NCBI GenBank assembly: GCA_030065815.1 | Contig: JASJCU010000027.1 | Coordinates: 1 to 47,213, forward strand | DNA length: 47,213 nucleotides | Reading direction: 5' to 3' | Origin: Gammaproteobacteria bacterium | GTDB lineage: Bacteria > Pseudomonadota > Gammaproteobacteria > Chromatiales > Chromatiaceae | Shown here: positions 1 through 47,213 of the stretch, piece after piece | How positions within the stretch are numbered: position 1 is the first letter of the stretch | Layout: every line of letters begins with the position of its first letter | The notes under the pieces: generated by a model | Seen by the model: the letters and a program-made list of their open reading frames with translations, nothing else | The model's database searches: none | What the model was told of the DNA's origin: nothing | Position numbers and translations under genes: made by a program

Positions 1-120
1 CATCGTGAACGCCCGCAAGATCGCGTCAATGCGGTGAATCAGCGATACAATCAGGTGGCACAGGGCCGAACGCCGGACCGACTGGCGGCCCGCCGGGATG
101 GTCGACGGTTGCGGACCGGG

Positions 121-474
121 TCAGACCGCGCGCAGCACCGGCGGTGCACGCCGCGGCACCGACGGCAGACCCGGCAGCAGGCGCGCCAGCGCCTCGCGGC
201 ACTCGTCGTCGAGCTCGCCGAACTCGATACCGAAACCGTGCAGACTCTGGTGGGCGACCCGTCCCTTGATGGTCAGGCAGGTGTCGCAGATCTCGCTGCC
301 CGGTTGAAACGTCACCGAGACGGCGGCGCCAATCGGCACGATGCTGGTTTCGGCGCGGAAGTACACGCCACTGCTCGCAAGGTCGGTGATTTCACCGCGG
401 ATCAGGCCGAACCGCGAACAGGCCAGGACCGCACTCAACGTAACGGCCTTCCTGTCGCTGCGTCGCTGCTCCAT
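121..474 (-). CDS. PilZ-domain protein (putative c-di-GMP receptor)
   Basis: This 117-residue protein is a single PilZ domain, the family that binds cyclic di-GMP. The N-terminus carries the arginine motif (RRSDR, residues 4-8), followed by the D-L-A-S-S-G signature that matches the D/NxSxxG part of the PilZ site. The rest is the short beta-barrel with no output domain attached. An in-frame ORF extends 21 codons further upstream. I chose the ATG at 474 because AGGAGGGA lies about seven bases before it and the protein then starts directly at the PilZ arginines. The gene stands alone and is divergent from the RDD gene. The fold assignment is strong, but the process controlled cannot be told from the window. 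Confidence 0.85.
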   Translation of the reverse strand: MEQRRSDRKAVTLSAVLACSRFGLIRGEITDLASSGVYFRAETSIVPIGAAVSVTFQPGSEICDTCLTIKGRVAHQSLHGFGIEFGELDDECREALARLLPGLPSVPRRAPPVLRAV

Positions 475-677
475 CGCTCCCTCCTGAGGTATCATCCCTG
501 GCATCAGGTCTGTCGCCTGTTTCGGCGCCGGGTTCACTCCGTCATTATCCTCGTCAATGGCGACGCGGCCATTGGGGCGATCCTAGGCTGAATCTAGTGA
601 TTACCCTTAGAGGGCGGCCCGAAGTGCCTGTTTATAGGGCTATTTTAAGGACCTAAACGCCTCAACGCGCCCGACCC

Positions 678-1112
678 ATGCAGATCGACAACGCGGTCAC
701 ACCTGGCCTGATGCGGCGACTCGCCGCGATCTTCTACGACAGTTGGCTGGTCGCCGGCATCTGGCTGCTCGCTGTCATCGTCGATACCTTCGTGCGTGAT
801 CCCGAGGGCCTCGGCTGGGAGATCTCCCATCTGCCGCTGCAGCTGTTCATCCCGGCGGTGCTGTTCGGGTTCTTCGGCTGGTTCTGGACCCACGGTGGAC
901 AGACCCTCGGTATGCGCGCATGGCGCCTCAGGCTGCTCGGCGACGACGGTGCGCCCGTCAGTTGGCGCCAGGCCGTCGTGCGCACGGCCGCGGCACACCT
1001 GTCGCTGTTGGCCGTCGGGCTCGGTTACCTGTGGGTGTGGATCGATCGTGACCGCCTGGCATGGCACGACCGGCTGAGCCGGACACGCCTGGTCATGGTC
1101 GAGAAACGCTGA
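678..1112 (+). CDS. RDD family membrane protein
   Basis: This 144-residue integral membrane protein belongs to the RDD family, named for conserved Arg-Asp-Asp positions. The first helix carries R-x-A-A-I-F-Y-D (residues 14-21), a second hydrophobic helix spans about 55-70, and a third about 107-122. The WHDRLSRT motif near the C-terminus (residues 129-136) is typical of the family. The molecular function of most RDD proteins is unknown, and some are proposed to act in ion or small-molecule transport. The stop codon falls two bases from the convergent lptG stop. No clear ribosome binding site precedes the ATG, so the exact start is less certain than the family call. Confidence 0.85.
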   Translation: MQIDNAVTPGLMRRLAAIFYDSWLVAGIWLLAVIVDTFVRDPEGLGWEISHLPLQLFIPAVLFGFFGWFWTHGGQTLGMRAWRLRLLGDDGAPVSWRQAVVRTAAAHLSLLAVGLGYLWVWIDRDRLAWHDRLSRTRLVMVEKR

Positions 1113-1113
1113 C

Positions 1114-2184
1114 TCAGCGCACCCCGCGCATCATCCACAGACCGATGGCGATGAAGGCCATCGCCGGAACCAGCGCGCTGATGACCGGGTTGAGCTCGTA
1201 GACGACAGCGACGTACGACATGCCGCGGTTGAGCATGTAGAACCCCATACCCAGCGCGACGCCGAGAAAGACGCGCTGCCCCATGCCGACGAAACGCTGA
1301 TGGGCGAGCACGAACGGAATCGCGATCAGCAGCATCACCAGGGTCGCGACCGGGGCCGCCAGCTTGCCCCAGAACGCGACCTCGTAGTCGGTCGCCGACT
1401 GCCCGTTGTCGCGCATGACCCGGATGTAGTGGTACAACTCGTCGATGCGCAGCATGTTCGGGGCAACGACGATGGCGCTGAGCAGCCCCGGGTCGAGCAG
1501 CGAATCCCAGCGCGCCTCGGCCAGTTCGCGGCGTTCGATCCCGGAGTCGGCGACCTGACTCTGCCGGATGCCATACATCTGCCAGTGGTCGCCGCGGTGC
1601 TCGGCGCGTGCCGCATAGGTCGACAGGCGCAGGCGGTCGTCGGCGTCGAACTCGTAGATATAGATGTCCTCGAGGCGCGCTCCGGGCAAAATCCCGCGGA
1701 TGTTGACGAAGGCCCGACCGTCGCGCGCCCAGAAGCCGTAGCGGGTCTTCAGCGTGACCTTCTCCTGCTGTTGCTCCGTACGGTGCTGCTCCCCCCATTG
1801 CTCGGCGGCCGGCGCGACCAGCTCGCCGAACAGAAACACGAGCAGCATCATGACCAGGCCGGCCTTGACCACGGCGACGACGATCTGGCGCAGCGAGAAG
1901 CCGCTGCCGCGCATCGCGATGAGTTCACCGTGCGCCCCCATCGCCCCCAGCCCGATCAGGCTGCCGACCAGCGCGGCCACCGGGAACACCTCGAACACGT
2001 AGCGTGGTGCCGACAGCACCGCGACCAGGAACGCATCGCCGATCGTGTAGGCGCCCCTGCCGACATCTTCGAACTCGTCGATGAAGCCGAAGAACACCAG
2101 CAACACGACCAGCACCAGCAGTGCCATGCCGGTAGCCTTGAACATCGTCGTCGCGATGTAGCGCTCGAAGATTGTCAGCGTCAT
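1114..2184 (-). CDS. lptG: LPS export ABC transporter permease LptG
   Basis: LptG is an inner-membrane permease of the LptB2FG complex, which extracts lipopolysaccharide from the inner membrane and feeds the LptC-LptA bridge. The protein has 356 residues, the usual family length. N-terminal helices (about residues 15-35 and 60-80) are followed by a large periplasmic domain and three C-terminal helices, the YjgP/YjgQ pattern. The ATG at 2184 overlaps the lptF stop as ATGA, so the two genes are translationally coupled. A much longer in-frame ORF exists upstream but lies inside lptF and is rejected. The order lptF-lptG is the standard gammaproteobacterial one, and the gene ends next to the convergent RDD gene. 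Confidence 0.95.
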   Translation of the reverse strand: MTLTIFERYIATTMFKATGMALLVLVVLLVFFGFIDEFEDVGRGAYTIGDAFLVAVLSAPRYVFEVFPVAALVGSLIGLGAMGAHGELIAMRGSGFSLRQIVVAVVKAGLVMMLLVFLFGELVAPAAEQWGEQHRTEQQQEKVTLKTRYGFWARDGRAFVNIRGILPGARLEDIYIYEFDADDRLRLSTYAARAEHRGDHWQMYGIRQSQVADSGIERRELAEARWDSLLDPGLLSAIVVAPNMLRIDELYHYIRVMRDNGQSATDYEVAFWGKLAAPVATLVMLLIAIPFVLAHQRFVGMGQRVFLGVALGMGFYMLNRGMSYVAVVYELNPVISALVPAMAFIAIGLWMMRGVR

Positions 2185-3281
2185 GCACGCGACTCCCGCC
2201 AGCGCCGTCGGCGCGCCCACCACCAATGGGAATCGGCCAGCATGATCAAGCCGGCGACCGCGAGCATCAGCAGTGGCAGCCACCACATCCCCAGCCATTG
2301 CGGCACCGAACCGTCCTCCAACCAGCGCTCGGCGACACGCTGCAGGTTGATGAACGTGAAGTACAGCAACACCGCCAGGGTCAGCCGGCCGTAGATGCCC
2401 GAGCGCGGCGGCGCGCGCGCCAGCGGCACGGCGAGTACCGCGAATGCCAGCAATGCCAGTGGCACCGACAGGCGGAACTGGAACTCGGCGTAGTCGCGCG
2501 GGTCGTCCGATGCCAGCAGGTCCTGCCACGGCTTGGCACTGACCGGCAGCCGATAGACCAGCGTTTCGAGGGTCGGGATGCGGATCGCGTACTCGTCGAA
2601 GCTGCCGATCGTGAAATCGAGATCGCCGGGGCGGCCCTCGTAACGCTGGCCATCGGTCAGGATCACGTAGCGCTCGCCGGTCTCCGGATCGGTGGTCTGG
2701 TAGGCGTGCTCGGCGGTCACGAGGCCGAGCTGGCCCTGCTGGCGGTCCTGGACAAACACGCCGTCGAGCCGAGACCCGTCTTCGGACAGGCGCTCGGTGT
2801 AGACGACCAGCCCGCCACGGCTGTATTCGTTGAACCGGCCGGCGCGCACGCCGCTGATGTCCGCGCTGTCGGCCTGGCTGGCCTTGAGTTCAGCGACGCC
2901 GGCGCGCGCCCACGGCAGCAGCTCCATGACCAGCAGGCCGACCAGCAACGCCAGCGGTATGGCGGTGATCAACACCGCGCGAAACAGCCTCGCGTAGCCG
3001 AAACCTGAAGCCGCGAGCGCGACCATCTCACTGTCGCGGTACATGCGACCCAGCACCCAGAGCACAGCGAAGAACAGCGCCGGCGGGATGATCAGACCGA
3101 GCGCCTTGACCAGTTCGAAACCGACGACGAGCAGCAATATGTCGGTGCTCAGCGTGCCGACCGCGGCCTTGCCGAGGTAACGCACCATGATGTTCGACAA
3201 CAGCACCAGCGCGAGGATTGCGACGATGACCAGCAGCGTCTTGACGATCTCTCGTAACAGCAGGCGATCGATGGTACCCAC
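2181..3281 (-). CDS. lptF: LPS export ABC transporter permease LptF
   Basis: This is the second permease of the LptB2FG lipopolysaccharide exporter. It has 366 residues, with hydrophobic helices near residues 13-33, 52-75 and 100-120, a periplasmic beta-jellyroll-like middle and three helices at the end. I placed the start at the GTG at 3281, giving MGTIDRLLLREIVKTLL, which matches the usual LptF N-terminus; a purine-rich stretch (AAGGGAA) precedes it. The ORF can be extended about 30 codons upstream, but that sequence is not LptF-like. Only 120 bp separate it from the divergent pepA, as in many gammaproteobacteria, so that gap should hold both promoters. Confidence 0.94.
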   Translation of the reverse strand: MGTIDRLLLREIVKTLLVIVAILALVLLSNIMVRYLGKAAVGTLSTDILLLVVGFELVKALGLIIPPALFFAVLWVLGRMYRDSEMVALAASGFGYARLFRAVLITAIPLALLVGLLVMELLPWARAGVAELKASQADSADISGVRAGRFNEYSRGGLVVYTERLSEDGSRLDGVFVQDRQQGQLGLVTAEHAYQTTDPETGERYVILTDGQRYEGRPGDLDFTIGSFDEYAIRIPTLETLVYRLPVSAKPWQDLLASDDPRDYAEFQFRLSVPLALLAFAVLAVPLARAPPRSGIYGRLTLAVLLYFTFINLQRVAERWLEDGSVPQWLGMWWLPLLMLAVAGLIMLADSHWWWARRRRWRESRA

Positions 3282-3401
3282 GGCGGTTCCCTTACGGCGT
3301 TGTTTCGCTACACTCTGTACGCTGACCCGATCGCACCTTACCGCCAAGCGCAGACCAGCGAAAGCGCGACGCAATCTCTACTGCAACACACGAGGACATC
3401 G

Positions 3402-4898
3402 ATGGACTACAGCTGCAAGCTCGGCCCCGCAGGGAATCTCAAGACCGCCTGCCTGGTGGTCGGCGTATTCGCGAAGAACCGCATGCCGCCGCAGACCGAG
3501 GTGCTCGACGATGCCCTGGGCGGACAGATCAAGGCCGTGTTGAAGCGCCAGGACTTCGCCGCCGACACCGCTGACACGCAGATGCTCTACGAACCGCGCG
3601 GTGCTGCGGCAGCCCGCATCCTGCTGGTCGGGCTCGGGGACCACAAGGACTTTGCTCCAGGCCTGTTCGGCAAGGCGATGCAGGCCGCGTTTGCTGTGCT
3701 CAACAGGTCCGGCGCCGCGGACTGCGCGCTCGTGCTGCCGGGCACGGGCGAAAACGACGATACCTACCGCCTGACTCGCGCCGCCGTCGACGCCGCCGAG
3801 ACCGCGGTGTACCGCTTCGACCGCTGCAAGAGCGAATCGAAACCACCGAAGAAACCGCTCAAACGCATAGCCATCGTCGTCGACAATCGCGCGCAGCTGG
3901 CCAGTGCCAAGCGCGCCGCCGAGCACGGCCGTGCGATCGGCAACGGCAGCCGCTTCGCCAAGGATCTCGCCAACCTGCCGGGCAACCTGTGTACACCGAG
4001 CTACCTGGCCGAGCAGGCCCAGGCGCTGGCGCGCGGCAAACGCAAGCTCAAGGCCAATGTGCTCAGTGAGGCGCAGATGGACAGGCTGGGCATGGGCAGC
4101 CTGTTGTCGGTGTCGCGCGGCAGCCGCCAGACGGCCAAGCTGATCGTGCTCGAGTACAAGGGCGGCAAGGCCAGCAGCAAGCCGATCGCGCTGGTCGGCA
4201 AGGGGCTGACGTTCGACGCGGGCGGCATCTCGATCAAGCCGGCGGCCAATATGGACGAGATGAAGTACGACATGTGCGGCGGCGCCAGCGTGCTCGGTAC
4301 GCTCGCGGCCGTGGCCGAGCTGGAACTGCCACTGAACGTCGTCGGCGTCGTGCCCAGCTCGGAAAACCTGCCCGATGGCGACGCCAACAAGCCGGGCGAC
4401 ATCGTGACGTCGATGTCCGGCCAGACGATCGAGATCCTGAACACCGATGCCGAGGGCCGGCTGATATTGTGCGACGCGCTGACCTACACCGAACGCTTCG
4501 ACCCGGCCGCCGTGATCGACGTCGCCACCCTGACCGGGGCCTGCATCGTTGCGCTCGGTGACCAGGCCAGCGGCCTGATGACCAACGACGACGCGCTCGG
4601 CGCCGAGATCCTCGAAGCCGGCGAGGCCTGCGGCGACCGCGCCTGGCAGCTGCCGCTGTGGGACGAGTACCAGAAGCAGCTCGACAGCAACTTCGCCGAC
4701 ATGGCCAACATCGGCGGCCGCGGCGCCGGCACGATCACCGCGGCCTGCTTCCTGTCGCGCTTCGCCAAGAAGTTCAAATGGGCGCACCTCGATATCGCCG
4801 GCATCGCATGGCTCGGTGGCGCGCAGAAAGGTGCAACCGGGCGACCGGTGCCGTTGCTGACCGAGTTCCTGCTGCGGCGCGCCAAGGCGAAGATGTGA
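3402..4898 (+). CDS. pepA: Leucyl aminopeptidase PepA (M17 family)
   Basis: This is a cytosolic M17 aminopeptidase that removes N-terminal residues using two divalent metal ions. In some gammaproteobacteria PepA also binds DNA at recombination sites and at carAB. The protein has 498 residues, the usual length. The N-terminal half is the macrodomain-like part. The catalytic half shows VGKGLTFDAGGISIKP, the metal-binding MDEMKYDMCGGA segment and the M17 signature NTDAEGRLILCDALTY. The start at 3402 follows CGAGGAC and gives a family-like N-terminus (MDYSCKLG); the ORF extends a further 34 codons upstream without support. holC follows 13 bp downstream, as is common in gammaproteobacteria. Confidence 0.96.
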   Translation: MDYSCKLGPAGNLKTACLVVGVFAKNRMPPQTEVLDDALGGQIKAVLKRQDFAADTADTQMLYEPRGAAAARILLVGLGDHKDFAPGLFGKAMQAAFAVLNRSGAADCALVLPGTGENDDTYRLTRAAVDAAETAVYRFDRCKSESKPPKKPLKRIAIVVDNRAQLASAKRAAEHGRAIGNGSRFAKDLANLPGNLCTPSYLAEQAQALARGKRKLKANVLSEAQMDRLGMGSLLSVSRGSRQTAKLIVLEYKGGKASSKPIALVGKGLTFDAGGISIKPAANMDEMKYDMCGGASVLGTLAAVAELELPLNVVGVVPSSENLPDGDANKPGDIVTSMSGQTIEILNTDAEGRLILCDALTYTERFDPAAVIDVATLTGACIVALGDQASGLMTNDDALGAEILEAGEACGDRAWQLPLWDEYQKQLDSNFADMANIGGRGAGTITAACFLSRFAKKFKWAHLDIAGIAWLGGAQKGATGRPVPLLTEFLLRRAKAKM

Positions 4899-4911
4899 GC
4901 CGCGGCACGCC

Positions 4912-5340
4912 ATGACCCAGGTCGACTTCTACGTGCTCGACGCCGAAGCGCCCGGCGACCGCTACCACCTCGCCTGCCGCGTCGCCGAACGCGCGCGGCG
5001 CGCCGGCAAGCGGGTTTTGATCCACACGCCGGTCGCGGCCGAATCGAACCACGTCGACCGGCTGCTGTGGACACTGTGGGAATCGAGCTTCGTCCCGCAC
5101 GGCGTGCTTGGCCGCGCCGACCCGGCCTGCAACCCGATTCTGATCGGCGACGGCAGCCAGGACGGCGACGAACACGATGTGCTGATCAACCTGGCCGACG
5201 ACGTGCCGGTGTTCTTCGGGCGCTTCCAGCGGCTCGTCGAATGCGTGGACCACGACGAGGGCGTCAAGACAGCGAGCCGGCAGCGCTTTCGCTATTACCG
5301 CGAGCACGGCTACCCGCTGAACACGCACACAATCCGCTGA
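4912..5340 (+). CDS. holC: DNA polymerase III chi subunit HolC
   Basis: HolC (chi, 142 residues) is the accessory subunit that ties the clamp loader to single-strand-binding protein at the replication fork. The sequence has the family hallmarks: an N-terminal TQVDFYVL strand, RxAGKRVLI, the LLWTLWESSFVPH segment and a C-terminal FRYYREHGYPL. It sits 13 bp after pepA in the same direction and is probably cotranscribed with it. In several gammaproteobacteria valS follows holC; here it does not, and the next gene (pnp) is convergent. Confidence 0.95.
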   Translation: MTQVDFYVLDAEAPGDRYHLACRVAERARRAGKRVLIHTPVAAESNHVDRLLWTLWESSFVPHGVLGRADPACNPILIGDGSQDGDEHDVLINLADDVPVFFGRFQRLVECVDHDEGVKTASRQRFRYYREHGYPLNTHTIR

Positions 5341-5504
5341 GCGCCGCTCAGCGTGCGCGGTCGTCGGCGATCGGCGTTCGCCGGAACGGCAGCCACGATC
5401 CCGCGAGGCAGGTCACATCGGCGGCCCGTTTGGCGAAGACGACGTCGCTCAGTGAACGTCGGCCGGCCGGCGTGCCGCCACGCCAGGCTGCGACCCGGGA
5501 TCAT

Positions 5505-5530
5505 CGAAAAAGGGGTCCGCAGACCCCTTT
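5505..5530 (-). terminator. Intrinsic terminator after pnp
   Basis: A perfect nine-base-pair stem (AAAGGGGTC / GACCCCTTT) with a four-base loop lies about 29 bp past the pnp stop codon. On the minus strand it runs into a T-rich tail. The arms are symmetric, so weak bidirectional use for holC is possible, but the U-tract is better on the pnp side. Confidence 0.85.
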
Positions 5531-5558
5531 GGTTGGCCGGTCACGGCGCCGGCGCCGC

Positions 5559-7655
<2,097 letters not shown>

Positions 7656-7688
7656 TGGGAGCTCCTGAAGCCTGAGGTGTGTTGTCGC

Positions 7689-7958
7689 TTAGCGGCGCAG
7701 TCCGAGACGACCGATCAGCTCGCGATAGCGTTCCACGTCCTTCGACTTGAGGTAGTCGAGCAGTTTGCGGCGCTGATTGACCAGGCGAACCAGACCCTGG
7801 CGGGAATGATGGTCTTTCTTGTGGTTTTGGAAATGCGGCGTGAGATCGGTGATGCGCGCGGTCAGCAGCGCGACCTGCACCTCGGTCGAACCCGTGTCTT
7901 TCGGGCCCTTGCCGTACTCGTCGATGATGGCCTGTTTCTGTGCTGCACTCATTGTCAT
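7689..7958 (-). CDS. rpsO: 30S ribosomal protein S15
   Basis: S15 (89 residues) binds 16S rRNA early in assembly of the small-subunit platform. The sequence carries the S15 signature regions: [27 protein letters not shown] and RRKLLDYL. Two ATGs lie six bases apart. The upstream one at 7958 sits seven bases from AGGAG and gives exactly the 89-residue family length, so it is preferred over 7952. The gene is preceded by the truB terminator and followed by pnp, so it probably has its own promoter in the roughly 70 bp between. Confidence 0.97.
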
Positions 7959-8026
7959 GACACGTCTCCTGTCATACTGCCGTTGCATGGCCACCCGACA
8001 ATGAGTTCAGGACCGGCCCGGCGATC

Positions 8027-8054
8027 AAAAAAACGCGGCCGAAGTGGCCACGCG
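8027..8054 (-). terminator. Intrinsic terminator between truB and rpsO
   Basis: On the minus strand a GC-rich stem (CGC-GT-GGCC / GGCC-GCG, with a two-base bulge) is followed directly by seven T residues. It lies about 43 bp after the truB stop, so it separates the nusA-infB transcript from rpsO-pnp, probably only in part. Confidence 0.8.
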
Positions 8055-8097
8055 GTGAATTCGAGGTCGCGTATTCTCTCTTAAATTCAGGCTGTTG

Positions 8098-9015
8098 TCA
8101 GCCTCCCCCCAGCAATCGCTTGGGGGCGATTTTTCCGTCGTCCTGGACCTGGCCGACCGCGAGGAAGCCGTCGTCGCCGTAGATCCGGACCCAGCCCGCG
8201 GTCGGCGCCTTGGGGACCAGCACGGCCTGCCCCTGGCGCAGGTAGAACGCCGTGTCGGCGCTGACCCTGACCTCCGGCCAGTCTGCCAGCGCCGTGTCGA
8301 TCGGCAGCAACAGTGCATCGAGCGCCTCGCTGCCGGCCGAGGCCGCGGCCTCGAGCGCGTCCATCGTGTGCATCGGCAGCTCGGTGTAAGGGCCGACGCC
8401 GGTGCGGCGCAGCGCCGTGACGTGTGCGCCGCAGCCCAGCGCCTCGCCGATGTCCTCGGCCAGCGTGCGCACGTAGGTCCCCTTCGAGCAATGCACGCTG
8501 ACATCCAGGTCGGGCAGCGTGCAGTCGTGCAGCAGCAGCGCGTGGATCGTCACCGTGCGCGGCTCGCGTTCGACCTCGACGCCCTCGCGGGCCAGCTCGT
8601 ACAGGCGCTTGCCCTGGTGCTTGAGCGCCGAGTACATCGGCGGCAGCTGTTCGATCTCGCCGCGAAACTGGCCCAGGGCCTGCTCGACCCGTTCGCAGTC
8701 GATGTCGTCGAGCGGTCGTTCGCTGAGGATCTCGCCCTCGGCGTCGCCGGTCGCCGTCGTCTGGCCGAGGCGGATGCGGAAACGGTAGTGCTTGTCGGCG
8801 TCGAGCAGGAATGCCGACAGCTTGGTCGCGTCACCGAAACAGATCGGCAGCATGCCGTCGGCGAGCGGATCCAGACTGCCGGTGTGGCCGGCCTTGCGCG
8901 CGTCGTACAGGCGCTTGACGCGCTGCAGCGCGTGGTTGGAACTCAGGCCGACCGGCTTGTCGAGCAGCAGGATCCCGTTGACCGGGCGACCGCGCGCCCG
9001 CCCGCGCCGACCCAC
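8098..9015 (-). CDS. truB: tRNA pseudouridine(55) synthase TruB
   Basis: TruB converts U55 of the T-loop of nearly all tRNAs to pseudouridine and acts as a tRNA chaperone. The N-terminal [15 protein letters not shown] and the catalytic-aspartate motif [15 protein letters not shown] are both present. The thumb region and a C-terminal PUA-like part follow. The ORF reaches back to a GTG at 9090. I chose the GTG at 9015 because the protein (305 residues, [14 protein letters not shown]) then matches the short basic N-terminus usual for TruB. No strong ribosome binding site distinguishes the two, so the start is uncertain. It follows rbfA in the standard order. Confidence 0.95.
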
Positions 9016-9117
9016 GTCAGGACCCGGCAGACCGCGCCGCGGACACCGGCTGCGACCGCGCTGCGCACCAGCAGGACGCGGCGACGCCACGCGGCGCCGG
9101 CCGGATACGCCCGGGCG

Positions 9118-9483
9118 TCATTCGTCGTGCCCACGATCGCGCGCCACGGCGGCGTCGATCAGTGACGACAGGCGCATCCCGGTCTCGACCGACTTGTCGT
9201 AGACGAATGCGAGGCGCGGTACGGTGCGCAGGTTCTTCATCGTCTCGGCGAGCCGCCGGCGCAGAAAGGCCGCGGCCTTGTTCAGCGCGGTTTCTGTCAG
9301 CTTGGCCTGCGCCGAATCCAGCGTCGTGAAGTAGACCTTGGCGTGCGACAGGTCGCGCACGACCCGCACCTCCTGGATCGTCACCTGGTGGAGACGCGGG
9401 TCACGCGCCTCGTCGCGCAGCAGCAACGCTAGCTCGCGATGGATCTCGGCACCGACGCGCTCTTCGCGACCGTATTCCTGCAT
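9118..9483 (-). CDS. rbfA: 30S ribosome-binding factor RbfA
   Basis: RbfA (121 residues) is a late 30S maturation factor with a KH-type fold that binds near the 5' helix of 16S rRNA. Recognisable family segments are RVGAEIHREL near the N-terminus, DPRLHQVTIQEVRVVRDLSHAKVYF in the middle (split here by the family's AxG-like kink) and RTVPRLAFVYDKSVE. The ATG at 9483 follows the infB stop by 19 bp. The longer ORF upstream runs inside infB and is rejected. Its place between infB and truB is the conserved gammaproteobacterial order. Confidence 0.95.
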   Translation of the reverse strand: MQEYGREERVGAEIHRELALLLRDEARDPRLHQVTIQEVRVVRDLSHAKVYFTTLDSAQAKLTETALNKAAAFLRRRLAETMKNLRTVPRLAFVYDKSVETGMRLSSLIDAAVARDRGHDE

Positions 9484-9502
9484 GTCGACGATGCCCCGCG
9501 GT

Positions 9503-12103
9503 TCAGATCTCGCGGGCCACTTCGACGCGCTCGAACACCTCGATCTGGTCGCCCGCCTTGACGTCGTTGTAGTTCTTGACGCCAATGCCGCACTCGGTGC
9601 CGGCCTTGACCTCGTTGACGTCGTCCTTGAAGCGGCGCAGCGATTCCAGCTCGCCCTCGTAGATGACGACGTTGTCGCGCAGCACGCGGATCGGATTGTG
9701 CCGCTTGACCGTGCCCTCGACGACCATGCAGCCGGCAATCGCCCCGAGCTTCGACGAGCGGAACACGTCGCGCACCTCGGCCAGGCCGATGATCTCTTCC
9801 TTGATCTCCGGCGACAGCAGGCCCGAGATGGCCTTCTTCACGTCATCGATGACCTCGTAGATGATGCTGTAGTAGCGCAGATCGAGGCCATGCTCCTCGA
9901 CGACGCGACGGGCGCTGGCATCGGCGCGCACGTTGAAGCCGATGATGATCGCGTTCGACGTCACCGCGAGGTTGGCATCCGACTCGGTGATCCCCCCAAC
10001 GCCGGACGCGACGACCCGCACCTTGGCCTCGTCGACGTCGATCTTCATCAGCGACTCGCGCAGGGCCTCGACCGATCCCTGCACGTCGGCCTTGACGATC
10101 AGGTTGACGTAGGCGACCTCGCCCTCGGACATCTGCGAGAACAGCTGGTCGAGCTTGGCCGCCTTCTGTTCGGCGAGGCGGGTATCGCGGTGGCGGACGC
10201 GACGCAGTTCGGCGACTTCGCGCGCCTTGCGCTCGTCGGGCAGTGCGACCATGTCGTCCCCGGCCGACGGCGCCGCTGACAGGCCGAGCACCTGGACCGG
10301 AATCGACGGGCCGGCCTCTTTCACCGAGCGCCCGTTCTCGTCGAACATCGCACGCACGCGGCCATACTCCGCGCCGGCGACGACGGCGTCACCGCGCTTC
10401 AGCGTGCCCGACTGAACCAGCACCGTCGCCACCGGGCCGCGCCCCTTGTCGAGGCTCGACTCGACGATGATGCCGCGCGCCAGGCCGTCGTGCACGGCAT
10501 TGAGCTCGAGCAACTCGGACTGCAGCAGGATCGCCTCGAGCAGCTGCTCGATGCCCTCGCCGGTCTTCGCCGACACGTTGACGAACTGCACGTCGCCGCC
10601 CCAGTCCTCGGGCACGACCTCTTCGGCGACCAGCTCCTGCATCACGCGTTCAGGGTTGGCCTCGGGCTTGTCGATTTTGTTGACCGCGACAACGATCGGC
10701 ACGCCGGCCGCGCGCGCGTGCTGAATCGCTTCCTTGGTCTGCGGCATGACGCCGTCGTCGGCGGCAACGACCAGGATCACGATGTCGGTCGCCTGCGCGC
10801 CACGCGCACGCATCGCCGAAAACGCCGCGTGGCCGGGCGTGTCGAGGAACGAGATCATGCCGTGTCCGGTCTGGACGTGGTAGGCACCGATGTGCTGCGT
10901 GATCCCGCCGGCCTCGCCGGCCGCGACCCGCGTCTCGCGGATATGGTCCAGCAGCGAGGTCTTGCCGTGATCGACGTGGCCCATGATCGTGACCACCGGT
11001 GCGCGCGTCTGCAGATCGCCCTGCTGCTCTTCGTCGGCCGCCGACAGGATCTCCTCTTCGACGTCCTCTTGTTTCTGCACGACTGCGGTGTGGCCCATCT
11101 CTTCGACGACCAGCATCGCCGTCTCCTGGTCGAGTGGCTGGTTGATCGTGACCATCATGCCCATCTTCATCAGCACCTTGATCAGCTCGCCGGCCTTGAC
11201 CGACATGCGCTGGGCGAGATCGCCGACGGTGATGCTCTCGGGTACCTGCACATCGCGCACGACGGGCGCGGTCGGGCGCTGAAACGCGTGCTGGGAATCG
11301 CCGGCGGCGACGGCGCGCGACAGTTTGCGCGCTGCCTTGCCGGTCCGCGGTCCACGTCGTCCAGGCGCTGCGACGTGCAGTTCGCGACGGCCGTGACGAC
11401 CGCGTTCCGGCCGCTCGTCTTCGTCGCCGCGATGCCGTTTGCCCTTCTTCGACGGCTTGTCACCGGCCTTGCGTTGATCGGCCTCCTGCTGCGCCTTGCG
11501 CTGGCGCTCGGACTCCAGACGCGCCTGCTCCTCGGCCTGCTGGCGCTGCTGTTCCTCGGCAGCCTGGCGGTTCTCCTCCGAACGGCGCTGCTCTTCCTCG
11601 GCCTCGCGGCGGCGCGCCTCTTCGGCGCGGCGCCGCGCCTCGACCTCTTCCTCGACCTCGCGCCGCTGCGCCGCCTGCTCGGCGAGTGCCCTCTTGGCCT
11701 CCTCGGCCTGGCGCAGCAACTCCTCCTGCTGCGATGCATCGACAACCGCTTCCTCAGTGCGCTTGATCACGGTGCGTTTGCGCCGCACCTCGACGCTGAC
11801 CGTCTTGGCGGTACGCGCCGCGGCGCGCGCGGTCGCACGACCGCTCGCCGGCTGGTGCAGTTCGGTCGTGGTCTTGCGCTTGAGCGCAATCTTGCGCGCG
11901 CCGCCCGCGCCCGCGGCCGCCGTGCTCGACTCGCTCTTGCCGTGGCTGCGCCGCAGGTGGTTGAGCAGGTCGATCTTCTCCTGCTCGGTGATGATGTCTT
12001 CTGCACTCTGCTTGGCGATGCCCGCATCGCTCAACTGCTTGAGCAGGCGATCGACCGGTATCCCGACGTCGGATGCGAGTTGGCTGACCGTAACTTCACT
12101 CAT
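9503..12103 (-). CDS. infB: Translation initiation factor IF-2
   Basis: IF-2 is the GTPase that brings initiator tRNA to the 30S subunit and promotes subunit joining. The protein has 866 residues. An IF2_N helix bundle covers residues 1-50. A highly charged Glu/Arg/Gln-rich coiled segment spans about 125-215, a basic linker follows, and a second IF2_N domain covers about 288-340. The GTPase has G1 GHVDHGKT at 375-382, G3 DTPGH at 421-425 and G4 NKID at 475-478. Domains II-IV, including the tRNA-binding C-terminal barrel, complete the protein. It starts 12 bp after nusA. In-frame internal starts giving shorter IF-2 forms, as known in enterics, cannot be judged here. Confidence 0.98.
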
Positions 12104-12115
12104 CTTCGATACCCT

Positions 12116-13618
12116 TTACTCGGCGCTCTCGGCAAACCACGGAGCCCGCGCCGTCATGATCAGCTGACCGGCCCGTTCCTCGTCCATGTCGTCTATTTCC
12201 ATGAGCTCGTCGACCGACTGCTCGGCGAGGTCTTCCATGCTGACGACGCCGCGCGAAGCCAGTTGATAGGCCAGTTTGCGGTCCATGCCGTCCATGCCGA
12301 GCAGGTCCTCGGCCGGCTCGACGTCGCCGAGCACCTCCTCCTTGGCGATTGCGCGCGTCAACAGCGCGTCCTTGGCGCGGCTCTGCAGCTCCTCGACGAT
12401 CTCGGCATCGAACTCCTCGATCGCATTCATCTCGGCCGGATCGACGTAGGCGATCTCCTCGATGTTCGTGAAACCTTCCTGGACGAGGATCGCTGCGACC
12501 TCCTCGTCGACATCCAGCGATTCCATGAAGTGCTCGATATAGCCCTGGGCCTCAACCTCGCTCTTCTCTGCCGCCTGTTCCTCGCTCATGACATTGAGCT
12601 CCCAGCCGGTCAGCTGGCTCGCCAGGCGCACGTTCTGGCCACCGCGACCGATCGCCTGCGACAGGTTCTCGTCTTTCACGGCGATGTCCATGCTGTGCGT
12701 TTCCTCGTCGACGACGATCGACGTCACGTCGGCCGGCGACATTGCGTTGATGACGAACTGCGCAGGGTTCTCGTCCCACAGGATGATGTCGACGCGCTCG
12801 CCGCTGAGTTCGTTGGACACCGCCTGCACGCGCGATCCGCGCATGCCGACACAGGCGCCGACCGGGTCGATGCGCGGATCATGTGAGCGCACGGCGATCT
12901 TGGCGCGCAGGCCCGGATCGCGTGCCGCACCGATGATCTCGATCAGGCCCTCGCCGACCTCGGGGACCTCGAGCTTGAACAGTTCGATCAGCAGGTCCGG
13001 AGCCGTCCGCGACACGAACAACTGCGGCCCACGCGGCTCGGAACGCACGTCGTACAGGTAGCCGCGCAGCCGGTCGCCGGCGCGCGCCGCCTCTTTCGGA
13101 ATCACGTCGGCCTTCGGTACCAGGGCCTCGGCGTTGTTGCCCAGATCGAGCACGATGGTGCCGCGATCGGCGCGCTTGACGATGCCGGTGATCAGCTCGC
13201 CGACGCGGTCCTGGAACGCCTCGACGACCTTGGCGCGCTCGGCCTCGCGCACCTTCTGCACGATGACCTGCTTCGCCGTCTGCGCAGCGATGCGGCCGAA
13301 CTCGATCGACTCGATCTCGTCTTCGACGTAGTCACCGGCCTCCAGTTTCGGGTCGTCGGCCTGCGCCGCCGACAGCGTGATCTCGGTGATCGGATTCTCG
13401 AGGACCGGCGTCTCGGCATCGTCGACGACCAGCCAGCGCCGGAATGTCTCGTAGTCGCCCGACTCGCGATCGATGGCCACGCGCACCTCGATCTCGCCGC
13501 CATTCTTCTTCCGCGTCGCCGACGCCAGCGCGGCCTCGATCGCTTCGAAAATAATCTCTTTCTCGACGCCTTTTTCGTTCGAAACCGCATCGACAACGAG
13601 CAAGATCTCTTTGTTCAT
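12116..13618 (-). CDS. nusA: Transcription termination/antitermination factor NusA
   Basis: NusA binds RNA polymerase and nascent RNA, enhancing pausing and intrinsic termination or joining antitermination complexes. The protein has 500 residues and the long gammaproteobacterial form. An N-terminal polymerase-binding domain is followed by an S1 domain (about residues 135-200, [20 protein letters not shown]) and two KH domains (including [17 protein letters not shown]). Two acidic helix-hairpin-helix repeats end the protein (AR1 about 365-420, AR2 about 440-495). AR2 is the part that touches the alpha subunit in E. coli. It lies 15 bp after rimP. The tandem terminators upstream of rimP are a plausible target for NusA feedback. 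Confidence 0.98.
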
Positions 13619-13633
13619 CGCTTCGCCTTCTGC

Positions 13634-14092
13634 CTAATACTCCGGGACCAGCCTTGCCGACGCCACCTGCGCAAACGGCAACCTGACCGGCTCGCCCTCA
13701 ACCCGCATCACGACCTCATCGCCTTCGACCGCCTCGATGACGCCCTTGTAATTGCTGCGACCGTCCAGTGCGTGTCGCAGCTTTACCCGCGCAACCGCGC
13801 CGACAAAGCGCTCGAAATGCGCCAGCTCGAACAGCGGCCGGTCGAGCCCCGGCGACGAAACCTCGAGCGCGTACTCGCCGCGGATCGGGTCTTCGACATC
13901 GAGCACCCCGCTGACCTGGTGGCTGACCCGCTCGCAGTCTTCCAGGTCGATACCCTGCGCACTGTCGATGTAGACGCGCAGCAGGTGACCGGCCTTCGGA
14001 CGCGACAGGTACTCGACCCCGACCAGTTCGTAGCCGAGCGCTTCGATCGCGCCGCGGACCATTGCCGTCACCTCCGGAGGCGCTTTCTGCAT
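13634..14092 (-). CDS. rimP: Ribosome maturation factor RimP
   Basis: RimP (152 residues) is needed for early 30S assembly, around S12 binding. The family core is clear: ALGYELVGVEYL, the LRVYIDSAQGIDLEDC strand, VSHQVSGVLDVEDPI and EVSSPGLDRPL. Two starts are possible. The ATG at 14092 gives the family-typical N-terminus (MQKAPPEVTAMVRG) but has GAGGAG only one or two bases upstream. The internal ATG at 14062 has an excellent GGAGGT seven bases upstream but would trim ten residues. I keep 14092 on length grounds. It is the first gene of the nusA-infB operon. No initiator tRNA gene precedes it, unlike in E. coli. Confidence 0.93.
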   Translation of the reverse strand: MQKAPPEVTAMVRGAIEALGYELVGVEYLSRPKAGHLLRVYIDSAQGIDLEDCERVSHQVSGVLDVEDPIRGEYALEVSSPGLDRPLFELAHFERFVGAVARVKLRHALDGRSNYKGVIEAVEGDEVVMRVEGEPVRLPFAQVASARLVPEY

Positions 14093-14138
14093 GCTCCTCG
14101 CACCCCAGCCGGCCACATCGCTGCGCCGGTCCAAAAAC

Positions 14139-14161
14139 GAAAAAATGGGCCCGAGGCCCAT
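14139..14161 (-). terminator. Intrinsic terminator 2 in the rimP leader
   Basis: On the minus strand, ATGGGCC, loop TCG and GGCCCAT form a perfect seven-base-pair stem followed by six T residues. It lies 47 bp upstream of the rimP start, so transcripts from the upstream promoter must read through it, or a promoter must lie in the remaining gap. Confidence 0.85.
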
Positions 14162-14210
14162 TCCTGAATCGCGCTGTCGGCACCCCTTCGGCGCCGCAGA
14201 CGCTGACTAC

Positions 14211-14234
14211 AAAAAAACCCCTAACCGGGGTCTT
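14211..14234 (-). terminator. Intrinsic terminator 1 in the rimP leader
   Basis: On the minus strand a short GC stem (ACCCC / GGGGT) with loop GGTTA is followed by seven T residues. It lies about 60-80 bases after the predicted start site at about 14292, so it would release a small leader RNA. It is the first of two tandem terminators ahead of rimP. Confidence 0.8.
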
Positions 14235-14298
14235 CAGGAAGCGGCCCCAGCGCGAACCGCCTCTGTCGCCAGCCGATCGAGCTTTTGACAGCGCCCGA

Positions 14299-14326
14299 AG
14301 TCTACCAGATTCTCATTTGCGGTCAA
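14299..14326 (-). promoter_or_regulatory. Candidate sigma-70 promoter of the rimP-nusA-infB operon
   Basis: On the minus strand TTGACC (-35, at 14321-14326) and TAGACT (-10, at 14299-14304) are separated by 16 bases. The start site would be about 14292, some 200 bases before rimP. It lies directly downstream of the Sel1-repeat gene, which could otherwise read into the operon. This is a consensus match only. Confidence 0.55.
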
Positions 14327-14340
14327 AGGCCCCGCGGCCG

Positions 14341-14673
14341 CTAGTGGACGTGGGGGTTGCCATCGCCATCGCGCCGCACCGGCTCGGCACGCCGTGCGGC
14401 CTCGACCAGCCGCCTGGCGGCGTCGAACTCGGCGTCCGGCATCTGGGCCGCGACCGTCTGGCGCAGAATCTCGGCGTCGCTGTCCCCCTGGTCGAGCGCC
14501 CGCGTCAGCCAGAAATAGGCCTGCACCAGGTCCACATCGACACCGCGGCCCTCGGCATAGATCAGGCCGGCGGCGTATTGCGCGTCGACGTCACCCTGCT
14601 CGGCCTCGGCGATCAGGCGCGCCGCGGCCTCCGGGTCGTTGCGTAGCAGGTTGAGTCCGGTCAGGTCGGCCAT
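14341..14673 (-). CDS. Sel1-like repeat protein
   Basis: This 110-residue protein carries a Sel1-like (SLR/TPR-related) repeat. The segment AAGLIYAEGRGVDVDLVQAYFWLTRAL is the typical YxxGxGVxxDxxxAxxWLxxAA pattern with flanking helices (wording split by repeat positions about 37-63). Such repeats mediate protein-protein contacts. No signal peptide is seen, so it is probably cytosolic. A GTG three codons upstream (14682) is an alternative, but the ATG at 14673 has GGGGGTG about six bases before it. It follows the DUF302 gene by 55 bp on the same strand and may share its transcript. The partner is unknown. Confidence 0.75.
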   Translation of the reverse strand: MADLTGLNLLRNDPEAAARLIAEAEQGDVDAQYAAGLIYAEGRGVDVDLVQAYFWLTRALDQGDSDAEILRQTVAAQMPDAEFDAARRLVEAARRAEPVRRDGDGNPHVH

Positions 14674-14728
14674 GGCGTCCACCCCCGGGCCGCGCCCGGC
14701 GACGCCCCCGCGGGGCGCCTCGGAAAGA

Positions 14729-15229
14729 TCAGTCGAACTTCAGCATCTGCGCCATCTGCGGCGCGAGTTCGTCGGCCATGTCCTTGACGTCGCCGCCATA
14801 CATCATGCCCATGACCTCGAGATTCATCATCGCGACATAGACCTTGCCGTCTGACTTCTCGTAGACCGCGATCGTGCACGGCATCATCGCCGCCAGCTGC
14901 TTGTACTCGTCTTTGACCAGCAGCTTGGCCGCCGCGAACGGCTCGCACATCTTCAACACCTGGTTCGGACCGATGTCGGTGTCGGTGATCTTCATCATGT
15001 TCTTCTGAAAGTTGACCTTCCATTTCTTCGGCACCTTCCAGCCGAGGTCCTTGGCGTTGGCCTCGATGCGCTCGAGCGTCTCCTCGAAGCCGAGCGGGCT
15101 GACCACCTCGACGAGCATCTTGAAGTCCATCGGGCCGCCCTTGTGCCCATCCGCCACCGCCGGCGCGGTTGCCAGGGACGTGGCCGCGAGCAGCACGGCG
15201 CCGAACAGCGAAGCGAGTGGTCGTTTCAT
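14729..15229 (-). CDS. Exported DUF302-family protein
   Basis: This 166-residue protein has a clear Sec signal peptide (basic MKRP, hydrophobic stretch, cleavage near APAVADG). A DUF302 domain follows, recognisable from the helix-strand layout with EETLERIEANAKDLGWKVP and the CTIAVYEKSDGKVYVAMMNLEVMG core (residues about 115-140). DUF302 proteins are small periplasmic or cytosolic proteins, often found in sulfur-oxidising bacteria, with unknown biochemical role. Notable features are the many methionines and two cysteines (MCEPF and MMPCTI). The ATG at 15229 follows GAGAGAC closely; the upstream extension lacks support. The neighbouring sulfide-oxidation genes fit a sulfur link, but that is inference. 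Confidence 0.8.
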   Translation of the reverse strand: MKRPLASLFGAVLLAATSLATAPAVADGHKGGPMDFKMLVEVVSPLGFEETLERIEANAKDLGWKVPKKWKVNFQKNMMKITDTDIGPNQVLKMCEPFAAAKLLVKDEYKQLAAMMPCTIAVYEKSDGKVYVAMMNLEVMGMMYGGDVKDMADELAPQMAQMLKFD

Positions 15230-16108
15230 TTGGTCTCTCTCCCGGATGTTTGGTCTGCAACGACAGGCGCCAGACTGCGTACGGCGTTGCGATCGGCCGC
15301 TCACGCCCGATTGCCGCTGTCCTCGGCGAACCCCTTCGTCTGCGCTTTTTTGATAGCCGCGCCGTGCTTATACCACAGAACGAGAGCTGCCGACCTTGAC
15401 CCCAATCCGCCGATCTCGGCGGTCGGTCGGTCGGTCGTCTGCGCGTCGTGACCTGGTGCGCGACAACATCCGACGCCGGCTGCCATCACAGCGGCCTACC
15501 CTCCAGAACCGGCTGTCGCCGGGCCGATGCCGGTGCACGGCATGGCGCACGACTTTTGTCGCTTCGACTGCATCACGGAGTGCGCGAAGGCATCGACGGC
15601 GGATTTGACGACGCGCCGACCACGTTGGTGCATCGCAGCGCCGACATGCGTGCGACGGCTCGACTGCCGGCACCGCTGCGCGCTGGGGCGAGCGCCGGGC
15701 AAACGCTGGCGCTGGCCACGGCGACCCGCGCCCGCGTTGCCCAGGGTTGGGCTGGACGAAGCCGGGACGGCCGGCGCGGAGACGCCGCGGCCGGGCACCG
15801 ATCGTTGATGTCCCTGCAAATGCAGGGCAAAATGCCGGGACATCGCGAACACAACAACTGTTCACGCCAAATAAGAGCGATCGCACCACCCGCGCGCTAC
15901 GCCGCGCGTACGGCACGGAAATATGGCGTTTACCTGGGGCGAGATCAAAGAACCGGTGATTTGTTTCGCTAGACTGGGCGGCCAGCCTCGGGCAAGTAAT
16001 CTGGATTTTGGCGCTGATCGATGGATCAGCATTCGACGAATAGCCCGGCTCCGGCCGAGGCGACAACTCAATAATCCGTTCCATTCCATTGAGAGACCAG
16101 GAGGAAAC
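15230..16108. other. 879-bp stretch without a supportable gene
   Basis: I see no convincing protein, tRNA or rRNA gene here. Several overlapping ORFs on both strands are Arg/Pro/Ala-rich and look like GC-driven artefacts. The stretch holds a four-copy GGTC tetranucleotide run near 15421-15436, a compact nested inverted repeat at 15807-15844 and the upstream region of fccA, including its AGGAGG ribosome binding site at about 16099-16104. It may contain the DUF302 promoter (minus strand) and the fccA promoter (plus strand), or be the decayed remnant of a lost gene. Confidence 0.6.
15807..15844. repeat. 38-bp nested inverted repeat (three-way junction)
   Basis: Outer arms GATGTCC (15807-15813) and GGACATC (15838-15844) are perfectly complementary. 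Between them lie two small inverted repeats side by side: CTGCA-AA-TGCAG (15814-15825) and GGCA-AAA-TGCC (15826-15836). Nearly every base outside the loops pairs, so the sequence can fold as a three-way junction in DNA or RNA. It has no U-tract and so is not a simple terminator. Confidence 0.6.
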
Positions 16109-16717
16109 ATGAGCTGCAAGAAAAAAGCGCTTGTCGCGCTGATCGGCTCTATCTTCATGGCCGGTGCCTCGACCGCACTGGCCGGACCGAGCGCCAAGGC
16201 CATGGCAGACACCTGTGCCGGCTGCCATGGCACCGACGGCCAAAGCGTTGGCCCCGCGTCGCCGAACCTCGCCGGCATGTCGGCGGTGTATTTCATCGAT
16301 TCGATGACGGCATTCAAGAACCTCGAGAAAGGCGCCTGGAGCGGCGAAGATGCCCGCCCGGCGACCATCATGAACCGTATCGCCAAGGGCTACACCGACG
16401 AGCAGATCGAGGCGATGGCGGAGTACTTCGCGGCGATGCCGGTGTACAAGGCCGACGTGCCGCACGATGCGGCCAAGGCCAAGAAGGGCGCGGCGGTCTA
16501 CGACAAGGCCTGCTCCAAGTGTCACGACGAGAACGGCGCACTGGCGGATGACGATTCCGGCATCCTCGCCGGTCAGTGGCTGCCATGGATGCAGTACTCG
16601 ATGCAGGACTTCATCAGCGGCAACCGCGAAATGCCGAAGAAGATGAAAAAAGAGGTCAAGAAGCTCAGCGACGAAGAGATCGAGGCCTCGCTGCACTTCT
16701 TCGCCAGCCAGAAGTGA
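16109..16717 (+). CDS. fccA: Diheme cytochrome c subunit of flavocytochrome c sulfide dehydrogenase
   Basis: This 202-residue periplasmic diheme cytochrome c accepts electrons from the flavoprotein FccB during sulfide oxidation. A signal peptide ends at about residue 25 (STALAG). Two CxxCH heme sites are visible: CAGCH at 36-40 and CSKCH at 135-139, one in each half, as in the c4-like fold of FccA. Methionines in the IMNRI and NREMPKKM segments are candidate sixth ligands. The ATG follows AGGAGG at ideal spacing. fccB starts 18 bp later and is surely cotranscribed. On sequence alone it could be another c4-type cytochrome, but the fccB neighbour settles the call. Confidence 0.92.
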   Translation: MSCKKKALVALIGSIFMAGASTALAGPSAKAMADTCAGCHGTDGQSVGPASPNLAGMSAVYFIDSMTAFKNLEKGAWSGEDARPATIMNRIAKGYTDEQIEAMAEYFAAMPVYKADVPHDAAKAKKGAAVYDKACSKCHDENGALADDDSGILAGQWLPWMQYSMQDFISGNREMPKKMKKEVKKLSDEEIEASLHFFASQK

Positions 16718-16735
16718 CCAGGAGGATAGATAACA

Positions 16736-18007
16736 ATGGCTAATTTCACTCGCAGAAAGTTTCTCCAGGCTACCGGCGGCGCCGTCGCAGTCAGCTCGAT
16801 CGGCTTCCCGGCCATCGTCGGCGCGGCCAGCAAGAAGGTCGTGATCGTCGGCGGCGGGGTCGCCGGCGCGACCGCGGCCAAGTACATCCGCATGGCGGAT
16901 TCGTCGATCGACGTCACGCTGATCGAACCGAACACCGAGTACTACACCTGCTTCATGAGCAACGAGGTGCTTTCGGGGCACCGCAAGCTGGACTCGATCC
17001 GTGTCACCTACGACGGCCTGAAGGGCCACGGCGTCACCGTCGTCCACGACACCGTCACCGACATCGACGCGGCCGGCAAGAAGGTCATGACCGCCGGCGG
17101 CAAGACGATGGCCTACGACCGCTGCATCGTCGCGCCGGGCATCTCGTTCAAAGACAACATCGAGGGCTACGACGCCGCCGCGATGGAGGCCATGCCGCAT
17201 GCGTGGAAGGCCGGCAACCAGACCGTGCTGCTGCGCAAGCAGCTCGAGGCCATGCCGGACGGCGGCGTCGTCGCGATCGCCGCGCCGCCGAACCCGTTCC
17301 GCTGCCCGCCGGGGCCGTACGAGCGTGCGTGCCAGATCTCGATGTACCTGCAGGCCAAGAAGCCCAAGTCCAAGCTGATCATCTTCGACAGCAAGAACAA
17401 GTTCTCGAAGTTCGGCCTGTTCAAGCAGGCGTTCGAGCGTCATCACAAGGGGACGATCGAATGGGTCAGCGCCGACAACGGCGGCAAGGTGACCCGCGTG
17501 GACGGCGGCAGCAATACCCTGTACGTCGGCGATACCGCGCACAAGGTCGACGTTGCCAACGTCATCCCGGCGCAGCAGGCCGGGGCGATCGCGATCAAGG
17601 CCGGCCTGACCGACGATTCCGGATGGTGCCCGATCGACGGTCGGTCCTTCGAATCGACGCTGCAGAAGGGTGTCCACGTCATCGGCGACGCGTCGATTGC
17701 CAAGCCGCTGCCGAAGTCCGGCTACGCGGCGAATTCCGAAGGCAAGACCTGCGCCGCTGCCGTCGTGGCGATGCTCGGCGGCAAGGCTGCTGGCGATCCG
17801 TCGCTGGTCAACACCTGCTACTCGGTGGTTGGTCCGGACGACGCGATCTCGGTCGCGATGGTCTACGACCTCAAGGACGGCAAGCTGAGCAAGGTCGCGG
17901 GCTCCGGTGGCCTGACACCGACCGACAGCAGCCCCGAGGCGCGTGCCCGCGAGGTGCAGTACGCGTACAGCTGGTTCGAAAACATCAAGGCGGACAGCTG
18001 GGGCTGA
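16736..18007 (+). CDS. fccB: Flavocytochrome c sulfide dehydrogenase, flavoprotein subunit
   Basis: FccB (423 residues) is the periplasmic FAD subunit that oxidises sulfide to sulfur or polysulfide and passes electrons to FccA. A Tat signal (TRRKFLQ, residues 5-11) with cleavage near residue 30 fits export of a folded flavoprotein. The FAD motif IVGGGVAGATAA starts at residue 37. Cys72 in YYTCFMSN corresponds to the cysteine that binds FAD covalently in the Allochromatium enzyme (mature Cys42). Cys190 (PFRCPPG) and Cys361 (NTCYS) match the redox disulfide pair. The C-terminal FCSD flavin-binding domain ends with the YSWFENIKAD segment. It follows fccA by 18 bp and ends at a strong terminator. 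Confidence 0.96.
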   Translation: MANFTRRKFLQATGGAVAVSSIGFPAIVGAASKKVVIVGGGVAGATAAKYIRMADSSIDVTLIEPNTEYYTCFMSNEVLSGHRKLDSIRVTYDGLKGHGVTVVHDTVTDIDAAGKKVMTAGGKTMAYDRCIVAPGISFKDNIEGYDAAAMEAMPHAWKAGNQTVLLRKQLEAMPDGGVVAIAAPPNPFRCPPGPYERACQISMYLQAKKPKSKLIIFDSKNKFSKFGLFKQAFERHHKGTIEWVSADNGGKVTRVDGGSNTLYVGDTAHKVDVANVIPAQQAGAIAIKAGLTDDSGWCPIDGRSFESTLQKGVHVIGDASIAKPLPKSGYAANSEGKTCAAAVVAMLGGKAAGDPSLVNTCYSVVGPDDAISVAMVYDLKDGKLSKVAGSGGLTPTDSSPEARAREVQYAYSWFENIKADSWG

Positions 18008-18039
18008 TCGCTCGTCAGCGCATCCGACGCTGGATATTG

Positions 18040-18062
18040 AAGGGCCCTGCGGGGCCCTTTTT
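18040..18062 (+). terminator. Intrinsic terminator after fccAB
   Basis: AAGGGCCC / GGGCCCTT form a perfect eight-base-pair stem with a TGCG loop, followed by a T-rich tail, about 33 bp after the fccB stop. Confidence 0.9.
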
Positions 18063-18242
18063 CGTTGCCAGCGGCGACGGCGGCCGCGCGGTCGCCCGGC
18101 GTCGCCAAAACCGGCGGCATGGTGGACAGGCCGATCGTTGGCCGGCGCGCGTTACGCCCAGTTCCACCGGTGCCGGCGGTCATTGGCGACGCTGCCGACC
18201 GCGCGTCCCGCTATTCGCCGCGGCCGGCGCCGGCGTCATCCA

Positions 18243-18267
18243 CAAAAAAGCGGGCCTGACGGCCCGC
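18243..18267 (-). terminator. Intrinsic terminator of the hydrogenase operon
   Basis: On the minus strand GCGGGCC / GGCCCGC pair around a four-base loop and are followed by six T residues, about 54 bp after the hynL stop. Together with the fccB terminator it insulates the two convergent operons. Confidence 0.88.
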
Positions 18268-18320
18268 ACGTTTCCCCTCCTGCCAGAGGGCCACTCCGGC
18301 CGGCATGGCCCCCGTTGTCG

Positions 18321-20063
18321 TCAGCGCACGTCGACCTTCAACATCTCGTCGCCTTCCTCGTCCGTCAGGTGTACGGCGCATGCGATACACGGATCGAAAC
18401 TGTGCACGGTGCGCAGGATCTCGACCGGCTGCTGCGGGTCATGCAGCTCGTGGTTGTCCTGTAACGCCGCCTCGTAGGCACCGGCCTGGTTCTGCGCATC
18501 GCGCGGCCCGGCATTCCATGTCGACGGTACGACGGCCTGGTAATTGTCGATCTTCTCGTCCTTGATGACGATGTAGTGCGACAGGCCGCCGCGCGGCGCC
18601 TCCATGAAGCCGACACCTTTGGCCTCGTTCGGCCAGCTCGACGGTTCCCATAGCTTCTCGTTGAAGGTACGGGTATTGCCGGCCTTGATGTTCGCGGTCA
18701 GCGCGTCCATCCATTCCTGCATCTTGTCGGCGATCAGCTTGGTCTCGAGCGTGCGCGCCGCCGTGCGGCCCAGTGTCGAAAACAGTGCGCGCTTGTCGGC
18801 GCCCAGCCTGCCAAGCGTCGAGTCGACCAGGTCACGCGTGGCGTCGTCGCCGTTGGCATACAGCACCAGCACGCGGGCCAGCGGCCCGACTTCCATCGCC
18901 CTGCCCTTCCAGCGCGGCGACTTCAGCCACGAATAGCCGTCATCGACGTTGAGCTGCTTGTACGGCGTGTTCGGCCCGCCGCGGCCCTCGTAGTTGAGCT
19001 TGGTCTCGCCGTCCCACGGATGCAGGCCCGCGTCCTTGCCGCCCTCGTAGTCGTACCAGCTGTGCGCGACGAATTCCTGGACCTCGGCCTCGGCGCGCAG
19101 GTCGACTTCGTGGACCTCGTCGAGGTTGCGATCGAGGATGGCGCCGGGCGGGATCCACCAGCTCGACGGATCGCGCAGGTTGCTGCCCGGTTCCGCCGAC
19201 GGGAAATCGCCAAACACCAGGAAGTTGCCGAGCCCTTCGCCGCGCTGGAACCAGTCGGGATAGAAACCGGCCACGGCGACCGTATCCGGCACGTAGACCT
19301 GGTCGACGAATACACGCATCTTGTCGATGATCGACTGCACCAGAGACAGCTTCTTCGCGTTGATCGCGCTGTCCGACTCGAGGTCGATCGGGTTTGGCGT
19401 ACCACCGACCAGGAACATCGGGTGCGGGTTCTTGCCGCCGAAGACCGCGTGCAGCTTGACCACGTCGCGCTGCCATTCGAGCGCCTCGAGGTAGTGGGCA
19501 ACCGCCATCAGATTGGCCTCGGCCGGCAGCTTGTACGCCGGGTGACCCCAGTAGGCCTTGGCGAAGATGCCGAGCTGGCCGGCGTCGACGAAGGCCTTCA
19601 GGCGCTTCTTCATGTCGGCGAAGTAGCCGGGCGATGCCTTCGGCCAGTTCGACAGGCCCTGCGCCAGTTCGGCGGTCGCCTTTGGATCGGCCTCGAGGGC
19701 CGACACCACGTCGACCCAGTCGAGCGCATGCAGGTGATAGAAATGCATGACATGGTCGTGCACATACTGGGCGGCGATCATCAGGTTGCGGATCAACTGC
19801 GCGTTGGCCGGGATCTCATAGTCGAGCGCGTCCTCGACTGCGCGTATCGACGCCATGCCGTGCACCAGCGTGCAGACACCACAGATCCGTTGCACGAAGG
19901 CCCAGGCGTCACGCGGATCGCGGCCCTTCATGATGACCTCTATACCCCGCACCATGGTGCCCGAAGAATAAGCCGATTCGATCTGGTTCCCGTTCATCTG
20001 CGCCTCGATGCGCAGATGGCCCTCGATACGGGTGATCGGATCGACGACGACGCGTTCACTCAT
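18321..20063 (-). CDS. hynL: [NiFe] hydrogenase large subunit (Isp-type, group 1)
   Basis: This is the catalytic subunit (580 residues) of a periplasm-facing uptake [NiFe] hydrogenase. It carries both nickel-binding motifs: RICGVC (R59, C61, C64) and the C-terminal DPCIACAVH (C559, C562, H565). A 15-residue tail after His565 must be removed by the maturation protease, and the gene for such a protease lies upstream in the same cluster. The N-terminal DPITRIEGHLRIE is typical of group 1. The small subunit, Isp1 and Isp2 lie directly upstream in the order hynS-isp1-isp2-hynL known from Thiocapsa roseopersicina and Allochromatium. A 145-bp gap separates it from isp2, and GAGGAAA precedes the ATG. 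Confidence 0.97.
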   Translation of the reverse strand: MSERVVVDPITRIEGHLRIEAQMNGNQIESAYSSGTMVRGIEVIMKGRDPRDAWAFVQRICGVCTLVHGMASIRAVEDALDYEIPANAQLIRNLMIAAQYVHDHVMHFYHLHALDWVDVVSALEADPKATAELAQGLSNWPKASPGYFADMKKRLKAFVDAGQLGIFAKAYWGHPAYKLPAEANLMAVAHYLEALEWQRDVVKLHAVFGGKNPHPMFLVGGTPNPIDLESDSAINAKKLSLVQSIIDKMRVFVDQVYVPDTVAVAGFYPDWFQRGEGLGNFLVFGDFPSAEPGSNLRDPSSWWIPPGAILDRNLDEVHEVDLRAEAEVQEFVAHSWYDYEGGKDAGLHPWDGETKLNYEGRGGPNTPYKQLNVDDGYSWLKSPRWKGRAMEVGPLARVLVLYANGDDATRDLVDSTLGRLGADKRALFSTLGRTAARTLETKLIADKMQEWMDALTANIKAGNTRTFNEKLWEPSSWPNEAKGVGFMEAPRGGLSHYIVIKDEKIDNYQAVVPSTWNAGPRDAQNQAGAYEAALQDNHELHDPQQPVEILRTVHSFDPCIACAVHLTDEEGDEMLKVDVR

Positions 20064-20208
20064 GGCTGTTTCCTCATGCGTCCAGATACTGGGTCAAGAA
20101 TTGATGTGGCGCGCAGTGTCGTGCCCTTGGAGCTGGGTCCAGGGCGCAGCGCGCTGCCTTGCAACCCGACCGCTGCGGTATCGCTGGCCCCACGTCGACA
20201 GATCGCGA

Positions 20209-21492
20209 TCATGACGCCTGCTTCTCCTTGTCGTCGTCGACCAGATACTCGGCGAGCATCTCGGTCAGGCCGACGATCGGGATGTCCATCTCGTTTTCCT
20301 CGAGCCCCTCTTCCAGGGTCAGGCGACAGTTGGCGCATGCCGTGACCAGCGTTTCGACACCGAGTGCCTGCAGCTGCGACTTCTTCTTGTTGAAGGCCGT
20401 CAGCTTGACTTCGTCGGCACGCTCGTTGGCGCTGACGCCGCCGCCACCGCCGCAGCACCAGTTCATCGCGCCGCCGTCTTCCATCTCGACGAAATTGCTG
20501 GCGATCTGCTGCAACAGGTTGCGCGGCTGGTCGACGACACCGCCCTTGCGCGCAATCTGGCAAGGGTCGTGGTACGTGAGCTTGGCGTCTTCCTTGCCCT
20601 CGGTCTTGATCAGGCCCTGCTCGACGAACTCGTCGAGCACCTCGAGGATGTGTTTGACGTCGAACTTGTAGGGCCGGCCGATCAGGTTGGCACCGTCCCA
20701 GCGGATCGCCGTGAAGGCATGGCCGCATTCGGGGCTGATCACGGTCTTGACACCGAGTTCCTCGGCGGCATCGACGACGCGCCTGACCAGCGTGCGCGCG
20801 ATGTCCGAGACACCGATCTGGATGCCGCTGTTGGTGGCCTCGAAGGCCTTCGAGGCCAGCGTCCACGTCTTGCCGGCCTGCTTCATGATGCGGGCGATTG
20901 CTTCCAGGTATTCCGGGAAGTTCATGATCTCCATCGACGACAGCAGCACCATGTAGTCGGCGCCTTTGACATCCATCGGCGCATCGAGGCCGGTGTCGTT
21001 CTTCAGATGCTTGATCTGCGCCTCAAGCGCCGGCAGCTTCAGCCCCATCGGGCTGCCGATCTCGACGGCGCGGGTGCTCGCCCCGATCAGGCCCTCGGGC
21101 GCATGTCCGGCGGCCGCGAAGCCCTCGCGGAGCTTGCGGATCATGCCCGAGATATCGTTGCCGACCGGGCACACCAGGCTGCAACGGCCACACAAGGTGC
21201 AACCGTCGTAGACCAGGGTCTCCCACTCTTCGAACGTCTTCGCGTCGACCGGTTCGGACAGCCCGAGCAGTGCCTTCAGCTTGCCGACCAGCGTGTACTC
21301 GCGCTCCCAGATCCGCCGCATCGGCTCGACCTTGTTGATCGGCGTGTACTTCGGATCGCCGGTCTCGGTGTAGAACAGGCAGGCGTCGGCGCACATGCCG
21401 CAGTGCACGCAGGCGCTGAAGAAGCTGGCGACCGGCGCATCGATCTCGGTCTTGATGAATTCGATGCCTTTCTCGATCGAAGGCGCGCTCAT
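20209..21492 (-). CDS. isp2: Isp2: HdrD/DsrK-like iron-sulfur protein
   Basis: Isp2 (427 residues) is the cytoplasmic electron-transfer partner of Isp-type hydrogenases and resembles heterodisulfide reductase HdrD and DsrK. Two [4Fe-4S] ferredoxin motifs sit at CVHCGMCADAC (28-38) and CTLCGRCSLVC (98-108). The C-terminal half has a cysteine-rich CCG domain: a DPC cysteine, CCGGGGG and a final CANC, the site of the unusual catalytic cluster in HdrB/HdrD. The ATG overlaps the isp1 stop as ATGA, so translation is coupled. With Isp1 it should pass hydrogenase electrons across the membrane to a cytoplasmic acceptor, perhaps a disulfide; the DsrC-like gene upstream is a candidate partner. Confidence 0.93.
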   Translation of the reverse strand: MSAPSIEKGIEFIKTEIDAPVASFFSACVHCGMCADACLFYTETGDPKYTPINKVEPMRRIWEREYTLVGKLKALLGLSEPVDAKTFEEWETLVYDGCTLCGRCSLVCPVGNDISGMIRKLREGFAAAGHAPEGLIGASTRAVEIGSPMGLKLPALEAQIKHLKNDTGLDAPMDVKGADYMVLLSSMEIMNFPEYLEAIARIMKQAGKTWTLASKAFEATNSGIQIGVSDIARTLVRRVVDAAEELGVKTVISPECGHAFTAIRWDGANLIGRPYKFDVKHILEVLDEFVEQGLIKTEGKEDAKLTYHDPCQIARKGGVVDQPRNLLQQIASNFVEMEDGGAMNWCCGGGGGVSANERADEVKLTAFNKKKSQLQALGVETLVTACANCRLTLEEGLEENEMDIPIVGLTEMLAEYLVDDDKEKQAS

Positions 21493-22148
21493 GATTCGAC
21501 TCCTCTGCGGCCGGCCTGGTAACCCTGGTACCAACGGGCGGTGGCGAAACTGAACATATGCGTGAGCTTGGTGAACGGTGCGACGACCATCAGCAGCTCG
21601 ACGCTCAACAGGTGCAGCGCCAGCATCAGGGTGTACGGCAGCAGCAGGTGGTTGTACGCCATGTAGCCGGTCAGGACTGGCAGCAGCGTCACGGCCCAGG
21701 CCAGCCAGTCACCCTTGGTCGTCAGAAAGCGCATGACGGTGTTGTTCAGGCGGAACACCAGTGCCGCGATCAGTGACAGGATCGTGATCGCACCGATCGC
21801 GTCGATCAGCCCCGACGGCAGGCCGGGCCAGCTGATACCGAGCGCGCGATCGAACAGCGCGATGTGCGGCTCGTACAGGAACAGCACGATGAAGAAGCCG
21901 ATATGCAGCACGTAGCCGTTGATGATGCGCAGCGGTTCCTTGTCGAAGACCGACTTGCGCGGCAACGTGCGTGCGACCAGCGTGCGCATCCCACCCTGCG
22001 CCCCGCTTCCCCGCGCTGCCGACAGGTCGGGTTTCTTGCCCAGCGCCATCACCTCGAACAGGCGCAGCAGCATGCCGGCGACGAAAATCGTCAGCGCGAT
22101 ATCGAAACCTGGACCACGAGCCCAGGCGAGCAGCTCATTGGCATCCAT
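21489..22148 (-). CDS. isp1: Isp1: cytochrome b-type membrane subunit
   Basis: Isp1 (219 residues) is the membrane anchor and heme b subunit of Isp-type hydrogenases, related to NarI and DsrM. Five hydrophobic helices can be drawn at about residues 15-35, 78-98, 115-135, 147-167 and 172-192. Histidines in the second helix (YVLHIGFF), in NHLLLPY and in LHLLSVELL are likely heme ligands. The ATG lies three bases after the hynS stop and the gene overlaps isp2, so hynS-isp1-isp2 is one tight unit. The role in linking periplasmic H2 oxidation to cytoplasmic Isp2 is known for the family; the quinone or protein acceptor here is not evident. Confidence 0.92.
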   Translation of the reverse strand: MDANELLAWARGPGFDIALTIFVAGMLLRLFEVMALGKKPDLSAARGSGAQGGMRTLVARTLPRKSVFDKEPLRIINGYVLHIGFFIVLFLYEPHIALFDRALGISWPGLPSGLIDAIGAITILSLIAALVFRLNNTVMRFLTTKGDWLAWAVTLLPVLTGYMAYNHLLLPYTLMLALHLLSVELLMVVAPFTKLTHMFSFATARWYQGYQAGRRGVES

Positions 22149-22151
22149 GGT

Positions 22152-23243
22152 CTATGACTCCTTCGAAAGATCTTTGATGGTGATGGTGTCGCGCTTCTCG
22201 CGTGCGTCCGCCTTGCGTTTGCGGTTCCAGACGGCGGCCGCCGCGCCGACCGCGAGACCGGCGGTACCGGCGGCGAGTATCGTGTCGCCGACATCGCGGA
22301 ACGGCACCGACAGGGCCTGGTAGAAACTGCCGGCATCCCAAAAGCGGGGCTCGGAGCAGCCGATGCAACCGTGGCCCGCCTCGACCGGCCAGCTGGTGCC
22401 CTCGTTCCACTTCGCCGTCGCGCAGGCGTTGTAGGTGGTCGGGCCCTTGCAGCCGAGTTTGAACAGGCACCAGCCCTTGCGCGCACCTTCGTCGTCGAAG
22501 GTCTCGGCGAACTGGCCGCGTTCGTAGAATGGCCGCCGATAGCAGCGGTCGTGGATACTCTGGCCGAAGAACGCCTTCGGGCGGCCGAGGCCGTCCAGCT
22601 CCGGCAGCCTGCCGAAGGTCAGGAAGTGCGCCAGCACGCCGGTGATCACGGTCGGAATCGGCGGGCAGCCCGGGACGTTGACGATCGGCTTGTCATCGAT
22701 GATGTCGGCCACCGCGACCGCGTCGGTCGGATTCGGGTTGGCCATCGGCAGACCACCGTAGGCGGCACAGGTGCCGACCGAGACGATCGCGGCCGCGCCC
22801 TCGGCGCATTCCTTGAGCATGTCGAGATTGCTGATCCCGGCGATCGCCGAGTAATTGCCGTTGGCCCCCAGCGGGATCGAGCCGTCGACCACCAGCAGGT
22901 ATTCGCCCCAGTTCGCCTGCATTGCCTCTTCGCGGGCGTGCTCGGCGGCGTCACCGGAGGCGGCCTGCAGGGTGTGGTGATAGTCGAGTGAGATATGGTC
23001 GAAGATCAGGCCCTCGATCGATGGCGCGTGGCTGCGCGTCAGCGATTCGGTGCAGCCGGTGCATTCCTGAAACGACAGCCAGATCACCGAGGGTCGCTTG
23101 GCCTGCTCGAGTGCCGCGGCGATCTTCGGGATCATCATTGGCGGCAGTGCCATCATCGAGGCCGTCGCGGCACAGAACTTCATGAAGCCGCGGCGCGATA
23201 CACCGCGTTGCCGCAAGCGTTCGCCGAGAGAGAGATCGTCCAC
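22152..23243 (-). CDS. hynS: [NiFe] hydrogenase small subunit (Isp-type)
   Basis: The small subunit (363 residues) carries the iron-sulfur relay from the NiFe site. A Tat signal (SRRGFMKF, twin arginines at 17-18) exports it together with the folded large subunit. The proximal-cluster motif ECTGCTES (C61, C64) is the standard form: it lacks the extra cysteine of oxygen-tolerant hydrogenases, so oxygen sensitivity is expected. Later cysteines (HDRC, GWCLFKLGCKGP, GCIGCSEP) supply the other clusters. A hydrophobic segment near the C-terminus (about 327-343) may anchor it. I chose the GTG at 23243 because AGGAG lies eight bases upstream and the product starts directly before the Tat region. Confidence 0.95.
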   Translation of the reverse strand: MDDLSLGERLRQRGVSRRGFMKFCAATASMMALPPMMIPKIAAALEQAKRPSVIWLSFQECTGCTESLTRSHAPSIEGLIFDHISLDYHHTLQAASGDAAEHAREEAMQANWGEYLLVVDGSIPLGANGNYSAIAGISNLDMLKECAEGAAAIVSVGTCAAYGGLPMANPNPTDAVAVADIIDDKPIVNVPGCPPIPTVITGVLAHFLTFGRLPELDGLGRPKAFFGQSIHDRCYRRPFYERGQFAETFDDEGARKGWCLFKLGCKGPTTYNACATAKWNEGTSWPVEAGHGCIGCSEPRFWDAGSFYQALSVPFRDVGDTILAAGTAGLAVGAAAAVWNRKRKADAREKRDTITIKDLSKES

Positions 23244-23695
23244 CTTTTTTACTCCTGATCTGTCGCGAGTTGGTGACAATGTTTGTTTGGCTGGGACAGC
23301 GATCCAGTCATGCCGGGGCAAAGCGCGTTACCCAAATCCTGACGGTGCGGCGTGAGGACCGGGCCGCGGCGGGAAGCACAATCCTGTGCTGCAGTTATCG
23401 GTACAGGTATCCGTCGCTGTAACGCCCTGTTCGCGCCTGATCCCGACGCCCTACCACTCCAGCCGGTGTCTCTCGAACACAACCGTATGGCGACAGAATA
23501 GCGGTGATTACGTCGCCCAATGCTGACCTATGTCAGTATTTGCTTGAATACCGAATAAAGGGGAACGAAAACCCTAGGAAAGGGCCGTTCTGGGCCTCCC
23601 CGATGACAGGCCGGCGTCAGATTCGGGGTCGCGACGCCGCCCGGCGCCGCGTCTCGCGGTGAGACGCGGTCACCGTCGGCGCGCTGGCAGGTCGA
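23244..23695. other. 452-bp region between the DsrC-like gene and hynS
   Basis: No gene is supported here. On the minus strand it holds, in order, a strong hairpin 27 bp after the DsrC-like stop (CCGCGTCTC / GAGACGCGG, 23647-23669, no U-tract), then the Crp/Fnr-type promoter candidate at 23495-23536, then a leader of about 245 bases ending at the hynS ribosome binding site. The hairpin could protect the DsrC-like mRNA 3' end or partly end transcription. Confidence 0.6.
23495..23536 (-). promoter_or_regulatory. Candidate Crp/Fnr-dependent promoter for hynS-isp1-isp2-hynL
   Basis: The palindrome CTGAC-CTAT-GTCAG (23523-23536) has the TGA-N6-TCA layout of Crp/Fnr-family sites. On the minus strand a -10 like hexamer TATTCT lies at 23495-23500, giving a start near 23488. 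The palindrome centre (23529.5) then falls at about -41.5, the classic class II activator position. The spacing is seen directly; the regulator is inferred. Confidence 0.5.
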
Positions 23696-24082
23696 TCATC
23701 CGCAGCTGCGGCCTACGGGCGTGGGCAGACCGGCATAACGACACGCGGTCTTCGCGCCGCCCGGGAACAACTCCTTGATGTAGCGCCGGGTCCAGCGGCA
23801 GTCGTTCTGATCCTTGCACAGGTTGCGCGCCAGGATAGGCAGCTCGGGTGCCACGCTGTATTCGGCGTAAAAACGGTTCAGGAAATCGATCAGGATCCAG
23901 TGGTCGTCGACGAGCTCGACGCCATCGTTGTCGGCCATCGCCACCGCGACCTCGGAACTCCAGTCTTCGGGGTTCACGAGGTAGCCGTGGACGTCGAGCG
24001 GGATGTATTTCCCGGCGACCTCTATGACGGCCTGGTCTCCTGGTTTGGGCGCGACGGCGCCCCTTACCTCTTCAATCCTCAT
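23696..24082 (-). CDS. DsrC/TusE-family sulfur-carrier-like protein
   Basis: This 128-residue protein belongs to the DsrC/TusE/RspA family. The family pattern is visible in GYLVNPEDWSSEVA, the WILIDFLNRFYAEY segment, YIKELFPGGAKTACRYAGLPTP and a penultimate cysteine. Cys127 is the equivalent of the swinging-arm cysteine and Cys114 of the second one. The spacing is 13 residues instead of the usual 11, because two residues (RS) are added before Cys127. Two more cysteines (C89, C95) are present. The ATG at 24082 follows GGGAGG. The gene lies between the hydrogenase maturation genes and hynS. Known DsrC proteins carry sulfur or act as disulfide substrates of DsrK-like enzymes; Isp2 would be the matching partner here. 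Confidence 0.85.
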   Translation of the reverse strand: MRIEEVRGAVAPKPGDQAVIEVAGKYIPLDVHGYLVNPEDWSSEVAVAMADNDGVELVDDHWILIDFLNRFYAEYSVAPELPILARNLCKDQNDCRWTRRYIKELFPGGAKTACRYAGLPTPVGRSCG

Positions 24083-24317
24083 GGTGTGCCTCCCGCTTCT
24101 AACTGAGCAGTATTCGGAAATCTGGTACTTCCTGGGTTTAAAGCTAGCAGCGCGCAGGCGGCAGCGCGGGGCAAAGCCGCGCCGGGAGTGCGGCTTTATC
24201 CCTCCCAGATCAAACAAAGCCCAGTTAGGCCGCGGCGCGGCCCTCTTTTTCGGAATATCGGCGACTACTTATCTGTCGAATTTCTTATGGTGCCGGGATT
24301 CCGGCACGGCGACCGGG

Positions 24318-24749
24318 TCAGTCGTCGGCGGGGGCGTCGGGCCGCGCCAGCGCGGCGACCGCGGCGATGCCGGCGGCGATGTCGGACAGTGGCGTCACCA
24401 GGATGGCGGGGATCCGGGTGATCTCGAGATGCAGCGTCAGCCGGCGATCGTCGGCGTCCTTGTGTTCGACGATCCAGACCCCGGGCACGGCGGTCTCGTA
24501 TACGCTCGTCGGGCCGAAGGCCTGCAGCGTCGCGCTGACCTCGCCGCTGCCGAGCAGCTCCCGCAGGTCGGCCTCGTCCTGTTCGCTGAACGGCATCGCC
24601 GACAGGTCGATCGTCGCCTCCTGCTGGCTGTCGCGGAGGTCGCACAGGGCCTGCTCGACCTGCTGCAACAGCGGCCGCAGGTTCTCGGTGCGCAGCGTCC
24701 GGCCACCGACCCCCTCGACACGCACCGAAATCGAGTCCAATCCGCTCAT
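24318..24749 (-). CDS. HupH/HyaF-family hydrogenase accessory protein, single domain
   Basis: This 143-residue protein matches the C-terminal domain of HupH/HyaF hydrogenase accessory proteins. The clearest parts are LRPLLQQVEQALCDL, GSGEVSATLQAFGPTSVYETAVPGVWIVEH (residues about 73-102, read as two motifs) and EITRIPAILVTPLSDI. Family members help assemble the small subunit or its clusters, but the exact role is debated. Full HupH proteins contain two such regions; here only one is present, so this is a short form. The ATG at 24749 is the likely start. It lies 99 bp after the protease gene and 235 bp before the DsrC-like gene, all on one strand. The gap to the DsrC-like gene contains an AAAGCCGC / GCGGCTTT hairpin at 24173-24197. 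Confidence 0.78.
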   Translation of the reverse strand: MSGLDSISVRVEGVGGRTLRTENLRPLLQQVEQALCDLRDSQQEATIDLSAMPFSEQDEADLRELLGSGEVSATLQAFGPTSVYETAVPGVWIVEHKDADDRRLTLHLEITRIPAILVTPLSDIAAGIAAVAALARPDAPADD

Positions 24750-24848
24750 TGCGCTGTCCACCGTTCGTTGGGAAGTCTTAAAGGTAGCCGATTCGCCGCC
24801 CGGCAGCGTGACCCAGGTCAAAGGGAACGGCCCTATATTAGGCAATAA

Positions 24849-25316
24849 TTATTGACGCCAGCGGGCCGCCAGGGCGAGCGCCATCTGCGCGACGCGGGCG
24901 ATCGACGGTGCGACCTCGGGGCTCGGGAACTCGCCCCAATCGAGCGACGCCGGCTGCACGCCGATCAGCGCGCGGCAATCCGGGAAGGTCCCGGACAGCC
25001 GCGCGATATCGAACAGGTCCATCAGTCCGACCTCGTGCACGCTGGCGCGGTTTCCGGTCAGGTAGCGATCCATGTCCGCGCCTTCGAAGCAGCGGATCGT
25101 GCCCGGTGCCTCGTCGATCCGCGCCGCATCGACGACAATGAGGTTGTCGTGTTCGGCGATAGGCTCGGCGAGTGTAAAGCTCAGCGTGCCGCCGTCGAAA
25201 TAGGTTACACCCGGGGTATCCGGATGGTGGGCCTCGAGGTAGCGCACGACGTGCACACCGACACCCTCGTCGGTCAGCAGATTGTTGCCGATGCCCAGGA
25301 TCAGGGTGGATTGCAC
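24849..25316 (-). CDS. Hydrogenase maturation protease (HyaD/HupD family)
   Basis: This 155-residue endopeptidase (M52 family) cuts the C-terminal tail from the [NiFe] large subunit once nickel is inserted. The N-terminal LILGIGNNLLTDEGVGVH contains the Asn and Glu (E-G-V-G) that contact nickel. DGGTLSF and the IVVDAARID strand follow, and the conserved histidine in SVHEVGLMDL completes the metal site. The likely substrate is HynL, whose 15-residue tail is intact. I chose the GTG at 25316, which starts directly at the family N-terminus; a TTG 13 codons upstream is possible. The gene is divergent from hypC with only about 60 bp between them. Confidence 0.92.
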   Translation of the reverse strand: MQSTLILGIGNNLLTDEGVGVHVVRYLEAHHPDTPGVTYFDGGTLSFTLAEPIAEHDNLIVVDAARIDEAPGTIRCFEGADMDRYLTGNRASVHEVGLMDLFDIARLSGTFPDCRALIGVQPASLDWGEFPSPEVAPSIARVAQMALALAARWRQ

Positions 25317-25375
25317 GGCGGTGCCTCGCTCAGCGGGTGAAACGTCAACAGACAAAGCAGGTAAAGTAACAGATC

Positions 25376-25615
25376 ATGTGTCTCGGCATCCCCATGCAGA
25401 TCAAACGGATCGACGGCTTCGATGCGCTCTGCGAAGCGAAGGGCATCGAACGCCGGGTCAGCCTGTTCATGCTGCAGCACGAAGCGCTGCAACCCGGCGA
25501 CTATGTCGTCACCCATCTCGGTCACGCCATCCAGAAGGTCGACGCCGCCGAGGCGGCCGCCGCGTGGGAGATCTACGACGAGATGCTCGCAAAGAGCGGC
25601 GCCCCCCCGGGCTGA
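25376..25615 (+). CDS. hypC: Hydrogenase assembly chaperone HypC
   Basis: HypC (79 residues) is a small chaperone that carries the Fe(CN)2CO unit with HypD and delivers it to the hydrogenase large subunit. The invariant N-terminal MCLGIPMQI, with the essential Cys2, is present, as are the GDYVVTHLGHAIQKVD beta-barrel segment and a C-terminal acidic helix. No other hyp gene lies in the window, so hypABDEF must be elsewhere. It is divergent from the protease gene, and moaB follows after 101 bp. It might be specific to this hydrogenase, like HupF or HoxL, rather than the general HypC. Confidence 0.93.
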   Translation: MCLGIPMQIKRIDGFDALCEAKGIERRVSLFMLQHEALQPGDYVVTHLGHAIQKVDAAEAAAAWEIYDEMLAKSGAPPG

Positions 25616-25716
25616 GCGGCAGGCGCCGTTCGGCGCACCCGACCGGCAACGCACAACAACGACGGGCACGGCTGCCGGGCGCCGGGCGAATGCCCGCCAC
25701 CGACAGGAGAGACCGC

Positions 25717-26238
25717 ATGAGCGAACAACGCCAATTCATTCCGCTGAGCCTGGCCCTGCTGACGATCTCCGACACCCGCAGCGAGGCCGACGACAAATCG
25801 GGCGCCGTGCTGCGTCGCCATGCCGAGGAGGCCGGGCACCGCGTGCATGAACAGCGTATCGTCCGCGACGACAAGTACCAGATCCGCGCCGCGCTCTCGG
25901 CGTGGATCGCCGACGACACCGTGCAGGCCGTGATCACGACCGGCGGCACCGGCCTGACCGGGCGCGACGGGACTCCCGAGGCGGTCGCACCATTGCTCGA
26001 CAAGGTCATCGACGGTTTCGGCGAGATGTTCCGGGTGATCTCCTACGACATCATCGGCACGTCGACGATGCAGTCACGCGCGATCGCCGGCGTCGCCAAC
26101 GGCACCTTCGTGTTCTGCCTGCCGGGCTCGTCGGGGGCGTGCAAGGACGGCTGGACCAAGCTGATCGCACACCAGCTCGACTACCGCACGCAGCCGTGCA
26201 ACCTGGTCGAGCTGATGCCCCGTCTGCTCGAGACCTAG
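25717..26238 (+). CDS. moaB: Molybdenum cofactor biosynthesis protein MoaB
   Basis: This 173-residue protein belongs to the MoaB/MogA family, which binds molybdopterin and in some members adenylates it before molybdenum insertion. The family motifs are clear: LALLTISDTRSEADDKSG near the N-terminus, ITTGGTGLTGRDGTPEA in the middle and the FCLPGSSGACKDGW loop. Length and N-terminus fit MoaB better than MogA. The ATG follows AGGAGA. The gene lies downstream of hypC in the same direction but with a 101-bp gap, so cotranscription is uncertain. No other molybdenum-cofactor gene is in the window. Confidence 0.93.
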   Translation: MSEQRQFIPLSLALLTISDTRSEADDKSGAVLRRHAEEAGHRVHEQRIVRDDKYQIRAALSAWIADDTVQAVITTGGTGLTGRDGTPEAVAPLLDKVIDGFGEMFRVISYDIIGTSTMQSRAIAGVANGTFVFCLPGSSGACKDGWTKLIAHQLDYRTQPCNLVELMPRLLET

Positions 26239-26529
26239 GGTCCGATTCCTACAAGACAGGCCGCCGCTGCGTGCTGCCGCAGCGGCTCAGCGAGAGGCGC
26301 GCAATCGCGGGCTGGCCGAGGCCGCGGCGGCCGAGCCTGACGCCGCCGCAGGTCACCGGCGCCGCGCCCGAAATGTGCGCCACCGGCAGGTCGCCGCGCT
26401 GCTGCGTCCGCTGCGCACGACGCGTCGACCGGGCGCGTGCAGACCTGCCCGTCAGCGGCACACGTGTGTCGTGCTGAGCACCGGTTCAGTCGTGCAACAG
26501 GACACCGGTCGCGACAGCGGTCGGTCGCG

Positions 26530-28308
26530 TCACGAACGGTAGCTGCGCTCGACGACGTCGGGCGTCACGATGCCGTAGACGCGAATCACGCCGGGCGCGA
26601 GCTGGCGCGTGACCACCAACGCCTCGGCCGCGCTGTCGTCGAAACGCCGCCAGGCCTCGTCGAGATTGGCATGCACCGCGATCGGTTCGAGGTGCAGACG
26701 CTCGCCCGGGATCGCGAGCAGGTCGATGTCACCGCCGTCCTGATCGGCGTCCGCGTCGGTGGCGGTGGCGGGCGACTCGAGGTAGCGCGCCAGTGCGGCC
26801 GCCGGCATCAACAGCTGCCCGTCGTCGCTGTCGATGACCAGGTACACCGGGTTGTGGGCGAATAGCTCGTCCAGCGAGTTGCGCGACAGCCGCGATCCCA
26901 GGCGCACGAAGCTGCGCTCCATGACGCTGGCCACGCCGATCCGCTGCAGCGCCTGGTGAACCGGCGCGGCGCCATAGTCGATACCGTTGGCGCGCAGCAT
27001 CGCGAGGAACAGGGAATCCTTGCCGAACACCTCCTTGGCCGTGATGCCGGCGACGACAACGGCGAGCATGCCCGGCATGATCACCTCCGGCTGGTCGGTC
27101 AACTCGAGCATCGCCGTCAACGCCGCCAGCGGCGCCTGCAGGCTGCCAGACATCATCGCGCCCATGCCGACCAGCGCGTAGAAACCGACCGGGTTGTGCG
27201 CGTCGGGCAACAGCTCGGCGCCGACCTCGGCGATCAGCGCGCCGAGCACGGCACCGATGAACAGCGATGGCCCGATCATGCCGCCGGGCACACCGAGGCC
27301 GATGCATGCCGACGTTGCCGCGAGCTTGCCGAGCAACAGGACGACCAGCAGGCCGGCCGCCAGCGAGCCGTTCAATGCCAGGCCGACGGTGTCGTAACCG
27401 ATGCCCATGACCTGCGGTAGCACGATCGCGACGATGCCGACGCTCGCGCCGGCCAGCATCATGCGGCGCTCGATCGAGATGCCCTTGGCCCAGCCGCCGA
27501 CGGTCTGCACGGCATGCACGAAAGCCGCGGACACGGCACCGGCCGCGACACCGATCACGAGCACCAGCAGCAGCTCGTCGAGCGCGGCGTTGTGCAATGC
27601 CGGCACGGCGAACGCCGGCTGGTCGCCGAAGACCTGGTTGGACAGCGCCGTTGCACTGACCGCGGCGAGGATCACCGGGATGAAGCTGGCCACGGTGTAT
27701 TCCATCATCACCACTTCCAGCGCAAACACGACACCGGCCAGCGGCGTATTGAACGACGCCGCGATACCGGCCGCCGTGCCGCAGCCGACCAGCGTGCGGA
27801 TGACGTTGTTCGGCAGCGCGAACGCCTGTCCGAGCAGGCTGCCGGACGCCGCGCCGAGGAAGATGTGCGGACCCTCGCGGCCGACCGAGTGGCCGCCGCT
27901 GATCGCGATCGCGGCACCGAAGAACTGCAGGAAGAACGCGCGCAGCGTACAGCGCCCCTGGTAATTGGCCATGCGCTCCATGACCCGCGCCACACCCAGC
28001 ACCTGGATACCGTCACCGAACCAGCGGAACATGCCGGCGAGCAACACGGCGGCCAACAATGGCAGCACGATGCGCGCCCACAGCGGCAGCGCCTCGTAGT
28101 TCTCCGGACCCTCGCCGGGCAGCCCGGCATCCTGCACGCCTTCGACCAGCAGACGAAAGACGATGATGACGGCGCCAGCGAGCAGCCCGGTGACCAGGCC
28201 GAGCAGCGCCAGCGGGATCAGCGCTTCGGGCCGTGCGAGGCGCAGGCGCGCTTCGTCGAGGCGCTCGAGAATGCCGTCGCGAACCGATTTGAAGACGTCA
28301 AAGGGCAT
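26530..28308 (-). CDS. ClC-family chloride channel/transporter with CBS domains
   Basis: This 592-residue membrane protein belongs to the ClC family of anion channels and H+/anion exchangers. The gating-glutamate motif GREGP is present ([16 protein letters not shown]). EVVMMEY corresponds to the region of the internal proton glutamate, and [15 protein letters not shown] to the second filter loop. The usual GSGIPE is replaced by GDGIQVLG, so the anion-binding serine is not conserved; I recall similar changes in a proteobacterial subgroup with CBS domains. The last 140 residues form a tandem CBS region, which often binds adenine nucleotides. The start at 28308 gives a family-like N-terminus but has a weak ribosome binding site. 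The gene is isolated and divergent from the TRAP operon. Confidence 0.9.
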
Positions 28309-28678
28309 GCAGGTCCCGCCGCTCCGGCGCGTGACGCGCCGCGAATATCGCATCAATGTGGCAGCTGTCCGCCGATTTTGCACACGCGCAGACCTGGCCG
28401 GCAAACGCAGGCGCTCGCCGCGCAGCGCCGTTTTCAATGTCGGCCCGGTCGAATCACCCGGAAACTGTGCGGTAGGCGCCCCGGTTCGCAATGCGTGCGC
28501 ATTTCTGATAAGTAGTGCAGTGCCAGTCCGAAATGGCCGGCGTACCGCGGCACCCGTCGCCTTCGCGTCGGACGACTGGCCGCGATTCGACGACATGACG
28601 ATCGGTGCCGGCAGATCGCAGAAAAACATATTTTGGCAGGGCCCGCTCGGGTACCGCCCGTCTTTAGGAGGACGTTCG
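28309..28678. other. Divergent intergenic region between the ClC and TAXI genes
   Basis: No gene is supported in these 370 bp. The region must hold both promoters. A strong ribosome binding site (TAGGAGG) for the TAXI gene lies at about 28665-28671. Both possible in-frame extensions (of the ClC and the TAXI ORFs) look non-coding. Confidence 0.55.
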
Positions 28679-29650
28679 ATGCTTACACGCAGACATTTCT
28701 TTGCCGCCAGCCTGATCGCTGGTCTCGGCCTCGGCATCGCGGGCACCGCGAGTGCGCAGAGTTTCATCACCATCGGCACCGGTGGGGTCACGGGCGTCTA
28801 TTACCCGACCGGCGGCGCGATCTGCCGCCTCGTCAACAAGGGCCGCAAGGAGCACGGTATCCGCTGCTCGGTCGAGTCGACTGGCGGCTCGGTCTACAAC
28901 CTCAACACGATCCGCGCCGGCGAACTCGACATGGGTGTCGCACAGTCCGACTGGCAGTACCACGCCTACAACGGCACCAGCAAGTTCGAAGACCAGGGCG
29001 CCAACAAGGAACTGCGCGCCGTGTTCTCGGTGCATCCGGAACCGTTCACGGTCGTTGCCCGCAAGGACTCCGGGATCAAGACCTTCGACGACCTGAAGGG
29101 CAAGCGTGTCAACATCGGCAACCCGGGCTCGGGGCAGCGCGGCACGATGGAGGTCGTGATGGCCGCCAAGGGCTGGTCCAAATCCGACTTTTCGCTGGTC
29201 TCCGAACTCAAGGCCGCCGAGCAGTCGCAGGCACTGTGCGACAACAAGATCGATGCCATGGTCTACGTCGTCGGTCACCCCAACGGCTCGATCAAAGAGG
29301 CCACGACCTCGTGTGACACGGTACTGGTCGCCGTCGACGGTCCCGCGATCGAGAAGCTGATCGCCGACAACTCCTACTACCGTAGCGCCGTGATCCCCGG
29401 CGGCATGTACGCCGGCAGCCCGGACGACATCGCGACCTTCGGTGTCGGCGCGACCTTCGTGTCGTCGACCAACACGTCGGCCGACACCGTCTACCAGGTG
29501 GTCAAGGCCGTGTTCGAGAACTTCGACAGCTTCCGCAAACTGCATCCGGCGTTCGGTAACCTGAAGAAGGAAGAGATGGCGAAAGACGGCCTGTCGGCGC
29601 CGCTGCACGACGGTGCCGCCAAATACTACAAGGAAGCGGGTCTGATGTAG
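28679..29650 (+). CDS. TAXI-family TRAP transporter solute-binding protein
   Basis: This 323-residue periplasmic binding protein belongs to the TAXI class of TRAP transporters. A signal peptide ([15 protein letters not shown], cleavage after TASA at about residue 26) is followed by [25 protein letters not shown], the family N-terminal signature (residues 29-53). [12 protein letters not shown] and the [10 protein letters not shown] segment are also characteristic. TAXI substrates are mostly unknown, with glutamate and other carboxylates reported for a few. The ATG follows AGGAGG closely. A very stable hairpin separates it from the permease gene, which fits higher expression of the binding protein. 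Confidence 0.94.
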
Positions 29651-29661
29651 GCCCGTCACTG

Positions 29662-29690
29662 CCGGGGCGCGGCACTGGGCCGCGCCCCGG
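29662..29690 (+). other. Strong intercistronic stem-loop after the binding-protein gene
   Basis: A perfect 12-base-pair GC stem (CCGGGGCGCGGC / GCCGCGCCCCGG) with a five-base loop starts 12 bases after the TAXI stop. No T-tract follows, so it is more likely a 3' mRNA stabiliser or partial attenuator than a full terminator. Such hairpins commonly raise binding-protein mRNA relative to the membrane subunits. Confidence 0.7.
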
Positions 29691-29801
29691 CTTCAGTCGC
29701 TCAATGACGGTCTGACGGCCGACCCACGGCACAGACAGACCTCCCCGTTTCGGGGACGCCGCGTCCGCCGCCCGCTGCCGTTGACACCGCAGGAGGTTCG
29801 C

Positions 29802-32393
29802 GTGGCGCAAGACAACAACAGCCAGAAGACCATCGACGACGTCGATGAACTCGTCGCCAAGGTCGATACCGGTGCGCGGCAACCGGAGGGCGTCCCGGGA
29901 AAGGCACTGTATGCCGTACCCGTGGCATGGTCGTTATTCCAGCTCTGGTATGCGTCGCCGCTGCCGTTCTTGTTCGGCTTCGGTGTGTTCAACAACACCG
30001 AGGCACGTTCGATCCATCTCGCCTTCGCGATCTTCCTCGCGTTCACGGCCTTCCCGGCGCTGAAGTCGTCGCCGCGGCGTCACATACCGATTCAGGACTG
30101 GATATTCGCGACGCTCGGTGCACTGAGCGCGGCCTACATCTACCTGTTCTACGCCGAACTGTCGGCGCGTTCCGGGGCACCGACGACCACCGACCTGGTG
30201 GTGGCCGTCTGCGGCATGCTGCTGCTGCTCGAGGCGACGCGACGCGCCCTCGGTCCGCCGCTGATGGTCGTCGCGATCGTGTTCCTGACCTACACCTTCG
30301 GCGGCCCATACATGCCCGATGTCATCGCGCACAAGGGCCAGAGCCTGCACAAGGTCATGTCGCACCAGTGGCTGACCACCGAGGGCGTGTTCGGCATCGC
30401 GCTCGGCGTGTCGACCAGTTTCGTGTTCCTGTTCGTGCTGTTCGGCGCGCTGCTCGAGAAGGCCGGTGCCGGCAACTACTTCATCAAGGTCGCATTCGCG
30501 ATGCTCGGCCACATGAGGGGCGGCCCGGCCAAGGCCGCCGTGGTCGCGTCGGCGACGACGGGACTGATCTCCGGGTCGTCGATCGCCAACGTCGCGACGA
30601 CCGGCACATTCACGATCCCGTTGATGAAGCGCGTCGGCTTCCCCGGGACCAAGGCCGGCGCGGTCGAGGTCGCCGGTTCGACCAACGGCCAGCTGACGCC
30701 GCCGGTCATGGGCGCGGCGGCCTTCCTGATGATCGAGTACGTCGGCATCTCGTACCTCGAGGTCATCAAGCACGCGATCCTGCCGGCGCTGATCTCGTAC
30801 ATCGCGCTGATGTACATCGTCCACCTCGAAGCGCTCAAGGCCAACATGAGCGGGCTGCCGCGGCGCCACGTCCCGACGCTGGCGCAAAAGCTGATGAGCT
30901 TCGCTGCCATCGTGACCGGGTTCTGCGTGATCGGCTTCGCCGTGTATTACGGCATCGGCTGGATCAAGGATCTCGCCGGCGACGCCGCGATCTACATCGT
31001 CGCCGTGCTCGTCACGATCGCCTACATCGGTCTGCTCAAGTACGCGACGACCTATCCGGAACTCGAGGTCGACGACCCGAACGACGCAGTGCTGGAGCTG
31101 CCCGAGACCGGACCGACGGTAAAGGCCGGCCTGTATTTCCTGCTGCCGATCGTCGTGCTGATGTGGTGCCTGATCGTCGAGCGCTTCTCCCCCGGCCTGT
31201 CGGCGTTCTGGGCCACGGTGCTGATGATCTTCATCGTGCTGACCCAGCGTCCGCTGCTCGCGTTCTTCCGCAAACACCGACTCGACGGCCAGCTGCGCCG
31301 CGGCCTCGACGAGTGTGTCGACGGCCTCGCCCACGGTGCACGCAACATGATCGGTATCGGTGTCGCCACCGCGGCCGCCGGCATCATCGTCGGTACGATC
31401 ACGCTGACCGGCATCGGCCAGGTCATGATCGAGTTCGTCGAGTTCATCTCCGGCGGCAACCTGATGGCCGCGCTGATCTTCACGGCGATGATCTGCATCA
31501 TCCTCGGCATGGGCCTGCCGACCACGGCGAACTACATCGTCGTATCCAGCCTGATGGCGCCGGTCGTCGTGTCGCTGGCATCGTCGAACGGTATCGTCGT
31601 ACCGTTGATCGCGGTGCACATGTTCGTGTTCTACTTCGGCATCCTCGCCGACGATACGCCACCGGTCGGACTCGCCGCGTTCGCCGCCGCGGCGATCGCC
31701 AAGAGCGATCCAATCCGCACCGGTATCCAGGGCTTCATGTATGACATCCGCACAGCGATCCTGCCTTTCCTGTTCATCTTCAACACGCAGCTGCTGCTGA
31801 TCGGTATCGGCAACTGGTTCGAGCTGATCATCGTGATCGCGTCGGCGACGGTCGCGATGCTGCTGTTCGCGGCAGCGACCCAGGGCTACTGGCTGACGCG
31901 CAGCCGGCTGTACGAGTCCCTGCTGTTGCTGCTGGTCGCGTTCACGCTGTTTCGGCCGGGCTTCTGGTGGGACATGGTCTACGCCCCGACCGAGGAGATA
32001 TCGCCGACGCAGATCGTCGAGAAAGCCACGGAGGTTCCCAACAACGGCCACCTGCAGATGATCGTCGAAGGTGAGAACCTCGACGGCAAGTTCGTACGCC
32101 GCACCGTGCTGTTGCCGCTCGGCAAATCCGGCGACGGTGAAGCGCGCCTGCGCGACGCCGGTCTCGAGGTGCGCGTCGACGACGGCAAGGTGTTCGCCGA
32201 CAACGTCATGTTCGGCAGCGCCGCGCAGGACGTCGGTATCGACTTCGACTGGGAGATCGTCACGCTGCAGACCGCCGCCGAGCGGCCGCCCAAGCACCTG
32301 ATGTTCATCCCGGCACTGCTGCTGCTCGCTGGCGTTGCATGGCTGCAGCGCCGCCGGCATCGCAGCCAGACACCTACACCGCAAGCGGCCTGA
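29802..32393 (+). CDS. TRAP transporter fused permease (DctQ-DctM type)
   Basis: This 863-residue fused permease combines the small (DctQ-like) and large (DctM-like) TRAP membrane subunits, the form that pairs with TAXI binding proteins. The N-terminal third has four to six helices. The DctM core is recognisable from GPAKAAVVASATTGLISGSS, NGQLTPPVMGAAAFLM, GMGLPTTANYIV and the DDTPPVGLAAFAAA loop, the repeated substrate/Na+ motifs. A C-terminal periplasmic or cytosolic extension of about 120 residues (after about 730) contains a beta-rich DUF3394-like part, then one last helix and a basic tail. I chose the GTG at 29802 because AGGAGG lies six bases upstream. uspA follows after 14 bp. Confidence 0.93.
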   Translation: MAQDNNSQKTIDDVDELVAKVDTGARQPEGVPGKALYAVPVAWSLFQLWYASPLPFLFGFGVFNNTEARSIHLAFAIFLAFTAFPALKSSPRRHIPIQDWIFATLGALSAAYIYLFYAELSARSGAPTTTDLVVAVCGMLLLLEATRRALGPPLMVVAIVFLTYTFGGPYMPDVIAHKGQSLHKVMSHQWLTTEGVFGIALGVSTSFVFLFVLFGALLEKAGAGNYFIKVAFAMLGHMRGGPAKAAVVASATTGLISGSSIANVATTGTFTIPLMKRVGFPGTKAGAVEVAGSTNGQLTPPVMGAAAFLMIEYVGISYLEVIKHAILPALISYIALMYIVHLEALKANMSGLPRRHVPTLAQKLMSFAAIVTGFCVIGFAVYYGIGWIKDLAGDAAIYIVAVLVTIAYIGLLKYATTYPELEVDDPNDAVLELPETGPTVKAGLYFLLPIVVLMWCLIVERFSPGLSAFWATVLMIFIVLTQRPLLAFFRKHRLDGQLRRGLDECVDGLAHGARNMIGIGVATAAAGIIVGTITLTGIGQVMIEFVEFISGGNLMAALIFTAMICIILGMGLPTTANYIVVSSLMAPVVVSLASSNGIVVPLIAVHMFVFYFGILADDTPPVGLAAFAAAAIAKSDPIRTGIQGFMYDIRTAILPFLFIFNTQLLLIGIGNWFELIIVIASATVAMLLFAAATQGYWLTRSRLYESLLLLLVAFTLFRPGFWWDMVYAPTEEISPTQIVEKATEVPNNGHLQMIVEGENLDGKFVRRTVLLPLGKSGDGEARLRDAGLEVRVDDGKVFADNVMFGSAAQDVGIDFDWEIVTLQTAAERPPKHLMFIPALLLLAGVAWLQRRRHRSQTPTPQAA

Positions 32394-32407
32394 CCCAGGG
32401 GACACTC

Positions 32408-32836
32408 ATGTTCAAGGAAATCCTGCTTCCCGTCGACCTCCAGCAAACCGAGCTGTCGGACCGTGCCGTGGCGATCGCCAAGGACGTATCGGGCCTGCAC
32501 GACGCACGCATCACGGTGCTGACCGTGATTCCCGACTTCGGCATGCCGCTGGTCGCCAGCTACTTCCCGGACGACGCGATGCGCGAGGCGACCGAGGAAG
32601 TCTGGGCCGAGCTCAAGCGCTTCGTCGCCGCGCGCTTCGACGACGCGTCCGCGATCAGGACACAGGTGCTGACCGGCAGCCCACACAAGGCCGTGCTCAA
32701 GTATGCTGAGCAGTACGGGACGGACCTGATCGTCGTCCCGGCACGGGCGATCAATGTCAGCAAGGTGCTGCTCGGCTCGGTCTCGACCCAGATCGTCGAA
32801 CGCGCACCCTGCTCGGTCATGGTCGTCCGTCCGTAG
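32408..32836 (+). CDS. Universal stress protein (UspA family)
   Basis: This 142-residue protein is a single UspA domain. It starts FKEILLPVDLQQTELSDRAV (residues 2-21), has the internal YGTDLIVVPA strand and ends with LLGSVSTQIVERAPCSVMVVRP, a variant of the ATP-binding G-x2-G-x9-G-S/T motif. Here the loop is RAINVSKVLLGSVS, so glycines are partly lost and ATP binding is doubtful. UspA genes commonly follow TRAP permease genes, and in the Halomonas ectoine TRAP system (TeaD) the partner regulates transport. The 14-bp gap makes cotranscription with the permease very likely. Confidence 0.92.
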   Translation: MFKEILLPVDLQQTELSDRAVAIAKDVSGLHDARITVLTVIPDFGMPLVASYFPDDAMREATEEVWAELKRFVAARFDDASAIRTQVLTGSPHKAVLKYAEQYGTDLIVVPARAINVSKVLLGSVSTQIVERAPCSVMVVRP

Positions 32837-32865
32837 GCCAATCGTTTTCAGCAGCGTGGTACCGC

Positions 32866-33837
<972 letters not shown>

Positions 33838-33845
33838 GCGCGACC

Positions 33846-34520
33846 GTGCGCCTGTCGATCGTCGTACCGGCGCTCAACGAGGCCGACGTCATCGGCGCAC
33901 TGTTGCACGACCTGCAGTCGCCACGCCGCGCCGGTCACGAGGTTATCGTCGTCGACGGTGGCAGCAGCGACGCCACGCTGGCGATCGCGACGCCGCAGGT
34001 CGACCTGGCGCTGGCGTCGACACCCGGGCGCGCTGCGCAGATGAACGCCGGCGCCAGGCGCGCGCGCGGCGACGCACTGTGGTTCGTGCATGCCGACTCG
34101 CGCGTGCCCGACGCTGCCGCGACGGCATTGCTCGACGCACTGGACGACGGCGCCGACTGGGGGCGGTTCGACGTCGCGCTGTCCGGCCGCGATCCGCGCC
34201 TGCGGGTCGTCGAGACTGCGATGAACTGGCGGTCGTGGCTGACTGCCATCGCGACCGGCGACCAGGGCATCTTCGTCCGCCGTACGCTGTTCGACGCGCT
34301 CGGCGGCTTTCCGGCGATCCCGCTGATGGAGGATGTCGCGCTGAGCAAACGCCTGCGCCGCCACGGCAGACCGGCGTGCATCCGCCGGCCGCGCCTGCAG
34401 GCGTCGAGCCGGCGTTGGGAGAGCCGCGGCTTGCTGCGCACGATCGTCCTGATGTGGCGGCTGCGCCTGGCCTACGCGCTCGGCACGCCGCCGGAACAGC
34501 TCGCGCGCCGCTACCAGTGA
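33846..34520 (+). CDS. Glycosyltransferase of the rSAM-linked TIGR04283 type
   Basis: This 224-residue GT-A family 2 glycosyltransferase has the RLSIVVPALNEADVI start, VIVVDGGSSDAT and HADSR in place of the DxD motif. The FGxxGDQGxF-like segment TAIATGDQGIFVRR and the PLMEDVALSKRLRR acceptor motif are both present. The pattern fits the group found beside ArsS-like radical SAM proteins and named for arsenosugar synthesis. The start is the GTG at 33846, eight bases after the arsS stop. The next gene overlaps its stop as GTGA. A role in adding the sugar moiety is inferred from context only. Confidence 0.85.
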   Translation: MRLSIVVPALNEADVIGALLHDLQSPRRAGHEVIVVDGGSSDATLAIATPQVDLALASTPGRAAQMNAGARRARGDALWFVHADSRVPDAAATALLDALDDGADWGRFDVALSGRDPRLRVVETAMNWRSWLTAIATGDQGIFVRRTLFDALGGFPAIPLMEDVALSKRLRRHGRPACIRRPRLQASSRRWESRGLLRTIVLMWRLRLAYALGTPPEQLARRYQ

Positions 34521-35143
34521 CCACCGCCGCCCGCCGCGCTCTGCTGGTGTTCGCGCGCAACCCGGTGGCCGGACAGGTCAAGACCCGTCTCGCGCGCACG
34601 CTCGGCGATGGCGCGGCCGCGGCCGTCTACCGACGAATGCTGGAACGGACGTTGAATACTGCAACGCGGGTCGACGCCGATGACACCGCTGTCTGGCTCG
34701 CCGACGGGCGACCCGACACGACGATGCGTCGGCTGCTCGATGACCATGGCCTGGCCTGGCATCGCCAGCACGACGGCGATCTCGGCGCGCGCATGCGCGG
34801 CGCGCTGCGCCAGGCCCTGCGCGGTGCCGACCGCGCGCTGCTGATCGGCAGCGACTGCCCGGAGATCAGCCCGGATTACCTGCACGCCGCGTTTGCCGCG
34901 CTGGAGCGTGCCGACGTCGTCCTCGGTCCCGCAGCCGACGGCGGCTACGTGATGATCGGCGTCAACGACGATTACCCGCCGCTGTTCGAGCGCGTGCCGT
35001 GGGGCGGCGACAGCGTACTGCGCGAGACGCGCGCACGACTGGCGGCGCAGCGGCTGCGCTGGCAGGAACTGGCGACGCTGCGCGACGTCGACGAGCAGGC
35101 CGACCTCGACGCCTTTGCTTGGCTGACCGATGGCATCGCATGA
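34517..35143 (+). CDS. DUF2064 glycosyltransferase (TIGR04282 type)
   Basis: This 208-residue nucleotidyl- or glycosyl-transferase-like protein is the second transferase of ArsS clusters. Typical segments are LLVFARNPVAGQVKTRLARTLG near the N-terminus (residues about 9-30), LLIGSDCPEISPDYL and the DVVLGPAADGGYVMIG motif. LATLRDVDEQADL near the end is also characteristic. The GTG start overlaps the previous stop, so translation is coupled. The three genes arsS, the TIGR04283 type and this one form one operon. The substrate is not known for this protein. Confidence 0.87.
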   Translation: MTTAARRALLVFARNPVAGQVKTRLARTLGDGAAAAVYRRMLERTLNTATRVDADDTAVWLADGRPDTTMRRLLDDHGLAWHRQHDGDLGARMRGALRQALRGADRALLIGSDCPEISPDYLHAAFAALERADVVLGPAADGGYVMIGVNDDYPPLFERVPWGGDSVLRETRARLAAQRLRWQELATLRDVDEQADLDAFAWLTDGIA

Positions 35144-35206
35144 GCCGCGCCAAGCGGCCCGGCTACGGTTAACATGCCGAGAGTTTCGTAACCGCGTGGT
35201 GCCCTG

Positions 35207-35437
35207 ATGGCCTGGCTGGACCGCCAACCCCTGTTCCTGTTCGTGCTGCTCGCTCTGACCCTGGGCCTGGCGCCGTTCGTGCCCGAACCCCATATCTGGG
35301 AGAAGCTGAAGATGCTCGCCGCCGGTACGCTGGTGAAGCCGATCGACATCTTCGACCTGCTGTTCCACGCCGTGCCGTGGCTGCTGCTGGTACTGAAGCT
35401 GTACCGTATCAGCGTCCACCGGTCCGCCCGCACGTGA
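35207..35437 (+). CDS. Small conserved membrane protein
   Basis: This 76-residue protein has two hydrophobic helices (about 7-25 and 48-66) joined by a polar loop with EPHIWEKLKMLAAGTLVKPIDIFDLL. I recall the EPHxxEKLxML and PIDIFDL motifs from a widespread small-protein family in proteobacteria, sometimes loosely labelled RND transporter, though it is far too short to be one. The gene lies 63 bp after the glycosyltransferase and may be in the same operon. No function can be assigned. Confidence 0.75.
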   Translation: MAWLDRQPLFLFVLLALTLGLAPFVPEPHIWEKLKMLAAGTLVKPIDIFDLLFHAVPWLLLVLKLYRISVHRSART

Positions 35438-35816
35438 AACCTGCGTCGACGTGACCGGCCGTGCCCATGCCCATGGACCGCATGTCGCGACCCGAACGCC
35501 CAACCGCGACGACCGCCGGCCGCACCAAACGATAATAAATGACATTAGATAGTTTATTTAAAAACTTGTTTTAAAAGATTATTTATCCAGAAAATAGACG
35601 AATCAATCGGCGCGGCCGACGGCCAGCCCGCAGCGGCTCGCGTTGTTGCCCGCGGTGTCGGCGCGCGCAAGGTTTCACAGCAGCGCGCGGCACGGGAAAG
35701 TAAACTGCGCGAAAAGCCCGCGCCCGCAACGACGCGTGTGACACATGATCCGTTGCCACGCCGATGCACAGTGCGCACCGCCAACCCAGGGGCCGAAGCC
35801 GTAGGAACAGACCGCC
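35438..35816. other. Gene-free region with an AT-rich island
   Basis: No gene is supported in these 379 bp. Positions about 35529-35605 are strikingly A/T-rich in an otherwise GC-rich window. They include an inverted repeat TTTAAAA-N5-TTTTAAA (35557-35575). The following 200 bp return to high GC and lead to the GTG of the Wzz-like gene, preceded by AGGAACAG. The island could be a promoter/UP element, a site for a xenogeneic silencer such as H-NS or MvaT, or the scar of an insertion. Confidence 0.6.
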
Positions 35817-37775
35817 GTGAACACATCGCAACTGCCCAGCGTTGAACTGGTTCAGGGCGCACCGCCGCCTGTCGCCACCGGGCCGGCACGGTGGCGGCGC
35901 TGGAAGGTGTTCTTCAGCGTACTGCTGATCACCGCGGCCATCGGGCTGGCACTGGTCTACAGCCGCTCACCGGTGTACCGCGCGTCGGCCTCGGTGCTGA
36001 CCGTCAAACCGAAGGCGGTCGACACGCGCAGCGCCGAGGCCGACATCGAGCACGTCGCGATCCAGGGGCGGTTGCTGCTCGGCGAGGAACTGCTCGGCCG
36101 TCTGTCGTTGCAGCTCGAAGACGCCGGCGACGGCCTGATCGCCGGACTCGACGCATTGCGCAACATGCTGTCGGTCGTGCCGGTGCCTGATACCAACCTG
36201 CTCGAACTGCGCGCCGAGGGCGCCGACCCGCAGCAGCTGCAGCGCGTCGTCAACCGCTGGGCAGAATCGTACGAGGTATTCCGCGCCGAGGAGATCGAGG
36301 CCGCGACCGGACGGACGACGGCCGAGATCGGCGACCAGCAGGAGCAACTCGCTGGGAAGATCGAGAGAGCGCGCGCCGAGCTGCTGGCGTTTCGCCAGGC
36401 CAACGAGATCGTCGGACTGGAACGCGGCGAGAACCGCGCGCTGGCGTCGCTGAAAGGCCTCAATCAATCGCTGAACAAGGCGCGCGACACGCTGATCGAG
36501 GCGCGCGCCCGCAAGGCGGCGATCGACGAGGCGATCGCGCGCGGCGAGACCGTCGTGCCGAGCGAGCAGAAGACGCAGATCGCCGACCTCAGGCTCGCGG
36601 TACAGCGCGGCCAGGCGCGGCTCGCCGATCTGCGTCAGCGCTACACCCAGGCCTACCTCGATCGTGACCCGGATCTCAAGCAGCTGCCCGCGACCCTGCG
36701 CGAACAGGAGCGCGAACTGCAGAGCGCGCTGCGCATCGCCAAGGCCACGGTCGCCGACGAGGCCTCCCAGGCGGTCGAGGCGGCGCGCGTGTCGCTCGGC
36801 GTGATCGAGCGCAAGCTGATCGAGCAGCAGGATGCCGTGCAGCAGTTCAACGAGAGCTACAAGGCGTTCAAGGCACTCGAAGAGGACCTCGCGCGGCTCG
36901 AACGCCTGCACGCCGACAACAGCGAGCGGCTGGCCCAGATCGAGGTCAAGAACCTGCAGAAATACCCACCGATCCAGATCGTCGAATGGGCGCGTGTACC
37001 GACCCGGCCGATCCATCCGAACTACGAACGCGACCTGCTGATCGCCCTCGCCGTCGCCCTCGGCCTGGCGCTGTTCGTGACCTGGCTGGTCGAATACCTG
37101 AGCGAGAAGTCAAGCGCGTCGGCCGCCACGCCGCAGATCGGCGTGCGCATCTACGCCGGCGACCAGGCGCCGGCGCTCGCTGCTGCCGCCAATGCGCCGT
37201 TGCCCCACCAGCCCGCCGCTGCACCACCATTGCAGGCGCCGGCCGATCTGCCGGTACTGCCGCGCGAGCTGAGCGGCGCCGAGGTGCAATCGGTGCTCGC
37301 GGCACTCGACTCGACCACGAGCGGCTACGCCGCGCTGCTGCTGTCAGGCGTGTCGCCGTACGAACTGGCGCTGCTGCACGCCAACTGCTTCGATCGCACC
37401 GGTGGCACGGTCGGCGTACCCGGCGCCGGCGCGCGCCGCCTCGCGGTGCGCAGCGACGTCTGGCCGCGCCTCGATGCGATCATCGGCGACATGGACGACG
37501 CGCACCTGAAGCTGCCGGTGGCCGAACTCGATCTGCGTCTGCGCACCGCCGCAGAGCGCGCACGGGTCGCCGACCCGCGCGGCGTCACGGCGCTGGCACT
37601 GTGGCACACCTATGTCGTGTTCCTGATTCGCCAGGGCATCGATGTCACGACCCTGATCGCCCGCGTCGGCAACATGCCGCCCGACATCCTCGACACGCTG
37701 CTGCACTACGCACCGCCCGGCGGTCACCGGCCGGCCGGCGGGATCGACTTCACCTACCCGGCACTGGGCTACTGA
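35817..37775 (+). CDS. Wzz/GumC-like chain-length protein with a degenerate recombinase-like C-terminus
   Basis: This 652-residue protein has two parts. Residues 1-430 are a Wzz/GumC-type polysaccharide co-polymerase: a first helix at about 30-49, a periplasmic Wzz domain, a long coiled coil (about 160-375), the proline motif VPTRPIHPN (394-402) and a second helix at about 406-425. No Walker-type tyrosine kinase follows. After a Pro/Ala-rich linker (430-482), residues 483-632 resemble the catalytic domain of tyrosine recombinases: LSGAEVQSVLAAL, ALLLSGVSPYELALL, GTVGVPGAGARRLAVRS and LWHTYVVFLIRQGIDVTTL. Catalytic residues are lost (G-L-R to G-V-S, H-L-R-H to A-L-W-H). No other polysaccharide gene is in the window. 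The start is a GTG. The fusion reading is mine. Confidence 0.75.
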   Translation: MNTSQLPSVELVQGAPPPVATGPARWRRWKVFFSVLLITAAIGLALVYSRSPVYRASASVLTVKPKAVDTRSAEADIEHVAIQGRLLLGEELLGRLSLQLEDAGDGLIAGLDALRNMLSVVPVPDTNLLELRAEGADPQQLQRVVNRWAESYEVFRAEEIEAATGRTTAEIGDQQEQLAGKIERARAELLAFRQANEIVGLERGENRALASLKGLNQSLNKARDTLIEARARKAAIDEAIARGETVVPSEQKTQIADLRLAVQRGQARLADLRQRYTQAYLDRDPDLKQLPATLREQERELQSALRIAKATVADEASQAVEAARVSLGVIERKLIEQQDAVQQFNESYKAFKALEEDLARLERLHADNSERLAQIEVKNLQKYPPIQIVEWARVPTRPIHPNYERDLLIALAVALGLALFVTWLVEYLSEKSSASAATPQIGVRIYAGDQAPALAAAANAPLPHQPAAAPPLQAPADLPVLPRELSGAEVQSVLAALDSTTSGYAALLLSGVSPYELALLHANCFDRTGGTVGVPGAGARRLAVRSDVWPRLDAIIGDMDDAHLKLPVAELDLRLRTAAERARVADPRGVTALALWHTYVVFLIRQGIDVTTLIARVGNMPPDILDTLLHYAPPGGHRPAGGIDFTYPALGY

Positions 37776-38448
37776 GCGAATCCGCCGGTGCCGCGAACAG
37801 CGCGCGATAGCGCACCAGCAGGCAGCGCGCACGCCGCTCGTCACCGTCGGCACGGGCCTGCCGGATCAGTTCGCGCCAGGCCTCCGCGGTTGCATCTGCC
37901 GCCGGCCAGTACTGTTCGCAGTCCGCCTCTGCGGCCGCCAGCGGGGCGCTGGCCGAATCGACACTGTCCGTAACGGCCCTGGGTTCGAGCACGCGACCGA
38001 ACGCCGACGACGACCGCGTTTCACCGTCGCGCCCCGACGGCGCGACGCCGCTCTCCGCCGCCTGCCGCTTGACCGCCGCCGGCGCGCCCCGGACCGCCGG
38101 CGGGCCGGCCCGGTCGGCCTCGCTGGTGAGACCATCGACGCTGGGCGACGCCGCGACCTCGGCCGCCGGCGTTGGCGCTGGCGCCGCCTGCTGCGCCGGC
38201 AGCGTCGGCGGCACCGGCACAGAAACCGGCGCAACCTCGTCGGGCGGCACGACATGCAGCACGCGCCAGCCGATGCCGACCCCGAGCACCAGCGTCGCCG
38301 CGACCGCCCAGGGCGCGTAACGTCGCCGCGACCTGCGTGCCGCGCGCCGTGCCGCGTCCAGAATCGCCGCGTCGCTGTCGGCGGTCGGCTCGGCACGCGG
38401 CGCGCGGCGGTACAGCGCGCTGATGCGCGGGTCTTCGGTATCACTCAT
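37750..38448 (-). CDS. Putative anti-sigma factor (membrane protein)
   Basis: This 232-residue protein starts with a short cytoplasmic part (about 1-43, rich in Arg/Ala), has one membrane helix at about 44-63 (YAPWAVAATLVLGVGIGW), then a long Pro/Ala-rich periplasmic linker and a small helical C-terminal part with CEQYWPAADATAEAWRELI. There is no zinc-type HxxxCxxC. Its start overlaps the ECF sigma gene by eight bases, the usual anti-sigma position, which is the main reason for the call. It ends inside the 3' end of the convergent Wzz-like gene (26-bp overlap). Confidence 0.6.
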   Translation of the reverse strand: MSDTEDPRISALYRRAPRAEPTADSDAAILDAARRAARRSRRRYAPWAVAATLVLGVGIGWRVLHVVPPDEVAPVSVPVPPTLPAQQAAPAPTPAAEVAASPSVDGLTSEADRAGPPAVRGAPAAVKRQAAESGVAPSGRDGETRSSSAFGRVLEPRAVTDSVDSASAPLAAAEADCEQYWPAADATAEAWRELIRQARADGDERRARCLLVRYRALFAAPADSLSSPVPGR

Positions 38449-38986
38449 CGCAACCCTCCAGGCCGTCGCGCAGGCGGCGCAGCGCGTAGCGCAGCCGGCT
38501 CTTGACGGTCTCCCGGGCGACGCCGGTGACGTCGCCGATCTGCGCCAGGCTCAGCCCGGCCTCCTGCTGCAGCAGGAATGCGCTGCGCTGTGCCTCGGGG
38601 AGGCGACCCAGCAGCGCCAGCAGGCGCTCGACACAGTCGCGCAAAAGCTGTGCGATATCCAGGTCGTGCGCGGTCGACGGCAAGGTCGCGACGCTGTCGG
38701 CATCGACGTGTCCGACGTGGCGCTCGCGGCGCAGCGCATCGACGACGAGGTTGTGTGCGATGCGATACAGCCACGGCTTGAAGCGCCGGTCGCGGCGCCA
38801 CTGCCGGCGCGCCTCGATGACCCGCATCCACACGTCCTGGTACAGCGCTTCGGCATCCATGTCGGCCGTCGCGAGCCGCTGCACGTAGCGAAACACCGGT
38901 CCGCGATGGCGCCGGTACAGCGCGTCGAAGGCCGCACCGTCGCCATCGCAGTAGCGCGCCATCAGCTGCTCATCGCTGGTCGTCAT
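38441..38986 (-). CDS. ECF-type RNA polymerase sigma factor
   Basis: This 181-residue sigma-70 family factor has only regions 2 and 4, so it is an ECF sigma. Region 2 contains AFDALYRRHRGPVFRYV and the -10 recognition part (ALYQDVWMRVIEARRQW, FKPWLYRIAHNLVVDALRR). Region 4 is RLPEAQRSAFLLQQEAGLSLAQIGDVTGVARETVKSRL, a clear helix-turn-helix (residues about 128-165). The ATG at 38986 lies inside the end of the upstream vWA gene (17-bp overlap), so the three genes vWA, sigma and anti-sigma are coupled. The inducing signal is not evident. Confidence 0.92.
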   Translation of the reverse strand: MTTSDEQLMARYCDGDGAAFDALYRRHRGPVFRYVQRLATADMDAEALYQDVWMRVIEARRQWRRDRRFKPWLYRIAHNLVVDALRRERHVGHVDADSVATLPSTAHDLDIAQLLRDCVERLLALLGRLPEAQRSAFLLQQEAGLSLAQIGDVTGVARETVKSRLRYALRRLRDGLEGCDE

Positions 38987-40685
38987 GACGGGCCGTGTTC
39001 TCCGTCGGGCGGCGGTCCAGGCTCTCGGCGAGGCCCACCAGGCGCAGGAAGTCCGCGCGGTAGCCGTGATCATCCGAACCGCGCGCGCCACGCGCAAGCT
39101 CGAGGATATCGCGGTAGCCGAACCCGCGGAGGTGGGTCGCACCGCGCAGCTGCTGGGCGAACGCCGCGACGGCCGCGGCGAAGCGGAAGTCGTCACCGGC
39201 CTCGCCGAGTTCGCGGTGCGCCATCGCATCGCCCACGGCGACCGTCAGCAGCTCGCTGCGTCGTGCCTGCGGCAGCTTGTAGCGCAACCTGACAAACGCA
39301 TACTCGTCGACGTGCGGCGGCACCGCGGGCGCTACGTCCGCCGCGTAGCGCAGCGGATCGAGCAGGCCGCCGTCCCCGCCCGCCAGGGTCAGTTCGTACA
39401 GCGCGACGACGCTGTGCCCGGCGCCGAGCTCGCCGGCGTCGACCTGGTCGTTGTTGAAGTCCTCGCGACGCAGGCTGCGGTTCTCGTAGCCGATCAGGCG
39501 ATACTCGACGACCCGCGCCGGGTTGAACTCGACCTGGATCTTGACGTCCTTGGCAACCGTCATCAGCGTGCCGCCCATCTGCTCGACCAGGACCTTCTGC
39601 GCCTCGAGCAGGCTGTCGATGTACGCGTAGTTGCCGTTGCCGTGATCGGCCAGCTGCTCGATCAGGCGGTCGTTGAGGTTGCCGCGGCCGAATCCCAACG
39701 TCGTCAACGCGATACCGTCCTCGCGTTCGTGCTCGATCAGGTCCAGCAGTGCGCGCTGATCGACGGTCCCGACGTTGAAGTCGCCGTCGGTCGCGAGCAC
39801 GACGCGGTTGATGCCGCCGTCGATGAAGGCCTCGCGCGCCTTGGCATAGGCGAGCCTGATCCCGGCGCTGCCGTGGGTCGAGCCGCCGGCGCCGAGTTGG
39901 TCGAGCGCGGCCTCGATCGTCGCCTGGCGGTCGCCTGGGGTCGGTTCGAGCACGACCCCGGCGGCACCGGCATAGACGACCAGCGTGATGCGGTCGTCGG
40001 CGTCCATGCGCCGCGTCAGCAGCTTGATCGAGCGCTTCAGCAGCGGCAGCTTGTCGGCGCTGTTCATCGACCCTGACACGTCGATCAGGAACACCAGGTT
40101 ACTCGCCGGCAGGTCGGTGCGCGGCAGGTCCCAGGCCTTCAGCGCGATCCGCAACAGCCGGTTGCCGGGGTTCCACGGCGACGGCGCCAGCGCGGTGCTG
40201 ACCCGGAACGGCACATCGCGGCCCGCCGGCGCAGGATCGGCATAGTCGAAGTAGTTGATCATCTCCTCGATCCGCACGGCGTCTGTGACCGGCAGGCGGC
40301 CCTCGTTGAGCATGCGCCGTACGTTGGCGTAGGCAGCGGTATCGACGTCGATACTGAAGGTCGAGACCGGCTGTGCCGACACCGCCGTGACGCCGTGGCT
40401 CTCGAAGCTGGCGTAGCGCTCGCGATCGACGCCGGGCGACGGCGCCACGATCGGCAGGTGCTGCCGCGCGGCGGCCGGCGCCGCGGCATCCTGTGCGTAC
40501 AGGCCCGACAGCGACGCCGCCGCGCGCCGTTTGGTCGCCGCGTCGCCGCGCGTCTCGGCGACCGCTGGCGGCCCGGCCGCGGCCGGCGTGGTTGGTTCGC
40601 CGAGCGGTGCGCGCGGCTGCGTGCATGCGGCGACGGCGACGGCGACGACCAGCGCCGCCGGCATCAGGGTGTACAGGGCTTTCAT
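38970..40685 (-). CDS. vWA-domain lipoprotein (YfbK-like)
   Basis: This 571-residue protein is a predicted lipoprotein (lipobox VAAC, Cys21) with a long disordered N-terminal part. A YfbK-type region follows (STFSIDVDTAAYANVRRMLN, residues about 108-127). A von Willebrand factor A domain carries an intact metal site DVSGS (D202, S204, S206), the GGSTHG threonine loop and TDGDFN. The C-terminal DUF3520-like part completes the family pattern. vWA proteins bind partner proteins through the metal. The ATG follows GGAGGTGG. It is the first gene of an operon that ends with an ECF sigma and its likely anti-sigma, so it may act in that signalling path. Confidence 0.9.
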   Translation of the reverse strand: MKALYTLMPAALVVAVAVAACTQPRAPLGEPTTPAAAGPPAVAETRGDAATKRRAAASLSGLYAQDAAAPAAARQHLPIVAPSPGVDRERYASFESHGVTAVSAQPVSTFSIDVDTAAYANVRRMLNEGRLPVTDAVRIEEMINYFDYADPAPAGRDVPFRVSTALAPSPWNPGNRLLRIALKAWDLPRTDLPASNLVFLIDVSGSMNSADKLPLLKRSIKLLTRRMDADDRITLVVYAGAAGVVLEPTPGDRQATIEAALDQLGAGGSTHGSAGIRLAYAKAREAFIDGGINRVVLATDGDFNVGTVDQRALLDLIEHEREDGIALTTLGFGRGNLNDRLIEQLADHGNGNYAYIDSLLEAQKVLVEQMGGTLMTVAKDVKIQVEFNPARVVEYRLIGYENRSLRREDFNNDQVDAGELGAGHSVVALYELTLAGGDGGLLDPLRYAADVAPAVPPHVDEYAFVRLRYKLPQARRSELLTVAVGDAMAHRELGEAGDDFRFAAAVAAFAQQLRGATHLRGFGYRDILELARGARGSDDHGYRADFLRLVGLAESLDRRPTENTARHDDQR

Positions 40686-41050
40686 GGCTTCCACCTCCGC
40701 GTGGTTTCCGGTGCGTTCAACCCGAAATACGCACGGCGGTGGCACGCGGGGTTAACCGGCATGCTGCATGAGCCGGACAGCGCCAAATCTGCGCGTATCT
40801 GAATATTGCGGTGGTTGCCGTCAGCTTCTGCGCAATCCGGAGATCGCCGTGTCTGACTGGCGCCGTTCCGCTCGGATCCCCGCTCGCTGTGGCCGGGCTC
40901 TCACCCGAGCCAGGGTTACGGCCATGACTGTCGCTGCAAGCCGGCGCCACGACGGCTGCCAAATCCCCAGGCTCTCCGAATGCTCACGCAACATGCAGGT
41001 CAAGCGGTCGCGCCCGCGACAGACGGCGGGACGCTCCGCAGCGGCCGCTG
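40686..41050. other. 365-bp region without a supportable gene
   Basis: I see only the upstream region of the vWA-sigma operon and the 3' flank of the small membrane protein gene. Its ORFs are GC-driven and lack start signals. The vWA ribosome binding site (GGAGGTGG) is at its lower-coordinate end. No convincing terminator is seen. A weak GGCTC / GAGCC inverted repeat lies at about 40896-40911. Confidence 0.5.
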
Positions 41051-41443
41051 TCAGCGGGCACCGACAACCGTCGCAGCGACGGCCGCCGACATCGACAACA
41101 CACAGAACAGCACGAACAGGCCCCGGCCGATGCCGACCAGCGCGCGCGATGCCGGGTCGTCGCGACGCGGCGTAGCGCCGGCCGGGCGCGCGGTCACGGG
41201 CCGCCAACGTCCGGCACGGATCGCCGCGAGCGCGGCGAAACCGTCGCCGTTGCGCACGATCTGGCGCGCCGCGTGCACACGCACCAGCACGTCGGGCAAT
41301 GACAGCGCCGGATAGTCGCGCCAGACCTGCCAGCTGATGCCGGGTTCGCGCAGGCGCTTGCGGTAGCGCAGGAACAGTTCGCTGCCGACGACGTCGAGGT
41401 ACTGCGTCCACGGCGTCGCGAGGTACGGGGTGGTGTGGGTCAT
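41051..41443 (-). CDS. Unrecognised small membrane protein
   Basis: I do not recognise this 130-residue protein. It starts MTHTTPYLATPWTQYLDVVG, has a basic, helical middle (RYRKRLREPGISWQVWRDYP and about 30 residues after) and ends with a single membrane helix at about 104-126 (GIGRGLFVLFCVLSMSAAVA). The ATG at 41443 lies 42 bp from a perfect palindrome that sits between it and the divergent WYL regulator, so it is a likely target of that regulator. A longer upstream ORF would run through the palindrome and regulator and is rejected. No function is proposed. Confidence 0.6.
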   Translation of the reverse strand: MTHTTPYLATPWTQYLDVVGSELFLRYRKRLREPGISWQVWRDYPALSLPDVLVRVHAARQIVRNGDGFAALAAIRAGRWRPVTARPAGATPRRDDPASRALVGIGRGLFVLFCVLSMSAAVAATVVGAR

Positions 41444-41484
41444 CGGCCGGGCCTTTTGGTGTCGACACCGCCAGTCTGCCGGCC

Positions 41485-41511
41485 CTACTGGCTCACCAGG
41501 TGAGCCAGTAG
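41485..41511. promoter_or_regulatory. Operator-like palindrome 1 (WYL regulator intergenic)
   Basis: A perfect 27-bp inverted repeat has 12-base arms (CTACTGGCTCAC / GTGAGCCAGTAG) around CAG. Its core is TGGCTCA-N5-TGAGCCA. It lies between the divergent small membrane protein and WYL regulator genes, 42 and 57 bp from their start codons. The same core recurs at 43912-43930. This is the likely binding site of the WYL regulator and would give autoregulation. Confidence 0.75.
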
Positions 41512-41567
41512 TAGGGTTGCAATGTGCCAGACGGCCGCGCGCCGCGGCCCAGCCTGGGGAGCCGCGC

Positions 41568-42554
41568 ATGAGCCAGACCGAACGCATCCACCAGATCGTG
41601 CACCTGCTCGAGAGCAGCCGCCACCCGGTGCCGTTGCGCCGCTTCCTCGACGAGCTCGAGGTCTCGCGCGCGACCTTCAAGCGCGACCTCGGCTACCTGC
41701 GCGACCGCCTCGGCGCACCGATCGCGTGGCGGCGCGGCGACGACGGCCGCCCCGGCGGCTACGTCATCGATGCGTCGCCGGACGCTCGCGGCCGCGACTT
41801 CGGCATCCGCGGGCTGTGGTTCAACCAGAGCGAGATCCACGCGCTGCTGACCATGCACCAGCTCGCCAGTCGCATGCAGCCCGGCCTGCTCGCCGAGCAG
41901 TCACAGGCCCTGTTGACGCGCATCACACACATGCTCGGCAGCGCCGACGACGACCCGGAGGCGGTGTTGTCATATATCCAGATCGTACATTCGGCGACCC
42001 ACCGCCGGCCGAGTGCGTGGTTCGAGGTCATCGCCCGCGCGACGGTACGCCGGCACCGACTGGCGATCCGCTATTTCACGCGCAGTCGCAACCGCCGCGG
42101 CGAGCGCACGGTCTCACCGCAGCGCCTGCTGCATTACCGCGAAAACTGGTATCTGCTGGCGTGGTGCCACACCGCGCGTGATCTGCGGTTGTTCGCGCTC
42201 GACGCGATCGAGGACGCCAGCCGCCTGTGTCAGACCGCGCGGCGGGTCAGCGACGCGCGCCTGCAACGCGCGATCGGCGACGGCTTCGGTATCTTCGGCG
42301 GCCGTGCGGTCAGGCGGGCGCGGCTGCGCTTCACGCCCGAGGCGGCACGCTGGATCCGCGACGAGACCTGGCATCCGCGGCAGCGGCAGCACTGGGACGG
42401 CGAGCGGCTGATCCTCGAGGTTCCGTACGCGCAGAGCCGCGAGCTGATCATGGAGATCCTGCGCCACGGCAGCGATGTCGAGGTGTTGGCGCCGGCCGAG
42501 CTGCGCCGCGAGGTCATGCAATGCCTGCGCGCCGCGCTCGCGGGATACGGCTGA
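41568..42554 (+). CDS. WYL-domain transcriptional regulator (YafY-like)
   Basis: This 328-residue regulator has an N-terminal winged helix (ERIHQIVHLLESSRHPVPL then SRATFKRDLGYLRDRLGAPI, residues about 5-55) and a WYL domain. The WYL motif region is RTVSPQRLLHYRENWYLLAWCHTARDLRLFALDAI (residues about 180-214). A C-terminal WCX part starts at about 245 (ARLRFTPEAARWIRDE). WYL proteins sense nucleic acids or small ligands and often control DNA-damage, restriction or phage-defence genes. The ATG follows GGGGAG at good spacing. A perfect palindrome lies 57 bp upstream, and a second copy precedes the convergent DUF2130 gene. Confidence 0.93.
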   Translation: MSQTERIHQIVHLLESSRHPVPLRRFLDELEVSRATFKRDLGYLRDRLGAPIAWRRGDDGRPGGYVIDASPDARGRDFGIRGLWFNQSEIHALLTMHQLASRMQPGLLAEQSQALLTRITHMLGSADDDPEAVLSYIQIVHSATHRRPSAWFEVIARATVRRHRLAIRYFTRSRNRRGERTVSPQRLLHYRENWYLLAWCHTARDLRLFALDAIEDASRLCQTARRVSDARLQRAIGDGFGIFGGRAVRRARLRFTPEAARWIRDETWHPRQRQHWDGERLILEVPYAQSRELIMEILRHGSDVEVLAPAELRREVMQCLRAALAGYG

Positions 42555-42577
42555 GCGCGGCGGTTACCGGTTCACGA

Positions 42578-43840
42578 TCACGGCAGCCTGGCGATATCGT
42601 CGAACTGCGGCAGGGCGTCGTGCGACACGCCCTGCAGGTCACCACACAGGCCGAGCAGGTTGCCGGTCGCGCGCTCGATCTGCGCCTCGCGCTTCTTCCA
42701 CAGGCGCAGCATCGCCGCCCTTTCCTTGTCGAGATCGTCGCGCATCTGCGCGCAGGCCTCGACCACGGCACGGACCTTCTGTGCGAACTGCGCACTGGTG
42801 ACGTAGTGATAGAGCGCCTCCATGCTCTGGTCGCGGCCGCTCGCGATCGCCTTCTGCCGCTGCGCCTCGATCAGCACGGTGCGCAGCGCCTCGGCCAGCG
42901 CCCTGACCAGCTCCGGGCGCACCAGCCAGATGCCCTCATAGACGACCATTGGCTCGCTGACGCCGGCCGGGAACGCGGTACTGACCAGTACCGCCAGTTC
43001 GCCGCCGGCGGCCTGCTGATCGTCCTTGAGCTTGCCGACCCAGGCGTTCGACCAGTTTTCGGCGCGCTTCGTCTCCCAGATGATCCTGCCGCACACGGTG
43101 CCAGAACGCTGCCGTACCGTGTGCACGACGTCGGCACCGCGCGCCCCCTTTCTGACCGGCTCGACGGCGTCGAACGGGAACGCCGTGCTCAACAGGTCCT
43201 CGAGCGCCAGCTCCAGTACCTCGCCCTGCAGCTGCTGCGAGCCCTGCTCGAGCTTGCGCTTGAGTTCATCGTTGGCCTTGTGCGCATCGTCGATGCGCTT
43301 GCGCAACTCGGCCTCACGCAGGCGGAAGCCCTCGGCGACGCCCTCCTCGATGCGTCCGCGCTCGGCATCGACGCGACGCTGCACCTCGAGCGCCAGTTCT
43401 TTCTGCTGCTCCTCGAGCACCGCCTTCTGCCTGCGCAGCGTGAGTTCGGCGTCGCGAAACGCGGCGAGTTTCTCGTCCTTGGCCGCCAGCTCGGCCTGCA
43501 GGGTCGCCATGCGCTCGGCCTGCTCGGCCTGGGCGCGCGCCGTGGCGTCGCGCGTCGCCGCGTCGAGCTGCGCCTTGGCCCGCTCGCGCTCGGCACGGCT
43601 CTCGGCGAGCTCGGCCTGCAGGCTCGCGAGCTGGTCTTGGAAGCGCCGCGCGGCGCTGCGTTCGGCATCGGCGGCCAACGACTCGCGCAGCTGGCGACGC
43701 TCGCGGTCGAGCATATCGTCGTACTCGGCCTCGAAGCGCTCGATCAGCTGGTGCGCTATCGCGTCGTGCAGCTCGAATGCCGTGCCGCAGTGTGGACAGG
43801 CGACCTCGGCGAAGGCGTCGACGATGATCTTCTTGCTCAT
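42578..43840 (-). CDS. DUF2130 protein: CxxC, coiled coil and PD-(D/E)xK-like domain
   Basis: This 420-residue protein belongs to the DUF2130 family. The N-terminus has ACPHCGTAFELHDAIAHQL with one CxxC pair. A long Ala/Glu/Arg coiled coil spans about 35-205. The C-terminal domain has GEVLELALEDLL, KGARGADVVHTV and GRIIWETKRAENWSNAWVGKLKDDQ (positions 251-275). D237, E256-x-K258 and Q275 look like a PD-(D/E)xK nuclease core. Relatives are found in diverse bacteria, often near restriction or defence genes, and their role is not established. A copy of the WYL operator lies about 70 bp upstream of the ATG. The gene converges on the WYL regulator with 23 bp between stops. Confidence 0.87.
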   Translation of the reverse strand: MSKKIIVDAFAEVACPHCGTAFELHDAIAHQLIERFEAEYDDMLDRERRQLRESLAADAERSAARRFQDQLASLQAELAESRAERERAKAQLDAATRDATARAQAEQAERMATLQAELAAKDEKLAAFRDAELTLRRQKAVLEEQQKELALEVQRRVDAERGRIEEGVAEGFRLREAELRKRIDDAHKANDELKRKLEQGSQQLQGEVLELALEDLLSTAFPFDAVEPVRKGARGADVVHTVRQRSGTVCGRIIWETKRAENWSNAWVGKLKDDQQAAGGELAVLVSTAFPAGVSEPMVVYEGIWLVRPELVRALAEALRTVLIEAQRQKAIASGRDQSMEALYHYVTSAQFAQKVRAVVEACAQMRDDLDKERAAMLRLWKKREAQIERATGNLLGLCGDLQGVSHDALPQFDDIARLP

Positions 43841-43907
43841 GGCGATCGGGTTCCTGTTCAGCCACGCGCGACCGCGGTGACGGCCGACCGCAATAAGGTT
43901 ACCGCAG

Positions 43908-43935
43908 CTACTGGCTCAACGGATGAGCCAATCAG
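43908..43935. promoter_or_regulatory. Operator-like palindrome 2 (upstream of DUF2130)
   Basis: CTACTGGCTCA, five bases, then TGAGCCA (43908-43930) repeats the core and left arm of the palindrome at 41485-41511, with the same five-base spacer length. On the minus strand a TTGAGC / TTATTG pair 17 bases apart would put the site over the -35 region of a DUF2130 promoter. The repeat is seen directly; the promoter is a weak match. Confidence 0.7.
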
Positions 43936-43946
43936 CGACGGGCCCG

Positions 43947-44480
43947 TCAGGGACGCCGTCGGTAGACGTCGTCGAACAGCGCCTCGAGCCGCGGATGCTC
44001 GCCGCGCAGGCCGTCGATGACCTGTTTCGCCCAATCGAAGTAGTCGCGACAGCGCTCGATAGGCCAGCCGGCCGGCGGACTGTCGATGACGTCGCGCAGG
44101 TTGCAGATCTTGTCGGCGAGTTTGACCGCCCTGGCCGCGGTCGACAGGGTCGCCGCATGGTCGATCTGGGCCTGCTTGCGCGAGGCCTTGTCGAGCCCCC
44201 CATCGTCGGTGACCTCGACGACGTACGCCGCGACGCGGTCTCCGAAATGGATCGCGATCTCGTCCGCGGTGGTCTCGGTATCTTCGATCGTGTCGTGCAG
44301 CAGCGCCGCGATGACGGTGTCGATGTCGTTGACGCCGGCCTCGTTGACCAGCACGTCGACGAGCGCCACCGGGTGATTGATGTACGGCGACGCCGCTTCG
44401 TCCTTGCGCCGCTGATCCTTGTGTTTGTGCGCCGCGAACGCGATGGCCCTGACCAGCAGCACCATGTTGTCTGTTTCCAC
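43947..44480 (-). CDS. Mesh1-type small alarmone hydrolase (HD domain)
   Basis: This 177-residue HD-domain protein resembles MESH1 and the hydrolase half of SpoT, which remove the 3'-pyrophosphate of (p)ppGpp. The metal site is complete: H36 (YINHP), H62-D63 (ALLHDTIEDT), E66-D67 and D123 (VKLADKICNLRD). There is no synthetase, TGS or ACT domain, so it is a stand-alone hydrolase. The start is the GTG at 44480 with GGAG seven bases upstream. It lies upstream of the DUF2130 gene on the same strand, but the second palindrome sits between them. The substrate may be ppGpp, NADPH (reported for human MESH1) or another nucleotide. Confidence 0.9.
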   Translation of the reverse strand: METDNMVLLVRAIAFAAHKHKDQRRKDEAASPYINHPVALVDVLVNEAGVNDIDTVIAALLHDTIEDTETTADEIAIHFGDRVAAYVVEVTDDGGLDKASRKQAQIDHAATLSTAARAVKLADKICNLRDVIDSPPAGWPIERCRDYFDWAKQVIDGLRGEHPRLEALFDDVYRRRP

Positions 44481-44620
44481 GCTCGTCTCCCGGCACGCCC
44501 GCCATCACCCGCGCCGGCGCCGCGCGACCGCTTCCGCCTGCGCCGATCGGCGTCGCGCACACCGGCCCCGAAAGGCCTCCGACATCGCATGGTACGGTAC
44601 TGCGCGGCAGGCCGCGACGC

Positions 44621-46096
44621 TCAGGCGCGGCCGCCGCCCTCGGAGTCGCCGGCCAATGGCCCCGTCGCGACGACACGCATGGTCGGCGCATCCGTCGGAC
44701 CTGCAGCGTGCCCGTCGGCGGGGGCGGCGGTCGGCGGCTGCAGTGCGTCGCACAGCGCGTCGAGCCCCTCGCGCAGCATCTCCTCGGCGACCGGGTGGTG
44801 AAACGGCATGTCGAGCGCGTCATCGACCGTCAGGCGCTGCTGCACGAAGGCGCCGAGCAGGTGCGCGAGGTGTTCGCTGCCGCGGCCGATCATCGCCCCG
44901 CCGCGCAGCTGCCGCGTACGCCGGTCGGCGTAGAGCTTGATCACGCCACCGGCGGCTTCGGTCAGCGACGGCGCAGCGACGGTGCCAAACCGCCGCTTCG
45001 CCGTCACCGTGGTGTCGGCGTCGAGACTGTCGAGCGGCGCGCCGACCGCTGCCATCGCGGGGTCGCAGAACGCGATCGTCAACGGCGTGATGTCGGGCAT
45101 CTCGCGCAGCGTCCGGTGCGCGGCGTTGTAGCCCGCGGTGCGGCCCTGAAGCACGGCGTATTGCGGCCCGGCCGGATGGGCGCGTGCATCGCCGACGACG
45201 AAGATGCTGGTGCCGGCCACGCGCCGCGTCAGCGGATCGCAGACCGGCAGGCCGTCGCGGTCGGTCGGGATATCCAGTCCGTGCCAGCCGAGCGCGGCGG
45301 CATCCGGGCGACCGCCGCCGGTCAGCAGCAGCCTGTCGACGCAGGTCGACGCGGACCCGGCAGCGACCTGCAGCCTCCCGTCGGCGGCGCGCTGGACATC
45401 GACCTTCTGCCCCAGCACGATCGGGAACTCGCGGTCGAACACGGCCAGCGCCTCGGTGACGATATCCGGGTCGCGGATACCGGCCAGACCGGTCGCGGTG
45501 TCGAAAGCGGCCGTGCGCACACCGAGCCGACGCAGCGCCTGGGCCATCGCCAGTCCCTCCTCGCCGAGACCGAGGACCGCGACCGAGCGCGGCAGCCGTG
45601 CCGCATCCAGGATCTCGTCGGCAGTCACGATGTCGGCAGCGAAGTGCTGCAGCGGCGCCGGGATGCTCGGGCGCTCGCCGAGTGCGACGATGATCGCATC
45701 GGCCTCGACAATGCGCCCGCCGACGTAGACATGGTTGAGGCCGATCAGGCGGACATCGCCCGACAGGATCTCGCCGGCACCGAGCGTCGGCCGGCCGCCC
45801 TCGATGCCGTCGACAACGCCCTCGCGCATGCGCCGCAGCGCCGCACCCGCGGCATCCGCGGTCACCGCCGCCGACGCGGCGCTCGGCTGCGAAAGCAGAC
45901 GATACGCGGTGTTGACGCCGTCGACGAACCGGCGCGGCGACCTGTCCCCGCTGCCGCCGCCCGGGTCACCCGGACGCGTCGCGTCGATCAGCACGAAGTC
46001 GTCGGTATAGCGCCCGACCTCCCGGGCCGCGCTGAAACCGCCCGGCGTCGCCCCGATCACGGCCACGTCGACCTTGCGAAAGTCGCTGATGTGCAT
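44621..46096 (-). CDS. Dihydrolipoamide-dehydrogenase-like flavoprotein without redox disulfide
   Basis: This 491-residue protein has the class I pyridine nucleotide-disulfide oxidoreductase fold. The N-terminal FAD region is VDVAVIGATPGGFSAAREVG, the NAD(P) site is VAVLGLGEEGLAMAQAL, and the second FAD motif is IFVVGDARAH. The C-terminal dimer domain has the catalytic-base motif MPFHHPVAEEMLREGL. Where GGxCxxxGCxPSK should stand, the sequence is DPGGGSGDRSPRRF, with no cysteines. So it cannot cycle a standard active-site disulfide. A 30-residue acidic/Gly tail is added at the end. It is monocistronic and far from 2-oxoacid dehydrogenase genes. It could be an NAD(P)H oxidase- or transhydrogenase-like flavoenzyme. 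Confidence 0.83.
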   Translation of the reverse strand: MHISDFRKVDVAVIGATPGGFSAAREVGRYTDDFVLIDATRPGDPGGGSGDRSPRRFVDGVNTAYRLLSQPSAASAAVTADAAGAALRRMREGVVDGIEGGRPTLGAGEILSGDVRLIGLNHVYVGGRIVEADAIIVALGERPSIPAPLQHFAADIVTADEILDAARLPRSVAVLGLGEEGLAMAQALRRLGVRTAAFDTATGLAGIRDPDIVTEALAVFDREFPIVLGQKVDVQRAADGRLQVAAGSASTCVDRLLLTGGGRPDAAALGWHGLDIPTDRDGLPVCDPLTRRVAGTSIFVVGDARAHPAGPQYAVLQGRTAGYNAAHRTLREMPDITPLTIAFCDPAMAAVGAPLDSLDADTTVTAKRRFGTVAAPSLTEAAGGVIKLYADRRTRQLRGGAMIGRGSEHLAHLLGAFVQQRLTVDDALDMPFHHPVAEEMLREGLDALCDALQPPTAAPADGHAAGPTDAPTMRVVATGPLAGDSEGGGRA

Positions 46097-46381
46097 GGTT
46101 GCCCGATCCGTCCTCGCCGCCGGCCACGGCCGCGGCAACGCACGACCCGGTGTCGTACTCCAGCTTCAGGCTAGCGGCGGGCATGGCGCCGTTGCCGGTA
46201 ATCCGACCGCCGTTTTCTGTGAACCATTCACGATCGACGGGCGCCATCGCGTCATGGCCTGGGTTGCAGCGGCGCGACGTGAATAGTTCACCGCGCCGAT
46301 GGCGCCGATTCACCAGTACGCGGCGGCGTTCGCCGGCATGCTCGGAATCAGGGAGATACGGATCGAACGGGAGGACGCGCC

Positions 46382-46483
46382 ATGGGACGCCTGATCATGC
46401 CGACATTCACGCTGCTCGCGTGCACCATCACGTTGCTGTTGCGCGCCGTGTTGCACGAGCTGGCCGGCTTCGTACTGCTTTGA
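46382..46483 (+). CDS. Possible 33-residue membrane peptide
   Basis: This short ORF has a strong GGGAGG ribosome binding site seven bases before its ATG. The product starts MGRLIMPTFTLLACTITLLL and continues RAVLHELAGFVLL, so it is almost wholly one membrane helix. It sits alone in the 584-bp gap before the FecR-domain gene on the same strand. The combination of good start signal and clean hydrophobic helix is suggestive, but I know no family for it. Confidence 0.4.
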   Translation: MGRLIMPTFTLLACTITLLLRAVLHELAGFVLL

Positions 46484-46680
46484 GCCCGCTGGCTTTTTCC
46501 GCTCGCGCCGGCTTGACCGTCGCCGGACCCGTCCATAGACTCGGGTCACTGCCCGGCTGCCGTCGCGACGCCCGCGACGAACAGCGCAGCGCGGGCCATC
46601 CGACAATGACCGGGCGCGGACGGCGGCACCCAGATCGTCGCTGCAACCGGCCATTCGCAGTGCTTGGGGAGGCATCTCGG

Positions 46681-47213
46681 ATGCGCAACACGGCTTTCCT
46701 GGGCGCGTGTCTCGCCTGGATCTTCGCGGCAGGGGTAGCGGCGTCCGCAGCCGCTGCCGACTGCGATCCCAAGGTCGCGCAGCTGACCTCGCGTGAAGGC
46801 AGCGTCGACGTCAGACGCCATCGCAGTGGCAGTTGGGTCGATGCGCCGAACGGCACGTCACTGTGCTTCGGCGACCGGATCCGCGTCGGCCGCGACAGCC
46901 GTGCCGCCGTGGTCCTGAACAACGACACCATCCTGCGACTCGACGCCGGCGCGACGCTGGTGCTGCCGGAGCCGGACAACGAGACGTTCTCGTTCGTCGA
47001 ACTGCTCGACGGCGCACTCCACCTGATCAGCCGGATCAAGGGCCGGCTGGAGGTCCGCACGCCGTTCGTCAACGCCGGCCTCGAAGGCACCGAGTTCGTC
47101 GTCCGCGTCGACGACAGCCAGGCCATCGTCGCGGTCATCGAGGGCCGGGTCGCGGTCAGCAACCGCCACGGCGCGCTGCGCCTGGTCGGCGGCGCTCTGG
47201 CCGCCGACCAGGC
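46681..47213 (+). CDS. FecR-domain protein, 3' end outside the window
   Basis: The reading frame is open from the ATG at 46681 (GGGGAGG about eight bases upstream) to the window edge, giving 177 residues so far. A Sec signal peptide (MRNTAFLGACLAWIFAAG, cleavage near SAAAA) is followed by a FecR-type beta domain: QLTSREGSVDVRR, FGDRIRVGRDSRAAVVLNNDTILRLDAGA (residues about 65-93, a FecR hallmark) and VNAGLEGTEFVVRVDDS. Periplasmic FecR domains sense or scaffold; longer relatives continue with TPR or other repeats. No sigma factor gene is adjacent on this side, so an iron-signalling role should not be assumed. Confidence 0.85.
   Translation, partial: MRNTAFLGACLAWIFAAGVAASAAAADCDPKVAQLTSREGSVDVRRHRSGSWVDAPNGTSLCFGDRIRVGRDSRAAVVLNNDTILRLDAGATLVLPEPDNETFSFVELLDGALHLISRIKGRLEVRTPFVNAGLEGTEFVVRVDDSQAIVAVIEGRVAVSNRHGALRLVGGALAADQ

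Follow-up and report, generated by a model that had tools for sequence, protein, structure and literature searches.

Palindromes at a WYL-DUF2130 locus as putative operators of a probable WYL activator of DNA-repair and anti-phage promoters

The locus and its genes

The part of the window (the whole 47,213-nucleotide stretch of DNA that was analyzed) considered here holds four genes, called, as all genes in this study, with a rough GC-frame ORF picker:

41051..41443, minus strand: small gene, 130 aa, divergent target of site 1 (below) from homolog distribution and position
41568..42554, plus strand: WYL regulator, HTH-WYL-WCX, 328 aa, from domain profiles
42578..43840, minus strand: DUF2130 protein, 420 aa (DUF2130 profile 7.5e-61), target of site 2 by position
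43947..44480, minus strand: Mesh1-like HD hydrolase (HD_4 9.6e-17), syntenic neighbor by position and synteny

The regulator combines WYL (8.9e-20) and WCX (1.4e-17) domains with an HTH_11 match (1.9e-5; 24.9 bits, cut-off 25), as a WYL-domain transcription factor does. The small protein has a single hydrophobic stretch (residues 109-127) and no match in the Pfam, PADLOC and NCBIfam profiles searched; its homologs occur in 5/56 genomes, precisely the five with a close WYL. cas1 (PF01867) was not found in any of the five genus genomes with a close WYL (89-100% completeness) and was detected in two others, G005 and G008. Apart from the WYL regulator, no window protein matched a known anti-phage system in PADLOC, the DUF2130 protein giving weak LmuB matches only (1.3e-4, residues 9-161, the coiled-coil part).

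The DUF2130 protein has a CPxC motif, long predicted helices and a PD-(D/E)xK-like core (D237, E256-x-K258), and the D...E-x-K residues are invariant in 38 sequences and lie on or beside predicted strands. Nucleases (SPARDA, ST1444 resolvase, MspJI, BstEII) make up most of its top Foldseek matches, next to some helical Rep15 hits; TM-scores are low and the best E-value is 1.8e-3, none falling below 0.001. We consider the protein a putative nuclease, its activity being predicted from these features. RmuC likewise pairs a coiled coil with a putative nuclease core, but homology of DUF2130 to RmuC was rejected, as hhalign gave no significant profile match (probability 0.6%, the RmuC side comprising two sequences only).

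Two palindromic sites

Two palindromes had been singled out in the sequence-only reading, and the pair is confirmed, with the same N5 spacer and a common CTAC left flank:

41485..41511, core 41489-41507, no strand: site 1, 27-bp palindrome, putative operator, in the gap between the small gene and WYL
43912..43930, no strand: site 2, second putative operator core, exact, in front of DUF2130

Site 1 reads CTACTGGCTCA-CCAGG-TGAGCCAGTAG, and the central base alone breaks the 27-bp palindrome, the arms being otherwise perfect. The core of site 2 sits 71 bp before DUF2130 and begins 16 bp past the Mesh1-like stop codon on the same strand, so it can serve DUF2130 and not Mesh1. G001 has lost the site and retains no more than a remnant of WYL, and it still carries the Mesh1-like gene, as does G006, in which no DUF2130 was detected. 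Since this gene lies upstream of site 2 and persists in both genomes, we take it as a syntenic neighbor, and the earlier suggestion that an alarmone hydrolase belongs to the regulon was not borne out.

A core frequent across the genome would have weakened any regulatory reading; it is instead rare, as TGGCTCA-N5-TGAGCCA has two exact matches in the whole genome (3,890,528 bases, 172 contigs), namely sites 1 and 2, 2.4 kb apart in the divergent small-gene/WYL gap and the DUF2130 promoter. With up to 3 mismatches allowed these two alone matched in the window, each with 0 mismatches, although a window count of two is not unusual by itself, the shuffle mean being 2.25. At up to 2 mismatches the genome holds 13 sites, and the reversed pattern, scanned as a control, gives 5; of the 11 sites besides sites 1 and 2, 10 overlap a coding region predicted by the rough gene calls.

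Conservation of the sites

The core was also expected beside orthologous WYL genes, and the exact site 1 core does stand in the WYL/small-gene gap of 4/4 congeners with a close WYL (69-71% identity), where the N5 spacer varies and the half-site letters are constant. Neither G001 (WYL remnant) nor G007 (no WYL) has a site at up to 1 mismatch; 1-mismatch sites persist in G005 (two, no WYL) and G008 (one, distant WYL), one of the three being intergenic. A site precedes DUF2130 in 3/4 genus genomes with both WYL and DUF2130 and in 0/3 with DUF2130 and no intact close WYL. Equivalents of site 2 occupy the same place in G002 (1 mismatch) and G004 (2 mismatches, symmetric).

In a wider set of 80 DUF2130 loci, 8 include this WYL, three of these eight being congeners, and 7 of them have the site (up to 1 mismatch), versus 1 of the 72 others. 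This co-occurrence supports the proposed link between WYL and DUF2130 through a putative operator. Alternatively, site 1 might be a real operator and site 2 an inherited by-product in front of an ordinary housekeeping gene, as would suit both G003, in which WYL and DUF2130 adjoin yet no site lies within 130 bp before DUF2130, and the 72/80 DUF2130 loci without a site at up to 1 mismatch. We regard this as improbable, because G000, G002 and G004 keep the spacing of site 2 to the DUF2130 start and to the -10 despite diverged flanks, and because DUF2130 has sites in other lineages too: in G575 (1 mismatch), in G578 (exact, 0.4 kb upstream) and in G580, where the site lies in the gap shared by DUF2130 and WYL.

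Around 68 class-wide WYL relatives, TGGCTCA ranked first de novo among all 16,384 7-mer half-sites, and the site is present at 18/68 loci as compared to at most 2/68 for each of 300 permuted half-sites. The closest relatives carry it in 11/12 cases, and more distant subfamily members in 2/19 (350-370 bits) and 0/15 (330-350 bits). (In the WYL tree the L127 row, cut in a wrong frame, is to be disregarded, and L127 is outside alignment A4.) A strict palindrome score gave little in front of the family WYLs at 45% identity, and a looser core scan gave near-sites in some, often past the WYL stop. Outside the window genome, 16 exact sites were counted in 369 class genomes; 3 of them share a locus with a WYL gene, and 8 fall within predicted coding regions. 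Taken on sequence comparison, the palindrome appears to behave as an operator of this WYL family, and the best explanation is that such palindromes mark operators, presumably bound by the WYL protein, of a subfamily found across Gamma- and Betaproteobacteria.

Promoter architecture

Each of the three genes is preceded by a -10-like hexamer, 10 bp past the site:

41473..41478, minus strand: CAGACT, for the small gene, beyond site 1, 0 mismatches to the extended element
41518..41523, plus strand: TGCAAT, for WYL, beyond site 1, 1 mismatch to the extended element
43896..43901, minus strand: TAACCT, for DUF2130, beyond site 2, 0 mismatches to the extended element

Among sites hand-picked by the analyst from those preceding a gene, the hexamer at offset 10 has a z-score of 11.2, 99% of null maxima being below 3.5. 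The hexamer occurs on the gene side in 13/19 cases versus 2/19 on the opposite side. In 13/14 WYL/partner gaps of one order the offset-10 hexamer is [CG]AT[AG]AT, and the spacing is 9 bp rather than 10 in 3/5 recA promoters inspected. No -35 was found under the site, where spacers of 16, 17 and 18 gave 0.93, 1.44 and 0.59 matches out of 6. Apart from the recA exceptions at 9 bp, the site would stand in for a -35 at a fixed distance from the -10.

These features bear on whether the palindromes are protein-binding sites at all. Both could form a hairpin with a stem of at least 7 bp, and site 2 closely follows the Mesh1-like stop codon, as might be expected of RNA hairpins, terminators or a repeat element without relation to WYL. 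Such a reading is largely contradicted and we give it hardly any weight: the half-sites stay the same as the loop changes, the pattern follows WYL genes and occupies divergent gaps, no T-run follows the palindrome, and the -10-like hexamer keeps its gene-side place. A terminator or RNA hairpin was rejected on these grounds.

Repression is the more serious alternative, since BrxR and CapW are WYL repressors. With the same regulon and operator, the WYL protein could be a BrxR/CapW-like repressor that covers the -35 region and is released upon ligand binding. As excerpts of PMC9122601 describe it, BrxR recognizes inverted repeats of 11 bp around a 5-bp spacer, an 11-5-11 geometry that window 41485-41511 shares, and a further box lies at a different promoter in the BrxR island; an operator centered near -32 would block RNA polymerase, and most WYL starts in the G567 order follow the site by only ~20 bp, a position from which the site could shut off transcription of WYL itself. 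We nevertheless consider repression unlikely. The -10 spacing is fixed in many unrelated promoters with no -35 under the site, and a derepressed promoter would still need one; in the solved-structure search (below), BrxR and CapW rank behind PafBC. An activator fits the constant -10 spacing and the lack of a -35 better, and it is activation that we infer. The view of the regulator in the sequence-only reading is supported for the WYL operator, DUF2130 and the repair/defense link, whereas its repression is disfavored on these two grounds.

Targets in related bacteria

We scanned 41 genomes of one order with the composite element, and 18/18 distinct sites fell at WYL/partner genes (14), recA (3) or cas3 (1), compared to 0 for a control element. 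These genomes are mostly new to the analysis, but they are related to G567 and G472, two genomes from which sites were used in defining the element, and G567 itself (1 of the 18 sites), G472 and G362 are among the 41. At two of the three recA sites the matched hexamer points away from recA, and the recA-facing hexamer is at 9 bp, weak in one.

Pfam targets behind sites in relatives are RmuC, ARPP-1, Cas3 and RecA, with further targets RecC and RecB (recC-recB), an AAA/Metallophos pair (SbcC/SbcD-like) and, again, ARPP-1, Cas3 and RecA. The site also precedes a Cas4-like helicase-nuclease and DUF2130 in other genomes, and rmuC stands behind a 2-mismatch site in G296. Of 36 sites (up to 1 mismatch, 15 genomes), 10 have no visible WYL, repair, defense or DUF2130 target, one of these, in G345, being counted uninspected. 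A predicted DNA-repair regulon is seen in the relatives (recA, recC-recB, SbcCD-like, rmuC), and the stress or defense regulon first guessed at this locus gains support from sites that front such genes; the window genome's own targets are DUF2130, the small gene and WYL only. Zorya was rejected as a target in Rubrivivax pictus, where the site comes after zorD and before DUF2130 and so, by position, serves DUF2130 only.

Comparison with known WYL systems

Searching solved structures with the window WYL returned PafBC first, over the full length (8.3e-27), then PafC (2.9e-17), DriD 8tp8 (1e-10), BrxR (4e-8) and CapW (3.2e-4), which places PafBC and DriD closest among solved WYL regulators. PafBC, a mycobacterial DNA-damage activator, is described in part of PMC11804915 as replacing -35 recognition and as activated by ssDNA; it is a heterodimer with a -26 motif, as compared to a single gene and a palindrome here.

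DriD, a WYL activator of Caulobacter crescentus, resembles the present system in its HTH, its palindrome over a poor -35, its DNA-damage regulon and its action on a neighboring operon from the divergent gap beside its own gene; according to the portion of PMC12340889 on its promoters, the DriD site overlaps the -35, its distance to the -10 does not vary, and the -35/-10 are poor. The same source gives the DriD operator as ATACGAC-N7-GTCGTAT, unlike TGGCTCA-N5-TGAGCCA, so that the window WYL does not qualify as a DriD ortholog; sequence similarity to 8tp8 is moderate only, and the targets here (recBC, SbcCD-like, rmuC, CRISPR, ARPP-1, DUF2130) are unlike those of DriD.

Members of the BrxR/CapW family regulate defense islands, as proposed here, but BrxR represses, the target set of the family differs and the sequence match is weaker. 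The WYL gene sll7009, which adjoins type I cas genes, is a repressor of subtype I-D in the relevant excerpt of PMC4012209; such CRISPR-associated WYLs have type I cas neighbors, whereas the window branch is found in genomes without detected cas1.

A proposed activator mechanism

The operator, the -10 spacing, the conservation and the target lists are established by computation. We favor, with a probability of roughly three in four, the explanation of a DriD/PafBC-like WYL activator that uses the palindromes as its operators at DNA-repair and defense promoters. A WYL dimer would bind approximately TGGCTCAY-N3-RTGAGCCA and so cover the -35 region at promoters that lack their own -35 and carry a -10 (~yAnnaT) 10 bp further on, or 9 bp in several recA promoters, and would recruit RNA polymerase there, like DriD and PafBC. 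The probable signal is ssDNA or oligonucleotides, to which the WYL domain would bind. DNA double-strand-break repair and anti-phage genes would make up the regulon, in a selection that differs by lineage; in the window lineage its members would be WYL itself, the small membrane protein and the putative nuclease DUF2130. As the same site fronts recA, recBC and CRISPR in related bacteria, the nuclease-like DUF2130 gene probably belongs to the same emergency response as the repair and defense genes.

This leads us to a broader proposal, for which the odds seem somewhat better than even: a WYL activator subfamily, beside LexA, may run a DNA-damage and anti-phage regulon via TGGCTCAY-N3-RTGAGCCA-N10-yAnnaT, tying recA, recBC, SbcCD-like, rmuC and type I CRISPR genes to one signal, with DUF2130 as its DNA-processing nuclease. 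In the open-licence PMC literature searched we found no description of the operator or regulon, which does not prove that none exists. WYL regulators are numerous, and the operator, target set and promoter logic are known for few; in this case a single short element points to targets at low background and joins repair (recA, recBC, SbcCD-like, rmuC) to phage defense (CRISPR, Cas4-like helicase-nuclease). The uncharacterized DUF2130 family gains a testable role, and the recA sites would make a second, WYL-driven route of DNA-damage induction directly testable beyond actinobacteria and Caulobacter.

The predicted operator in the window and in its genus

We conclude that the window, the entire contig C151 of a genome of 3,890,528 bases in 172 contigs, probably encodes a WYL regulator of DNA-repair and defence genes that has an operator, a promoter geometry and a set of targets of its own. 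The palindrome and the second copy of its core (TGGCTCA-N5-TGAGCCA) described in the sequence-only reading are real, both positions being confirmed directly in the sequence, and a genome-wide scan found the exact core at these two sites only. The features concerned are:

41051-41443, minus strand: gene for a putative small membrane protein
41485-41511: palindrome between the small gene and the WYL gene (site 1)
41568-42554, plus strand: WYL regulator, with HTH_11 (slightly below cut-off), WYL and WCX domains
42578-43840, minus strand: DUF2130 gene
43912-43930: second core, before the DUF2130 start (site 2)
43947-44480, minus strand: Mesh1-like HD_4 gene

That reading had also drawn DUF2130 and a Mesh1-like alarmone hydrolase into one module with the regulator. 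The WYL-DUF2130 link is correct and extends far beyond the window; the alarmone hydrolase drops out, since site 2 sits between the Mesh1-like stop and the DUF2130 start and the Mesh1-like gene is thus not its target. Allowing up to two mismatches, the genome holds 13 sites, whereas the reversed pattern gives 5. Of the 11 sites other than these two, 10 overlap a predicted coding region (rough gene calls). The small protein, without a match in Pfam, PADLOC or NCBIfam, was found in this genome and four congeners and is absent from the other 51 of the 56 genomes searched.

Among the eight other genomes of the genus, those same four (G002, G003, G004 and G006) carry a close WYL protein (69-71% identity), and all four have the exact core in the gap between WYL and small gene, with differing N5 and flanks. 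A site lies 71 bp upstream of the DUF2130 start in the window genome (exact), G002 (one mismatch) and G004 (two, symmetric). G003 has no site before DUF2130, the best candidate having 7 mismatches in 130 bp, and is evidence against the simple reading; G006 has WYL, small gene, Mesh1, one exact site and two one-mismatch sites elsewhere, with no DUF2130 match. G001, which retains DUF2130 and Mesh1 with WYL reduced to a C-terminal remnant and no site, is a natural loss of regulator and operator together. DUF2130 is likewise present in G007 and, at 51%, in G005, both lacking WYL. G007 has no site; G005 has none before DUF2130 and two one-mismatch sites elsewhere, one coding and one intergenic. In G008, which lacks DUF2130 and has a distant WYL (40%), a single one-mismatch site falls in a coding region.

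Three further observations concern these genomes. The G001 remnant lies at C24 111055-111183 (about 1290-1460 of locus L073), beside intact DUF2130 and Mesh1. The intergenic operator of G005, a genome without a close WYL, lies at C453:29794-29812 (L066:5795). At 37750-40745 of the window an ECF sigma factor gene stands beside a VWA/YfbK_C gene; G002 and G006 also have this cluster, located past the small gene.

The predicted operator across the class and at DUF2130 loci

A search of 369 genomes of the class for the exact core gave 18 occurrences, spread over 17 genomes; the reversed control gave 2. A profile of the WYL subfamily (E <=1e-50) matches 96 of the 369, and exact sites are present in 9 of these 96 as compared to 8 of the 273 without it. 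Leaving aside the window genome, 16 exact sites remain. Three of them share a 3-kb locus with a WYL gene, one each stands before recA, recC and a T5orf172 gene, 8 fall within predicted coding regions and 2 are intergenic. We analysed 68 of the 103 WYL matches (29 loci that the search returned and 39 that were fetched; window left out) for sites with at most two mismatches in the 300 bp upstream or the 150 bp downstream: 18 had one, whereas 300 permuted half-sites gave a mean of 0.14 and a maximum of 2. TGGCTCA ranks first of all 16,384 half-sites with N5 (22 loci against a mean of 1.36), and the farther a match is from the query profile, the smaller the share with a site (11/12, 1/4, 4/18, 2/19 and 0/15 by bit-score bin).

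When a DUF2130 alignment was scanned against the genome contigs, at least 80 loci were retained, and 8 of those listed contain the WYL subfamily, three being the congeners G002, G003 and G004; a ninth (L135), whose WYL scored only 19 bits, is counted among the other 72. Among the loci listed, a site with at most one mismatch is present in 7 of the 8 WYL-bearing loci (the eighth, L122, has two mismatches) as compared to 1 of the 72 others. This exception, in Rubrivivax pictus (L117), has the site downstream of the Zorya gene zorD and upstream of DUF2130, and the WYL gene, elsewhere in that genome, is preceded by two exact tandem sites. At 1731-8709 of L117, DUF2130 and an ASCH gene immediately follow zorC-zorD of this Zorya-like system. 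In the betaproteobacterial loci L112 and L114 a large gene has two tandem sites at its start (in L114 the predicted ORF begins upstream of them); next come WYL, a further site (1 and 2 mismatches), the gene for a NOV_C protein (assigned by domain scan of L112) and DUF2130; the L112 product, 1,136 aa, has a Cas4-like region (PADLOC), RNase_H_2 and an AAA_11/12 helicase.

The DUF2130 protein itself carries a CPxC motif and about 190 residues predicted to form long helices; beyond these, strands and a helix contain D237 and E256-x-K258. The D, E and K of this core are invariant in 38 sequences. A Foldseek search of the PDB with its model (pTM 0.38) returned mostly PD-(D/E)xK nucleases at the top (best E 1.8e-3). 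We infer that DUF2130 is likely a DNA-processing nuclease induced by damage or infection, with the small membrane protein possibly a co-player in the window lineage.

Promoter geometry and mode of regulation

In 37 oriented site-gene pairs of our selection, similarity to TATAAT peaks 10 bp past the site, with a z of 11.2 where 99% of the maxima from shuffling stay below 3.5, and the peak persists without G002 and G004 (z 8.8, set of 27). Where just one side of the site has a gene (19 sites), A at position 2 together with T at position 6 was found in 13/19 on the gene side against 2/19 on the other. No -35 was seen at spacers 16-18 (0.93, 1.44 and 0.59 of 6 matches). A -10-like hexamer at 10 bp means that the site spans about -41 to -23. 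The window hexamers are CAGACT (small gene, site 1), TGCAAT (WYL, site 1) and TAACCT (DUF2130, site 2). The composite element TGGCTCAY-N3-RTGAGCCA-N10-yAnnaT, at up to two mismatches, gave 75 matches against 16 for the control in 24 genomes, many being one palindrome counted both ways, and its three best matches in the window genome are the small-gene, WYL and DUF2130 promoters.

The main rival to activation is that the window WYL protein acts as a repressor, as does BrxR, which is described in part of PMC9122601 as binding 11-bp repeats with a 5-bp spacer; BrxR and CapW are, however, more distant in the solved-structure comparison than PafBC (8.3e-27, full length), PafC and DriD-type proteins. 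Passages of PMC12340889 describe DriD sites that overlap the -35 and keep a constant distance to the -10, both elements being poor, and activation of an operon divergent from DriD's own gene; a portion of PMC11804915 describes PafBC as activated by ssDNA and substituting for -35 recognition. Because of these nearest relatives and their promoter logic, we favour a DriD/PafBC-like activator.

Genes behind the sites

Targets were identified by Pfam and mismatches counted per site.

Targets by genome, with mismatches in brackets
RmuC: G296 (2)
ARPP-1: G455 (1), G549 (0), G578 (0)
Cas3: G377 (2), G484 (2), G567 (1), G270 (1)
HD plus DEAD Cas3-like protein: G345 (2)
RecA: G567 (0), G472 (1)
RecC and RecB: G051 (0)
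Metallophos/AAA pair, read as SbcD/SbcC-like: G578 (1)

The predicted recC start of G051 lies a few bp past the site; the true start may be later, since the Pfam domain begins only at residue 19. In 15 such genomes 36 sites with at most one mismatch were found, against 5 for the control, and, as we read them, 26 stand at a WYL, DUF2130, repair, ARPP-1, Cas3 or helicase gene; no such target was seen for the other ten (two each in G051 and G580, one each in G567, G575, G578, G270, G328 and G345, the last outside that reading). Some second-tier sites lie farther from WYL, upstream of type I Cas3-like genes. Searches for cas1 found none in G001, in G007 or in any of the five genomes of the genus that carry a close WYL, while in G008 the gene lies about 8 kb from the distant WYL (40%); the window branch thus appears to be without the CRISPR link and yet to have retained the operator.

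The order of G567 was represented by 41 genomes, of which G567, G472 and G362 had been seen earlier; here the composite element at up to one mismatch gave 24 matches, in 16 genomes, against none for the control. The matches reduce to 18 distinct sites, with 14 at WYL or a divergent 179-aa partner, 3 before recA (G596, G614, G615) and 1 before cas3 (G567); G603 showed the partner only and G587 WYL only. The partner-side hexamer at offset 10 is [CG]AT[AG]AT in 13 of the 14 WYL/partner sites, and the remaining match (G593) points to WYL. The partner, with an HNHPW-like motif and no Pfam match, stands where the window has the small membrane protein; this divergent protein (L213:2560-3099, also L351-L373) is found in 12 genomes of this set and in G472 and G567.

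The recA site lies 131-155 bp upstream of the start in 5/5 genomes inspected. The recA-facing hexamer stands at 9 bp in G567 (TACAAT), G472 (CATAAT) and G596 (TATAAT) and at 10 bp in G615 (TATTAT), and is weak in G614; the composite-element match in G596 and G614 points away from recA. Downstream of the WYL site, two recA promoters (L282 about 4540-4640, L317 about 6075-6150) share a second block, GTTC-N7-GTTC with TCTTTAT between, followed at both by TGTGTGATAATT. We take this block to resemble alphaproteobacterial LexA boxes, and to judge from these motifs a WYL promoter and a LexA promoter may stand side by side at recA.
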